Positions 1 to 64,000 of a DNA stretch of 64,000 bases are shown in pieces. Under the pieces are notes generated by a model that saw only the letters and a program-made list of their open reading frames with translations, was not told where the DNA came from and did no database searches. How positions within the stretch are numbered: position 1 is the stretch's first letter; every line of letters begins with the position of its first letter. Source of the stretch: Apium graveolens (taxonomy: Eukaryota; Streptophyta; Magnoliopsida; Apiales; Apiaceae); the NCBI RefSeq assembly GCF_009905375.1, contig NC_133650.1, positions 60,837,628 through 60,901,627 of the forward strand, given 5' to 3'. Made by a program: the position numbers and the translations under genes.

Positions 1-300
1 GCTCATGGATATGTTCAGGATGTATTGAGGACCCGAGTGGCTGTTGCCGAGGGCCGACTAGATGAGGCCAGGAGGGAGTTGGATGCAGAGAGGGCGGGTA
101 GGCGTACCCGAGCTTATGAGACTAGGGCTTCTATACCCCGATCCTTGAGGAGGGAGCTTACGGGGATAGAGCTCACAGCCCGAGCGAGGCTCAGATCACT
201 CCAGGGGGACAGGCATGGTAGGATCTCCAGGCGGCAGGCCGACTATATCTTCCGTCGTGCGATGGAAAGGGTTTGGGAGCTGACCCGCTCCGGTGTGTGA
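1..300 (+). CDS. Upstream arginine-rich ORF of Tekay-1 (5' end missing)
   Basis: The frame is open from base 1 to the TGA at 298-300, giving about 99 residues; its start lies outside the window. It is rich in Arg, Glu and Ala, with a helical heptad-like stretch (RLDEARRELDAERAG), and ends ..RRAMERVWELTRSGV. I do not recognise a domain. It precedes gag by about 410 bp, so it is a separate coding unit in the element's leader. A TTG at 25 is not a convincing start; the frame continues upstream of it. It could be a downstream exon of the small H3-like exon found in Tekay LTRs (see 9132-9227), but the joining region is not in the window. It could also be non-functional leader sequence. Confidence 0.45.
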   Translation, partial: AHGYVQDVLRTRVAVAEGRLDEARRELDAERAGRRTRAYETRASIPRSLRRELTGIELTARARLRSLQGDRHGRISRRQADYIFRRAMERVWELTRSGV

Positions 301-712
301 TTCAGGATTGACGATGGAATAGTCTAGTTGTCTAGTTAGCCGAGGCCTTAGTAAGAGCCAATTTTCCGGGATAGTTGACTTGTATATAGCATCCCTTTTT
401 CTGACTAGACAGATAGACTCTTGTGTATCACTTTTGGGACAGATGACTGTAGCACTGTTGTACTTTTGACCAGATCAAACTATGTATTCTCGCATTATGT
501 ATATATTTGTTTCCTTTCGGTTCAGTTCCATAGTGACGGGATCACTGTTTTTATCATTATTATTACTGCACTTCGTATTAGAACTTTCTTAAAATAATAG
601 AATTGCGATATACGTTCTCCCCATTATAAGAGCTGTGCAAGGCACAATGTTGTATATGATTGTGACCTAACGTTGAATTTTCCCAATGATTGTTTTTATT
701 ATTATCAGAATC
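301..712 (+). other. Leader between the upstream ORF and gag
   Basis: No gene is visible here. The stretch is T-rich and contains several stop codons in each frame. It ends TTATTATTATCAGAATC just before the gag ATG at 713. TTATCAG looks like a 3' splice site, but nothing confirms its use. Confidence 0.5.
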
Positions 713-3700
713 ATGCCGCCAAGAAAGATTGGAACTAGGGCGAACCCTGGATCTGAGGACCAGGGAAGCCATAATCAGGACAATAGAAACCAAGAACACA
801 GTGAAGAGGAAGATGAGGATTATGTGTAACAGGATGACTCCCTGTATGAAGAGGAAGAGGAAACATATGATGTTGAGGGATTTGAGATAGAGGCTGAAGA
901 AGGAGAAACCGAGGTTGAGCAACCAGTACCAAACCCAGGCGTGGATCCCATGAGCCAGTTCATGCAACTCCTAAGGCAGAATTTGGAACGTCAACCCAAC
1001 CCACCCCCTCAAGGAAGTAACAATGCTGTGGCAAACTCTTTCAGGGCTTTTAAGTCCCTTAAGCCCCCTGAGTTCCACGGATCAGCCGACCCAGTTGAGG
1101 CCAGGGCATGGTTAAAGGAAATGGAGAAATCTTTTGAGATTTTGAGTACCGAGGAGGCACAGAAGACTGTATTTGCTACCTACCTTCTGAAAGGAGAAGC
1201 TAACTACTGGTGGGAGGCCAAGAAAAACATGGAGACAGATGCTATTATAACCTGGGAGAGATTTAGTCAGTTGTTTCTGGGAAAGTATTTCCCGAGGTTT
1301 ATGGAAAACCAGATGGAGCTCAAGTTCTTGGAGCTAAAGCAGAATAACTTGTCTGTAGCAGAGTACCAAGCGAAATTTACTGAGTTATCAAGGTTTGTGC
1401 CGGAGTTTGTGAGCACCGAGGAAAAGAAAGCTAGGAGGTTTCAGCAGGGACTGAAACCATGGATTCAGAATAGGGTGGCAATCCTTGAGCTTACGGACTA
1501 TGCCACTCTGGTGCAAAAGGCAACGATTGTAGAAGCCGGAAGTGAACAGATGCAGAAGGAAAGAGAGAAGAAGGGAATAAAGAGGAAAAGTATGAGCATG
1601 GGTGGAGGTTCCGCAGGAAGGAGCTTCCCAACTAGATTTAATCGAGGAGCAGTGTCCCTGCCAGGAAGGAACACTGGGTTTAAGCGACCAATGAGTGTGA
1701 GTGTGAGCCAGGGCGGCCAGAAGTCAAGAATGTCCTATTCCAACCAGTCTCGACCCCCATTGCCAGCCTGTAACATATGTGGAAGGAATCACACTGGGGA
1801 GTGTAAAGGAAAGCCAGTAACCTGCTTTAAGTGTGGGCAAGTGGGCCACTATTCTCACAAATGCCCTTCGTCAGCCCCTGCCGTCATTCCAACCACCACT
1901 TGTCATCAGTGCGGACGCCCAGGTCATTGGAAGAGAGAATGCCCAATGAACAAACCAGCAGCTTCGGGAGCAAGCAGGGCTGCTTCTAATAAGCCACCTA
2001 CTGCGAGGACTTTCAACATAACAGTCCAGGATGCTATGAAAGATTCAGATGTGATAGCAGGTACCCTTTCTCTAAATTCAGTCAGTGCAAATGTTTTATT
2101 TGATTCGGGAGCAACTAAATCTTTTATATCAAGGGACTTTGCGCGTAAGTTAAGACTTAAGGCTAAACCCTTGATAGAACCCTTACAAGTAGAAATAGCC
2201 AATCATGAAATTATTCCTGTTAACCAGATTCACCCCGCCTGTGAGATAGGCATAGGGGAGCAATCTTTCAGTGTTGATCTGATTCCTTTTAAATTAGGGG
2301 AGTTTGATGTAATTTTGGGAATGGACTGGCTATCTAGCAACGATGCTCAGATAGACTGTAAAGGGAAGAAAGTTAAGTTAAATGTCCCAGGGAAGAAAGA
2401 AGTTATATTTAGAGGAAAGAGGCAGACGCAGAAATTTTTGACTATGGCCCAGGCCAAAAGGATGCTACGAAAAGGAAGTGAGGCTTACCTAGCCTATGTG
2501 GTGGACACGCAGAAGGAGGTGCCCAACTTACAAGATATTCCAGTAGTCAACGAATTTGAAGATGTATTCCCACAAGACCTTCCGGGATTACCACCCGATA
2601 GAGTGATTGAATTTGCTATTGAGTTGGCCCCAGGGACGGCGCCAGTTTCAAAAGCACCTTACCGGTTAGCCCCGTTAGAAATGAAGGAATTAGCTATCCA
2701 ATTGCAGGAACTCTTGGATAAGGGTATGATAAGACCCAGTGTGTCTCCGTGGGGAGCACCAGTTTTATTTGTTAAGAAGAAAGATGGGAGCATGAGGTTG
2801 TGCATCGACTATAGAGAGTTGAACAAGCTAACCATAAAGAACAGGTACCCATTACCTAGAATAGACGATCTGTTCGACCAGCTAAAGGATGCTGTTTATT
2901 TTTCCAAGATCGACCTGAGAACTGGATATCACCAACTAAAGATTAAACCCGAAGATATTTCCAAGACAGCGTTCCGTACCAGGTATGGGCATTATGAGTT
3001 CTTGGTAATGTCCTTTGGATTAACCAACGCCCCAGCGGCTTTCATGGATTTAATGAATAGAGTATTTAAGAAGTACTTGGACAAGTGTGTGATAGTTTTT
3101 ATCGATGATATTTTGATCTACTCAAGGACTGAGGCAGAACATGCAGAGCATTTGAGGATAGCTCTAGGAATACTCAGAGAGGAGCAGTTATATGCCAAAT
3201 TCTCGAAGTGTGAATTCTGGCGGAATGAAGTACAGTTTTTAGGACATGTGATCAATAAAGAAGGAGTATTGGTCGACCCCTCCAAGATAGAGGCGGTCTC
3301 AAATTGGGAAAGGTCAACCACACCCACAGAGGTAAGGAGTTTCATAGGATTGGCCGGCTACTATCGTAGATTCGTACAGGACTTTGCGAAGATCGCAGCC
3401 CCTTTGACACGACTTACTCGTAAGACAGAGAAGTTTGAATGGACGGAGGAATGCGAGAACAGTTTTCAGGAATTAAAGAAAAGGTTGATAACGGCTCCGG
3501 TATTGGCATTGCCGGACGGAAAAGGAGATTTTGTGATATATAGTGACGCGTCGCACAAAGGATTAGGATGTGTGCTTATGCAGCACGGTAAAGTTATTGC
3601 GTATGCGTCGAGACAACTGAAGGAATACGAGGTTAGATATCCTACTCATGACCTTGAGCTCGCGGCAATAGTATTTGCTTTAAAAATTTGGAGGCACTAC

Positions 3701-5422
3701 TTGTATGGAGAGAAGTGCGAGATTTTCACAGACCATAAGAGCCTCAAGTACATATTTACGCAGAAAGAGCTCAACATGCGCCAGAGGAGATGGTTAGAAC
3801 TAATCAAGGACTATGATTGTGAGATTCTCTATCATCCAGGGAAAGCCAGTGTGGTGGCTGATGCCCTTAGTAGAAAGGAAAGACTCAGAATGATAACGAC
3901 TTCGGAAGAGTTGATAAGGGATTTTGAGAAAATGGAAATAGAAGTAAAGGTAACCGGAACCGGAACTGAAAAGCTTTTTGAGATCTCAATGCAGCCAGAG
4001 TTATTGGAAAAGATCAGATTGTGCCAGGAGAAAATAATGAATGAAGGCAGAGAGTCAATGACTGGAGAGGAGATCCATACTGAGAAAGATGATAAAGGGA
4101 TAATGAGGTACTCCTACCGAATTTGGGTTCCGAATGTTCAAGAACTTAAAGATGAGATTTTGGATGAAAGCCATAATTCAAGGTATTCCATTCACCCAGG
4201 AAGTACCAAGATGTATAGGGATTTGAAGGAATATTACTGGTGGCCCAACATGAAGAGGGACGTAGCAGAATGGGTAAGCAAGTGTTTGACTTGCCAAAGA
4301 GTAAAGGCGGAGCACCAGAGACCCAGTGGACTTTTACGACCCCTGGAGATTCCCGAATGGAAATGGGAACAGATAGCGATGGATTTTGTTGTAGGCTTGC
4401 CAAGGACGAAAGCCAATCACGACGCCATTTGGGTAATTATAGACCGACTGACAAAGTCAGCTCATTTCATTCCTATCAATGAGAGATACACAGTCGATAG
4501 ACTGGTGGACATTTACCTTAAGGAAATAGTGACGCGACATGGAGTCCCAGCGTCCATTGTCTCAGACCGAGACCCCAGGTTCAACTCCAGATTTTGGAGG
4601 AGCTTTCAGGAATGTGCGGGGACCAAGTTAAATATGAGTACCGCGTACCATCCCCAAACGGATGGACAGAGTGAAAGGACCATCCAGACACTAGAGGATA
4701 TGTTGAGAGTCTGTGCAATAGACCTTAAAGGAAGTTGGGATGATCACTTGCCGTTGATCGAGTTTTCTTATAACAATAGCTTTCATGCTAGCATCGGAAT
4801 GCCGCCTTATGAGGCCCTGTACGGAAGAAGGTGTCGATCTCCCTTATACTGGGATGAAGTAGGGGAGCGGAAGATGCTCGGACCCGAAGTGGTCCAAAGG
4901 ACCAAAGATATAGTGGATCTTATCAGAGGGCGACTTGTAGCAGCCCAAGACAGACAAAAGAAATATGCAGACCTAGCCCGAAAGGACAAGGAATATGAAG
5001 TAGGGGACTTAGTACTGTTGAAAGTATCCCCTTGGAAGGGATTAATGAGGTTCGGAAAGAAAGGAAAACTAAGCCCAAGATACATTGGACCTTTTGAGAT
5101 ATTAAGACGGATTGGAAAGTTAGCTTACGAGCTAGCCCTACCCCCTAATTTGCAACAAGTTCATAATGTGTTCCATGTGTCAATGCTAAGGAGGTATCAT
5201 CGGGATGCCAGGCATATAGTGGAGTACGAGCAGGTGGATATGCAGCCAGATCTAACTTACGTGGAGAAGCCAGTAAGGATTATGGATAAGAAGGAGCAGG
5301 TGCTTCGGAACAAAGTGATCAAGCTAGTCAGAGTACTATGGCAGAATCATAATGTGGAAGAATCAACTTGGGAACTAGAGAGCACAATGCTAGAAAAGTA
5401 CCCCCATTTATTTTCTGTTTGA
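713..5422 (+). pseudogene. Tekay-1 gag-pol polyprotein, one in-frame stop
   Basis: The natural start appears to be MPPRK at 713, the usual type of chromovirus gag start. The frame meets a TAA at 827-829 in an acidic stretch, most simply a CAA to TAA change, then runs open to 5422. Residues counted from the Met at 941 (1493 aa): gag capsid region about 35-200; zinc knuckles at 277-289 (shortened), 295-308 and 321-334; protease [10 protein letters not shown] (DSG at 388-390); [20 protein letters not shown] and VFIDDIL (FIDD about 720-723); RNase H acidic residues D869, E906, D931 and D974; integrase H/C motif about 1077-1118 and D1148, D1209, E1245 (D-60-D-35-E); chromodomain-like tail about 1440-1490. 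No frameshift is seen. Pol could still be made from a downstream start or by readthrough. Confidence 0.93.
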
Positions 5423-5442
5423 TTCCGGGACGGAATCCTTTT

Positions 5443-5454
5443 AAGGAGGGGAGA
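5443..5454 (+). promoter_or_regulatory. Polypurine tract of Tekay-1
   Basis: AAGGAGGGGAGA lies one base before the LTR start TGTAATAACC at 5456. The same tract precedes the Tekay-2 LTR at 13359-13370. It is the expected plus-strand primer of reverse transcription. Confidence 0.85.
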
Positions 5455-7560
5455 CTGTAATAACCCCAAAATTTTCAACTTTTTGTAACCCTTGTGAATA
5501 GTGTTTTAGCTGAATGAAGAAACTTTTCATGCCACACTATGTAGGGGTTCTGTTATGGATATTCTGGGATATTATTAGTACTCTATGAAGTATATAAGTG
5601 TATGTAAAGATCGTCAGAATCCAATTCCGAACACTTTGGTTTTTCCCGGAAATCCACAAGATACGGAGAGAATTGAGTATAAGGTAACAGGATAAAAAGG
5701 ATTTAAATTAAAGGATTATAATAGAGGATCATAAAAAGGAATATAATGTATTGAGAAAGGTTAAGGGAACCTAAGTAATAAGATCCCGGGTATGATCCTT
5801 CAAACGATAAACGAGAATGAAAGTTAAGCAAACCGTATAACAGATCAGCGGTCATTAGGCAAATGATTAGGAAGTTAATCAAAGGGATTAGGGGGAATGA
5901 TGTCATCCAACCAATAGAAAGAGGACAAGGAAGGGAGGATGACATCATGAGGATGACATAAGCATGACATGGGAAGGAAGGAGGTGTGGTAGCTTTGTAA
6001 CCACACAATTTCAAGGGCAAGAAAGTAATTGACTAAATCAAATACAAAACAAGTCAACCAAGCCAAGTAAAAATCATTCTCATCAAAAATCAAAAGCAAC
6101 CAAGGCATGAGTTCTTCATTTGCTCTCGGCTTTTAGCATTTTTAAAGGCATAGAATTTCAAAACTCAAGATCCAAGCCTCCTAAATTGGTAAGATAATTC
6201 CCTAATCATCTTCATGCTTAGTTAGGACTATATCATGAGTTTAAGCCATTAATTCTTTCTCAATCTTCTTCATTTAATCAAAGAAGAAGACAATGAATAG
6301 TGTTTTCAAGTTTTTAACTTGAACTTTTTCTTGTTTTTCTTGAAGATCCAAGCATTCTTAAGACTTCTCAAAGCTTCTTAAGGCTTCCTAGCTCCACCCA
6401 CCACTTCAAGGAAGGTATACCATCTCCAAACCCTAGATTCCTATATATTATAAGATGATTTTGATTAGTGGGTTGATATTGTAGTTTGTTGTTATGATTT
6501 AGAGTTTGGGATTTGGAATGGTAGTGAAATGGAATGGTAATTGTTGTGGTTTTGATTTAAAGGAACTTAAGTATGATTAAAGTTAAGTTTAAGCATAAGT
6601 ATGAATGATTAAATTGAATTGGTTGGGGTTGTTATGATGTGATAAGGATGGATGTTTGTTGTGTGTTGGATTTGAGGTTGGTTTGTGGTTGGTTTTGTAT
6701 GGTTTAAAATTGGGAAATCGCGTAAACATAGCCGTCGTAACGTCCGATTTTCTTTGGACTGTTTTTGTGCATAGCATTAGGACCCGAGAACCCCCTGCTA
6801 GATTATGACCAGTGCCATGTTTAGATAGCTCATGTTACGAGCTTCGTTTTGATATGTAGTTCGTTCGATTCCGATGCACGGTTTAGGAGAAACGACCGTT
6901 TCAAGTAACGGCGTTTCGCGAACGAAACTTTTTCCCTCGCCTTACTTTGAAACATAGGTTAAAGACCAAAAAGGGTTAATTAATGTATGAAACATTTATG
7001 GTAAGTGTGTTAGGCAGTTGGTAAGACACTCGCGAAGGAATCGCTTTAAAACTCGTAAAGGTTAAATTATTAAAAATGGTGGAGCCGAGGGTACCCGAGT
7101 GACTTAAGCGAATCGGTGAGCGCAAAACAAGCGTTAGAGTCTAAGTTAGTTAAAGTATAGATTTACAAGTGATTTTGGTTTAATTCCAACTTACTTGTTG
7201 TTTATAGGTTACCAGACTCGTCCCGAGCCTTTCTCACCCCCAAGTCGCTCAGGCAAGTTTTCTACCCGTTATAACTGTTGTTGTGATGAATATATGTATT
7301 TGCATTATCTTGCGATAGATGCATGTTGGTTAATTAGCAAATGATGCAATATATTGAAGCATGCTGCTATGGTATATATATATATGCATGCCTGTTTTGC
7401 ATTCTTTCCATATATATATATCTGTTGGTTCAGTTTATAATACCTATGCTAGAGGATAGCGGTAACTTGCATATACCCTTAGTATAGGGACCCAAAGGTG
7501 AAAATATTTTCTAAAACCGGGAGTCGAGGATCCCGAGTAGATTTTGTATATATGGATATG

Positions 7561-7561
7561 A

Positions 7562-7593
<32 letters not shown>

Positions 7594-7598
7594 ATATG
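7561..7598. repeat. (AT)n microsatellite in the Tekay-1 LTR
   Basis: A near-perfect TA/AT run lies in the LTR. The equivalent place in the Tekay-2 LTR (about 15441-15467) has a shorter run. Confidence 0.85.
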
Positions 7599-7663
7599 GT
7601 TATAGTTTTCCAAACTATTAATCGAATAAGGTTTATTCGATAACTTTAACTTTATTTTATTAT

Positions 7664-7815
7664 TGAATGTTATTCTGAATATTCATTCGAGGGCTTATGA
7701 CTCTTTTATATTATTATTGGATATTACTTGGATATTCATTTGAGGATGTATGACTCCTTTATTTTATGAATATTATTTATAATATTCATTCGAGGTATTA
7801 TGACTCCGCTTATTA
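7664..7815 (+). repeat. Short tandem repeats in the LTR
   Basis: Three diverged copies of a unit ending ATATTCATTCGAGG..TATGACTC follow one another about 55-65 bp apart. Two related copies lie in the Tekay-2 LTR near 15530-15630. Confidence 0.7.
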
Positions 7816-9131
7816 CTGCAATATATTCTTTATTTTATTAAAGAATAAGGTGTCAATAATCAAACTTATTTTCGATTATTCCAATAAAGATAATACTTTC
7901 ATATAAGTATATCTTTGATTATTTAATACTCGTTTCAAGTATAAGTTTTAATACTTTTACTTCAATTATTTTTATAAAGATTATTCTTTATGGGAATATT
8001 ATTTAAATAATAATATTCAGTTATTTTCTAAATATACTGGGGACTGATTTACTTCATTAAATCAGTTTTACTCCAAACACTCTTTAAAGTGTTTTCGAGT
8101 CTTCAAATGATTTTTAAAAGTTAGAGCGGATCCCAAAACTTATTTTTATATTTAATATCTTCCTTTTTAAGGGGATTTAAATACTCGCTCAAAACCTGGG
8201 GAATCCGGCTCTGTGGTGTATTTTATATTCGCAACAAGGTTGCTGTCTTGGTAAAAGAGTTTTTGATTACTTACCCAATATTCGGGAAGTAAAATTATTG
8301 GAACAAGTTAATCCATTAATAGGCATCGCCTGGGAAATATCGGTGAGTTTTCCTCTCCAACTAGATACGACTTCTTGGTGAAGCCGTATCAACAAGTTTC
8401 TACTTGGGGAAAGGGGGAAACGAGCTTTACGTTTCAGAGTCATGGATTTCATCTGAACTAGGAGTGGCGTAAGTGGTCGAGTAGCGCCGGCCCAGCCTTA
8501 TCATATTGGCCCAAATGGCCTGGAAGTTCCGCTAAGGCGGTCCATTCCTTAGGAGTTCAGTGTTCGGTTGACAAGTAAATCCGACAGGTTCTCCTCTACA
8601 TGTAGAAAATGGTGGGGTTGTACTACTACGACTGATCATCGTAAGTGGTCTTCCTGGCGCGGTAAACTCTCGTAATGAGTTCATCATCCATTTGGATAAT
8701 TCTGCAACACTACCCGTAGCATTTCGATCGAAAGGCTACTAATGGGTGGTTGCCGAAGCATTGACAGGGTCAAACATTTTTATTGGTGTATCCATTGAAT
8801 GAAGTATCTCGTAACTTCATCTCTTTTCAAAATATTTCAAAGATCAAATATTTTCAAGTTTTATTTGTGGTCTCATCTATGGGATGACCTCGTGAATCTT
8901 ATAATACTTTGAACGGTGATAGTTCAAGTAGCTTTATAAATGATATAAGTGTGGGGAAGTATTGGTAACTTCATTCCTTGTTTTTACTTATATCTAGTAA
9001 GTAATTATCTTACGCACGATAAAGATTCTAGTAAGTATCCATTTAGATACTTGTATTATTGTTATCACTACATATTATCTTGCGAGCTGTAAGGCTCACT
9101 CTTGCTTTATTTCTTCATCACACAACAACAG

Positions 9132-9227
9132 TTAGGAGAGATGGCCAGACTCCAGCAGACCCAGCGCAAGCGCGTGGGAAGCGTCCCGCGTCTTCCCGAT
9201 GATGTTGTAGCTGCTATAGCTGCAGAG
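9132..9227 (+). CDS. Candidate small exon in the Tekay-1 LTR with a histone H3 tail-like N-terminus
   Basis: A pyrimidine-rich stretch ends ACAACAG at 9131. Nine nt later an ATG (9141) opens a 29-codon frame, MARLQQTQRKRVGSVPR.., up to GAG at 9225-9227, directly followed by GTAG, a good 5' splice-site match. Without splicing the frame stops five codons later. Against the histone H3 tail (MARTKQTARK..) positions A1, R2, Q5, T6, R8 and K9 agree, and G12 may too. The same layout recurs at 17146-17238 and 49275-49358. A role in chromatin mimicry is inference. No transcript evidence is available, and the match is short. Confidence 0.45.
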
Positions 9228-9533
9228 GTAGATCCATTGTAGTTCAGACCATCTACTTTTGGGAATCAAATTATGTATAATTATAACTTGTGGCAGATAA
9301 TGGCAATTAACTGTAAATTATCAAGTAATCATTTTGGGTTGTAATAATTTTAAATTGTGGATTCAAAGACTTGTACTTATTTCAATTTCATCTCTGAGAC
9401 TATAACGGGTTGTGGTGTGTGTTAGTGTGGGGTCACAGCATGAGGTTATTTATTATTAATTAAGTGAAGTGATATTGTGGAAAGAAAGACCGTGACAACC
9501 CGGATCCCCGACCCCGGATCTGGGGGTGTTACA

Positions 9534-12500
9534 CCCTCCTAAGAGAAGGGCCACCACTGGTGAAAGACCAAGAAAGGCACGGAGCAAGAGGTTATGATAA
9601 ACTGATTAAAGTTCAATCAATTGTTTTCGGGAAAGTAATTCCCAAGGTTATGGAGATAGTGTAAAAGCTTTAGAGCCAGAACAAAGGCGGACGAGTATGA
9701 TGAATTATGAATCTAAGATTGTAAAAGTTGTAAAGATTCGTTCGGAGGACAAGAATCCCAGAACGACGTGATGTTGGAAGTAAATAATTAGTGGGTTTAT
9801 AAAATAATGATAAGAGAAAGGAAAATAAAAAGGAATTGAAGTGAAAAGGAATATAAAGGCAATAGAGTTCGAGGAATGATAAGGGAGTTGGGTATGAGGA
9901 AACCCTAAAGACTCGTAGCAATAGAAATAGAAAAGTATGTAATCGTCAGGATGAGGGTGATTCACCATGAGTTAAAAATTGATGGTTGAAGGCATAAGGG
10001 ATACATATATTTTATTCCCTGTAAGTTGGGAGGATTCGAGGAAACCTTGAGATAGTTCGAAGGATAAATAATGAGATGCGGATAGACTAAGGAGACAAGA
10101 AAGTAAGAAATTAGGAAAATTGGATGAAGGGAGTGACCTTCAAGAATGTGAAGTGTAAGACTGGTGGCTTGATACCCAGAAAGGGAGACGCCAGGTATGA
10201 AAGATATCCCAACATTGAGATGACTGTTGAGATAAACAACAAAAGTAAATAAGGAATTATTAAGAAGAAGTTCACGTTGAACACGACCAATATCTTCCAG
10301 AACATCCTTGTTATCGTTACCAAATTAGGCAAGAAAAGCGGATAACCGTTGTTATCTTTTGGAGGCCATATTGATTGACCTCATTTTGAATACAGATGTT
10401 ATTGTGAAATTAGGCATATACTATTGAGGTGGGAATGATTGAATAAGACACTCTTATCAGGGATATATGACTTGATTTATCCATGGAAGGATGCATGTAC
10501 CTTTTTAAAGGTGGAATTAAGGATAGGACATCGGTAACTTAAAATGAATCCTAGGGGATGCATAAAGGTTGGCATTTCACCCTTAATAGGGATAGTATGA
10601 GTTTTGACAGTATGAATTGGAAAGGATTAAGGTAATAACAACCTTTAGGAATCAGTGGAGAAATTTTTCAGAAGTATATAGACAATGATTCTGGTATTAA
10701 TAAATGGTATCTTGATATGCCCTGTATCTAGGGAATACAGGAGGAATGATTCAAAGATAACCTTAGAGGTTTTACAAGGAGAAAGGTGATACTCAAAATT
10801 CTCAAGAATAGAAATGTTGATAAAAGAAATATGACGTAATTATAATGATACCAAGTGGGGCACGTGTTAAACCACGAGAAAGTATGGATCGAACCAGTAA
10901 AGGTCAAAATTGTTCAGGGCAATTAGGACCTAAGATAAAAGATGTTCTAAGTATGATTGAGAGTCAGTCGTGACAGTGATTAACCTCTAAAGACTGAGGC
11001 AATAACTTATGGAAAAATGGTGATATTTTTTTTTACTCATCAGATTTTAAGGAAAACATCTTCACATAAGCAGTGATTGAAATGAGGTAGAAAATTTATT
11101 TGGAGATGGTTAAAATGACATTGACTATAAGGAAATTTTACTATCAGGAAAGGCCAAAGAGGTGGCCGACACCTTAAAGGTAAGAAGATAATTATAGGCG
11201 CTTGTGCCAAAGGAATACAATGATGATGGTTAAAGCTGTGAAGGTTGTATTATGGTTTGGAAGATTGACATTCCTTCTGATGACTGTGCAATACCCAACC
11301 GTAATAGTAGTTGGTAAAGGTTTAATTCGTGTAATCGCCAGGAGCGGGCTATCTATCTCAGAAGGTACTATCTTGAGATAAGCCAGGACCATGTTTCAAA
11401 AAGGACTAGACGAACCTTTGAGTTAAGTCTTATATTTAAGGCATATGATTAAGAATGGTATTAACCTGCTATCGTTGCTTTGATTGAAAATCTTCTGCAA
11501 TTTTATCTGCTTCATGTCATGAAAGTACGTCAGAATTTAGAGTGTTCTTCATGAATTATGAATGGTGATTATGTTAACTCCTTAGAAGAATTCTATACGA
11601 CATGTATGGAATCCGTATGGTTAGATATTAAGATTTCATGGAAAGTGAATGACGACAGTAGGTCAGTGGTGGACCATAGTAATGCAGTAATGATTCTGCG
11701 AGTAATGAGTCGATTACAACCGTGAGAGTTGTATTGGAATGGATGTTGAGATTGAGTACCACTAATCGGGTCGTGTTGACGTATAAGTTATCTTTGATCG
11801 AAAAACTAGGTCGATTATTTACCTATTGAATATTTATTCCTTCTATCAATAGAGAGTCGTATTACTATACGAGGAAGGTTGCAGTGCAAGCATAAAATTC
11901 TAGTAACGATGATGTCTAGAATGAGGTCCCAGATTCGAGTTTCGATATCGAGGGAGTTTCAAAGGTGATTGTGTATAAGCTCGAGGAAGAGCATGGGTCT
12001 ATAAAATGATGGACGGAATAGCGAATACCTGATGTTGATATATATACGTATATGTTTTGTTCTCCTATGACAAACCTCTATAGTTCAGAGGTTAATTCCA
12101 AGCCAGATATTTTGTGGCAGCATAATTTATATATATATACAATTCTCTTCAATTCATTCTTTTCTCTCCTTTTCATTTTGTATAAGCTGAGAAGAACAAC
12201 CCTTCCAGAAGGGGAGGTATTGCCGAATGACTATCTATCTGTGTGATAGAAGCCTAGTAGGATACCACATGTTGTGTAATTGCTTGTCAAGTACTAAAGG
12301 ATGGCCACCTTATGTACTAACTATGCAATAGAACAAGTGTTCATGATCGTAGTGATCTCTCAACAAATTCCTTTACTTCTATATGATGGATCAAGCTTTC
12401 GAAGATAGAAGCAGCTAGAAAGGAAGTAGTATCAGTACGGTGGTATTCTGATTCTAACACGTTCGTGATACTAAGGTTGACGTGGTTATTAAAAGGTTAT

Positions 12501-13371
12501 AGATCGCTGATGAGCAAAAGTGTAACCAGTATAGTATTATGTACGGAAGATAGTAACGACTACGAACTGGAAAAGAATGGGTATTGAGAAGCAAAAGCTA
12601 TAATGCTAGAAGCTATGATGAGAGTCGGTGCAATAGACTTGAAAGAAATTTGGAGTGATCACTTAACGCTGATTAAGTTTTTTTAAGATAATCGATCATA
12701 TGTCAGTATCGAGGTATCGCCTTATGAGATCCTTGAGGGAAGATAATGTCGATCTCCCTTATGATATGATGATGTTGCAGAGTGCAAGATGCTTAGACCA
12801 GCAGTGGTCCAAAGGACCAAGGATATAATAGATTTAATCAGAGAATGGCTGGTAGTAGCCCAAGATGGGCACACGAAGTATGTTGATTTGACACGAAAGG
12901 ACAAGGAATAGGAAGTAAGGGACCTAGTGTTGTTATAGGTATTCCTTTGGAAATGATGGATGTGGATCGTAAAGAAAGGAAAGCTAAGCTCACGAATTGT
13001 TGGACCCTTGGAGGTATTAAGACGTATTGGAAAGTTAGCTTATGAGCTATCCCTACCCCCGAACATGTAGCAAGTTCATAACGTGTTCCACGCATCAATG
13101 TTAAGGAAGTGTAATTCGGATGCCAGACAAATAGGGGCATATGAGCGCATAGACATGTAACCAGACGTAACTTATATGGAGCAACCAGGAAGGGTTATAG
13201 ATTGAAAAGGGACAAGTGCTTGGGAGAAGGGCTATCAAACTAGTAAGAGTTTTATGGTAGAACCACAATGTGAGAAGATTGAGTTGAGAGTTAGAAAGTG
13301 CAATGCTAAGAAAGTATCCCTATTCATTTTTTTCCTGATTCCGGGACGGAGTCCTTTTAAGGAGGGGAGAC
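9534..13371 (+). pseudogene. Decayed gag-pol of Tekay-2
   Basis: Nucleotide similarity to Tekay-1 gag-pol is clear at both ends. 9538-9720 follows the gag region around 1183-1400 (for example TTTTCGGGAAAGTAATTCCCA against the capsid segment). 12600-13340 follows the integrase and C-terminus (GTGCAATAGACTTGAAAG.. against 4700). The offset to Tekay-1 changes from about 8.32 kb to 7.92 kb between these points, so about 0.4 kb net is missing. Stops and indels are frequent in every frame. The RT region around 10400-10900 is only faintly recognisable. Non-functional. Confidence 0.85.
13359..13370 (+). promoter_or_regulatory. Polypurine tract of Tekay-2
   Basis: AAGGAGGGGAGA, one base before the LTR start TGTAATAACC, is identical to the Tekay-1 tract. 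Confidence 0.8.
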
Positions 13372-16300
13372 TGTAATAACCTCAATTTTTGGAATTTTTG
13401 AAACCCTTATGAATAGTGTTTTGCTAATTATGCTGAATAAGAAAACTTTTCATGCCACACTATGTAGGGGTTCTTTTATTGATCTTCTAGGATATTATTA
13501 GTACTTTATGTGGTATATAAGTGTATGTAAAGATCGTCAGAATCCAAATCCGAACACTTTGATTTTTCCCGAAAATCCACCAGATACCGAAAGAATTGAG
13601 TATAAGGTAACAGGATAAAAAGGATTTAAATTCAAGGATTGTAAGAGACGATCAAAAAAGGAATATAATGTATTGAGAAAGGTTAAGGGAACCCAAGTAA
13701 TAAGATCCCGGGTATGATCCCTCAAACGATAAATGAAAACGAAAGTTAAGCGAACCGTATAACAGATCAGCGGTCATTAGCCAAGTAATTAGAAGCTAAT
13801 CAAAGAGATTAGTGGGGATGATGTCATCAAACCAATGAGAAGAGGACAAAGGTGGGAGGGTGACATCACATGGTGACATAAGCATGACCAAAGCAAGTGT
13901 GTTGTTGGTTAATTTAGAACCACACAAAAGTTACCATGGTAAAAGGTAAGAAAACAAAACAAAACAAATCAAAATCAACCAACCAACAAATCATTTCACC
14001 AAAAAACACAAGTTGACTTCATTTCTTCAAAGGAAGCTCTCGGCTTTCTCTTTATTTCAAGAAGGAAAAATTCAAAATCCTAGTTCCAAGCTTTGTTAAT
14101 TAGCAAGGTAATTATCTAAGACTCCTTATGCTTAGATATAGCTATCCTATAAGTTTGAGCTTCTAATTCATTCACAATCTCTTCCTAAAAATCATGGAAG
14201 AAGATGGTGAATAGTGTTTTTCAAGAACTAAAATTTTTGTTCTTGAGTTTTTGTTTAGATTAAGCTTGGATAAGGACTTTTAAGGGTGATTCCAAGCTAA
14301 TTACTTGATTCTCCACTCTCCGAGGAAGGTATAACCCCTCCAAACCCTAACTTTACTTGAGTATTAGGTTTAGTTATGTTGTTATAGTTCATGAGAGGCT
14401 TGTTTATTGTGAATGTAGAGGATAGTTGGTGTTGTAATGTTTTTGAGTTGTAATTCTTGGAGTATTGATTAATGAACTTAAGTATAGTTTAAATTCATGT
14501 TTGAGAATAGTATAAATTGATAATGTTGAGTTGTTAGGGCTGTTATGGTGAAGTATGGATGGAGTTTTGATTGGGTTGTGATTGTGGGTTGATTGTGGGT
14601 TGGTTTGGAGTAGAATAAAATTGGTAATCGCGTAAACATAGCCGTTGTAATGTCCGATTTACTTTAGACTGTTTTTGCTCTTAACATTAGGACCCGTGAA
14701 CTCACTGCTAGGTTTTGACCATTGCCAATATTAGATAGTTCATGTTACGAGCTTCGTTTTGATATGTGGTTCGTTTGATTCCGATGTACGGTTTAGGAGA
14801 AACGACCGTTTTAAGTAACGGCGTTTCGCGAACGAATCATTACCCCTCGCCTTACTTTGAAACATAGGTTAAAGACCTAAAAGAACTAATTGGAGTATGA
14901 AACATTTATGTAAAGTGTGTTAGGCAGTTGGTAAGACACTGTGAAAGAATCGTCTTAAAACTCGTAATGGTTAAATTATTAAAAATGGTGGAGCCGAGGG
15001 TACTCGAGCGACTTAAGAGAATCAGTAAGCGCAAAGCGAGCGTTAGAGTCTAAATTGGTTAAAGTATAGGTTTATAAGTGACTTTGGTTTAATTCCAACT
15101 TATATGTTGTTTATAGGTTACCAGACTCGTCCCAAGCCATTTGTAACCCCTAGTCGCTCAGGCAAGTTTTCTATCCGTTATACTGTTGTTGTGATGTATA
15201 CATTTGTATATGCATTATCTTGTGATAGATGCATGATGGTTAATTAGCAAATTCTAGCGATATATTGTAGCATGTGATATGGTATATATGCATGCCTGTT
15301 TCGTATTCTTGATACATATATCTGTTGATTCAGTTGATAATACCTATGCTAGAGATAAGCGGTAATTTGCATATACCCTTAGTATAGAGGACCCAAAGGT
15401 TAACTTTTTTCTAAAACCGGGAGTCAATGCTCCCAAATATAATATATATATTTATATATATATATATGAATAGTTTTTTTTAAACTATTATTCAAATAAG
15501 GTTTATTCGATAATTTTATTTTATTAATGAATATTATTTTGAATATTCATTCGAGGGCTTATGACTCCGTTTATTTTATTAATGAATATTATTATTTGAA
15601 TATTCATTCGAGGACTTATGACTCTGATTATTTACTAATTATTATTCTTTATTTTATTAAAGAATAATGTGTCGATAATCAAACTTACTTTTGATTATTC
15701 AAATAAAGATAGTATTTTCATATAAGTATATCTTTGGTTATTTAATATTCATTTCAAGTATAAGTTTTACAACTTCTACTTCAATTATTTTTATAAAGAT
15801 TATTCTTTATGGGAATATTATTTAAATAATAATATTCAGATATTTTCTAATATATTGGGACTGATTTATCTTATTAAATCAGCATCACTCCAAACATTCC
15901 TAAAAATGTTTTGCGAGTCTTCAAAATGATTTTAAAAGTTAGAGCGGATCCCAAAACTTATTTTATATTTAAGATCTTCCTTTCAAAGGGGATTTAAATA
16001 TCCTCTCAAAACCTGGGGGATCCGGATCTGTGGGGTGTTTTATATTCGCAACAAGGTTGCTATTTTGATAAAAGAGTTTTTGATTACTTACCCAACACTC
16101 GGGAAGTAAAATTCTTGGAACAAGTTAATCCATTAACAGGCATCGCCTGGGAAATATCGGTGAGTTCTCCTTTTCAACTAGATACGACTTCTTGGTGGAG
16201 CCGTATCAACAAGTTTCTACTTGGGGAAAGGGGGGACGTGCTTTACGTTCCAGAGTCATGGATTTCATCTGAACTAGGAGTGGCGTAACTGGTCGAGTGG

Positions 16301-17552
16301 CGCCGGCCCAGCCTAACTATATTGGCCCAAATGGCCTGGAAGTTCTGCTAAGACGGTACATTCCTTAGGAGTCTAGTGTTCTGTTGACAAGTAAATCTGA
16401 CAGGTTCTCCTCTACATGTAGAAAATGGTGGGGTTGTACTACTACGACTGATCATCGTAAGTGGTCTTCCTGGCGCGACAAAACTCCCGTAATGAGTTCA
16501 TCATCCAATTGGATATTTCTGCAACACTACCCAGAGCAGCTCGATAGAAAGGCTACGGTTGGGCGATTGTTGAGTGTTGGCAGGGTCAAGCTTTCAAAAT
16601 GATGTTTGCATCAAATGAAGTATCTCGTAACTTCATTTTATTTTGATGATATTTTAAAGATTGATTCTATACAAGTTTTGTCTTGTAGCTTAATCTATGG
16701 GATGAACTAATTATAACTTGAACGGTGGTAGTTCAAGTAGTATTCGAAAAAGATATAAGTATATTGGAGTATCTTGTAACTTCATCTTTTAAACTTATAT
16801 CTAGTAAATGATTATCTTATGCATGACAAAGATTTTCAGAAAAATGTTGAGACAAGGTTAGATATATGAGATCACCTTGCAACGATATTTTTATACAGTT
16901 ACAAACTGGAACTCTGTGTATATTATGCATGGAAGAGGACTTCCAAGATTTTGAAAAGTATATATACATATATACTGAATATTTTGTGACTTGGTCGCGA
17001 TAAGATATCAAACTTGGTTCATTTTTTCTTGACCAAGACTTTCATGAGTACTATGAGAATGCTCATATATTGTAAATCATTATACATATTATTTTGGTGG
17101 GCTTGTTACTCACCCTTGCTTTCTTCTTTCATCACACAACATCAGATAGACAAGATGAACAGGACCAAGCTTCCAATTCGCAAGCGGTTAGAAAATGTTC
17201 CGCAGTTTTCTGGAAGCGTTGATGCCGCCGTAGCTGAGGTAGGAGCTACCAATAGGCTAGGTTTTCAACTATTGATGAATCAGACTTATGTATAATATGA
17301 ATTGTAATAATGGCAAAGAAATGTAAATTTATTCAGAACCTTCTTGAGGTGTAATGGCTTATTATGTGGAATAAAATGACTTGTGTTATTTTTTGGGTAT
17401 TCATCTCTGAGACTATAACTTGCGGTGTGTGTGTGTGTATATTGTGGGGTCACAGTACACAGTAATTGGTTGATTGTTAAGATTAAGTGTTGTTAAGGGA
17501 TATGGAACTCGTGACAACCCGAATCCCCGACCCCGGATTTGGGGGTGTTACA
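13372..17552 (+). repeat. 3' LTR of Tekay-2 (about 4.18 kb)
   Basis: TGTAATAACC..GGTGTTACA, collinear with 5456-9533 with many substitutions and small indels. It carries the small exon-like ORF at 17146-17238. Other reading frames inside it are not conserved between the two LTRs. Confidence 0.9.
17146..17238 (+). CDS. Candidate small exon in the Tekay-2 LTR, H3 tail-like
   Basis: CACAACATCAG ends at 17145. Nine nt later an ATG (17155) opens MNRTKLPIRKRLENVPQF.. for 28 codons to GAG|GTAG (donor at 17239). Compared with the histone H3 tail, R2, T3, K4, R8 and K9 agree. The C-terminal half (..VDAAVAE) matches the Tekay-1 copy (..VVAAIAAE). Conservation of the 9-nt spacing, frame and donor between diverged LTRs argues for past selection, though common descent alone could keep part of it. 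Confidence 0.42.
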
Positions 17553-17639
17553 GTTTACATACACTCATTTGGTACGTATAATCACAATATTAACTCAGAA
17601 TCTTAAATTTAAAAACTCGTATATGGTGTGGTCGTAAAA

Positions 17640-20270
17640 GTTTTTATTAAACTACAAGGTTACTATTCATAAAGGTCTTTTACTGATATCAAAAATTTGG
17701 ATTCTTATAGCGCCGAACTGCTTGAGAGTGTGGTCTTCTCCTGAACTGACTTACAATTCCCACTGCATAACAAATATCTGGATGGGTAATGATTAGGTAC
17801 ATGAGACATCCAACTAACTTCCGATATAGACAGGGATCCCTCAATTCATCACCATCTTCTTTTCTTCATTTTTGATTTACTTCTATCGGTGTAGAAATGA
17901 GTTTGCAATTCTCCATTCCAAATTTATTTAGCATATCCTCGGTATATCTCTTCTGGCACAAAAACAAACCCTTTGAAGTTCTTTCAATTTCCAGACCAAG
18001 GAAATGTTTCAGTTCTCCCAGGTCTTTCATTTCAAATCTTCTTTGAAGATTTACACGTGTTTCCTTGATTTCCTCCAAAGCATCACCAGTAATTATAATA
18101 TCATCTACATATAATAGAATGATAGCAACTTTTCCTCTAATTTTCTTCACAAAAAGACTGAAATCACCTGCTGATATATGATAACCAAAAAATATTAGAA
18201 ATTTTACAAATTTTCCGTACCAAGCTCTCGGCACGTGTTTAATTCCGTAAAGAGCTTTTTTTACTTGCACATGTATTCGAGATTTCTTTGATTAACAAAT
18301 CCTGCAGGTTGTTCCATGTAAATTTCTCGATCCAAGTCACCATACAGAAAAGCATTTTTTACGTCCATTTACCAAAGTTTCCATGACTTGCTAGCTGCTA
18401 AAGATATTAACACTTTAACCGTTGTCATTTTCGCCATCGGTGAAAATGTTTCATCGTAATCAATTCCATATTCTTGAGAAAATCCTCGTGCAACTAGTCG
18501 TGCCTTGAATCTCTCAATAGAACCATCATTTTTCCTTTTTATTTTGTATACCCATTTACAAGAAATAGGCTTTACTCCTTCTGGTCTTAGGACAAGCTCC
18601 CAAGTTCCATTTCTTATAAGTGCCGGAATTTCTTCCTTCATTGTACCCTCCCATTCATGAATTCCTTTAGCTTCTTGATACGTTTTAGGCTCCGTTTGTT
18701 ATATTTCAGATGCATAACTTTCAGCTAGTGATATAACATTAACTTTACTAGCATGTGCATACCTAGGATTAGGTCTTGTTATCCTTGTAGACCTCCTTAC
18801 CACTGGATGTTTATTGGCACATTGATCTTGGGCATTGCTTGTATCTTCTCTCACATTAGAATTCAGTTTAGAAACCTTAGGTCTTGTCCAGATTTTCCTA
18901 CAAGTGAGTCATCTTGAAACTCCATATATATAGATGTTGTGTTATCATACATCTTTTTCCCCGAAATTATCTTGTTATTAGGTGACCACCATGATGATGC
19001 TTCATCAGGCACAACATCTCGAGATACATAAACTTTATCTGTCAAAGGATCAATGCACTTCCAACCTTTCTTCCTTTGGTCATAGCCGACAAAGATACAC
19101 TTTATTGCCTTCTTCTCTAATTTTGTTCTTAATTGTTCAGAAACAAACACATAACAAAAATAACCAAATACTCTAAAGTGTGATACAGTAGGCCTTTTCT
19201 TGTACAAAACTTGGTAAGGTGATCGAGAACCAAGTTTTTTTTGTGGTAATCGATTAATGACATGTGTTGCTGTTAGCATACATTCAGCCCAGTAATGGGA
19301 TGCGACATTCTTCGCATGAATCATGCTTCTACAAGTCTCACCCAAATGCCTATTATTCCTTTAGGCAACCCCGTTCTGTTGGGGCGTGTAGGAACAAGTA
19401 AACTGATGATAAATTCCTTCTTTAATCAAATACTTCTAAAAATCTTGTGATGTGTATTCTCCCCAATTTTCTGTCCTTAATCATGTAATTCTTTGTTTGA
19501 ACTCATTTTCTACCAGGCTTTTAAAGTCGACAAACTTTTGATATACTTCTGATTTTTTTACCAGAAAGTAAACCCACACATATCGAGAGAAATCATAGTT
19601 AAATGTGAGCATATAGCGCTTTCCTGAACAAGGTGTAAGAACACGTCCAAATAAATATGAATGAATGAGTTGTAAAGGTCTGGAAGACCGTACCTTGGAC
19701 TCATGAAATGGTTGTCTATGTGCCTTACCAAATTGACAGCATGCACAAACTCCGTCATGAAGTATCTTTAGATTTGGTAAGCCGAGAACAGATTTATCCT
19801 TCATCATTGACTCCAAGAGGGAATAGTTTACATTTGCCAATCGAGCATGCCAAAGATCAGTTGTCTCATGTTGACGTGTTTTATCAATATATGTTGTTCC
19901 CGCTGATAATACATATAACTTCTTTACTTTCTTTCCTTCCATTAAAATATCACCATGAACCTCTACATTTTCTAGTACTATAACAATATTTGGACCAAAT
20001 AACACATAATATCCTGCATCAGTAATTTGTGGAACCGATACCAGATTCTTTTTCATTCCTGGAACATGATATACTTTTTCCAGAATATGAGAATTTCCTT
20101 GAGTAGTTGAAATTCTCAAATCACCAACATGTTCCACTGAATGAACTGTATTATCAGCAGTGACAACTGCATCATTGCCATTGTATTTTTTAAAAGTGTG
20201 AACTTATTAATATCACCAGTTAGATGATGAGAACAACCTGAATCAACTATCCAATCAGTTGCATAGTCAT
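17640..20270 (-). pseudogene. copia-1 pol (protease, integrase, RT), broken
   Basis: Reading leftwards: protease WIVDSGCSHHLTGD near 20262-20220; GAG-pre-integrase LWHARLANVNYSLLESM near 19850; integrase core 19650-19300; RT N-part 18641-18369 (CKWVYKIKRKNDGS.., FKARLVARGFSQ); RT C-part 18270-17866 with [12 protein letters not shown]. The integrase triad is damaged: IHSYLFGRV has Tyr for the first Asp, LRTENWGEY has Glu for the second Asp, and the Glu position in QNGVA*RNN is a stop. The frame changes between integrase and RT and again within RT. Sequence below about 17700 no longer resembles copia RNase H. Inactive. Confidence 0.85.
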
Positions 20271-20392
20271 TTCTTTTATTAGTAAATAGACAATTATTGG
20301 CATCTATTATATTTTCTTCAATTGCTAAAGTGAAAGCAAAATCAACTTACTCTTATTCATCTTTTTTTTCGGTCACTGCATATGAAGCTTGA

Positions 20393-21291
20393 ACATCCCA
20401 TTCTTCCTCATCACTTTCTTCTGCTACATTCTTATTTTTGTCAAAATTTATCTAAGCTGTATTGTCCTCTACCGTTTTTGCTTTACAGAATCTAGCAAAA
20501 TGGTCGGGCTTGCTACAGTTGAAACAAACTTTCTCCTTCCAATTTTTGGTTTCTTCGTTTCATTTATCTTGGCCATTAGAAGACCGCCACTTGGATCCTC
20601 CAAATTTATAGTTATTCTGTTTTCTCCATTGAAAGGCCAGTCTCTTCCTTCCTTTTTCTGAAAACAAAGCTTCATCATGATCTTTTACGAAAAGGCCACT
20701 CATTTGCTTAGCAAGTGTCTCCTGATTTACCAGGAGATTTTCAAGTTGCAACAATGTTGGTTGTGTAGGCCAACCACCAATAGCAGTAATAAACCCGTTG
20801 AGTTCAGGCCGGAGTCTACAAATAATGATTCTTCTCATTCGAGCTTCACTGATTGTAGACTCGTTATCCAGTTGTGAAATCTCATTGCATAAATTTTTAA
20901 ATTTCATAAAATATTCTGAAATAGATAAATTACCTTGTTTAATGTTACCAATCTCGTTCTTCAGTAATTATAGACGAGCATCATTTGTTCGCGAAAATAA
21001 TGTTGCAAATGCATCCAATGCTTTCTTCGGAGTCTATGCATCACGAATGTGCTCCATCAGATCTTCTTGTATAAAGGCCTTTATAACGAACAAAGCTTTT
21101 CCCCCATAAATCTTCCACTTCTTCACCTCAGTTGTATTGTTAGACGTCTCTTCAGGTTGAACGAAATCATTTCCCAATACAATCTCCCATAGATCATGCT
21201 CTTAAAGATAGGACTCCATGCATGATTTCCAGTAGCTGTAATTGTTGTTATTTAACTTCTTAATTCCATCCAAAGTGCCCATCTCTACCAT
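20393..21291 (-). pseudogene. copia-1 gag, broken by stops
   Basis: The frame starts MVEMGTLDGIKKLNNNNYSYW at 21291, typical of copia gag. It continues through ..EYFMKFKNLCNEISQLDNES.. to a CCHC zinc knuckle CFNCSKPDHFARFC near 20525-20480. In-frame stops occur after ESYL, in RDA*TPKKAL (a Trp is expected) and in ARL*LLKN. They look like C-to-T or G-to-A changes, as expected from deamination of methylated cytosines. Confidence 0.8.
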
Positions 21292-21347
21292 ATTACCAAT
21301 TTTATGATTGGAAGTTAACACCGATATGACACGAACAGATCAACCTC

Positions 21348-21359
21348 GCTCTCATACCA
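21348..21359 (-). promoter_or_regulatory. Primer-binding site of copia-1
   Basis: On the minus strand TGGTATGAGAGC follows the LTR end (..TTTTCTACA) after two bases. It differs by one base from TGGTATCAGAGC, the initiator tRNA-Met complement used by most plant copia elements. Confidence 0.85.
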
Positions 21360-21361
21360 CT

Positions 21362-21627
21362 TGTAGAAAATAAGAGTCTAAACTTGTACTAAATCAGAAA
21401 ACTTATTCAACTTAAATCCAACCATAGATGAGAGTGCATATTTATATATCAGTGCCTATTCTAGAATGATCTTTTACTGTTGGTTCATGAATTATTGGAA
21501 GCTGGACAATTTCTTATTCTTTATTACTTATTAGAGCATACCTTTCAGTTATCTAGCTATATCATCGCTTCTAGTTAAATCTAGAACATTCTGGACACTT
21601 CAGTCGACATTGGTTTGTCTTCCAACA
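21362..21627 (-). repeat. 5' LTR of copia-1 (266 bp)
   Basis: On the minus strand it begins TGTTGGAAGACAAACC and ends CTTATTTTCTACA, so it is bounded by TGT/ACA. The primer-binding site is directly next to it. The second LTR is not in the window. Confidence 0.8.
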
Positions 21628-22675
21628 TTATAAAGGGGCACCTATCAACTGCCTGAATTTACAATTAAAACTACACTAGTAGATTTTGGACAGAAGGACC
21701 AAGTCAAGTGCAACAGAATATCATACTTTCTTCAGTATAGTAATTATTTTGTTTTGCTAAATAAAAACTAATGCTATATTTCGTATTTTCAATTATATGT
21801 TCTTTTATTAAATTTTGACCTTCTGTAAGATACTAGTGTGGAAGGCACTTGCAGGCATGTGCAAACTCTGCATCGTTAGATTAATAGGGATGTATAGTTC
21901 TTAACAAAAGAAGATACTTATCGATTAGCACTTTGAATCTGGAACTTTAATTTAGAGTCCTTTTTCCCATAAAAGAATGCATTGTAGAGCCTTTTGTCCA
22001 TCTTAGACTTGGAGAGGGGTTTATGAAAATCCTATCATGTCCCATAATAATCTTGGTCAGAATACTGATTATTTCATTTGCTAACATGCAAAACCAATTA
22101 TATACATTACTTACAAAATATTTTCTGCAAAATTCCTCAAATTACAAAAAAGATGAATATATGTTTGATTTGTGTGTTATTACTACATAATTTCATTTAC
22201 TTATCATTTAACTACCTAATATATAGTTTTTTGAAAATTGGCTTATAATGCACAGCTATGATCTCATGAATCAGAAGAAGATGACTTTTTTTTTTCCAAC
22301 AACCACCTCTTACAATTCATAAGAAAATGACTTTTTCCTAACACTGACCAACAAACACTTCTTTAATGTGATCATTTTTTTACTGTAATTGTGAAACTGG
22401 ATCATTTGAGAAGAACTGAGGAAACCAGTTCATGGAAAGGTCGACAAATTGAAAGTAAATAAGAGAAAAATTCAACTGAAATTTCATAGAATTAAAAAAA
22501 GCATGTGTATATATACATATATATATCTTCTCATATATAATTTTCAACAAGATGGACTAAATTAAAGCGTGACTTAGCCATCAACAAAGACATGAAACCC
22601 AGGCCATTACATAACAGAAAAAAGAATATTGCTGGAATGAGAAGTTTTCATGAAACCCAGGCCATTATGTGGAAG
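21628..22675. other. AT-rich DNA, no gene seen
   Basis: This is the stretch between copia-1 and Tat-B. It has no long frame, no repeat shared with the rest of the window and no RNA gene that I recognise. It may be old TE debris or host intergenic DNA. Confidence 0.6.
22591..22667 (+). repeat. 19-bp direct repeat, 58 bp apart
   Basis: CATGAAACCCAGGCCATTA occurs at 22591-22609 and again, identical, at 22649-22667, just outside the Tat-B LTR. Its origin is unknown. Confidence 0.8.
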
Positions 22676-23176
22676 TTTTATGGATTAAAAACTAGGGTAT
22701 ATTACTTGTTGTATTTATTACTAAGGTTCGGGAGCTCAAGGTCTGCTCTCGTGTTTCGTAGCTTAACTCAGCCTTTACGAGATTCTTACGCATCTCTGTA
22801 ATTAGAGAATCAAGCGAAAAAACGTAGTTCTGATCTATAGGGTGAGGCCCCTTATATAGATATTGAAAGTCCTCGAATTGGACTAGAGTTAGGAGACTTT
22901 GTGAGCAAGTCTCTGAATTAGAATAGAATTTGGAGTCCTAAGAAGTAGAAAACTGATTTCCTTATCCCATAAGGTTCCTTGGAGGCCAATCTACAAGAAT
23001 CCAGATCCCTACTAGGACTCATCTTGACAAATGATTTATTCCTTATTAATTAATTATGAAATTAATTAATTATTCAGGGTTTTGGGCCTCGCTAGTTGGG
23101 CTTTGTTACTGGACTGTATAAGGTCTAATTAATTCAACATTAATTATATTCCTAGGCTAATTTTAGGCCCATATCA
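22676..23176 (-). repeat. 3' LTR of Tat-B (about 500 bp)
   Basis: The + strand begins TTTTATGGATTAAAAACT (TGTTATGG in Tat-A, so one terminal base has changed) and ends CCCATATCA. It is clearly related to 40609-41179 but considerably diverged and shorter. Confidence 0.8.
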
Positions 23177-23190
23177 TTTGTCCCCAACTT
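23177..23190 (-). promoter_or_regulatory. Polypurine tract of Tat-B
   Basis: On the minus strand AAGTTGGGGACAAA directly abuts the LTR start. The Tat-A equivalent is AAGTTGGGGGGCAAA. Confidence 0.75.
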
Positions 23191-23519
23191 CTGGGAAATC
23201 GTAACAGATTCCGCAGAAGTTAAGTTCATTGGTTCCCTTAAAGAGTATCGTTTTTGCGTAAAGTGTGGAGCGACCTACACATTTACAATGATTTGCCTTT
23301 CTCATGGCTTCAGGGTTGTTTTAAAACTTTCCTATTATTTTCACTACCTTATTCCTTGTTTAGGAATTTTCTGGTATTTTCAGGAACTTCCCTTTAATTT
23401 CTGGGGTTTTTCCCTAATTTTCAAGGATATTCTGACACTCACTGGTATTATTTCTTTAATATTTTAAAATTATTTTATCAAAAACTATTTTCTGATTTTC
23501 CCAAATTCTCTGGGATTTT
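23191..23519 (-). other. Tat-B 3' untranslated region
   Basis: Shared with Tat-A 41195-41480. The segment GTAAAGTGTGGAGCGACCTACAC is nearly unchanged between the two. It then becomes a T-rich stretch with repeated GGRATTTTTCC-like words. No coding frame. Confidence 0.65.
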
Positions 23520-23922
23520 TAGAATTTTTCAGCCCTTTTTCGACTAGGATTCTAATCGAATATTCGACCTGCATCCTAGTCGAATTTTGGGCCAGCTCCT
23601 GGGTCCTGGTCGAAGAATTTCGACTAGGATTTACGACCAGGATTTCAACCTGGATCCTAGTCGAGTTAACAACCTGGATCCTGGTCAAAATTTTGGCTGT
23701 CTTTTGATTCCTGTTCGTGGCACTTCGAACGACCTGGATCCTAGTCGAAATTTTGGCTGTCTTTTGATTCCTGTTCGTGGCACTTCGAGTAGGATTCATG
23801 ACCAGGATTTCGACATGGATCCTAGTCGTACTAACGACCTGGATCCTGATCGAAATATTGGCCACCTTTTGACTACTGTCCGAAGGATTTTGAACAGAAT
23901 TCACGAACTCATCCTCGACTAG
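23520..23922. repeat. CCTAGTCGA tandem-repeat region of Tat-B
   Basis: Variants of TCGACTAGGATT..ACGACCAGGATTTCGACCTGGATCCTAGTCGA follow each other. Two stretches, around 23690 and 23750, share an almost identical 50-bp block (TTTTGGCTGTCTTTTGATTC..). The unit contains inverted halves (TCGACTAGGATC/GATCCTAGTCGA). Apparent ORFs on both strands are products of the repeat. Confidence 0.85.
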
Positions 23923-24026
23923 GTTGATTAATTATACTAGTAGATATGCAGAATAGGTTGATTAATTGTAAATATGAGATATCTTGTAATTCTGCATAAG
24001 TAAAATGGAGTTAAATGTCAAATAGG

Positions 24027-24135
24027 TACCCGAAGGATAATCAACAAAGCTACCCGAAGGATGATCAACAAAACTACCCGACGGATGATCAACAAAGCTA
24101 CCCGACGGATAACAAGCATGTACCCGATGGATGAT
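24027..24135 (+). repeat. 24-bp tandem repeat in the copia-2 5' LTR
   Basis: Five units of the type CAACAAAGCTACCCGACGGATGAT, with CCCGA(A/C/T)GGAT cores at 24029, 24053, 24077, 24101 and 24123. The 3' LTR keeps only three units (61013-61075). Confidence 0.9.
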
Positions 24136-24370
24136 CAATTCAAATATCTGTTGACACTGACAACACAGTCACATGCGTTGGGTGTTTGCAAAAGGAATGT
24201 GGCAGCCTGTTTAGCAAGAAATTGAGAACAAAGAAGCATTACTATTTCCATGCAAGTTGTGAAGATTTTCAAATATGCTGGAATAGAGTAATGAATCAGC
24301 ATGGAGTTAGACTTGATAGGTTTTGTTTTATTATCCTGTCTTATTACCATGTAAACTTGGTGATATATAA

Positions 24371-27300
24371 TGTGACTCCCTCCAAACCCGGGTCAGAAGT
24401 TTGGGGCTCATAACACACACCACAATATTTAAACTTGTATATAAAGTATTATATGTATTGACCCTTCTGTACACAACCACGGATCGTAACAGGTTAAAGT
24501 ATGAAAACAAGCCATAATCTTAACTTTTATTACATCAGACCAAATCCCAACTAATTCAACTTACAATGGCTAAGGATATCATACTTACAATCTTACACAA
24601 CTCATCTATAATATAAAGCTCCTGCTAGCTCGATCCAACTTAAACGGAAATCCTAGCTCGCACACTGGACAGAGAATCCTCGTTACCAATAATTTCCTTT
24701 CCAACTGTTGAAAACATAAAAATTTTGCAAGAGTGAGCTTACTAGCTCAGCAAGTAATAATAGCAGCAATTGAGGTTAGACAATCACCAATTGAAATGAT
24801 TAAGAAGAATCAAGTTTCTGAATAAGCAATGATTAGAATTGGATATTCACTTTTCATTTTAAAAACCAAGGTTAGGCTGCTGATCAGTCACGCTCTAACC
24901 CTGAGCAAGGCTCCCAGCTTTGCTCTATATACTGGATCCAAGGCACACATTGGCCTAATATGACCACGAATCTGGTCCATATTTATAAAACCATCCAATT
25001 CTAAAACAATTCAATATGATAACCATTGTAAATCAATAAGCTGAATCACAAACAGCATTTATCTTGAAGCATAGGGTGATTCATAACACTGAAGGCATAA
25101 CAGGGAATTCGAAAAGATTGGCTTTCAATCAAGGAAAGATTCAGAAAGTAGAAAACCAAGGGTTCAAGGGTTCCAAGAATTGGTCTTCTCTTAAACAAGG
25201 AATAAGGGTTGGTATGTTAAGAAACTCAATATCAGAATTAGTATGTGGTAGATATGTATTTGTGGAGTAGTATCGTATGTGTATGGCTCGTATCTGGGAA
25301 TTCAATAATCAATGGTTTATGAAGAATAAGGCTTATGGCTCAAGATCAATAAGAATTTGGGTTCAAGGTTAAATAGTTTGAAGTGCTTGCAATATAAAAC
25401 AGAAGTTATTTTGAATAATAGCGACATATTATAAAACAGTTCGAAAATATTTGCAATATATCTTGAAAAAGGTTCAGAAGTACTTGCCTTATCACCGATG
25501 ATTTCCAACTTTACTTGTACCCATCTAACACTTTTACTTTACCATCATTTTCCTTTTTTTTCTATGCTCTGCTTCTATTCATCGATTACTTGCTTTCCTT
25601 TTTCTACACTTCAGTTCTATTTACTGATCACTGGCTTTCTTTTCTATGCCTCACTTACTCTGCTAGGCATTACAAGTGTCTATCAATACTCAATCTCATA
25701 TCATTATAATCGTCACATAGACGTCATAAGCTTTTATCTAACCTTCGTTTTACCCAAATCCGATTTACGGATTGAAAGTTACAGTAAAAACCGTCAAACA
25801 ATAACCACATAGGCATATAACATATCAATCAGAGAGCATGTAGCACATAGCACGCAAGATATTCGATCAAAATAATTTTTCAAAGAAGATTCGGGGTCAC
25901 AATGATTTTCCAGGTATTTATTACGAATTTTTGAACATTTTTCAGAATTAAAACGGGACTCCGAATCATTTTATAATTAAATATTAGGGTTCGAACACTT
26001 GAATCTGTCTTTAAAATAATTTTATAATAATTATCGAGCCTTGAAAATAATTTAAAATAATATTTTAAGGTTCGAAACTCTTTTTCGAAATTTTTAAATC
26101 AATTTTAAATAATTAAATCTAATTAAATAATTAATTAAAATCAATTAATAAATAATTAAACTAATTAATCAATTAATATTTAAATTAATTGAATAATTAA
26201 TTATTTGATTATTAACTAAAATTAATTAAATAAATAATTTAGATTTATTTTTGAATTAAAAACAATTTTTGGAATTAAAATAACCATTTTTGGATTTTTT
26301 TAGAATTTAAAAACAATTTTCTGAAAATAATAAAAAAAAAAGAAAATGCAATTTTTGTAATTATATAAACAACAATCTGAATTTTTGGAATTTTTATAAA
26401 TAGAATCTGAATTCTATGAATTTTTAAAACCAGAATATCACGTTTGCAAACCAGGGAAAACTTCGGGGTACCAAAGTGTAATTTCCCCGTCGTCTTCCCC
26501 GATTTGAGCTCCGGTGGCCGGCCCCTATTAACCGCGGCCACCAAGCTTTCCGGCGAACCACGACACTGCCCAGAACGAGCCCAGATTATCAACATTTATG
26601 CTGCTCGATGCCAGGAATACGATCGTAAGATCAAACTTGATAAACAACGAATCTTTTGGCCGGAAAACCAGCCGACAGTTTACGCCGCCGCCGCTTAACT
26701 TTTTATGGCGACCCAAAATCGAAGGCTAACACATGAACTGTTTACATGAATCGATTGTACAGGAAATGATCTACATACTGGTGCCCTCCATTTCAGCCCA
26801 GATTCAATGAAATTAAAAGCTGTAAATTCGATTTAGAACATTCAAAGTATTAAAACCCTAATTTCATAATCCGAAAATCAAACTCAAATTTAACCATGTT
26901 ATTGAACTCATTTTTTGACATATAATACCAAATTGACCAGAAAATTATTATCTACATGATTATGCCATCAAATCACACAAACAACATCAAGAACAAAATT
27001 TCATAATTTAATCTTTAATTAATTCAAAATAAAACAATTAAATAAGAAAAATACCTTGATTCTTGCATAAAAATGGATGATTGAATCAGAAAGTATTTTT
27101 CGAGATATTCAATTTGATATATTGCACGCCCGAATCAGAGTTCGATAACGCCTTCGTTCGTACGTTTGATTCTCAAGAACGCGATATAAATTCGACATTT
27201 TCTCTGTATTTTACGGGGTTTTACTGACTGATTGTGATTATACGAATAAAATAAAATGAAAAAAGGGCTATATATATATTTTTGGAATATTGGTTCGTTT

Positions 27301-27891
27301 TGGATCGTTTTGGATCGTTAAATTAGCTACTTAGCCGCTAAGTAACTGCAAAAACAATCCGATTTGATACCCGTATTGGATAATTATCCAAACCGGGCTT
27401 CTTATAAAACACTATATATGAGAATAACGTAATAATATCCCGTCTTTCGAGAATACGTGGTTTTCTGATTCACCGAAATGATTATCGTATCGAAAATCTT
27501 GCGCCGAAAAGTCAAAACACGAAAAATGTCCGGAATTACCAGATTAGGTTAGGAAGGAGTTTTCGGAAGAGTTTTGGGTTGTAAAAACGTAAAAACGGTT
27601 GAAGTCGGACGATTCCCGGCTTTAGAAAATAATTTTGTAATTATTCAGAAAATAATTAATAAATTTATAAATCAATATAAAGTCATATAATAGTCCAAAA
27701 ATTACCAGAAAAATACCGTAATTATCTATATTTTATTCTGGTCATAATAAAATTAACATACTTATACTTTATCACATATAAGCATCCACATCCACACCAA
27801 TCATTAGATAATTCATCAAAAAATCATATAATAATCATATAAAAATTATTTATTGATAAAAATAATTACACGTGATATCCCGGATGTTACA
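24371..27891 (-). mobile_element. Solo LTR, Tekay-like, minus orientation (3.5 kb)
   Basis: On the minus strand it starts TGTAACATCCGGGATATCACGTG and ends GGGAGTCACA, with no internal region. The TSD TATAA lies on both sides (24366-24370 and 27892-27896). The 3' LTR of copia-2 keeps the uninterrupted site GATATATAAACC at 61301-61312. A splice-site-like TTTTCAACAG and a short downstream frame exist near its 3' end (about 24709), but the H3-like residues are missing. ORFs inside (for example around 26450-26700) are GC-rich and unsupported. Confidence 0.9.
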
Positions 27892-28046
27892 TATAAACCA
27901 AGTGTAGCTAGTAAAACAAACTAACTAAGCAAACACATTTTAGGAGAGAAATAGAAAAGGCTGTATTTTTCAAGAATTTCTCTGTAGTTTGTTTGTTCAA
28001 CTTGTAAAGCAACTGTGAGCCAATTTGAGCTTCACAGAGTTCTCAA

Positions 28047-28050
<4 letters not shown>

Positions 28051-28084
<34 letters not shown>
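28051..28084. repeat. (AT)n microsatellite in the copia-2 5' LTR
   Basis: An uninterrupted AT run. The same place in the 3' LTR (61464-61517) is about 20 bp longer. Confidence 0.9.
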
Positions 28085-28086
<2 letters not shown>

Positions 28087-28282
28087 TGGATACATTCAAA
28101 TCCACCATAAAGTTTTGAAGACTTTGTGTTTGATTTATTTAATCCTTTCATTCCGCACTTTGTAAATCAAAACATATATATATCTGTCGAGTTAAGAACT
28201 GTTTTTAAATCTTGAAAAAGAAGCCAGAATTACATTAAACCCTCCTTCTGTAATTCTTGTTGTATTGTTAGGGAATAACAAT

Positions 28283-28294
28283 TGGTATCAGAGC
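28283..28294 (+). promoter_or_regulatory. Primer-binding site of copia-2
   Basis: TGGTATCAGAGC, two bases after the LTR end, is a perfect match to the initiator tRNA-Met-type site of plant copia elements. Confidence 0.92.
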
Positions 28295-28340
28295 AAGCTC
28301 TTGAAGTACAAAGAGTGTAAAGATCACAACAAACAACAAG

Positions 28341-30248
28341 ATGAACAAGAAGGATGTTGGAGTTAAAATTTCTTTTCTGGACAAAGACAATTATCACCAC
28401 TGGAAGGTGAAAATGCATTTACATCTTCTTTCTCAAGATGAGGCCTATGTGGATTGCATAGAGGGAGGTCCTCATGTACCAATTAGAGCTGCAACAGGCA
28501 ATGAACCATCTATTTCCAAGCCTAGACATGAATAGTCAGATCCTGATATTGAGCAAGTCAGGAAAGACAAGAAGGCCATGAATATATTATTCAATGGAGT
28601 TGATGGTGATATGTTTGATAACATCATTAACTGTAAAATAGCCAAGGAGGTTTGGGACACTATCCAGATTTTTTGTGATGGTACCGAGCATGTAAGGGAG
28701 AATAAGATGCAGCTGTTAATTCAACAATATGAGCACATCAATTGTGAAGATAGTGAGTGTCTCACTGATATTTTTAAATATTTCAAATGTGGCTTGGCAG
28801 GGCATTTTTCCAGTGAGTGTAGAAAGTTAGATTCCAACAAAAAGAAGTTTGAGCCTGTTGATTACAAATAGAAATATTTTGAGTTTCTAAAACAAAAGGA
28901 AAGGGATTTCATTACACAGGAAAATGACTTGGCAGCTCATGGATTGGATGAAGATGAAGATGTAAACTATGTCACTCTAGCCCTGATGGCAAAGTCTGAT
29001 GAAACAGAAACAAGTTCTTCAAGTAATCAGGTAATCACCACTAACCTAGCATATTTATCTAAAGCTGAGTGTAATGATGCAATCAATGACATGTCTATAG
29101 AATTATATCACTTGTGTGTTACACTTAAGTCCCTCACTAAGGAAAATGCTAAGATTAAAGAAAACAATTTGTTTTTAAGTGAGAGGAATAATGAGCTAGA
29201 GTCTCAGTTTATTGAAATTGAAAAATTGAGAATTGAGTGTAAGATTGCTAAGGATGAATTAACTGAGTCCTTAAAGAAAGAAGAGACTTTAAAGAAGCAG
29301 CTTGAACGAGAACAAGAGGTGATTAAAGCATGGAAATCATCCAGAGATGTCCATGCTCAATTCACTAAAGTTCAAGGTATTGAGTCCTTTTGTGATGTAG
29401 CCTGGAAAAAGAGTAAGGAGAAACTAAAATCCAACTTGGTTGAAGGATTGTTGACAAATGTGGACTCGACGAATGATGAGAATCATCCATCGGATAACCA
29501 AAAGGATTATCCGTCGAATGACAAAGAGCCATATCCGTCGGTTGTCAGTAAACCTGTGAGCAAAGCTAAGCTTGCCAAGCTGAATTAAAAATATGGATCA
29601 GTTTCCAAAAACTTTGTTTCAGGAGAATCAAGTCAAGTGAAGAAGGAGAAGAAAGTTAATGTTGGTCATCTGTCCATCGAGCAATTGAATGACAGATTAG
29701 AAAAGATTGAGGTTAAAACAGAAACTAAAAAGAAAAACAATAGAAATGGGAAAGTAGGAATTAACAAGCATAACAACTACACACCTGATAAATATGCACC
29801 AATAAAAATTTGTGTTAAGTGTGGTAGTGTTAATCACTTGTCTGTTAATTGCAAACTTGCCATGCCTACTCCTATGTCTGTGCCTCCCTCTTTTCCTAAC
29901 ATGATTGCTATGCCTACCATGCCTATGAATGCTATGTCTACTCAGAATATGAATGCACAATTTGCTAATATGCAATTTGCACCTAATCCTTATTATGTTG
30001 CATTTAGTATGCCTCAAATGTCATTTAGCATGCCTTACTGGAATAACATGTTTACAAATAGCATGCCTTTCCCTGTTAATCAAAATGTGCATGATAATTC
30101 TGGTTTAATGACTGGTTTCAAAGGTCCAACTCAAATGACTAAGGATGAATCAGAAATTCCCAAGTCAAATGAGATCAAACCTAAGAAACCAAAGAAGAAA
30201 GCTAACAAGGCAGGACCCAAGGAAACTTGGGTACCAAAATCAACTTGA
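28341..30248 (+). pseudogene. copia-2 gag, broken
   Basis: One reading frame runs from MNKKDVGVKISFLDKDNYHHW through the gag core (..AKEVWDTIQIFCDGTEHVRENK..). There is a first knuckle-like CGLAGHFSSEC with its N-part apparently shortened, a long coiled-coil region (about 28929-29400) and a second knuckle CVKCGSVNHLSVNC near 29815. A Met- and Pro-rich stretch and a basic end ..GPKETWVPKST follow. In-frame stops occur at about 28533, 28869 and 29586. WVPKST-type ends are usual for SIRE gag. ATCCGTCGG words in the coding part give HPSD/YPSN/YPSV. Confidence 0.83.
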
Positions 30249-30262
30249 TTTGGTTTTGATGT

Positions 30263-33200
30263 GTGCAGGGAAATATAAAGAATCTTTGGTACCTGGATAG
30301 TGGTTGTTCAAGGCACATGACTGGAGATTCTACCCTGCTCACAGAGTTCAAGGAAAGAGCTGACCCAAGTATCACTTTTGGAGATAACAACAAAGGTTAT
30401 ACTGTGGGATATGGCTTGATTTCAAAAGACAATGTCATCATTGAAGAGGTTGCCCTAGTGGATGGTCTTAAGCAAAATTTGTTGAGTATCAGCCAGCTTT
30501 GTGACAAGGGCAATTCAGTAACCTTCAATTCAGAAGCATGTGTTGTGACAAAAAAGGAAGCAACAAAGTGGTTCTCACTGGAGTGGGAAAAGGAAATGTG
30601 TATTTAATCGACTTCAACTCATCTAATACAGAATCTGTCACTTGTCTTCTTAGTAAAGCAAGTCAAGTTGAAAGCTGGCTATGACACAAGAAGCTGTCCC
30701 ATTTAAACTTCAAGACCATGAATGATCTTGTCAAGAAAGAATTGGTTAGAGACATTCCTTAAGTGGAGTTTTTTAAGGATGGATTATGTGATGCCTGTCA
30801 AAAAGGAAAGAAGATCAAACCATCATTTAGAAAGAAGCTTGATTCAACAATTGAAGAACCTTTGCAATTGCTACACATGGATTTATTTGGACAAGTCAAT
30901 GTATTGGCCATCTCAAGGAAAAGATTTTTCCTAGTAATTGTGGATGATTTCTCAAAGTTCTCTTGGAAATATTTCCTAAAGTATAAAGATGAGGCTAGTG
31001 AAATCATCATCAATCACATAAGGCAAGTCAACAATCATCCTGATTTTAAAGTAAGGAGAATCAGGAGTCACAATGGAACTGAGTTCAAGAATTCTGTGAT
31101 GAGATCATTTTGTGAAGAGAATGGTATAATGCATGAGTTTTCTGCAGCAAGAACTCCACAACAAAATGGAGTAGTGGAAAGAAAGAACAAATTTCTTATT
31201 AAAGCTGCAAGGACAATGCTTGAAGAATCAAAGTTACCAACATATTTTTGGGCTGAAGCTGTGAATACTTCCTGGTACACTCTGAATATTTCTTTGATTA
31301 ATCAAGAAAATTGTATGACACCCTACCAATTGTTCAAGAACAAGAAACCTACTCTAAATTTTCTTCATGTCTTTGGCTGCAAATGTTTTATCTTGAGGAA
31401 TTAAACTGATCAATATGGGAAGTTTGATGCTAAAGCAGATGAAGGAATTTTTGTTGGATATGCTGTGGCAAAGGCATATAGGGTCTACAGTCCAAAAACC
31501 AACATTGTTATGGAATCAATACATGTTGTGTTTGATGACAAAAAGATTGAAGGACTGCAAGATGGAGATTTCCATGAAAGTCTCAAGTTTGATAATGTGG
31601 AGATGGTTAGTGATGACAGTGATGATGAAAGTGATCAAGAAATAGTGAATAAGGATAATGTAGAAAAATCTACAACTAATGAAGCACATGATTCAACATC
31701 TGTTGAGTTACAAAATGCTTCATCCGTCGGGAGATAATCTGCCTTATCCGTCGGGAGACAATCAGCTTCATCCGTCGGGACACAAAGTGCACCATCCGTC
31801 GTGTCATTAAGAGAAGCTAAAAGTCAGAATAGATCACTTACAGAAAGTTCCCCTTTCTCAAATCAAAGATTCACAAACTCAGGGGGAGTTTCTAATAATC
31901 AAAACTCAGTCACACATCAAGACAAGAATGAGGCATCTTCATCTAGAGCTAATCTACCTCAACAAAGAAAATGGACTAAAGATCACCCTTTTGAGCTCAT
32001 CATTGGTGATGCATCTTCTAGAGTTTAAACAAGAAGAACAACTCAAGAAGAATGTCTATACAGTAGCTTCTTATCTAAGGAAAAATTAAAGAAGGTAGAA
32101 GAAGCTTTGTTGGGTCCTGATTAGATTTTAGCTATACAGGAGGAGCTAAACCAATTTGAAAGGAACAAGGTATGGAAGCTGGTACCCAAGCCTAAAGGAA
32201 AGAATCCAATTGACACCAAATGGGTATTTAGAAACAAGATGGATGAAAATGGCATAGTAGTCAGGAACAAAGCTAGATTAGTTGCTAAGGGCTATTGTCA
32301 ACAAGAAGGAATAGATTTTGATGAAACTTTTGCTCCTATTGCAAGACTTGAAGCCATCAGAATTTCTTAGCATATGTAGCTCATGCCAATTTCAAAGTCT
32401 ATCAAATGGATGTCAAAAGTGCATTTCTAAATGGAGACTTGGAAGAGGAAGTCTATGTAAGTCAGCCTCCTGATTTTGAAGATCCAAGTTTTCCAAATTA
32501 TGTGTACTATCTTTTGAAAGCACTTTATGGACTAAAGCAAGCACCTAGAGTCTTGTATGACACTTTATCAAAGTTTCTTTTGGAAAATCACTTCACAAGA
32601 GGTACTGTTGTTAAAATTTTATTCTTTAAAAATGTTAATGGCTCTAGTATACTTGTTTAAATTTATGTAGATGATATTATATTTGGCTCTACAGATGAAA
32701 AACTTTGCAAAAAGTTTTCCAAATTGATGCAAAGTAAGTATGAAATGAGCATGATGGGAGAACTAACTTACTTTCTTGGTTTGCAAGTTAAGCAAGTTAG
32801 TGATGGAATATTCATTAGTCAAACTAAATACATTTATGATCTTTTAAAGAAGTTTGATCTAATGGATTGCACATCTGCAAAAACTCTCATGGCCACTGCA
32901 ACTAAGCTTGAATTAAACACTACTGAAAAGTCTGTGGATATTTCAAGTTATAGGGGCATGGTTGGCTCACTTCTGTACTTAACAGCTAGTAGGCCAGATA
33001 TAATGTTTGCTACTTGTCTTTGTGCTAGATTTCAGGTTGATCCTAGAGAATCTCACCTAGTAGCTATTAAGAGAATTTTCAGATATCTCAAGGCAACACC
33101 AAAACTTGGCATTTGGTACCCTAGAGATTCTGGTTTTGATCTAACTGGTTATTCAGATGCAGATTATGCAGGTTGTAAAATAGACAGAAAAAGTACAACA

Positions 33201-33608
33201 TGAACCTGTTAATTTCTAGGGAACAAGCTTGTGTCCTGGTTCAGTAAAAAGCAAAATTCAGTTTCTACTTCTACAGCTAAAGCTGAATATATTGCTGCTG
33301 GTAGTTGCTGTGCATAGATTTTGTGGATGAAAAACCAATTGTTGGACTATGGTCTACAAGTGGATAGAATTCCTATTTTCTGTGATAACACAAGTGCAAT
33401 TGCCATCACTGAAAATCCAGTGCAGAATTCAAGAACAAAGCACATAGACATCAAGTACCACTTCATAAGGGAACATGTGATGAATGGTATTGTGGAACTG
33501 CATTTTGTTCCAAGTGAAAGACAGCTTGCAGATATCTTTACCAAACCACTTGATAAATCCACCTTTTCAAGGTTGGTATGTGAGTTAGGTATGCTTAATT
33601 ATTCCTGA
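30263..33608 (+). pseudogene. copia-2 pol (PR, INT, RT, RNase H), broken
   Basis: Protease WYLDSGCSRHMTGD is at about 30285-30325. The frame then changes to integrase: LLHMDLFGQV (first Asp kept), IRSHNGTEF (His in place of the second Asp) and QQNGVVERKN (Glu kept). A low-complexity linker with SVGRQSASSVGTQSA units follows at about 31720-31800. RT starts at about 32130 ([34 protein letters not shown]) and changes frame near 32370 ([20 protein letters not shown]). YVDDIIFGS follows an in-frame stop at about 32657. RNase H has YSDADYAGC, and the end is HFVPSERQLADIFTKPLDK. At least six stops and three frame changes; inactive. Confidence 0.88.
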
Positions 33609-34152
33609 ATCATTTCAGATATTTTTGCAAGTTTTAAGGAAACCAGAAACTTAATTGTTTTTTCTGTTTTGGATAAAAATTTTGCTAAGTCAAAATTTAC
33701 ATCCCGGCGGATGCTCATTATCCATCGAGTTTGATCATCCGTCGGAATATTAATTGTTAATAAAGATCAATTATTTTTCTGGAGTATTTTATAACTCGAC
33801 GGATAACCTATTTATCCTCATCCGTCGAATTGTTTCAATCCTAGCCTTTAAAACTCTGAACATTGTCCATCGGGTATACCTATAGTTTGTAAGCATAACA
33901 CGACGGATAATTAAAGGAATTTTTACAGTTTATTTATTTCTAAACGGCTATTTTGGGCAATTTTTATTGGTCTCTTTATTTTACTTTATTATTTTTATAG
34001 TTTATTTCTGAGATAGTATAAAAGAAGAATTTATTTTTATTCTATTCTTTTATCATTCTCAAGATTCAATTGCTCTAACTTCTTTCTTCTCAAAAGTAAA
34101 ACTCTTCTCTGTAACTTTCAAATCTTTAGCAACGACACCTGTAGTAAAAATC
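33609..34152 (+). other. copia-2 spacer between pol and env-like ORF
   Basis: No coding frame. It carries at least six copies of the ATCCGTCGG/CCGACGGAT word family (33701-33910) in both orientations. A pyrimidine-rich stretch before the ATG at 34153 could serve as a 3' splice region, as expected for a spliced env-like message. Confidence 0.55.
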
Positions 34153-36886
34153 ATGTCCCAAACTGGTTATATCTATGAAAAGAACAACTTCACAGCTCTA
34201 GTGAACAAGGAGATTCAACAGTCTGGAGATTATCATAAAATGATAGATTTTGTGAAAAGCTGTAAACTCAATTATGCCATGCTGGAATCTCCCATCATCT
34301 ACTGTGAGGTTGTAGAGGAGATATGGACAACTGCAGTGTACAACTCAACTGACAAGACCATCACTTTCACTCTTAAAGGTAAATAGTTTTGCATTAATAG
34401 TGATATTGTGAAAGCATGTTTTAAAATTCCTGATAATACTGTTACTGCTCCACACACAGACACTGATATAGTTAACATACTAAATTCCATGGGCTATACA
34501 CTCACTACCTCCAAATTAAGTGAAATTAGAAGGTTGGGTCTTAGAAAAGAATGGAGTTATATGTGTGATGTGGTAACTAAAGTGTTTTCTGGTAAAATCA
34601 GTAACTTTGATTCTATTAACATATCCATGCTTAACATGATTTACATGCTAGATACTGGTAAGTATTTTAATTTTAGTGACTTGGTCTTGTTTGAGTTAGG
34701 TTTTAAGTTAGGAGAACTCAATAAGAGACGTAAAAGTGTTTATTATGCTAGATTCTTTATGATGCTTGCTAACCATCTCATTGAGAACATGGTGATTGAG
34801 AACCCAACCAACAAGCTGAATTGTTGGGTTCAAGAAAGAAGAATAATTGCAGATCTTAATAGAGCAAACCACCACAAAGAGGTGCCCCTCTTCTATTTTC
34901 CAGTTATGGAGGGACCTGAGGCAAGTGAGGTAATTTCTACTGTCTCCACTCTTCCAACCTCATACACTTCTTTGACTTCAAATGTAACAATGGCATCTGT
35001 GTCAATGACCCAACAGATGCCTACCCAAGCTACTAAACCACAAATTTCAAAATCCAAGTCTAAGAAAGCCCCCTCTGGTTTCTTTCAAAAAAACCAGTTA
35101 CAAAATCTACTAAAACCAAAGAGGGGAGTGTGAAGGAGGGTAAGCAAGGTGAGGGATAGGGTGAAAATCAAAGAAACCATAAGGATAAGGCTGGTGAGAA
35201 GAGTGTACCCAAACCTAGCCACACCACAGTTTTCCAATGAACTGTGGTTGTTAATAAGGAAATAAGCTCAATTCTAGTTTCATCCTCCCAAAAGGATGTT
35301 ACTATTAAAACAAGCTCCCAACCAGGAGCACAGGCCAAGAGGGGTAGGGACACTAGCTCACCACAAACTTATGCTAGAAAGAAAAGATAAAAAAACCCTT
35401 GGGGATGCACATGGCACACATACAGTGTAAACTGGTGCTAAAGACCCAGTCACTGTACCATCTCAAAGTCAGGTTGATGTGGCTCCAATAAATGTGGAGT
35501 CACAGCCAAAATCTCTAATAATTGAAGCACCTGATACACCAAATTCTCCCACACACTCATTGGATGTTGACATGATAAATACATCACTTCCAAATTCTCC
35601 ATCTTTAACTCTATTGGAGAAGCCAAAAATCCAAGCAAGTGAGCATCATCTTTTAGATGATTTGTTGGCTCACTTGCCATTTCTTTCTGAGTCTGTTGAG
35701 TCATTTGTGCCAAAATTTTCATCAATCTGTACAGAGTCTACAATAGTCTCCACTCCAAACTCATTCATTTCTTCTATCCCGATGGATATTCATCATCTGT
35801 CGAGTAGTTATTATATCCCGACGGATAAGCCTAACAACAGTCATCCGTCGGATAGCCAAACTACTATCCCGATGGATATTCCTCATCCGTCGGGTGTCTT
35901 TGCACAACTTCAAATTTCTTCAATTCTCATAAATGCAGAAGTCTTAGTAGTAGTACAATCACTCTTAGGGCTGAGGGAATGGAGTGAATTTAGTGAGAGG
36001 CTGGGTTGCTCCCAGGAAAAAGGAGAGAATAAGAGTGAATCCATGCAGTCCATTTCTTCAGGACTGGCAAAAGTGAGTGAGAGGAGTCCCACCTTAGATG
36101 GTGAAGGTGAGGGTGTGAGGGTGGGAAGCCAAGGGGAGCCCTTGATGCAAAAAGAGAGAGATCATGAGAGAATAGCAGGTACAGGAGTGATAAGGATGGA
36201 ATCAATTGCAAGTGAGTCAATGAGTGTCAATGATGCAGAAAGGAAACGCCTATTTCAGCAAGAATATCAAGTTATCATAGATTCTATTTCCCTGGATGCT
36301 GAGACATTTACTCATTCTGTTACAGCTTACCAAACTCTAGCTGTTCAGGCAATGAGGAGGATGAAAGGATTCTAAATTTGGTGCATACTACACAATCTCT
36401 TCAAAGAGCAAAAGATGCAATCACTGATATGCCTTCCAACACTGGAAGTGATTTTGAACTGGCTGAAGATTCATTTGGGGATGCTGGTGGGGATGATGAG
36501 GAAGAAAGCATGAACATAGAGGGAGATGCAGATGTACATGCCTGGATGCTAACAAAAGAATGTCCCTACTCACATCTCCAATTAACACTATTCAAGCTGA
36601 TCCATGACACCCACACAACCATTCAAGCATCTACTAATGACAGCACAAAGAAGCTACTCACAGCTCACCTTGAAGCACTCTAACTGCACAAAATTCAAGC
36701 CTTCCAACATAGTCAGAGTGTGGATGAAATCAAGCAAAAAATTTCTGAAGTAAAATAGGATTTCATAGCAAGGTTGGATGATAGAATTCCTGGAACCACC
36801 ATGACTGAAATAGCTCGCAAGCTAAGGAAGGAGGGTGATCTCAATAAAAAAGTTGAGGTCATGGACTCAAAATTATCTGATATAGA
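34153..36886 (+). pseudogene. copia-2 env-like ORF, N-terminal part
   Basis: Starts MSQTGYIYEKNNFTALVNKE and continues ..LNYAMLESPIIYCEVVEEIWTTA.., the type of protein encoded after pol in SIRE-lineage elements. One in-frame stop lies at 34384-34386. Frames change near 35100-35130, before 35479 and near 36370. The middle is Ser/Thr/Pro-rich and low in complexity. No convincing signal peptide or transmembrane segment is seen, so the env-like label refers to position, not proven function. The frame is split by copia-3 after ..VEVMDSKLSDI; the rest is at 58678. Confidence 0.75.
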
Positions 36887-38191
36887 TGAAAGGCATATGT
36901 CATAGCATATTTGTTTATTCGAGGATTTAACTCAACTCAAATAAGAATGTAACAAGTAAATAGTGGATCTACCGTCAAAGAGATCTCGCAAAGTAACATA
37001 TGTCAAAGGATTCAAAAACAAGGTTCATCTACAGACTTGAAGAATTACTTCACTGGAAGAAGTTCAAGAAATTGATCAAGCCTCAGTGATATAAATCAAG
37101 ATTGTGGATTTAATCAAGTGACAGAGATCTTGTCAGGGTATCAGATAATTATAGGGATTTGATCTGAAGAAAATTAAGTTATCAAAGTCAAGACATGAAG
37201 AAACGTCACGAAAGTTAGTCACTCATGAACTAGACAGTACATCGAGTGTCAACATTGAAGTGGTGGAATTGATTCATAATTGACAGTGATTTTCAGAAGA
37301 TTTTCAGAAGAATGGTTGTTGTTGAAGAGTAGTATTAATTCTCTATTAATTAATTAAGTCATATAGTTTAATTAAGAAAATAAATTATATCTGCAAATAT
37401 TAATTTATTTATTAATTGAATTAATTGATTAATTAATTCTGAATTAATATGAGGAATTTTCAGAATTGATTTTGAATTTATATTCAATATTAATTCAGCA
37501 TGAAAATCAATTGAACTGGTATGACAATCAGATTGTCATACCGAAAGTCATACCAGCTCAAATAGATTGTCATACCGAAAGATCTACTAGTTCAACAGAT
37601 TGTCATGCTAGTTCAATCAATTGTCTTGCCGATAGTCTTTCCAGTTCAATCAATTGTCTTGCCAGTTCATTCAATTGTCTTGCCGATTGTCTTGCCAGTT
37701 CAAGTGGATTCTGTTGATTGAAATATAAAAGAATCGAAGCAGCAGACATTTCAACAGACACACAACAGAAGTCAACCATTTTCAAGAACAAAAGAAAATC
37801 AGAGCTGCAAATATTCCATCTTTCAAATGCTGAATTCAGATCATCAATTTCTAGTTATTTAAGTTAAATCCAAACCACAAGAAATCATTCTCTTTTTCTT
37901 GTGTAAGTATCTAGCGGATTAAAATCCCTAGAACTTAATCTCAAATTGCTTTTAGCATTTGATCTTTTTATTGCAAAAATAGAAAAAGTTCATGTCGAAT
38001 TTATTCTAGATTTGTGATAATTAATTTGAGATTAATCCTTGGTAATCGATACCGTTGTTGTAATACTTTTCAAATTTAATAATATTTTTATTTAACTTGA
38101 ATTTTGTTTCAATTTTTATTCCACACTAAATTCGATTAAACGGTATAGTTTGTATTCACCCCCCCTTCCACAAACATATTGTGACCTAACA
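36887..38191 (+). repeat. 5' LTR of copia-3 (1.3 kb)
   Basis: TGAAAGGC..CCTAACA, followed by a primer site. It aligns along its length with 57356-58672, with a few percent differences by eye, so insertion is fairly recent. Confidence 0.92.
37520..37705 (+). repeat. TTGTCTTGCC/TTGTCATACC repeats in the copia-3 LTR
   Basis: Diverged units of about 30-37 bp, such as CAATTGTCTTGCCGATAGTC and GATTGTCATACCGAAAG, follow one another. The frame across them is a by-product. The 3' LTR copy is at about 57990-58190. Confidence 0.8.
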
Positions 38192-38193
38192 AT

Positions 38194-38206
38194 TGGTATC
38201 AGAACC
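38194..38206 (+). promoter_or_regulatory. Primer-binding site of copia-3
   Basis: TGGTATCAGAACC, two bases after the LTR end, is the tRNA-Met type with a changed 3' part (AACC for AGC). Confidence 0.85.
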
Positions 38207-38288
38207 TTCTGATTAACGAACAAATCAAGATCCTAGACTTTTGTGATTTTTCAACTTTCTTGAATTTTTATTTATTCAAAAATTCATA

Positions 38289-40608
38289 ATGACTTCACAA
38301 AAAGTTGGAACCGTTAAAATTCCACTATTTGATAAAGAAAATTATATTATGTGGAAGAAGAAGATGCTCTTGTTTTTACAAGTGGAAAATTCCAAATATC
38401 CAAACTTGTTAAAGAAGGGTCCAAAAATTCCGATGGTTATTGAACCAGAGGTTATAGTAGATGATGTTGTAATTACCAAAGCTAGAACCTATGCAAAAGA
38501 TCCTCAAGATTTTACTCCTGCTGAACAGGAAGAAACCTCCTTGGATGCCAGCCTTCCGTTAATTTTAGTTGATTCCCTCGATCCCTTGATGAACAGACAT
38601 GTGATGAACTGTAAAAATTCCAAACACATATGGGAAACTATTGAGGTGATTAACGAAGGCACATAGGAAGTTAGGGAGAACAAGCTAGAGATCCTAACCT
38701 ATGAGTATGAAAATTTTACATCCAATTCAGGAGAAGGAATTACTGAAGTGTTTGAGAGGTACAATGCATTGATCAACAACCTGAACATAAATGGGAAATA
38801 TTATTCAATCAGGGAGGTCAACAAAAAGTTCCTTTTAACACTGCCAACTCATCTTGAACATAGAATCACTGCCATAAGAGAAGCGAGACATCTGAATGAG
38901 ATTTATTTGGAAAGTCTCTATGGTGTGTTAAAAACCTATGAGTTGGAGCAGATTCAGCAGAAAGAAGTCTACGAGAAAGGTAGAGTGGTCAGCACATCTA
39001 CTGCTCTAGTAGCTGAAGGTCAACAACAACAACAACAATCTCAACAGTCAGAGAGAATGGTACAGTATTCCAAGGCTGAGGAAAATGTGTTAGTAGAAGA
39101 ATATGATCCTCCTACTACAAATCAATCCAGTGATGATTTTTACTCCTTGGAAGAGCTGGAGCAATTGGAAGATGAGTCAATGGCCCAGATTGTCAAGAGA
39201 TTCTCCAATGTCAGATTCAAGAGAAATCCCAAGTTCAAGTACAAGTCCAACTACAACAGATTCCAGACAGGTGGATCTTCATCCTCTAACACCAGTAGTG
39301 GTGGATACAAAACATGGATGGTTGATCGGAGCACCATCAGATGTTATAACTGCAATGAGTTGGGACACTTTGCCACATAATGCAGGAAGCCAAAGCAAGT
39401 AAGGAAGAACTCTTATAATTCAAATCAGAAGAGTAACTCTGAAAGGGCTTATCTGGCAAAGGGAAGAAGCTGGGATGATACTGATAGTGAAGATGAAGAA
39501 TAAGGGAATCTTGCTCTTATGGATATTGATGGAAACACTTCATCATCAAGAAAAAAGGTAAAATTTACAGATGCTGAATTACTTTATCATCTAGGAGGTT
39601 CCTTAGATTGTGCTCATCATGATAATGAACGGTTAAGTCAGCAGATCAAAGACCTTGAGAAAGAGGTCAATGAATTAAGACTTGTGCACATTAATCAAGA
39701 CAAATTAAAAGAACAAATATCTTTTCTAGAGAATAGAGTTAACTGTTATAGACAACTCGAAACTATTCTCAAAGATAAGATCACCGGTCTTGAGACTAAG
39801 GTTAAAGCTTACTTCAATTCTTGTTCGAAGGCTAAAGAGTTCTACAGTAAGCAAGCTGTTAATCAAACATCTGGAATAGGTTTTGATTACAATGCTGCTA
39901 TTGGAGAATTAGGCATAAACTCCCCTCCTCATGTCTGTGCTAAAGGTAGGGAAGTACCACATGTGCTTAAGGGTGTTGATAAACCCCTGTATAAAGGATC
40001 AATTTCTGAACTATTTGATGAGACCTCCTTTATTATTCAAGAAGAAATATGTGCTAAAGATCGTGCTAATGAGAAGGTTGTTTCCAAGCCAAGTGTGTCG
40101 AAAGTTCTAGTCAAAGTTGTGAAAGCAACTGAGACTAACTCAGACACACATGAGTTGGATAATAAAAATGCCATGCCTACCATGCATAGTTTGCCTGTTG
40201 TTAATCCCTCTCATAAAATATGTGGTGTTCCTAATTGTATGTCTTATGCTTTTAATTTGATGTATGCTTATTTTAATGGTAAGCATGTTTCTAGTGATAA
40301 GACTACTCCTTGTCAGCATGTAAATAATAGAAAGCATAATAGGTCTAAGACTGCTAGTCCTCCTAAGGCTAGAAAGGGGACATTTGTGCCTAAGCCTAAA
40401 TAGAAATTTGTTAAGGCTATTTACAAGATCAAATGTCCAGTCATTGAGAAAGTTGAGAACATTAAAGTTAAGAATGTTGTTTTTCCTGACTAAGGTCAAT
40501 TCTACAAGTATGCCGGACCCAACCAAGTTTGGGTTCCGAAGAAGGTTTAATCCATTTGGGTTGCAGGGCATTAAACAGGTGGAACCGGTAGTGTGGATTC
40601 TTGATAGT
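38289..40608 (+). pseudogene. copia-3 gag and protease start, broken
   Basis: Starts MTSQKVGTVKIPLFDKENYIMW, a standard copia gag start. The frame passes the gag core, a Gln run (about 39020) and a CCHC knuckle CYNCNELGHFAT*C at about 39345-39383, where a stop replaces the residue before the last Cys. An acidic segment SDEDEE-type and a coiled coil (39600-39810) follow. Stops are at 38664, 39378, about 39501 and 40401. One frame change precedes the protease start VEPVVWILDS, which is cut by Tat-A between Ser and Gly of the DSG motif. The rest of the protease resumes at 55404. Confidence 0.83.
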
Positions 40609-41179
40609 TGTTATGGATTTAAAACTAATATATATAATTGTTGTATTTATTACTAAGGTTCAGGAGCTCAAGGCCTTTAATGGCTGCTCTCGTGTTTCGT
40701 AGCTTAACTCTGCCTTTACGAGATGCCTACGTATCTCTGTGAATTAGAGAATCAAGCCAAAAAATGTAGTTCTGATTTGTGGGGTGAGGCCCCTTATATA
40801 GATGTGGGGGTCCTTGAATTGGACTTGGTATAGGAGACTTGGTGGGCAAGTCTCATAGTTAGAATGGACTTTGGAGTCCTAGAAAGTAGGAAACTGACTC
40901 CTTATCCTTTTAGATCCCCTTGAGGCTAATCTGCAAGGATTTATATCCTTATCGGGACTTTTCTCAATGGCTGATTTTTCCTTTATTAATTAATTAAAAA
41001 ATTAATTAATAATATATAGGGTTTTTGGGCCTTCTTTATTCCATCTGGCCTAATCTGGTCTACCAGGCCTGATCAACATGCTAACCTTTCTGGTTTGAAT
41101 ATCATACATCTTCTTATTGGGCCTTGCAGCCCAAACTGTAATAATTAATTATGTAATCAGGATTTATTTATCCCTATCA
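40609..41179 (-). repeat. 3' LTR of Tat-A (571 bp)
   Basis: The + strand reads TGTTATGGATTTAAAACT..TCCCTATCA. Compared with 54827-55403 I see roughly a dozen substitutions and one 6-bp difference in a TA run, so the element is young relative to its neighbours. Confidence 0.92.
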
Positions 41180-41194
41180 TTTGCCCCCCAACTT
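41180..41194 (-). promoter_or_regulatory. Polypurine tract of Tat-A
   Basis: On the minus strand AAGTTGGGGGGCAAA directly precedes the LTR start TGATAGGG. Confidence 0.85.
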
Positions 41195-41479
41195 TTGAGA
41201 AACCGTATAAGATTTCGCGAAAGTTAAGTTCATGTATTCCCTTAGTGGGTGTCGTTTTGCGTAAAGTGTGGAGCGACCTACACGTTTACAACGATTTACT
41301 TTTACTCCCTTTATTCAGGAATTATCTTAATTTCCAGGAATTTTTCCCTTGACTCCGGGATTTTTTTCTTAATTTTCTGGATTTTTCCCTTAATTTTTGG
41401 AATTTATCCTTATTTTTTCTGGATTTTTCCCTTAATTTCTGGGATTTTCCTTATTTTCTGGGATTTTTCAGATTTCCAG

Positions 41480-42165
41480 CCCTTTTTCAACCAGGATCCT
41501 AGTCAAAATTTCGACCTGGATCCTAGTCGAAATATGGGTCAGCCATGCAATCCTGGTCGAAGGAGTTCGACTAGGATCCACGACCTGGAATTCGACCAGG
41601 ATCCTAGTCAAACTTTTGACCTGGATCTAGGTCGAAAACTTACCCTTTTTCGATTCCTGGTCTTGAGCTTTTCGACTAGGATTTCGACCAGGATTCTAGT
41701 CGATGTTTCGACCTGAATCCTGTTCGAAAATTCTCTTTTTCTCATGCTTCCTGGTCGAAGGATTTCGACTAGGATTCACGACCTGGTTTTCGACCAGGAT
41801 CCTAGTCGATTTTCGACCTGGGTTTTAGTCTAGGTTTTTAAACCCCATTCTTGAAAAATTCTTGGTTCATTTAGACCTCATTCCTGGTCGAAGCTTCGAC
41901 CTCAATCCAGTCCTGTTATTCCCGTTATTTTCGTGTGTCTGGCCGATAAATTTCGGGCAGGATTCACGACCTGGATTTCGACCTGAATCTTGGTCTTTTT
42001 TACCCATTATTTTCGGGTGCCTGCTCGAAAGATTTCGGGCAGGATTCACGACCTGGAATTCGACCTGAATTCTGGTCTTTTTTACCCGTTATTTTCGGGT
42101 GCCTGCTCGAAAGATTTCGGGCAGGATTCACGACCTGGTTCTTGACCTGAATTCTGGTCTTCCAC
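41480..42165. repeat. CCTAGTCGA and 82-bp tandem repeats in the Tat-A 3' region
   Basis: The first part (41485-41830) has many variants of TTCGACCAGGATCCTAGTCGAAA and its inverse. The second part (about 41870-42165) is more regular: TTTCGGGCAGGATTCACGACCTGG recurs at about 41952, 42034 and 42116, an 82-bp period. Tat-B carries the first type only. Repeats in this position are known in Tat elements and can seed satellites. Confidence 0.9.
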
Positions 42166-42270
42166 TAGCCTTCTTCATTGGGCCTTACAACTTTTAAGGC
42201 TACAATTTAGGGTATTGCATTTTCCAAATCCTAATTGGATTTGGCCCTAGCCTTCTTTATTGGGCCTTAT

Positions 42271-42380
42271 TTTACTGGGCCTCTTTATCGGGCCTTAAAT
42301 CTTATTGGGCCTCTTTATTGGGCCTTAAATCTTACTGGGCCTCTTTATTGGGCCTTAAATCTTACTGGGCCTCTTTATTG
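42271..42380 (+). repeat. 30-bp tandem repeat upstream of the antisense gene
   Basis: CTTACTGGGCCTCTTTATTGGGCCTTAAAT is repeated 3.7 times. GGGCC words continue to the TATA box at 42496. Confidence 0.9.
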
Positions 42381-42495
42381 ATTTGGAATTCTCTAGAATT
42401 CCTTGGAATATTCTGGAATATTCCTTTTTCTGGGCTTTTTTTCTTTGGGCCTCTATCCTTCATGGGCTTTTATCCCTTCAACTTCCCTTTTCCTC

Positions 42496-42506
42496 TTATA
42501 TAAAGG
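42496..42506 (+). promoter_or_regulatory. TATA box of the Tat-A antisense gene
   Basis: TTATATAAAGG is followed by AGTGAGGAGAGG and a 5' untranslated exon. Tat-B has CTATATAAAGGAGTGAGTAGAG at the matching place (62035). It points away from the element's own LTR promoter, so the gene likely has an independent start. Confidence 0.65.
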
Positions 42507-42717
42507 AGTGAGGAGAGGCTACTACTGCTCACTTTCTCATTTCTAAGTTTTTCTTCTTTCTCCTCCTGCTATGATTCTCAGAGCAATAACAGCAAGTCGG
42601 AGCTCAAAGCCCTTTTTTTAGAAGCGCTTCTTCAGGTAAAATCCCTCCATTTACTTCTTGTGTCTACTTTTCCATTGTGTGCCCTTTTAAGATAACCTGT
42701 CTATGTGCCCTTTTCAG

Positions 42718-44728
42718 ATGGCTGACAAGAAAATGACTCGCTTGGCCAAGATGAACGTGGCTAGAAAGTCCAATGAATTCCCTATTCGATCGAGGTACAC
42801 TTCCTTAATCGACATGATCAACACTCGAGGGGACGAGTACCCGTCTGATGCGCATCTGGATGCGCACGACCATATTAGTGCTTTGCGGGATCCCAAGGAG
42901 CTGGAAAAGTTGAGCAGCTGCTTCAAAATCAAGGAACCTTTCAAGCTGGTTCTTGCAGGTCCGGCCGATAGGGCCTGCCAGTGGAAGAAGGACGCATTAT
43001 GTGTCTATAGGGATACTCTAAGGGCAGGTATCAGACTCCCTTTTCATCTGTTCATTCCTCTTTTACTGGCTGATGTGGGCATCAGCCCTTGCCAACTCCC
43101 CCTAATTCTTGGAGACTTATTCTGTGCTATCTGTCACAATGTACCAAGCACAATGTCCCCACTTCCGTTGCCATTTTCAGAAAGATTATCCAGTTCAAAA
43201 ACAGCCCTGATAAAAGTCCGGGTTGGGTTTCTCTAAACCAGCGCCCTACTATTCCCCACATTGTGAATGGGAAGTCCATCCCTGACAACAACTTGGGGTG
43301 GAAGAAAGATTTTTTGTTCGTCGTTTGGGAGGGTGGAGATTGGGGCACCCTATTTCGATCGTCCTTTGGGCTTGCCGTCAATGGGAGCCCAAGCAATATA
43401 ACTTTGTTTGAGGAGGAAGCTAGAGCTTTCAACCTCCTTACGCAAGATAATGGGACTTCCCATTCTTGGGACCTTATCCGGGAGACCGTTCTTGTAGAAC
43501 GCGGCCTCTCTCCCGTCCCTAAGAAAAGTAAGTTTCCTTCCTTATATCTCTTTTTTATTTCCTTCATTTTCTATTCCGCTGATTCTTCAACTTACTTATC
43601 TCACTTATTGCAGTGGCTAAGAAGATTGAGGAGGCTACCAAGCCTAAAGACCTGGAGACAACCAGGATGAAGCGGGCTGGAAAGGTCTTTAAAGACCCGC
43701 GCCTTGGTGATCGCTTCCCTGAGTTCCTCCTCCAAGCAATGGAACCAGGCGAGGAAGGCCCCAGCCATGTTTTGCGCACCAAGCAGAGGCCAGGGGCCTA
43801 TTTTCAACCTGCTTGGGGGATCCGGGGCAAGGATTCAATCGTTGGCAGCACGACGCTTGCCAAGGAATGGTCTAAGCATTCCATCTCCCCAGTGGACTAT
43901 CAAGACTTTTTCCTTCAACAGGAGTTAGAGGGGAACGAGCTTTTCGAAGCCCAGGCTTTAGCGACGGTACGTCCTTTTCCTATGCCCTTCATACTTGCCC
44001 TTTTTAATTTTCTTCTCATACTTTTGCTGCTTCTCTTGTAGGCTAACGCCCACTTTCAAGGGGCTATTCACCAAGCCAAGGCTTGGAAGGTTGGCCTGGA
44101 GGACGCTAACAAGAAGTTGGAGGAGGCCAACCAGAGAATAGAGGCCCTTGAAGCTCAACTTGCCTCTTCCACATCTGACCTGGAAACGGCCCGGGCTGAA
44201 AATGTTAAACTGAAGGCTCAGAAGGATAAAGCCTTTGACGGTTGGATGGACACTCAGGAGTTCAAGGACTTGATGGTGGAGCACGATGGTCTCCTACACC
44301 CAGTTAGCTATAAAGAAGGCTGGGATGCTGTTGTGCAGGCCATCCAAGATGAATTTCCAGAAGTCCTCGAGCAGTCCTCCTTTCCTTGCCCTGTGCGAGT
44401 TCCAGAGCTTGGGGGTGTTACTGACAAGTTCGCTGATCTGATCAAAGACGGCCCTTCAGGGAGCCAAGGCCACAAGAGGAAAGAACTCGAGTCCAGCTCT
44501 GGGGAGGAGGAGACTTCTTCCGAAGAAGATGCTGAGCCTGCTGTGAAGAAGGTTAGGGTGGAAGAGCCTCCAAGGGCTGCGCCTCAGAATCCAGTGTCTC
44601 CCGCATCATCTAAAGCATCCGAAGGCAGTTCTGATGGAACCTTTACGGGGACTTCTGAGGGGACGACTGAGACGTCCGAGGAGACTTCGGATAGTGGTTC
44701 CGAAGAATCCCAGCCTTCCGAGGCCTAA
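42718..44728 (+). pseudogene. Tat-A antisense accessory gene (spliced; one frameshift)
   Basis: The ATG follows a 5'UTR intron (42636-42717, CAG|GTAAAA..TTTTCAG). Coding exons inferred are 42718-43527, 43614-43966 and 44042-44728, with GT..AG introns; the phases join correctly once a 1-base loss near 43097-43110 is allowed for. About 616 codons: N-part with SRYTSLIDMINTRGDEYPSD and LAGPADRACQWKKDALCVYR; a middle with WEGGDWGTLFRSSFG; a coiled coil at about 44090-44230; an acidic Ser/Glu/Pro-rich end with KKVRVEE. It resembles proteins annotated in plants as putative gypsy-type transposon (Transposase_28-like), from memory. It lies antisense between pol and the 3' LTR, as described for extra ORFs in Tat elements. 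Function unknown. Confidence 0.75.
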
Positions 44729-44961
44729 GTTTTTTTATGTATATCTTCTTTTTAGACAATATGTGAACTTTGTTTATGTCAGAACTTGTTACCCTTCGGG
44801 GTTATTTCATATGCTGCTTTCCTTACTTGCCTCTTTCTACTTTATCTTTCCAATACTTAATATGCATTTGAACTAATTATCCCTTTGATTTGTGCAACGT
44901 GCACCACACAAGGTATTATCACAACTTTAAACATCCTTAGGTTGAAATAATTTCAAACTCT

Positions 44962-45451
44962 TTAATATGAAGTATGGTTTTCCAAAACCTTACATAGCAT
45001 GGGTTCGACCCTAATCAGGTTTTGTGCATGCCAGGTTCTCGGGACTTCAAAACCATCCATAGTCTCCAGCTTGTAGGTTCCTCTACCCTGAACGCTCTTG
45101 ACTTTGTACGGCCCTTCCCAATTCGGGGCAAGCATTCCTTTCTGTCCTACACCAGAAGCTTCTATCTTTCTCAAGACTAGGTCACCTTGTTTGAAAAACC
45201 TTTCTTTAACCCTTAGGTTGTAGTAGAAGGAAGCCTTTTTATGATATTCTACTATCTTTGCATGTGCCCCATCTCGCACTTCATCGATTAGATCCAGGGC
45301 TAACATCTGTCCTTCTTCATTTTCCTCTGTATTGAAAGCCTGAATCCTTGGAGAGGAATGTGATATCTCCACGGGAACTACTGCTTCTGCCCCATATGCC
45401 AACATGAAGGGAGTTGCTCCTGTCGTGACTCTATAGGTAGTCCTATAGGCC
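44962..45451 (-). pseudogene. Tat-A integrase C-terminal part
   Basis: WAYRTTYRVTTGATPFMLAYGAEAVVPVEI.. to ..VRVEPMLCKVLENHTSY is the end of a gypsy integrase, with the GDLVLRKIE and LAPNWEGPYKV motifs. It is separated from the catalytic core by the solo LTR at 45457-49527. The pieces join in frame at LPIL-WAYR when the insert and one TSD copy are removed. Confidence 0.9.
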
Positions 45452-45456
45452 CATAA

Positions 45457-48400
45457 TGTTACAACCGGCATTTTCGTGTAATACTATTTGTAAATTTGGT
45501 GCAATTTTAAAACCGAATGCCAATATATTCAACTATTGTATGCTTGTGTGAATGAGAAGCTTGTGTGAATGAGAATTTCTGCATCTTAAATTTGCGTTAT
45601 GTGGTATATGATTTTTCAAAGCAAAAGTTTATTTATTTCTTTTATTTTTGATTTATAAGGAATATTTTAAACCTTGAATAAACTTATTTTTAAAAGTTAT
45701 TTTGTTCACAAAATTTCAAAAGCGGTTTTATAAAATTTCTAAAAATCCAAGTTATTTTATGGTATAAATTTTATAATTTTTGAACTTGTATTTTATTTTA
45801 TAAAAATAAATCTTTATAACTTTTAGTTGTCATAATTAGCAAATTACATGGTTGCCCTTGCATGCAAATCCTTTTCTATTCAATTTAAAGGGCTAAAGAG
45901 ACAATTCCAACCCCACTAACTCTTATTTTACTAGCCAAATTCCTACTTTGCCCTTGCATGCAAAATGATCCAAGTATAATTGGAAGGTTAGTCTTGTCAA
46001 TTCTCATTCCCACTCACATTTTGTCAAATCAAAAACCATAAAACAAGAAAATGGCATGATCATTCACTCCACTCACACCACACTTTCTCCTCCCTCCCTC
46101 CTCCCTCTCTCACTCTCGGCCCTCCTCCCCCTCACTCTCGGGTTTTAGCCGAGACCAACCCCCTCCCCATTTTCTTCATTCCTCAACCAAGCTCCCACCT
46201 TCTATACAAGTAAATGTTACTTCCCATATCATGATCACATATATTTCAAGGAGTTTTGAGTAAAAAGTTTAAGTTTTAAGGTTGCATGTCAAGGTTTAGT
46301 TGAAACTCAAAGTACAACCTTGATTCTTATGGATTTAAGGTTGTTTTTGAGAGGAATACAAGGAATGGTGAAGTGCCAAGTCTTGAGAAGGAAACTCTTG
46401 ATGTTGAATGGCCATTTCCCTTCCATTTCATTCGGCCATGACCTTAAGGGAGTCGAATGAATGGTCCTTGAGATCATTCTTGTTGCTTTGTTCAATCTTT
46501 GTATGTTTATGTGATAATGGCATGAATCTTGTAGTGAAAATTTGATGAAACTCTTTGCATGCTAAGTGATCATCTAGATATAGCTTATGCTAGGCTTGCA
46601 TGTCAATTTCATGGTGAAATATATTTAGAAAACATATTGCTTTGGTTGGTAAAACTCGAAGACATGCATGCATGTGGATTTCTCTTAGAATGTTATAAGA
46701 TTTTGATCATTTGGAAAGATTTTGTTAGTAAGCTTTAATTTCAGTAGGAATAAGGTGTTAATATTGATTAGTGTTACTTGATGCATGGTAATAATTCGGG
46801 TATATTTTATAAAAAAATATAACTTGTTATTTTCAAAAACTTGATATTTTGTGAGTTGTGAAATGTGGTTTCTTTTATTTTGCCATGATTGCACCTTAGG
46901 TAAGGATGATCTCCACCAAGATTATTTTGAGTATAAGGGAGTTAGTTCAGTAGATCACCATGTTTAAGTCTTGGTTTGGGTATTGGGTTGTTGGTGGTTG
47001 AGTTTGTCAAGTCAAAACCTTGGAGAAAGGAGAGTTATAGTTTCTGCAGAAAATCAGTTTAGTGCCCTGAGGTTTAGAGTGAGTGTTGACCATGTCATTG
47101 ATCTGCACTCTGAGGCCCAACCCACCAGAAGTTAGTATTGGGAGTATATAAAAGGTTTTAGGTGTTGGTAGGAGGTTTGAATGTCATTTGGTTAGGTGCA
47201 CAAGTAGAATAACAAAATCTGTCCAGCAGGGACAGTTTTGTTGTAACTTAGAAATAGGGAGATTTGACCATGTCATGGGTAGGCCCTCATTAGGCCCTGT
47301 TGGGCCTTAGTTAGAGGGGGTGTCAGAGAAGTTTTTCCAGCCATAGTTCATAGGATATGAGTTAGAACCATGTGTCACAAGTTAATTCTAGTCAGGGCGT
47401 TTTCTGCCCAGAAAAACAGGGGAACCTTGGACTTTTAGCTTAGGCCCAGAAAGGCCCAAGCCAGGCCCTTGAGCCACATCAAATTTGGGAGATTCCCTTA
47501 GGTCAGGAGAGTCTTGTGTAAAAGTTTTGAAGGAAAACTTGTAGTTTAAGAGTGTCTAATGCAAGCAAGAAACCATAGATGTCATTCTGAAATTTACACC
47601 AGTGAGCACTTTCACTTAACACATAGTTTTAGAACACTTAGGAGTGAGATCTAGGTTGACCACCATAGTTGTAAGATAGTATAAGGTCAGTATAGTAAAA
47701 GGCCCAAGTGAGGGTCAATATTTCTTGGATAGTTTAGTAAAGGCACATCGAGTTAGGAAGCCAAAAATTTGAAGACTTTGTCTAGTTTAGCGACCAAGTG
47801 ACTTAAGTTGTGAGTCGAGATCATCCAAGCCTAGTGTTGCATTATGGTGTATATGGTGTTATTTGGTATTAATATATGATATGTGAGTATATGTGGCTAT
47901 GTGTGTGCAATTATATTTATAAGGTGAATATAAATTACGTGCATATAGGCCTAAGTGTCATCCGTGTTTAATTTTGGGTTGTAAATAGGTTAGGTTGGTG
48001 AGAATATATTATAATAAGGATTATTATTATTTATGTAGGATCTCGAGACGAGGGTAAACTTGCCATAAAGGTCGAGTGAAGCTTCCAGTTGCTCCTACCA
48101 GTCAGACCAGACCAGCCTTTCTCAAGGCAAGTGATTCAACGTATCTTCGTATTCACTGCAATTGTGTAACAAATAGTTCATATGTATTGACGCAACTATC
48201 CTGAGTCATTTTGATATATTTAAATCAACATATCTTATGATTATCTTTGAATCATATAGAAATGCCATGAAACCTCGTGTACGTATTTCAAAGTAGTCTT
48301 ATCATGATAGTATATTAAAGTAATTTTGAATGCCATGATAAAAGAAAGGGTAGTTTTAACTCTTGGTTGATTCTCTTGATTAACATGCTGATGATTCCTT

Positions 48401-49527
48401 AGTATTGATATCTCATCCTGGTACTTGAACCCCTATAGAACCTTACCTTGAACCCTGAAAGCCAGATATTTATCAAAGTGATTCCTCATTAATTGATACC
48501 CCTCTTTCCTATCTTAATGCTTGACAATTCTGATATAACCTGAGTTAAAGATCATTTCTTCATACCTTAACACCCTTAGTATTCATGAAGTTTATCTTCT
48601 TGATGATCCAGCACTTGTGCCTTGACGATAAACCATTGCTTTAAGCCCAGTTTGGCATTACCCCTACATAATATCCAATAGCCTCACTAAATTTTCTTGT
48701 CCATGTTTTATATATGAAAACCTTTCCGTTACCCTAATGGAGTAAAGTTTAGTGGATCATGGCCTTGAGATTTAGTACCATATTTCCCGTGTTTCGAGTT
48801 GATCTATAATCCCTTGATAAAAATGTTTACTGTTAAAAGAGATTTTGGTCATAAATCGACATCAGTTTTTGAAATAAATAATATATGGATTTTCAGTCCC
48901 AAAGGGGGATAAATGTTTTCTTTGAATAGTGGATCTGGACTGAGACGCGAGTCCTTTCCACACTTATATTAGGCTTAAAAGTTGCCTAGGAATCCCATCA
49001 ATGTTTTAGAACCCAGCGAGGTTCGGGATTACTTCGCGGCTGATCACCGGCTGTAATCCGTAGCGTCATAAAATGATTTTGATTAAGATATGGTTTTGAA
49101 ATTGTTTTGATACAAGCAAAATGATGCCATCACCCAAAGTTTTATCTCTCGTTATCATTGGTTATGTCTTCCCATTGTCATTCTTTAATGTATATCTTGA
49201 TTTGTGTTTTGTATCGTACTGTTTAGCACTTGTTGAGCATTTGGCTCACTCCTTGCTTTACCCTGATATTACAGCTAGCAGCTATGGTTAGATTCAAGCA
49301 GACCGCCCGTAAGACCTGTGATGCTGATGCTTATGTGCGAGCTCAGTTAGAATAAGAGATAGTAGTTTTGTGTGAGGACTCGCTATTTAAAATCAGCTGT
49401 AATAGATGGTAGTGTTGGGCTGTTCCAAACCCTAAACTGTAAGATCTTGGATTTGGTTATGTTTACTTCTTTTTAAAATGTTGTAATAGTTATATTTAAT
49501 TTTGCTGGTTAAGTTGGGGGTGTGACA
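45457..49527 (+). mobile_element. Solo LTR, Tekay-like (4.07 kb), in the Tat-A integrase
   Basis: Begins TGTTACAACCGGC and ends GTTGGGGGTGTGACA, with 5-bp TSDs CATAA at 45452-45456 and 49528-49532. Its length and ends match the Tekay LTR class, and it carries the same small exon near its 3' end. There is no internal region, so it is the product of LTR-LTR recombination. No other gene is seen inside. Confidence 0.92.
49275..49358 (+). pseudogene. H3 tail-like small exon in the solo LTR
   Basis: CTGATATTACAG ends at 49274. Nine nt later the ATG (49284) opens MVRFKQTARKTCDADAYVRAQLE, then TAA (49353-49355) and GAG|AT where the other copies have GAG|GT. After the initiator Met, VRFKQTARKT differs from the histone H3 tail ARTKQTARKS at three of ten positions, with K4 and K9 kept. 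KQTARK is identical, and the bases AAGCAGACCGCCCGTAAG are ordinary H3-gene codons. The stop and lost donor suggest decay after insertion. Confidence 0.45.
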
Positions 49528-49532
49528 CATAA

Positions 49533-52500
49533 TATGGGAAGTATCTCATCCACCCAATTATTTCTTGACTTCTCAATCCTCTTTCTTAGTCCATCCAGGA
49601 TTATTCGATTTGCTACCTCAGCTTGCCCATTAGCTTGCGGGTGAGCCACAGAGGTGAACCGTAACTCAATCTCATTTTCTTCACAGTATTTCTTGAATTC
49701 CTCGTTGTTGAATTGTGTTCCATTATCGGTGACTAGGATACGGGGAATTCCATATCGGCACATAATGTTTTCTCACAGGAATTGTGCAACCTGCTTAGTT
49801 GTGATCTTGGCCAAGGGTTTGGCTTCAATCCACTTGGTGAAATAATCAATGGCTACAATAAGAAACTTCCTTTGTGTCGTGGCCATAGGGAAAGGCCCTA
49901 GAATATCCATCCCCCACATAGCAAAGGGAATAGGCGAGTTGATAGAGGTCAGCATCTCGGGGGGTTATCTAACAACTGGTGCATGCTTCTGACAGCGATC
50001 ACACTTCTTCACATATTCTTTGGCATCAACCATCATTTCTGGCCAATAGAAGCCTAAACGGGTTATCTTATGAGCCAAGGCCCTGCCCCCCAAGTGTTTC
50101 CCACAAATACCTTCATGCACTTCCTCAAGAGCCAAGCGTGCCTCATCGGGCCTGAGACACCTCAAGTAAGGAACCACGAAAGATCTTTTGTACAAATCCC
50201 ATCTATCAAAGAGTACCTTATTGCCTGAACAGCTAACTTCCGTGCTTCGGTTGCATCGCTTACAAACCAATCGGTTTGAATGTGATCCTTAATAGGATCA
50301 ATCCATGATATCCCCAGGCCTATTGGAGCCACAAGCTTAACATCTATGCTTCTTGTCTTCAAAACACGGAAATACATACTTCCTGAACTTTCTTCTATCT
50401 CAGATGAAGCAAACTTTGATAACGCATATGCCTTAGCATTTTCTTCCCTTGGAATGTGCTCAACATGGCATTCATTAAATTGGGTCATCACAGCCCTTAC
50501 TAGGCGGACATACTTAGCCATCGTATCATCCCTTGCCTCAAATTCTCCCTTTCCTGGGATATGATCAGCTTCGAGTCCCCACGGACCTTTAAGTTTTTGA
50601 CTCTAAGTGTTCCAGCTAGGCCAAGGCCAGCTATCAGGGCTTCATATTCTGCCTCATTGTTTGTGGTTGGGAAGTCTAGCTTCATAGCATACTCAATTAA
50701 GAACCCATCAGAGCTTTACAAAACCAATCCTGCTCCACTGGAGTTTGTTTTTTATGCTCCATCAAAATAGAGAACCCAATATTCTTTCTCCTTATCATCC
50801 TTCTCTTTGCCCCCATTATCGACTCCCTTGTCTTATGGTGTGGTATCTCCCTGCACCCCGATTTCTTGGTTGGGTATGGTACACTCCACCACGAAGTCAG
50901 CTAGCGCCTGGGCTTTTATTGCCGTTCGCGGCTTATACTTGAGATCGAACTCTCCCAGCTCTATTGCCCACTTAATCAATCTCCCACTTGCCTTGGGACT
51001 GTGAATGATATTTCTCAGTGGCTGATTTGTTAGCACCTCAATCTGATGAGCCTGAAAGTAAGGATGCAGCTTTCTCGAAGCCATTACCAATGCTAGAGCA
51101 AATTTCTCAGTAGTTGAATAATTCAATTCAGCACCATGCAGAATTTTGCTGACATAGTATACGGGTTTCTGGACTTTCAGTTCCTCCTTAACCAACACTG
51201 CGCTCAAGGCACTCTCTGAAACAGCCAAGTACAAGAATAAAACTTCACTCAAAACTGGCTTGGCCAACAAAGGGGCATGCGCCATATATTGCTTCAGTTC
51301 TTCGAAAGCCTTCTGGTTTTCTTCGCTCCATACAAAGTCCTTAATATTTTTTAATGACTTAAAGAATGATAGGCACTTGTCTCCTGACTTGGAGATGAAT
51401 CGTCCCAGCGCAACAACTCTTCTTGTGAGCTTCTGAACATCCTTAACAGTTTTTGGTGGTTCCATGTCCAGGATTACCTTTATTTTATCGGGGTTAGCCT
51501 CAATTCCTCTCTTTGAGACCATCAATCCCAAGAATTTCCCAGATCCTACTCCAAAAGCACACTTCGTAGGATTCAACATCATCTTGTGGTACCTCAGGAC
51601 CTCAAAAGCTTCCCTCAAATGGGTTATATGATCAGTCTTTACTAGACTCTTGACTAACATGTCATCAACATAGACTTCCATAGTCTTACCAATAAGATCC
51701 TTAAAAATTTTATTTACCAACCTTTGATAGGTGGCTCCTGCATTCTTAAGACCAAACGCCATAACAAGATAACAATAAACACCAAAGTCAGTGATAAATG
51801 ATACCTTTAAAATGTCATTCTTATGCATCTTAATCTGATTATATCCGCTAAATCCATCCATGAAACTCAGCATCTCATGCCCAGCAGTGACATCAATCAA
51901 AGTATCAATCCTTGGCAATGGAAAACAGTCTTTAGGGCATGCATCATTCAGGTCAGTGAAGTCTATATACATCCTCCACTTCCCATTAGCCTTCTTCACC
52001 ATTACAGGGTTTGCTAACCATTCTGAAAATTGAATCTCCTCAATGAAACCAGCCTCTAAGAGCTTTTCTACTTCCTGTTTTATAGCCTCTTGTCTTTCGG
52101 GGGAAAAATTTCTTTTCTTTTATTTCACTGTCTTCCTGCTTGGATCCACGTTTAACTTATGAGTAATCAGCTCCGGGTCTATGCCTGGCATATCAGCAGC
52201 TGACCATGCAAACACATCACTATTTTCTTGCAAAAATTTCACCAACTTCCCTCTAAGGGGCTCCTCTAATGTGGCTCCAATGAAAGTCATCCTCTCAGGA
52301 TTCTCGGGGTCTAAAGGAATCGAAACCAAGTCTTCTGCTAGCTTTCCTCTCTTCTCATCACTTTCTCGGACATCCATATCTTCAATAGGAAGAACCTGCC
52401 CCCCGACTCCATCTTCCCTCAAAGAGGCCACATAACAGCTTCTTGCCATTTTTTGATCTCCTCTTTCTTCTCCAATCTCATCTCGAGTCGGAAATTTCAT

Positions 52501-52692
52501 AACTAAATGATAAGAAAAAGGGACTGCCTTAAAGGCATGTATCCCTGTTCTTCCCATGATAGCGTTGTAGGTCGAACTAGCCTTCACCACCATAAAGTCC
52601 AACATCTGAGTTGCTTGCCTTGGTTCCTGTCCAATGGTTGTGGGCAACTTGATTATTCCATCTACGGGGGAATTCCACTCCTGCGAATCCAT
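49533..52692 (-). pseudogene. Tat-A pol: protease end, RT, two RNase H domains, integrase core
   Basis: Reading leftwards: protease C-part and linker to ..VDPSRKTVK, stop (about 52120), then an open stretch to RT KKANGKWRMYIDFTDLNDACPK and VYVDDMLVKS, and RNase H (..YSTTEKFALALVMASRKL..). A stop follows GDTTP at about 50840. The second RNase H-like domain has YFDGA*, NNEAEYEALIAGL and RGDSKLI, with two more stops and a frame change near 50520. Integrase has H/C motifs (EGICGKHLGG.., CDRCQKHAP) and the Asp-Asp-Glu residues in MDILGPF, VTDNGTQF and GQAEVANR. Several nonsense changes look like CAA to TAA. Confidence 0.88.
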
Positions 52693-54791
52693 TTATCGGC
52701 ATATCGGTTGGGGTCAATTGGGAGTCATTATACCCCATCCTTAAAAAGGTATCATGGAGAAAAATGTCCACTGAAGCTCCATTATCCACAAGGACCCTTC
52801 TTACCGGGCTGTTCCCTATTATCGGGGTTATGACCAACGGGTCGTCATGGGGAAATTTCACACCCTCCAGATCAGAATCATCAAAAGACATTGTTACTCC
52901 TATCCTAGCCCTCTTCGGGGCTTCCCCAACAATATGCATAACTTCTCGAGCATACGCTTTCCTTGAGTTCTTGGATAACCCTGCAACAGTTGGTCCTCCA
53001 AAAATTATGTTGATTACAGGCCCTTGTGGACGTTGTCCTCTAAAAATTGAATTTATCACTGGTCCCCTAGGTTGGGGATTTCGCCCCTGATCTTCTTGAT
53101 CTCTCCTTCGCTCATCAAAGTTTCTTCTCACTTTGTTATTTCTATCCCCTCCTTCTCCAGTATACTTGTTCAATCTTCCTTTTCGAATCAGAAACTTAAT
53201 TTCGTCTTTCAATTGCCTACACTCATCGGTGTCATGGCCAACGTCTTTGTGAAATCTACAATACTTGCTCTTATCTAGCTTGGCGGGATCAGCCTTCAAG
53301 GGCTTAGGCCAACGAATATCTCTATCTTTCTCGATCTCCATCAAAATCTGGCTTCTAGGAGCATTCAGCTTAGCGTATTCAGTGAATTTTTGCCCAGGTC
53401 CTCCCTCCTTGGGGGTTGAATCAGAATTTTGTTCGGTTCTAGGATACTTGTCCTTAGCAATATACTCCAAATCAGTTTTCCGCTTCTTGCCTCTAGTGGG
53501 TTCATTACTTACTACGGTCTTCCTCATGCTTTCTTCAACCTTGATATACTTCCCTGCCCTCTCCTGGAGCTGCAACATGTTTTCAAGGGGATGTTTGGCC
53601 AAGGACATCTTGAAAAACTCATCCCTAGTTCCTAGTTGCATTGCTATCATGGCTACCTTATCATCAAGATCTGGGACTTTTAAAGCCTCCTTTGTGAAAT
53701 GATACAGGTAATCTCTCAAGGATTCCTTTGCACCCTGCACAATACTCATAAGAGATGCTGAACTTTTCTCATGGACTCTCCCACTGATGAACTGCTTAAT
53801 AAAAGCCTGACTTAACTCTCTGAACGACCCAATAGAGTTTGGGGGCAAGCGACTGTACCATCTTTCAGCCATACCCGACAGGGTTTGAGGGAAGGCCCGA
53901 CACTTTATAGCATCATTCACGGGTTGCAACAACAGTGCATTAGAGAATGTCCTAACATGATTAGCGGGATTTCCCGTGCCATCATAGGCTTTGATGGTTG
54001 GTATCTTAAACTTCCTTGAGATATGGGCATTCATTATCTCTTCAGTGAAGGGAGGAGTAGGATCATCAGGATCTCCAAGGGGAAGGAGATTGCTTGGATC
54101 AGTTCTTGGGACAATAGCCCTTCTCCGTACCGGACCATCCAGGTCTATGACAGGAGGAGAATTTCTCCCCCTAGGGGGTATCTGGGGTCTGGTGGCCTGG
54201 TGAGCTTCTAAGTCGTGCCTTAGCCTTTGGATTTCAGCCTCATGAGCCCTGATCCTTTCCTGCACTTCTTGGGGATTCGCTCCTTGGGTGCTTTGAGGGC
54301 GTTGTCTTCCATCGGCCATCGACTCTTTTCCAAGACACCTCCTTCTTGGGGCTACTTCATCATCCAAAGATTCAGAGTCTCTCTCAGTATAAGGACCAGA
54401 AAATTCCCGATCCTCGGGGATGGGAGCCAAACCTCGTATATAGGGGGGCGATTGCCCTCGTGCTTCACTTCGCCCAACATGTCGCTTCCTTCAACCTCGG
54501 GGTAAAGGGGCATCTCATAAGGGGGTTAGTAGTAATAACATTTGAATATTCATACCCGACGGGTCGAGAAGTCACAGGTACATGTACTTGTTGAACTTGA
54601 GGATTCATACCTTGAATAGTCGGGGGAGTCGTCCCTTGTGGCTGAGGTTGAGTTGCCCCTATCTGGGCTTCCCCTTGAGTAGATGAATAAGTTGAGTGGG
54701 GAGGAATCTCCACGGTTGACGAAATCACCTGGGTTGTCCCTGATGGTGTTCCTTCCTTCAGGGCTCCAATTGTTCTCCGTGTTCTCGCCAT
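52577..54791 (-). pseudogene. Tat-A gag and protease start, with frame changes
   Basis: MARTRRTIGALKEG at 54791 lies just after the primer site, as is usual for Tat gag. The frame changes twice between about 54490 and 54430, then is open to 52577 (MAPIPEDREFSGPYTERD..). Features are a coiled coil with IRAHEAEIQRLRHDLEAH, the gag core (IKAYDGTGNPANHVRTF.., MAERWYSRLPPNSI), a knuckle-like CRFHKDVGHDTDEC and protease VRRVLVDNGASVDIFLHDTF. A one-base shift near 52690 leads into the pol frame. Confidence 0.85.
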
Positions 54792-54806
54792 GGTTGTTGT
54801 TGTGCC

Positions 54807-54824
54807 TTCCCACAGACGGCGCCA
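54807..54824 (-). promoter_or_regulatory. Primer-binding site of Tat-A
   Basis: On the minus strand TGGCGCCGTCTGTGGGAA, two bases after the LTR end CATAACA. This sequence is the usual primer site of plant Tat elements. Confidence 0.9.
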
Positions 54825-54826
54825 AA

Positions 54827-55403
54827 TGTTATGGATTAAAAACTAATATATATATATATAATTGCTGTATTTATTACTAAGGTTCGGGAGCTCAAGGCCT
54901 TTAATGGCTGCTCTCGTGTTTCGTAGCTTAACTCTGCCTTTACGAGATGCCTACGTATCTCTGTGAATTAGAGAATCAAGCCAAAAAACGTAGTTCTGAT
55001 TTGTGGGGTGAGGCCCCTTATATAGATGTGGGGGTCCTTGAATTGGACTTGGTATAGGAGACTTGGTGGGAAAGTCTCATAGTTAGAATGGACTTTGGAG
55101 TCCTAGAAAGTAGGAAACTGACTCCTTATCCTTTTAGATCCCCTTGAGGCTAATCTGCAAGGATTTATATCCTTATCGGGACTTTTCTCAATGGCTGATT
55201 TTTCCCTTAATAATTAATTACGAAATTAATTAATAATATATAGGGTTTTTGGGCCTTCTTTATTCTATTTGGCCTAATCTGGTCTACCAGGCCTGATCAA
55301 CATGCCAACCTTTCTGGTCTGAATATCATACATCTTCTTATTGGGCCTTGCAGCCCAAACTGTAATAATTAATTATGTAATCAGGATTTATTTATCCCTA
55401 TCA
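54827..55403 (-). repeat. 5' LTR of Tat-A (577 bp)
   Basis: Bounded by TGATAGGG and CATAACA on the minus strand, next to the primer site on one side and the TSD ACAGT on the other. Confidence 0.92.
55017..55026 (-). promoter_or_regulatory. TATA box in the Tat-A 5' LTR
   Basis: On the minus strand CTATATAAGGGG lies mid-LTR, a good position for the start of the genomic RNA. The same word is in the other LTR at about 40794-40803. Confidence 0.55.
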
Positions 55404-57355
55404 ACAGTGGATCGTCAAGACATATGACCGGAGATAGAGCCCTGCTATCAAATATGGATTGAGAAAGCTGGCCCACTAGTTACCTTTGGAGATAATAGCA
55501 AAGGTTTAACTGAGGGATGTGGTTGTTTGCAAGCTGGTAATGTTATTATTGAACTCAAACTTCTTTCAACATTAGTGATTTCTTATTTCATATAAAATCT
55601 TTTGAAGTCACTATTGTACATCATCTCTCCCGAAAGATTAAATGTATAATTTTCATTCATTATAGATCTTAAGTATATTTTATCTCTATATTGCCATATG
55701 TTCTGTGATACAGGTTCAGTCTCCAATGGCTTTCTTTCATTGACAGTCATGAGGTTGAAAACCCACAACTTCTATCCCAGACTGTAAAGATAAACACAGA
55801 AACGGAACCAACCAACACTCTCTTACCACTAAAATGTAGTATGAATGAGCGTGAGGGAGATAGTGCCTTAGTGCACCACATAAAGAAGGTTCTGAAGTCA
55901 ACCCAGCAGCTCTGTCTCCTACAAAGATGAGTAGTATTTAAATCGAGACAACTGCTAGCCCCCATACATCTTCTCAAAAAGATGTAATGGCTAAAAAAGG
56001 CACAAAACAGTTACTAGATTCATTCTCTCAACAGGGTGCGTTTATTGAAATTTGCCTGTCGGCCAAGTTTCCGATGTAGTGTCACCACCTCAAACATAAA
56101 CAATTCTTGATGCACAAGGAAATGTCACACACATAAAGGATGAGTTGACGGAAACAAGAGTTTCGACCATTTTAAGGTTAGATTCGATTGTTCAAGGTTC
56201 TTTAATGGACCAACTGCCTTTACATGTGTTAGGAGAGGATACTGATCCAAAAGCCATATGTCAGTGGTCAGTGTCTACCTCCCTAGGCTTAAATCCTCTG
56301 GACGCATCTGCGGATAGTGGATCTAACGTAGGTGCAGATCGGTAACTTGTTGACAATGATTCAGATATTACCTGATGAGTCACAAGGAAATGTCTTCACA
56401 GATATTAGAAAGGAACCTTGATCTTTATGCTAAATTCTTTGGATCATTGTTTACCTTCCCATAATTCAAATCTGGAACCCTAAAAGGGAAACTAGCAACT
56501 TATAGATTATGACTCAGATTCATCTGACGAGTTTAACAAGGATGGGGATTTACGAACTCCCATTGCACCACCTGTGACCTCCTTAAGGATGGCTAAGGTG
56601 ATTTTCCTTGCAGGTACAGCTGAATTTTGGAGCTGTGAGAGGAGTGATACACTTGTGAGAATGAGTGTAAACACGAGTGGAGAGAATAGTGAAACACATG
56701 TGAGGTACACTAAACAGAATCACACACTCACAGTGAGGAAGAAAGATGAAACTACTTGTTATTTCTTTTCCAACCAAGTGATATATGAGAACTCCTTCAG
56801 ACAACGGCATACATTCCTTTTCTAAGAGGGAGATAAAAGCTTTAGTAATAGTTTGGAGGATTCCTCAACCAAGGGGGAGAAATAGCAGGGAGGAAGAAAA
56901 AGGTAAAGCACATGTACACTACAATACACCATTGTTGTTTGTAACTACGGATCCTATTGTATGGGAGAGGTGGTAAACACAAGGTGATTTCCTAGTAAGG
57001 GAAGAAGCTGTTTTCCAAAAGGGGAGTACCATTGGTTTTTTATCTGCGGATCCTTTTTTACGGGAGATGTGGTAAACGAAGGTGATCTTCTTTAAGCAGT
57101 TGATTCTCATAGGGGAGAAGCAAGACAGATATGCGCTTCTCCACAGGAAATGTGGTTGTACAAACGAAGATGAAACTACTTGAAGATATGTTCAGTCTAG
57201 AGGAACATCTATTTGGAATCTGGAAAATGTTAAATGTTATCCAAAACTTTTCTGCTATTTACTTTGCATTTCTGTTTATATCTTTTTCTTATTTGTTAGT
57301 TGAGTTATCCTCTAGGTATTTGTTGTTATTGTCTAACAAACAAATAGGGGGAGAT
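55404..57355 (+). pseudogene. copia-3: protease remainder and decayed env-like region
   Basis: Begins SGSSRHMTGDRALLS, the second half of the protease motif cut by Tat-A, followed by GPLVTFGDNSKGLTEGCG after a frame change. Integrase, RT and RNase H are not recognisable. After about 55980 short pieces resemble SIRE env-like proteins (SSQKDVMAKKG, then RVSTILRLDSIVQGS at 56150-56340). The end has CTAACAAACAAATAGGGGGAGAT. A deletion of most of pol is the simplest reading. A 61-codon minus-strand frame at 55583-55768 is not recognised. Confidence 0.6.
57342..57355 (+). promoter_or_regulatory. Polypurine tract of copia-3
   Basis: AAATAGGGGGAGAT immediately before the LTR start TGAAAGG. Confidence 0.8.
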
Positions 57356-58672
57356 TGAAAGGCATATGTCATAGCCTATTTGTTTATTCAAGGATTTAAC
57401 TCAACTCAAATAAGAATGTAACAAGTAAATAGTAGATCTACCGTCAAAGAGATCTCGCAAAGTAACATCTGTCAAAGGATTCAGAAACAAGGTTCATCTA
57501 CAGACTTAAAGAATTACTTCACTGGAAGAAGTTCAAGAAATTGATCAAGCCTCAGTGATATAAATCAAGATTGTGGATTTAATCAAGTGACAGAGATCTT
57601 GTCAGGGTATCAGATAATTACAGGGATTTAATCTGAAGAAAATCAAGTTATCAAAGTCAAGACATGAAGAAATGTCACGAAAGTTAGTCAATCATGAACC
57701 AGACAGTACATCGAGTGTCAATATTGAAGTGGTGGAATTGATTCATAATTGACAGTGATTTTCCGAAGATTTTCAGAAGAATGGTTGTTGTTGAAGAGTA
57801 GTATTAATTCTCTATTAATTAATTAAGTCATATAGTTTAATTAAGAAAATAAATTATATCTGCAAAGATTAATTTATTTATTAATTGAATTAATTGATTA
57901 ATTAATTCTGAATTAATATTAGGAATTTTTAGAATTGATTTTGAATTTATATTCAATATTAATTCAGCATGACAAACAATTGAACTAGTATGACAATCAG
58001 ATTGTCATACCGAAAGTCATACCAGCTCAAATAGATTGTCATACCGAAAGTTCTACTAGTTCAACAGATTGTCATGCTAGTTCAATCAATTGTCTTGCCG
58101 ATAGTCTTGCCAGTTCAATCAATTGTCTTGCCGATAGTCTTGCCAGTTCATTCAATTTTCTTGCTGATTGTCTTGCCAGTTCAAGTGGATTATGTTGATT
58201 GAAATATAAAAGAATCGAAGCAGCAGACATTTTAACAGACACACAACGAAGTCAACCATTTTCAAGAACAAAAGAAAAGCAGAGCTGTAAATATTCTATC
58301 TTTCAACTGCTTAATTCAGATCATCAATTTCTAGTTATTTAAGTTAAATCCAAACCACTAGAAATCATTCTCTTGTTCTTGTGTAACTATATAGCGGATC
58401 AAAATCCCTATAACTTAATCTTAAATTGCTTTTAGCATTTGATCTTTTTATTGCAAAAATAGAAAAAGTTCATGTCAAATTTATTCTAGATTTGTAATAA
58501 TTAATTTGAGATTAATCCCTTGTAATCGATACCGTTGTTGTAACACCTTTCAAGTTTAATAATATTTTTAATTAACTTGAATTTTGTTTCCATTTTTATT
58601 CCGCACTAAATTTTATTAAACGATATAGTTTGTATTCAACCCCCCCTTCTACAAACATATTGTGACCTAACA
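57356..58672 (+). repeat. 3' LTR of copia-3 (1.3 kb)
   Basis: TGAAAGGCATATG..CCTAACA, then the TSD GTAGA. It is 12 bp longer than the 5' LTR by coordinates, with differences concentrated in the TTGTCTTGCC repeats (57990-58190). Confidence 0.92.
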
Positions 58673-58677
58673 GTAGA

Positions 58678-60472
58678 GAAGTCAATGGCCAAGATACTCA
58701 CTAATCAAGAAACTCAGATTGCTCTACTCCAACAATTGGTGGCTTCTCAACTCCCTCCCACTCAACAACTTGATGCTAACAAAAAGGGGGAGAAAGGCTC
58801 AAGTGAGGGGGAGAAACAGCTCAACATACAAGTCAGCAAAGTGATTGTGCCAGCAATTACTTTCCCAAAGCCACCAGTCATGGACAACATTAACATCATA
58901 AATCTGGCAGCAGCAAAACTAAACACAGATGATAAACTGCTAAAGATTGATGTAGCAGCAGCTGATAAGGAGTTAAAAGAAAAATGGAGAAAGATGGGTG
59001 TAGATATTGAACAAAAGTTTGGGCCAATTAAGAAGCCAGACAAAACATTCATTCATTACTCTCAAGTCAAGAACATTTTTGTGAATGAAATGAGTATGAA
59101 TTATCTGGAAAAAGGCCAAACATCTTGTATCGAATCTCCAAAAGAAGATTTCATCATGAAGCCTAAAAGAAATTACTTAAAGTTCTCAGACAAAAATCCT
59201 ATGGATATTGTGTATGAGACACCTAGGCCAGATGAGAAGAAGCTATTGGCTAGGTCAATTGCCTTTTACAAAGATCCAGTTGATTCAGCACTCAAAAGAA
59301 GATTATCCAAGATTTACAGAAATGGTAAGGAAATTTGTCTGGTGGCTGGACACCCCATGTTTATGGAAGCTAAAATGGAAGAGAAAAAAAGAATCAGGAA
59401 AGAAAAGAAGTAAGCTGCTCTGGATACTAAAAAGCTTAAACAAAAGAAGAAGCAAGCTACTATCTTGGCCAAGCTTCAAGATGTAAAAACCACAACAGAA
59501 ATTCCTGCACAACCAACTGTAATTGCTGAACCTAAGGATCTGAAAGTGCAAGAAGAACCACAACAGATAAGAAGATTCAGATACAAACTCCATTCCAAGA
59601 GAAAATTGGAATTTAGTGATGTGGAAAAGGAAGACCACATTCCCAAAAAGTCTACAACTTCAACTCGGACATCAAAACCCTCAGTGGTCTTTGAAGAATT
59701 CAAGGTGGTGGATCCTAATAGGAACTATCATGGTGAACCCATTATTCCTAAGGATGAGCTAGTAGACTGGGATAGTTTGCCAATTCCTGAGCTAAACTTT
59801 CCTACCTTCAAGACAAAGAAGATAAAGACAAGAGCTAGCAAGAAAGTGAAACCAGTGACTCTCAAATCCAAGACCCTAGTCAAATCTTAATCCACATTCA
59901 ACAAAGGAGATATGTTATACATTTGTGACATCAAAGAGTTTTCTGACATTAACCTCTACTTAGATGAATTGGAAGAAGTTAGAGGAATTGATGCTCACAG
60001 ACATCTTCTTGGAAAGACTGGTATTCAAATATAAGGGAGGAAAAGAGATCATATGGCCACTTCACAGAATTCTTCTAGAAAGCCAATATGTTCTAATAAA
60101 GATCTACTCATCTTTTAAAAAGAACTTTGGATACCATATGACTGCTAGAAGATTAGTTCTAAAGAAGATTGAGGAGCTGAGGAGTAATAGAGCCAAAGAT
60201 GCACTTCCAAAAACTCTATCAATTCCCTTCACAGGAAAGAGAGTGCATTTGAGGCCTTATTAGTTGATAGAATTCAGGGATGAAAAAGGAGTTAGAAGAT
60301 TTTTCAGATTGGAGGACCAGTTGAGTATCTCTAGCAATGAGACTCTATTGGAAATGCAAGGAATGCTAGATATCTCAGAAGCTTATGAACTTGAATTCCA
60401 CAGACAAATCCAAAACCAGATAGAGGAGAACAATAGGAGGCTTGGGAAGAAACCTAGACAATCAAGGAAATA
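58678..60472 (+). pseudogene. copia-2 env-like ORF, C-terminal part
   Basis: Resumes ..EKSMAKILTNQETQIALLQQLVASQLPP.. after the copia-3 TSD. It is Lys/Glu-rich with two stretches likely to form coiled coils. A stop lies at about 59411, a second after ..KSKTLVKS (59887-59889), and the frame changes near 59970. A conserved-looking end segment RLVFKYKGGKEIIWPLHRIL..VLKKIEELRS and ..RRFFRLEDQLSISSNETL follows. It matches the position of the SIRE extra ORF. No membrane segment is evident. Confidence 0.75.
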
Positions 60473-60664
60473 GACTTATCAGCTCAGACTAGAGGAGCAC
60501 CTTGATAATGATTGTGAGCTATTCTTTGTATACTTTGCATTGTTTAATTTTTAGTAAATTTTGCAGCACTTATCAGTTTCATCTACTATTTTCAATCTGT
60601 ATTCTTAGAGTGTTTTGTTATCATCAAGTTTCTCTTAATTTATGGCTACAATTCCAATATACAT

Positions 60665-60677
60665 AAATTGGGGGAGA
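60665..60677 (+). promoter_or_regulatory. Polypurine tract of copia-2
   Basis: AAATTGGGGGAGA, one base before the 3' LTR start. Confidence 0.85.
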
Positions 60678-60678
60678 T

Positions 60679-61459
60679 CGTTAGCAATATGTTATAAAAT
60701 TGATGATAAATAATACAAAACACCTTATTAGATTTAACTTAGTGAATTTTGTAACACTCGGCAGATGATCAAATATAGTCCCGACGGATGATTCAATATA
60801 GTCCCGACGGATGATGATCTGACATCCATCAAATGAGTAGCATATGTAATAATAACTATTGGAGCACATATCTGCAAACAACTTTGTATAGATTCTATAG
60901 GAGCTTATGAGTCATGTTGACTACTAGTAGAGATGCAGAATAGGTTGATTAATTGTAAATATGAGATATCTTGTAATTCTGCATAAGTGAAATGGAGTCA
61001 AGTGTCAAATAGCTACCCGACGGACTATCAACAAAGCTACCCGGCGGATAACAAGCATGTACCCGACGGATGATCAATTTAAATATCTGTTGAAAGTGAC
61101 AACACAGTCACATGCATTGGGTGTTTGCAAAAGGAATGTGGCAGCCTATTTAGCAGGAAATTGAGAACAAAGAAGCATTACCATTTCCATGCAAGTTGTG
61201 AAGATTTTCAAAGATGCTGGAATGGAGTAATGAAGCAGCATGGAGTTAGACTTGATAGGTTTTGTATTATTATCCTATCTTATTACCATGTAAACTTGGT
61301 GATATATAAACCAAGTGTAGCTAGTAAAACAATCTAACTAAGCAAACACATTTTAGGAGAGAAATAGAAGAGGCTGTATTTGTCTAGAATTTCTTTGTAG
61401 TTTGTTTGTTCAACTTGTAAAGTAGCTGTGAGTCAATTTAAGCTTCACAGAGTTCTCAA

Positions 61460-61519
<60 letters not shown>

Positions 61520-61730
61520 GGTGGATACATTCAAATCCACCAGAAAGTTTTAAAGACTTGTGTTTTTATTACTTTGTGTTTGATTTATTTAATCCTTTCA
61601 TTCTGCACTTTGCAAATCAAAACACATATATATCTGTCGAGTTAAGAACTGTTTTTAAATCTTGAAAAAGAAGCCATAATTACATTCAACCCCCCTTCTG
61701 TAATTCTTGTTGTATTATTAGGGAATAACA
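60679..61730 (+). repeat. 3' LTR of copia-2 (1.05 kb)
   Basis: Starts CGTTAGCAATATG (TGTTAG expected, first base changed) and ends GGGAATAACA. It contains several CCGACGGAT words, three 24-bp units (61013-61075), the intact target site of the solo LTR (61301-61312) and a long (AT)n run (61464-61517). Confidence 0.9.
61464..61517. repeat. (AT)n microsatellite in the copia-2 3' LTR
   Basis: About 54 bp of AT, longer than the same run in the 5' LTR (28051-28084). Confidence 0.9.
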
Positions 61731-61870
61731 AATTCAAATTGGATTGGGTCGTGATTTGGGCTTTTTCCAAATTCAAATTGGATTAGGGCCTTGAATTTAG
61801 CCTTTTCCAAATTCAAATTGGATTTGGGCCTTGAATTGGGCCTTTTCCAAATTCAAATTGGATTTGGGCC
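61731..61870 (+). repeat. 40-bp tandem repeat upstream of the Tat-B antisense gene
   Basis: CCTTTTCCAAATTCAAATTG recurs at 61761, 61801 and 61841 (40-bp period), with a partial unit at 61731. Each unit carries GGGCC. It holds the place of the unrelated 30-bp repeat in Tat-A. Confidence 0.9.
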
Positions 61871-62034
61871 TTTTACAAATTTAAATTGGATTTTTATATA
61901 CATATATATTTATACATTTCCTTTAGAATTATTTAGAATTCCCGGGAATATTCTTGAATGTTCTAAATTTTGGGCTTTTTTCTTTGGGCTTCCAACTTAC
62001 TGGGCTTTTTGTCCCTTCATCTTCACTTTCTTCC

Positions 62035-62045
62035 CTATATAAAGG
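62035..62045 (+). promoter_or_regulatory. TATA box of the Tat-B antisense gene
   Basis: CTATATAAAGG followed by AGTGAGTAGAG, matching 42496-42506. The 5' untranslated exon and its intron (62202-62291, CAG|GTAAAT..TTTTCAG) follow. Confidence 0.65.
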
Positions 62046-62291
62046 AGTGAGTAGAGTCAATCACTCCTCACTTCTCATTTCTGAATTCTCCTACTCTCTT
62101 CTTCTCTCAAGATCTCGGAGGAATAACTGTAGGTCGGAGTTTTTGAGCCTCGAAGCTTTCGCTTTTAGCAAACCAGTTCCCTTTTTCCAGCATTATTTCA
62201 GGTAAATACCCTATTTTCTTACTTTTATTTTTCTGCACGCTTTTGTGTAGAGCTTGCATTTAAAATTGTTTTATTTTCTGCCCTTTTTCAG

Positions 62292-64000
62292 ATGGGAGAT
62301 AAGAGAATGACCCGATTGGCCAAGATGAACGTGGCCAAAAAGTCGAACGAGTTCCCCATCCGGTCAAGGTATACTTCCTTAATAGACATGATCAATACCC
62401 AAGGGGATGAGTACCCGTCTGATGCACATCTGGATGCGTTCGATCACGTCAATAATTTTCGGGATCCAAAGGAGCTGGAGAAGATGAGATCTTTTTTCAG
62501 GATCAAGGAGTCGTACAAGCTGGTTCTCGCGGGTCTGGCCGACAAGGCCTGCCACTGGAAGAAGGATGCTTTATGTGTCTTTCAGGACACCTGGAGGGCA
62601 GGTATCCGACTCCCTTTCCATCCTTTCATTCCAATTTTACTTGCTGATGTAGGCATTAGTCCCTGCCAACTCCCTCCAAACTCTTGGAGGTTGATTCTTT
62701 GATATCTATCGCTATGCGCCAAGCACAACATCCCCACTTCGATTGCTGTGTTTATAAAGATTTTTCAGTTCTAGAACAGCCCCGACAAGAATCCGGAATG
62801 GGTTTCTTATAACCAACGCCCCACCATCCCTCACATAATGAATGGTAAGTCCATCACTGACAATAACTTAGGGTAGAAAAAAGAGTTTCTCTATGTCCTC
62901 TGGGAAGGCGGCGATTGGGGGACTCTCTTTCGCTCGTCTTTTGGGCAAGCTGTGGATGGGAGCCCGAACGATATTATTTTGACTGAGGAGGAGACCAGGG
63001 ATTTCAATCTCCTTATTCAGGATAATGGATTGTCCCATTCCTGGGACCTCATTAGGGAGACCATTCTTGTGGAGCGTGGCCTTTCTCCCGTTTCTAAGCA
63101 AGGTATATTTCCTTTCTTGTAGAGTTATTTTATTTTCCTTATCTTTTAACATCTTTCTAATTCCTTTTCCTTTAAATTGTGCAGTGACTGAGAGGATCGA
63201 AGAGGCTACCAAGCCTAAAGACCTGGAGATAACCAGAATGAAGCACGCAGGAAAGGTCTTCAAGGGCCCGCGCCTTGGGGATCGCTTCCCGGAGTTCCTT
63301 CTTCAGGCAAAGGAAGGAGATGAGGAAGGCCCCATCCAACCCTTGCGTACAAAACAGAAACCAGGGGCGTTCTTCAATCCTGCCTGGGGAATCCGGGGAA
63401 AGGACTCGATTGTTAGTAATACAAAACTTGCCAAGGAATGGTCCATCCAGTCTATTTCCCCTGTAGACTATCATGATCTTGTCCTCCAACAGGACTTGGA
63501 GGCTAACGAGCTTTTTGGTGCTCAGGCCCTAGCGACGGTACATATTTTTCCTTTTGTTATCCATAGCTTTTTGTCATGATTTTCCTTATTTCTCACTTTT
63601 CTCTTTATCTCTTGTAGGCGAACGTCCATTTTCAAGGGGCGCTTCACCAAGCTAAGGCTTGGAAGGTTGGCCTAGAGGATACAACCAAGAAGCTGGAGGA
63701 GGCTAACCAGCAAATAGAGACTCTCAAAGCCCAACTTGCCTCCTCAACTTCCGATTTGGAAATGGCCCGGGCTGAGATAGTGATCCTTAAGGCTCAAAAG
63801 GACAAAGCCTTTGATGCCTGGATGGACACACAGGAGTTTAAAGACTTGATGGTGTAGCACGACGCCCTCCTTCACCCGGTTAGCTATAAGGATGGCTGGG
63901 ACACTGCGGTAGAGGCTATCTAGGACGAGTTTCCTGAGATTCTTGAGAAAGCTCCCTTCCCTTGTTCTATAAAGGTCCCAACACTTGGAGGCGTTACTGA
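62292..64000 (+). pseudogene. Tat-B antisense accessory gene, broken, 3' end outside
   Basis: MGDKRMTRLAKMNVAKKSNEFPIRSRYTS.. is close to the Tat-A copy throughout. Exons inferred are 62292-63102, 63185-63537 and 63618 onwards, with the same GT..AG introns and phases as Tat-A. The first exon lacks the Tat-A one-base loss, but stops occur after SWRLIL (about 62699), in IFQF*NS, in NNLG*KK, in LMV*HD (about 63856) and in EAI*DE (about 63921). The two copies have different lesions, so the intact ancestral gene was shared. Confidence 0.75.

What the first reader, a model, noticed from the sequence alone, without database searches (positions are those of the whole stretch)
9132..9227. Histone H3 tail-like reading frame in Tekay LTRs
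Seen: in three Tekay-type LTRs a small frame begins exactly 9 nt after a 3' splice-site-like CAG (9131, 17145, 49274). The starts are MARLQQTQRK, MNRTKLPIRK and MVRFKQTARK. Combined they give RxKQTxRK, the start of histone H3 (MARTKQTARK), with the positions of K4 and K9 kept in two copies and K9 in all three. Two end at GAG|GTAG donors in the same phase. Known: chromovirus integrases carry chromodomains, a fold that in other proteins reads methylated H3K9. Inferred: the element may encode an H3-tail mimic that engages or decoys its own chromodomain or host H3 readers and writers. I do not know of a description of this.
Basis: partly seen in the sequence, partly recalled or inferred. Interest (0 to 1): 0.87.

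Follow-up and report, generated by a model that had tools for sequence, protein, structure and literature searches.

The report
Retrotransposon protein with histone H3 tail
Abundant jumping genes in celery carry, inside their end repeats, a small exon that appears to give one of their accessory proteins a near-copy of the histone H3 tail, so the element may be impersonating the chromatin it must deal with; the sequence evidence is strong and the function is untested.

Summary
By similarity to H3 the three frames (ATG 9141, 17155, 49284) rank 2nd, joint 3rd and 1st of 1404 ATG-started 10-mers in the window. They are not free-standing ORFs: each is, by sequence, the first coding exon, in the LTR, of the pre-gag accessory frame ("5'aORF") of Tekay elements, with a phase-0 AG|GTA donor. 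Beyond the primer-binding site a phase-0 acceptor opens the rest, in the six families where both exons were read. Other celery families read MVRTKQTARKS and onward, H3 residues 2-10 to 2-13: 276 genome matches to an H3-shaped pattern against 0 for its reversed control; 6 of the 100 listed are real H3 genes. Annotated Heracleum and celery proteins join at this junction. Most likely the protein displays an H3-like tail to host H3-tail-binding proteins, as decoy or tether. Binding its own chromodomain is unlikely, that type lacking most of the methyl-lysine cage. My searches found no description in print. No RNA or binding data could be examined; the most H3-like families were found by pattern.

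The parts
5456..9533 (+). 3' LTR of element 1 (family F1)
   Evidence: Polypurine tract at 5443-5455, TG...CA ends; 301-nt stretch identical in the 5' LTR just left of the window
9095..9131 (+). 3' splice-site-like stretch: branch-like CTCAC, pyrimidine-rich run, CAG
   Evidence: CTCAC or CTCAT 26-33 nt before the acceptor position in window copies 1-3 and in one copy each of A, B', C and F3 (the script's distances are one too large)
9132..9227 (+). Exon 1 (9 nt + ATG + 28 further codons, MARLQQTQRKRVGSVPRLPDDVVAAIAAE), phase-0 donor GAG|GTAGAT at 9228
   Evidence: exon found in 29 of the 30 F1 loci fetched by exon 2 similarity, donor GT in 28
13372..17552 (+). 3' LTR of element 2 (family F2)
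   Evidence: partial Tekay-like pol upstream at 12552-13329
17146..17238 (+). Exon 1, family F2 (MNRTKLPIRKRLENVPQFSGSVDAAVAE), phase-0 donor GAG|GTAGGA
49275..49346 (+). Exon 1, family F3 (MVRFKQTARKTCDADAYVRAQ); donor mutated in this copy (CAG|TTAGAA)
   Evidence: LTR ends at 49527
1..300 (+). 3' part of exon 2 of element 1: C-terminal 99 residues of the accessory protein, stop at 298-300; starts left of the window at acceptor TGTAG|GCGCCT
   Evidence: homologues P0001 and P0002 at 58% and 57%
709..5422 (+). gag-pol of element 1 (gag ATG 713, preceded by an acceptor-like ...TATTATCAG ending at 708; one stop early in gag); Tekay-type chromodomain at the C-terminus

Best explanation
Tekay chromoviruses of celery encode, most likely from a spliced subgenomic mRNA, an accessory protein whose first exon lies in the LTR and whose N-terminus copies the histone H3 tail (in the best family H3 residues 2-13, with A1 changed to V), fused to a body, predicted helical in one family, encoded between the primer-binding site and gag. 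Homologous annotated proteins in Heracleum have the same two-part make-up. SHOWN: the sequence, the recurring splice anatomy, the consistent phase, that exon 2 lacks a start near its beginning in most families, and public gene models that use the junction. INFERRED: that the mRNA and protein are made, and that the tail docks host proteins that normally grip the H3 N-terminus (K4 and K9 writers, erasers, readers), most likely titrating or misdirecting silencing factors, with tethering of element complexes to chromatin factors as a close variant. The tail was probably captured from, or converged on, the first coding exon of a host H3.3 gene.
For: Window ranks 1st, 2nd and joint 3rd of 1404. Pattern M-x-(R/S)-T-K-Q-T-x-(R/S)-K: 276 in the genome, 0 for the reversed control. 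The six MARTKQTARK places among the 100 listed were fetched and all read as H3 genes; of ten other places that I chose to span codon types, nine are LTR exons and one (L084) is not. Family A copies picked by LTR flank and not by the exon, 38 aligned of 39: K9 38, T3 38, S10 38, K4 36, T6 36. Both splice sites phase 0 in F1, F2, F3, A, B', C. First Met of exon 2 at 9, 76, 29, 25, 38, 2. Heracleum P0004 (13 member sequences) and P0007, found with exon 2 alone, and P0012, P0013, P0017, P0018, P0019, found with a profile that contains exon 1, join at the predicted residue. PDB best hits for the B' exon are H3 peptides, best E 0.0011. Between single copies of A, B, B', C codons 2-10 differ by 2-5 synonymous changes with no residue change.
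Against: No RNA reads or binding data; the gene models may be ab initio. A, B, B', C were found with an H3-shaped pattern, so their identity to H3 and the codon comparison are partly ascertained; cases not chosen by the tail are F1-F3, the family A flank sample, P0004 and P0007. F1 and F2 keep only part of the motif. Many copies are damaged: of the nine pattern-found LTR exons the acceptor is CAG in four, TAG in two, AAG in one and lost in two (including the B' copy), and one donor is lost; the B' exon 2 stops after 39 codons. In F3 exon 2 is open 23 codons upstream with a Met, so an unspliced start is possible there, as metagenome frames P0020 and P0021 read it. P0010, P0015 and P0011 join otherwise. 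That the Heracleum exon lies in an LTR was not seen. The sunflower Tekay aORF paper mentions neither histones nor splicing.
Confidence: 0.6

Rival explanations
1. Tether, not decoy: the H3-like tail recruits host H3-binding factors to the element's nuclear complex (integration targeting, nuclear retention) instead of relieving silencing.
For: Tekay chromodomains look unable to read methyl-lysine, so a second chromatin contact would be useful; the predicted body of P0004 is helical and might assemble (low-confidence model).
Against: No interaction or localisation data.
Confidence: 0.22
2. Relic without H3 function: an ancestral element captured a host H3.3 first exon, and it now serves only as a translation start and basic nuclear-localisation patch.
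For: Host H3.3 exon 1 in two celery genes has the same layout: AG|ATG, 24 codons, phase-0 donor. F1 and F2 have drifted yet keep the basic RK. The phase is kept in the six families read.
Against: In the copies of A, B, B', C and in Heracleum P0004 residues 2-10 are unchanged while the adjacent linker is changed, with the ascertainment caveat for A-C. Nucleotide identity to host H3 exons, 29-36 of 42, does not by itself separate capture from convergence.
Confidence: 0.15
3. Leader or upstream ORF: the exon is a regulatory uORF in the gag leader, not joined to the accessory frame.
For: A second acceptor-like site lies directly before the gag ATG (window 708); exon 1 joined there would read out of the gag frame (my reading). 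F3 has a Met in the open frame upstream of its exon 2.
Against: In-phase joining to the accessory frame in six families and in public gene models.
Confidence: 0.06
4. The tail binds the element's own integrase chromodomain.
For: Both are encoded by the same element.
Against: Tekay-type chromodomain, a type reported to lack most cage residues.
Confidence: 0.04
5. Chance resemblance.
For: Ten residues are short.
Against: 276 against 0; ranks 1st, 2nd and joint 3rd of 1404; a second genus.
Confidence: 0.01

Closest known systems
Tekay 5' additional ORFs (sunflower Tekay 13-2 and grass elements such as RIRE3, Retrosat-2 and maize Tekay; PMC11728184, passages read; Steinbauerova 2011 known to me from citations and recall only)
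   Same: Sense frame in the 5' part of Tekay elements, before gag-pol, high copy number, partly helical and partly disordered, function unknown
   Different: Here the frame begins in an LTR exon with an H3-like tail; 'histone' and 'splic' occur 0 times in PMC11728184. Homology to those proteins could not be tested
Influenza NS1 histone mimic (cited in PMC7958646, passages read; Marazzi 2012 not read)
   Same: A foreign genome encodes a short H3-tail-like sequence at a protein terminus
   Different: NS1 carries it at the C-terminus in a virus of animals; here it is N-terminal, up to 12 contiguous residues, at H3's own terminus, in a plant retrotransposon
Histone H3.3 first coding exon of the host
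   Same: AG|ATG start, 24 versus 21-23 codons (F3-like families), phase-0 donor, residues 2-13 in the best copy
   Different: 9-nt spacer before the ATG, V for A at residue 1, diverges after G13, no histone fold found behind it
Retroviral and plant env-like subgenomic splicing (PMC7264820, passages read)
   Same: Accessory protein expressed from a spliced RNA
   Different: Accessory gene lies before gag and its coding begins inside the LTR

Membership tests
Tekay chromovirus | Chromodomain motif EEXTWEXE (from PMC3350952) | tested here: met
   EESTWELE in element 1 and in one copy each of F3 and B' (L133, L134); the damaged A copy (L135) reads KEATWELE, a miss at the first position; F2 and C not examined
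Tekay chromovirus | Chromodomain motif (K/R)-X-(L/T)-R-X-(K/R) | tested here: inconclusive
   KSLRNK in L133 and L134; QVLRNK in element 1, first position differs
Tekay chromovirus | gag, protease, RT, RNase H, integrase in Ty3 order | tested here: met
   Pfam scan of window 941-5419
Tekay chromovirus | Position in a reverse-transcriptase tree | not tested
Tekay 5'aORF proteins | Sense frame between 5' LTR/primer-binding site and gag | tested here: met
Tekay 5'aORF proteins | Conserved across many copies | tested here: met
   150 scored matches of 7605 first-look candidates; frame open to the normal stop in 25 of the 30 best-scoring loci
Tekay 5'aORF proteins | Sequence homology to the sunflower or grass proteins | not testable with these tools
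   Their sequences are not held; the hits that carry a source name are all Heracleum or Apium (the others have no name)
Histone H3 | N-terminal tail sequence | tested here: met
   H3 residues 2-13 in B' (L077), 2-11 in A (L079), 2-10 in C (L083) and in P0004
Histone H3 | Histone fold | tested here: not met
   No histone model in Pfam for P0004, P0013 or exon 2 of L083; no PDB fold match at E 0.001 for a low-confidence model, pTM 0.46
Histone mimics | Binds an H3-tail reader or writer | not testable with these tools
   Needs a binding assay

The most novel reading that the evidence does not exclude
A plant LTR retrotransposon lineage has evolved (probably by capturing a host H3.3 exon into its LTR) a dedicated histone-H3 decoy: an accessory protein, made by splicing, that presents an H3 N-terminus carrying K4 and K9 to host silencing or reading machinery and so counters or exploits the H3K9 pathway that silences it.
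Probability: 0.45. Interest if true: 0.94.

Novelty: new variant of a known kind. Interest (0 to 1): 0.86.

Why it matters
Tekay 5' accessory proteins have been known for more than a decade without a function. An H3-tail N-terminus gives them a specific, cheap, testable one, and it would be the first retrotransposon-encoded H3 mimic that I could find (paper searches). It may also explain why the aORF has been hard to interpret: its likely start is in another exon, inside the LTR. If the tail titrates H3K9 machinery, plants and their commonest transposons are in an arms race over the histone tail itself.

Tried and rejected
Chance resemblance: rejected. Own-chromodomain binding: disfavoured. 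Homology of the two kinds of exon 2 (F1/F2 versus F3/A/B'/C): not detected, hhalign probability 0.3% with the F1-type profile, although F1 and F2 tails align at 32%. Fold search of the P0004 model: no match at E 0.001. Viral contigs: 71 stretches matched exon-2 patterns, none confirmed as a relative; three places matched the H3 pattern, none an H3 protein. Within-family selection: copies are mostly decaying and the losses at R2 and A7 look like CpG decay, so no dN/dS claim is made from them. Nucleotide identity to host H3 did not separate capture from convergence. A search for celery families nearest to P0001 never got an answer. Structure prediction of the F1-type body was not run. In one search the F1 exon-2 count used too loose a pattern and gave 0; it was redone with a longer pattern. 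One search contained a wrongly placed stretch of L071; it was redone.

Full report
What was checked. Scored against MARTKQTARK they are 1st (49284), 2nd (9141) and joint 3rd (17155, tied with a frame at 2444) of 1404 stop-free ATG 10-mers on both strands of the window, and the top three of the 21 that have CAG exactly 9 nt upstream, where the fourth scores 7 against 24, 33 and 37; simulations give 0.1 per window at the lowest of the three scores.

The frames are exons. Element 1 has gag-pol at 713-5422 with one early stop, a polypurine tract, a 3' LTR at 5456-9533, and a 5' LTR just left of the window that is identical over the 301 nt compared. Downstream of the 5' LTR and of the primer-binding site TGGTATCAGAGC (that this fits the initiator tRNA-Met is recalled) an acceptor ...TTTAATGTGTAG opens a frame that runs to the TGA at window 298-300 and encodes a conserved protein end (P0001 and P0002, 58% and 57%). 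Thirty family F1 loci, the best-scoring of 150 listed, were fetched by that protein end. In 30 of 30 the acceptor AG is present and in 25 the frame is open from it to the normal stop; in 29 of 30 the LTR exon was found upstream, all 29 with ATG and no stop, 28 with the donor GT in place. The donor (GAG|GTAGAT) and the acceptor are both phase 0. Element 1 itself has a stop in exon 2.

The same anatomy, other families. Family F2 (window copy 2): donor phase 0, acceptor ...CTCGTATAG phase 0; 9 of 30 loci reach exon 2, eight keep the AG, six are open for 282 codons. These 30 were picked with the exon in the query, so exon conservation in F2 is not evidence by itself. Family F3 (window copy 3): donor CAG|GTAGAA in 3 of 3 fetched copies, lost in the window copy; exon 2 acceptor ...GGTTGTCAG phase 0, read in L071. 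Families A (L079), B' (L077) and C (L083): the same phase, with exon 2 homologous to that of F3. Damage is common: among the nine pattern-found LTR exons the acceptor is CAG in four, TAG in two, AAG in one and lost in two (L077, L080); the donor GT is kept in eight (lost in L081); L080 has a stop in exon 1; the exon 2 acceptor is changed in L078 and L081; the B' exon 2 stops after 39 codons. The first Met of exon 2 is at 9, 76, 29, 25, 38 and 2 in F1, F2, F3, A, C, B'; in F1, F2, A and C a stop lies at most one codon upstream of the acceptor, so there exon 1 is the natural source of a start codon; in F3 the frame is open for 23 codons upstream and holds a Met, so an unspliced start is possible there. 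A branch-like CTCAC or CTCAT lies 26-33 nt before the acceptor in the seven copies looked at (distances corrected by one).

Closeness to H3. Searching the whole genome (3.33 Gb, 4849 contigs) for codons of M-x-(R/S)-T-K-Q-T-x-(R/S)-K gave 113 + 163 matches and none for the reversed control. Of the 100 places listed, all six that read MARTKQTARK were fetched; all read as H3, two of them through introns that were checked further. Ten others, chosen by me to span codon types and LTR pairs, were fetched: nine are LTR exons, one (L084) is not. The exons read, for example, MVRTKQTARKSTGGDFEAYARAQ (B'), MVRTKQTARKSTARQGEDHLRAQ (A) and MVRTKQTARKSIAGAAENHLRAQ (C). A PDB search with the B' exon returned histone H3 as its best hits (best E 0.0011). 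Between single copies of A, B, B' and C the codons for residues 1-9 differ by 2-5 synonymous changes while the residues do not (the single 'nonsynonymous' step scored in some pairs is the AGA/CGN arginine path), and the linker changes more freely. Because A, B, B' and C were found with an H3-shaped pattern, I lean on cases not chosen by the tail: F1, F2, F3; 39 family A copies picked by LTR flank (38 alignable, L117 dropped; the query copy not counted), where K9, T3 and S10 are kept in 38, K4 and T6 in 36, R8 in 34, Q5 in 31, R2 in 30 and A7 in 25; and P0004 and P0007 below.

Independent support for the junction. A protein search with exon 2 of family C alone returned 9 proteins. Two of them, annotated Heracleum sosnowskyi proteins P0004 (13 member sequences) and P0007, begin MVRTKQTARKSSNG and continue ...IAQ|QRAHSSSS, the predicted junction. 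A profile search whose alignment contains the exon 1 of P0004 and P0007 returned 19, adding Heracleum P0012 and four celery models (P0013, P0017, P0018, P0019) that contain MV(R/I)FKQT(A/S)RKTCDA(D/N)AYVRAQ|Q(R/S)AHSS at the same junction, run into from other upstream exons. Against this: P0010 and P0015 reach exon 2 by other first exons, P0011 joins a shortened tail to a later point, P0020 and P0021 begin in what I call the intron, and the other unnamed hits lack exon 1. Whether any model rests on RNA is not known to me, and that the Heracleum exon lies in an LTR was not seen.

Which organism. Contig C3 of the window's genome has exactly the length (298219968) of the contig of P0015, an Apium graveolens protein, so the window is most likely celery.

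Tekay membership. Element 1 ends with a chromodomain (Pfam Chromo, E 2.3e-4, below its curated cut-off) containing EESTWELE, the motif that PMC3350952 gives for Tekay (passages read); single copies of F3 and B' have it too, and the A copy has KEATWELE. PMC6317226 (passages read) states that type II chromodomains lack the first and usually the last of three methyl-lysine cage residues.

How it probably works. Shown: an LTR exon with H3-like coding, splice signals, phase and public gene models. Inferred: spliced mRNA, translation, removal of the first Met (usual before Val or Ala, recalled; not expected before Asn in F2), and an H3-like free N-terminus with K4 and K9 in register on a helical body (AlphaFold2 of P0004 with 13 sequences: nearly all of residues 1-35 below pLDDT 50, helices 40-69, 78-99, 106-128, 139-154; mean pLDDT 67, pTM 0.46). 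Such a protein should be gripped by host proteins that read or write the H3 N-terminus. Decoy for the silencing machinery is my first choice because such elements are targets of H3K9 methylation in plants (general knowledge) and because A, B, C and P0004 keep the QTARKS core; tethering is close behind. F1 and F2 keep only part of the motif and may have changed partner.

Origin. Two celery H3 genes (L131, L132; H3.3-type by their T31, Y41 and H87/L90 residues, a recalled rule) have a first coding exon that starts at AG|ATG, has 24 codons and ends in a phase-0 donor, much the layout of the LTR exon (9 nt + 21-23 codons in the F3-like families, phase 0). Capture of that exon is attractive, but nucleotide identity (29-36 of 42) does not prove it.

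Known or not. 5' accessory ORFs of Tekay elements are known: PMC11728184 reports them in 500 of 523 sunflower group-2 elements without similarity to known domains, and holds no occurrence of 'histone' or 'splic' (passages). PMC7264820 (passages) and PMC6317226 (passages) treat such ORFs generally; PMC13317346, a 2026 review of gene capture by plant transposons, has no occurrence of histone, Tekay, chromovirus or mimic. Searches of the paper library (listings only unless said) showed no description of an H3-like tail in a retrotransposon; most subscription papers are not in that library. Steinbauerova 2011 is known to me only by citation and recall. Viral histone mimics are known (influenza NS1, passage in PMC7958646).

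Limits. One genome and one further genus of one plant family; no transcripts; no assays; copies mostly decayed; the most H3-like families ascertained by pattern. The sequence finding is strong, the function is open.

Noticed in passing
window 5456-9533 against 13372-17552: The two LTRs are mostly 84-95% identical in 100-column steps, but only 54-71% over 5948-6722 and 61-75% over 9030-9488, which includes exon 1 (with some steps of 73-80% elsewhere): a mosaic, by exchange or by fast evolution of those segments.
   Followed up: partly
window 49284-49527 and 49530-52242: The third LTR stands inside a minus-strand Ty3 element of another kind (pol pieces at 52242-50899 and 50129-49530).
   Followed up: partly
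window 708-713: A good acceptor-like TTTTTATTATTATCAG lies 4 nt before the gag ATG, so gag too may be translated from a spliced RNA; an F3 copy shows the same (ATTTCAG|GATCATGCC in L070).
   Followed up: no
L002/L009 against window 9000-9300: The 301-nt LTR stretch of element 1 is identical in its two LTRs, which suggests a recent insertion, although its accessory frame and its gag each carry a stop.
   Followed up: no
P0013, P0017, P0018, P0019 (Apium graveolens gene models): Annotated celery genes in which unrelated upstream exons run into the LTR exon; in three of the four the residues before its Met (LAA, LAA, LTT) are those of the 9-nt spacer, P0013 has PAA. Either host genes that acquired an internal H3-like segment, or annotation artefacts.
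   Followed up: partly
L084 (G000:C3:176106029): A non-LTR frame starting MTRTKQTKRK, about 179 residues from that Met: a possible host protein with an H3-like start.
   Followed up: no
window 37561-37703 and 58030-58205: Two arrays of imperfect short repeats (TCAATTGTCTTGCC-like units), 20.4 kb apart, with longer direct repeats beside them.
   Followed up: no
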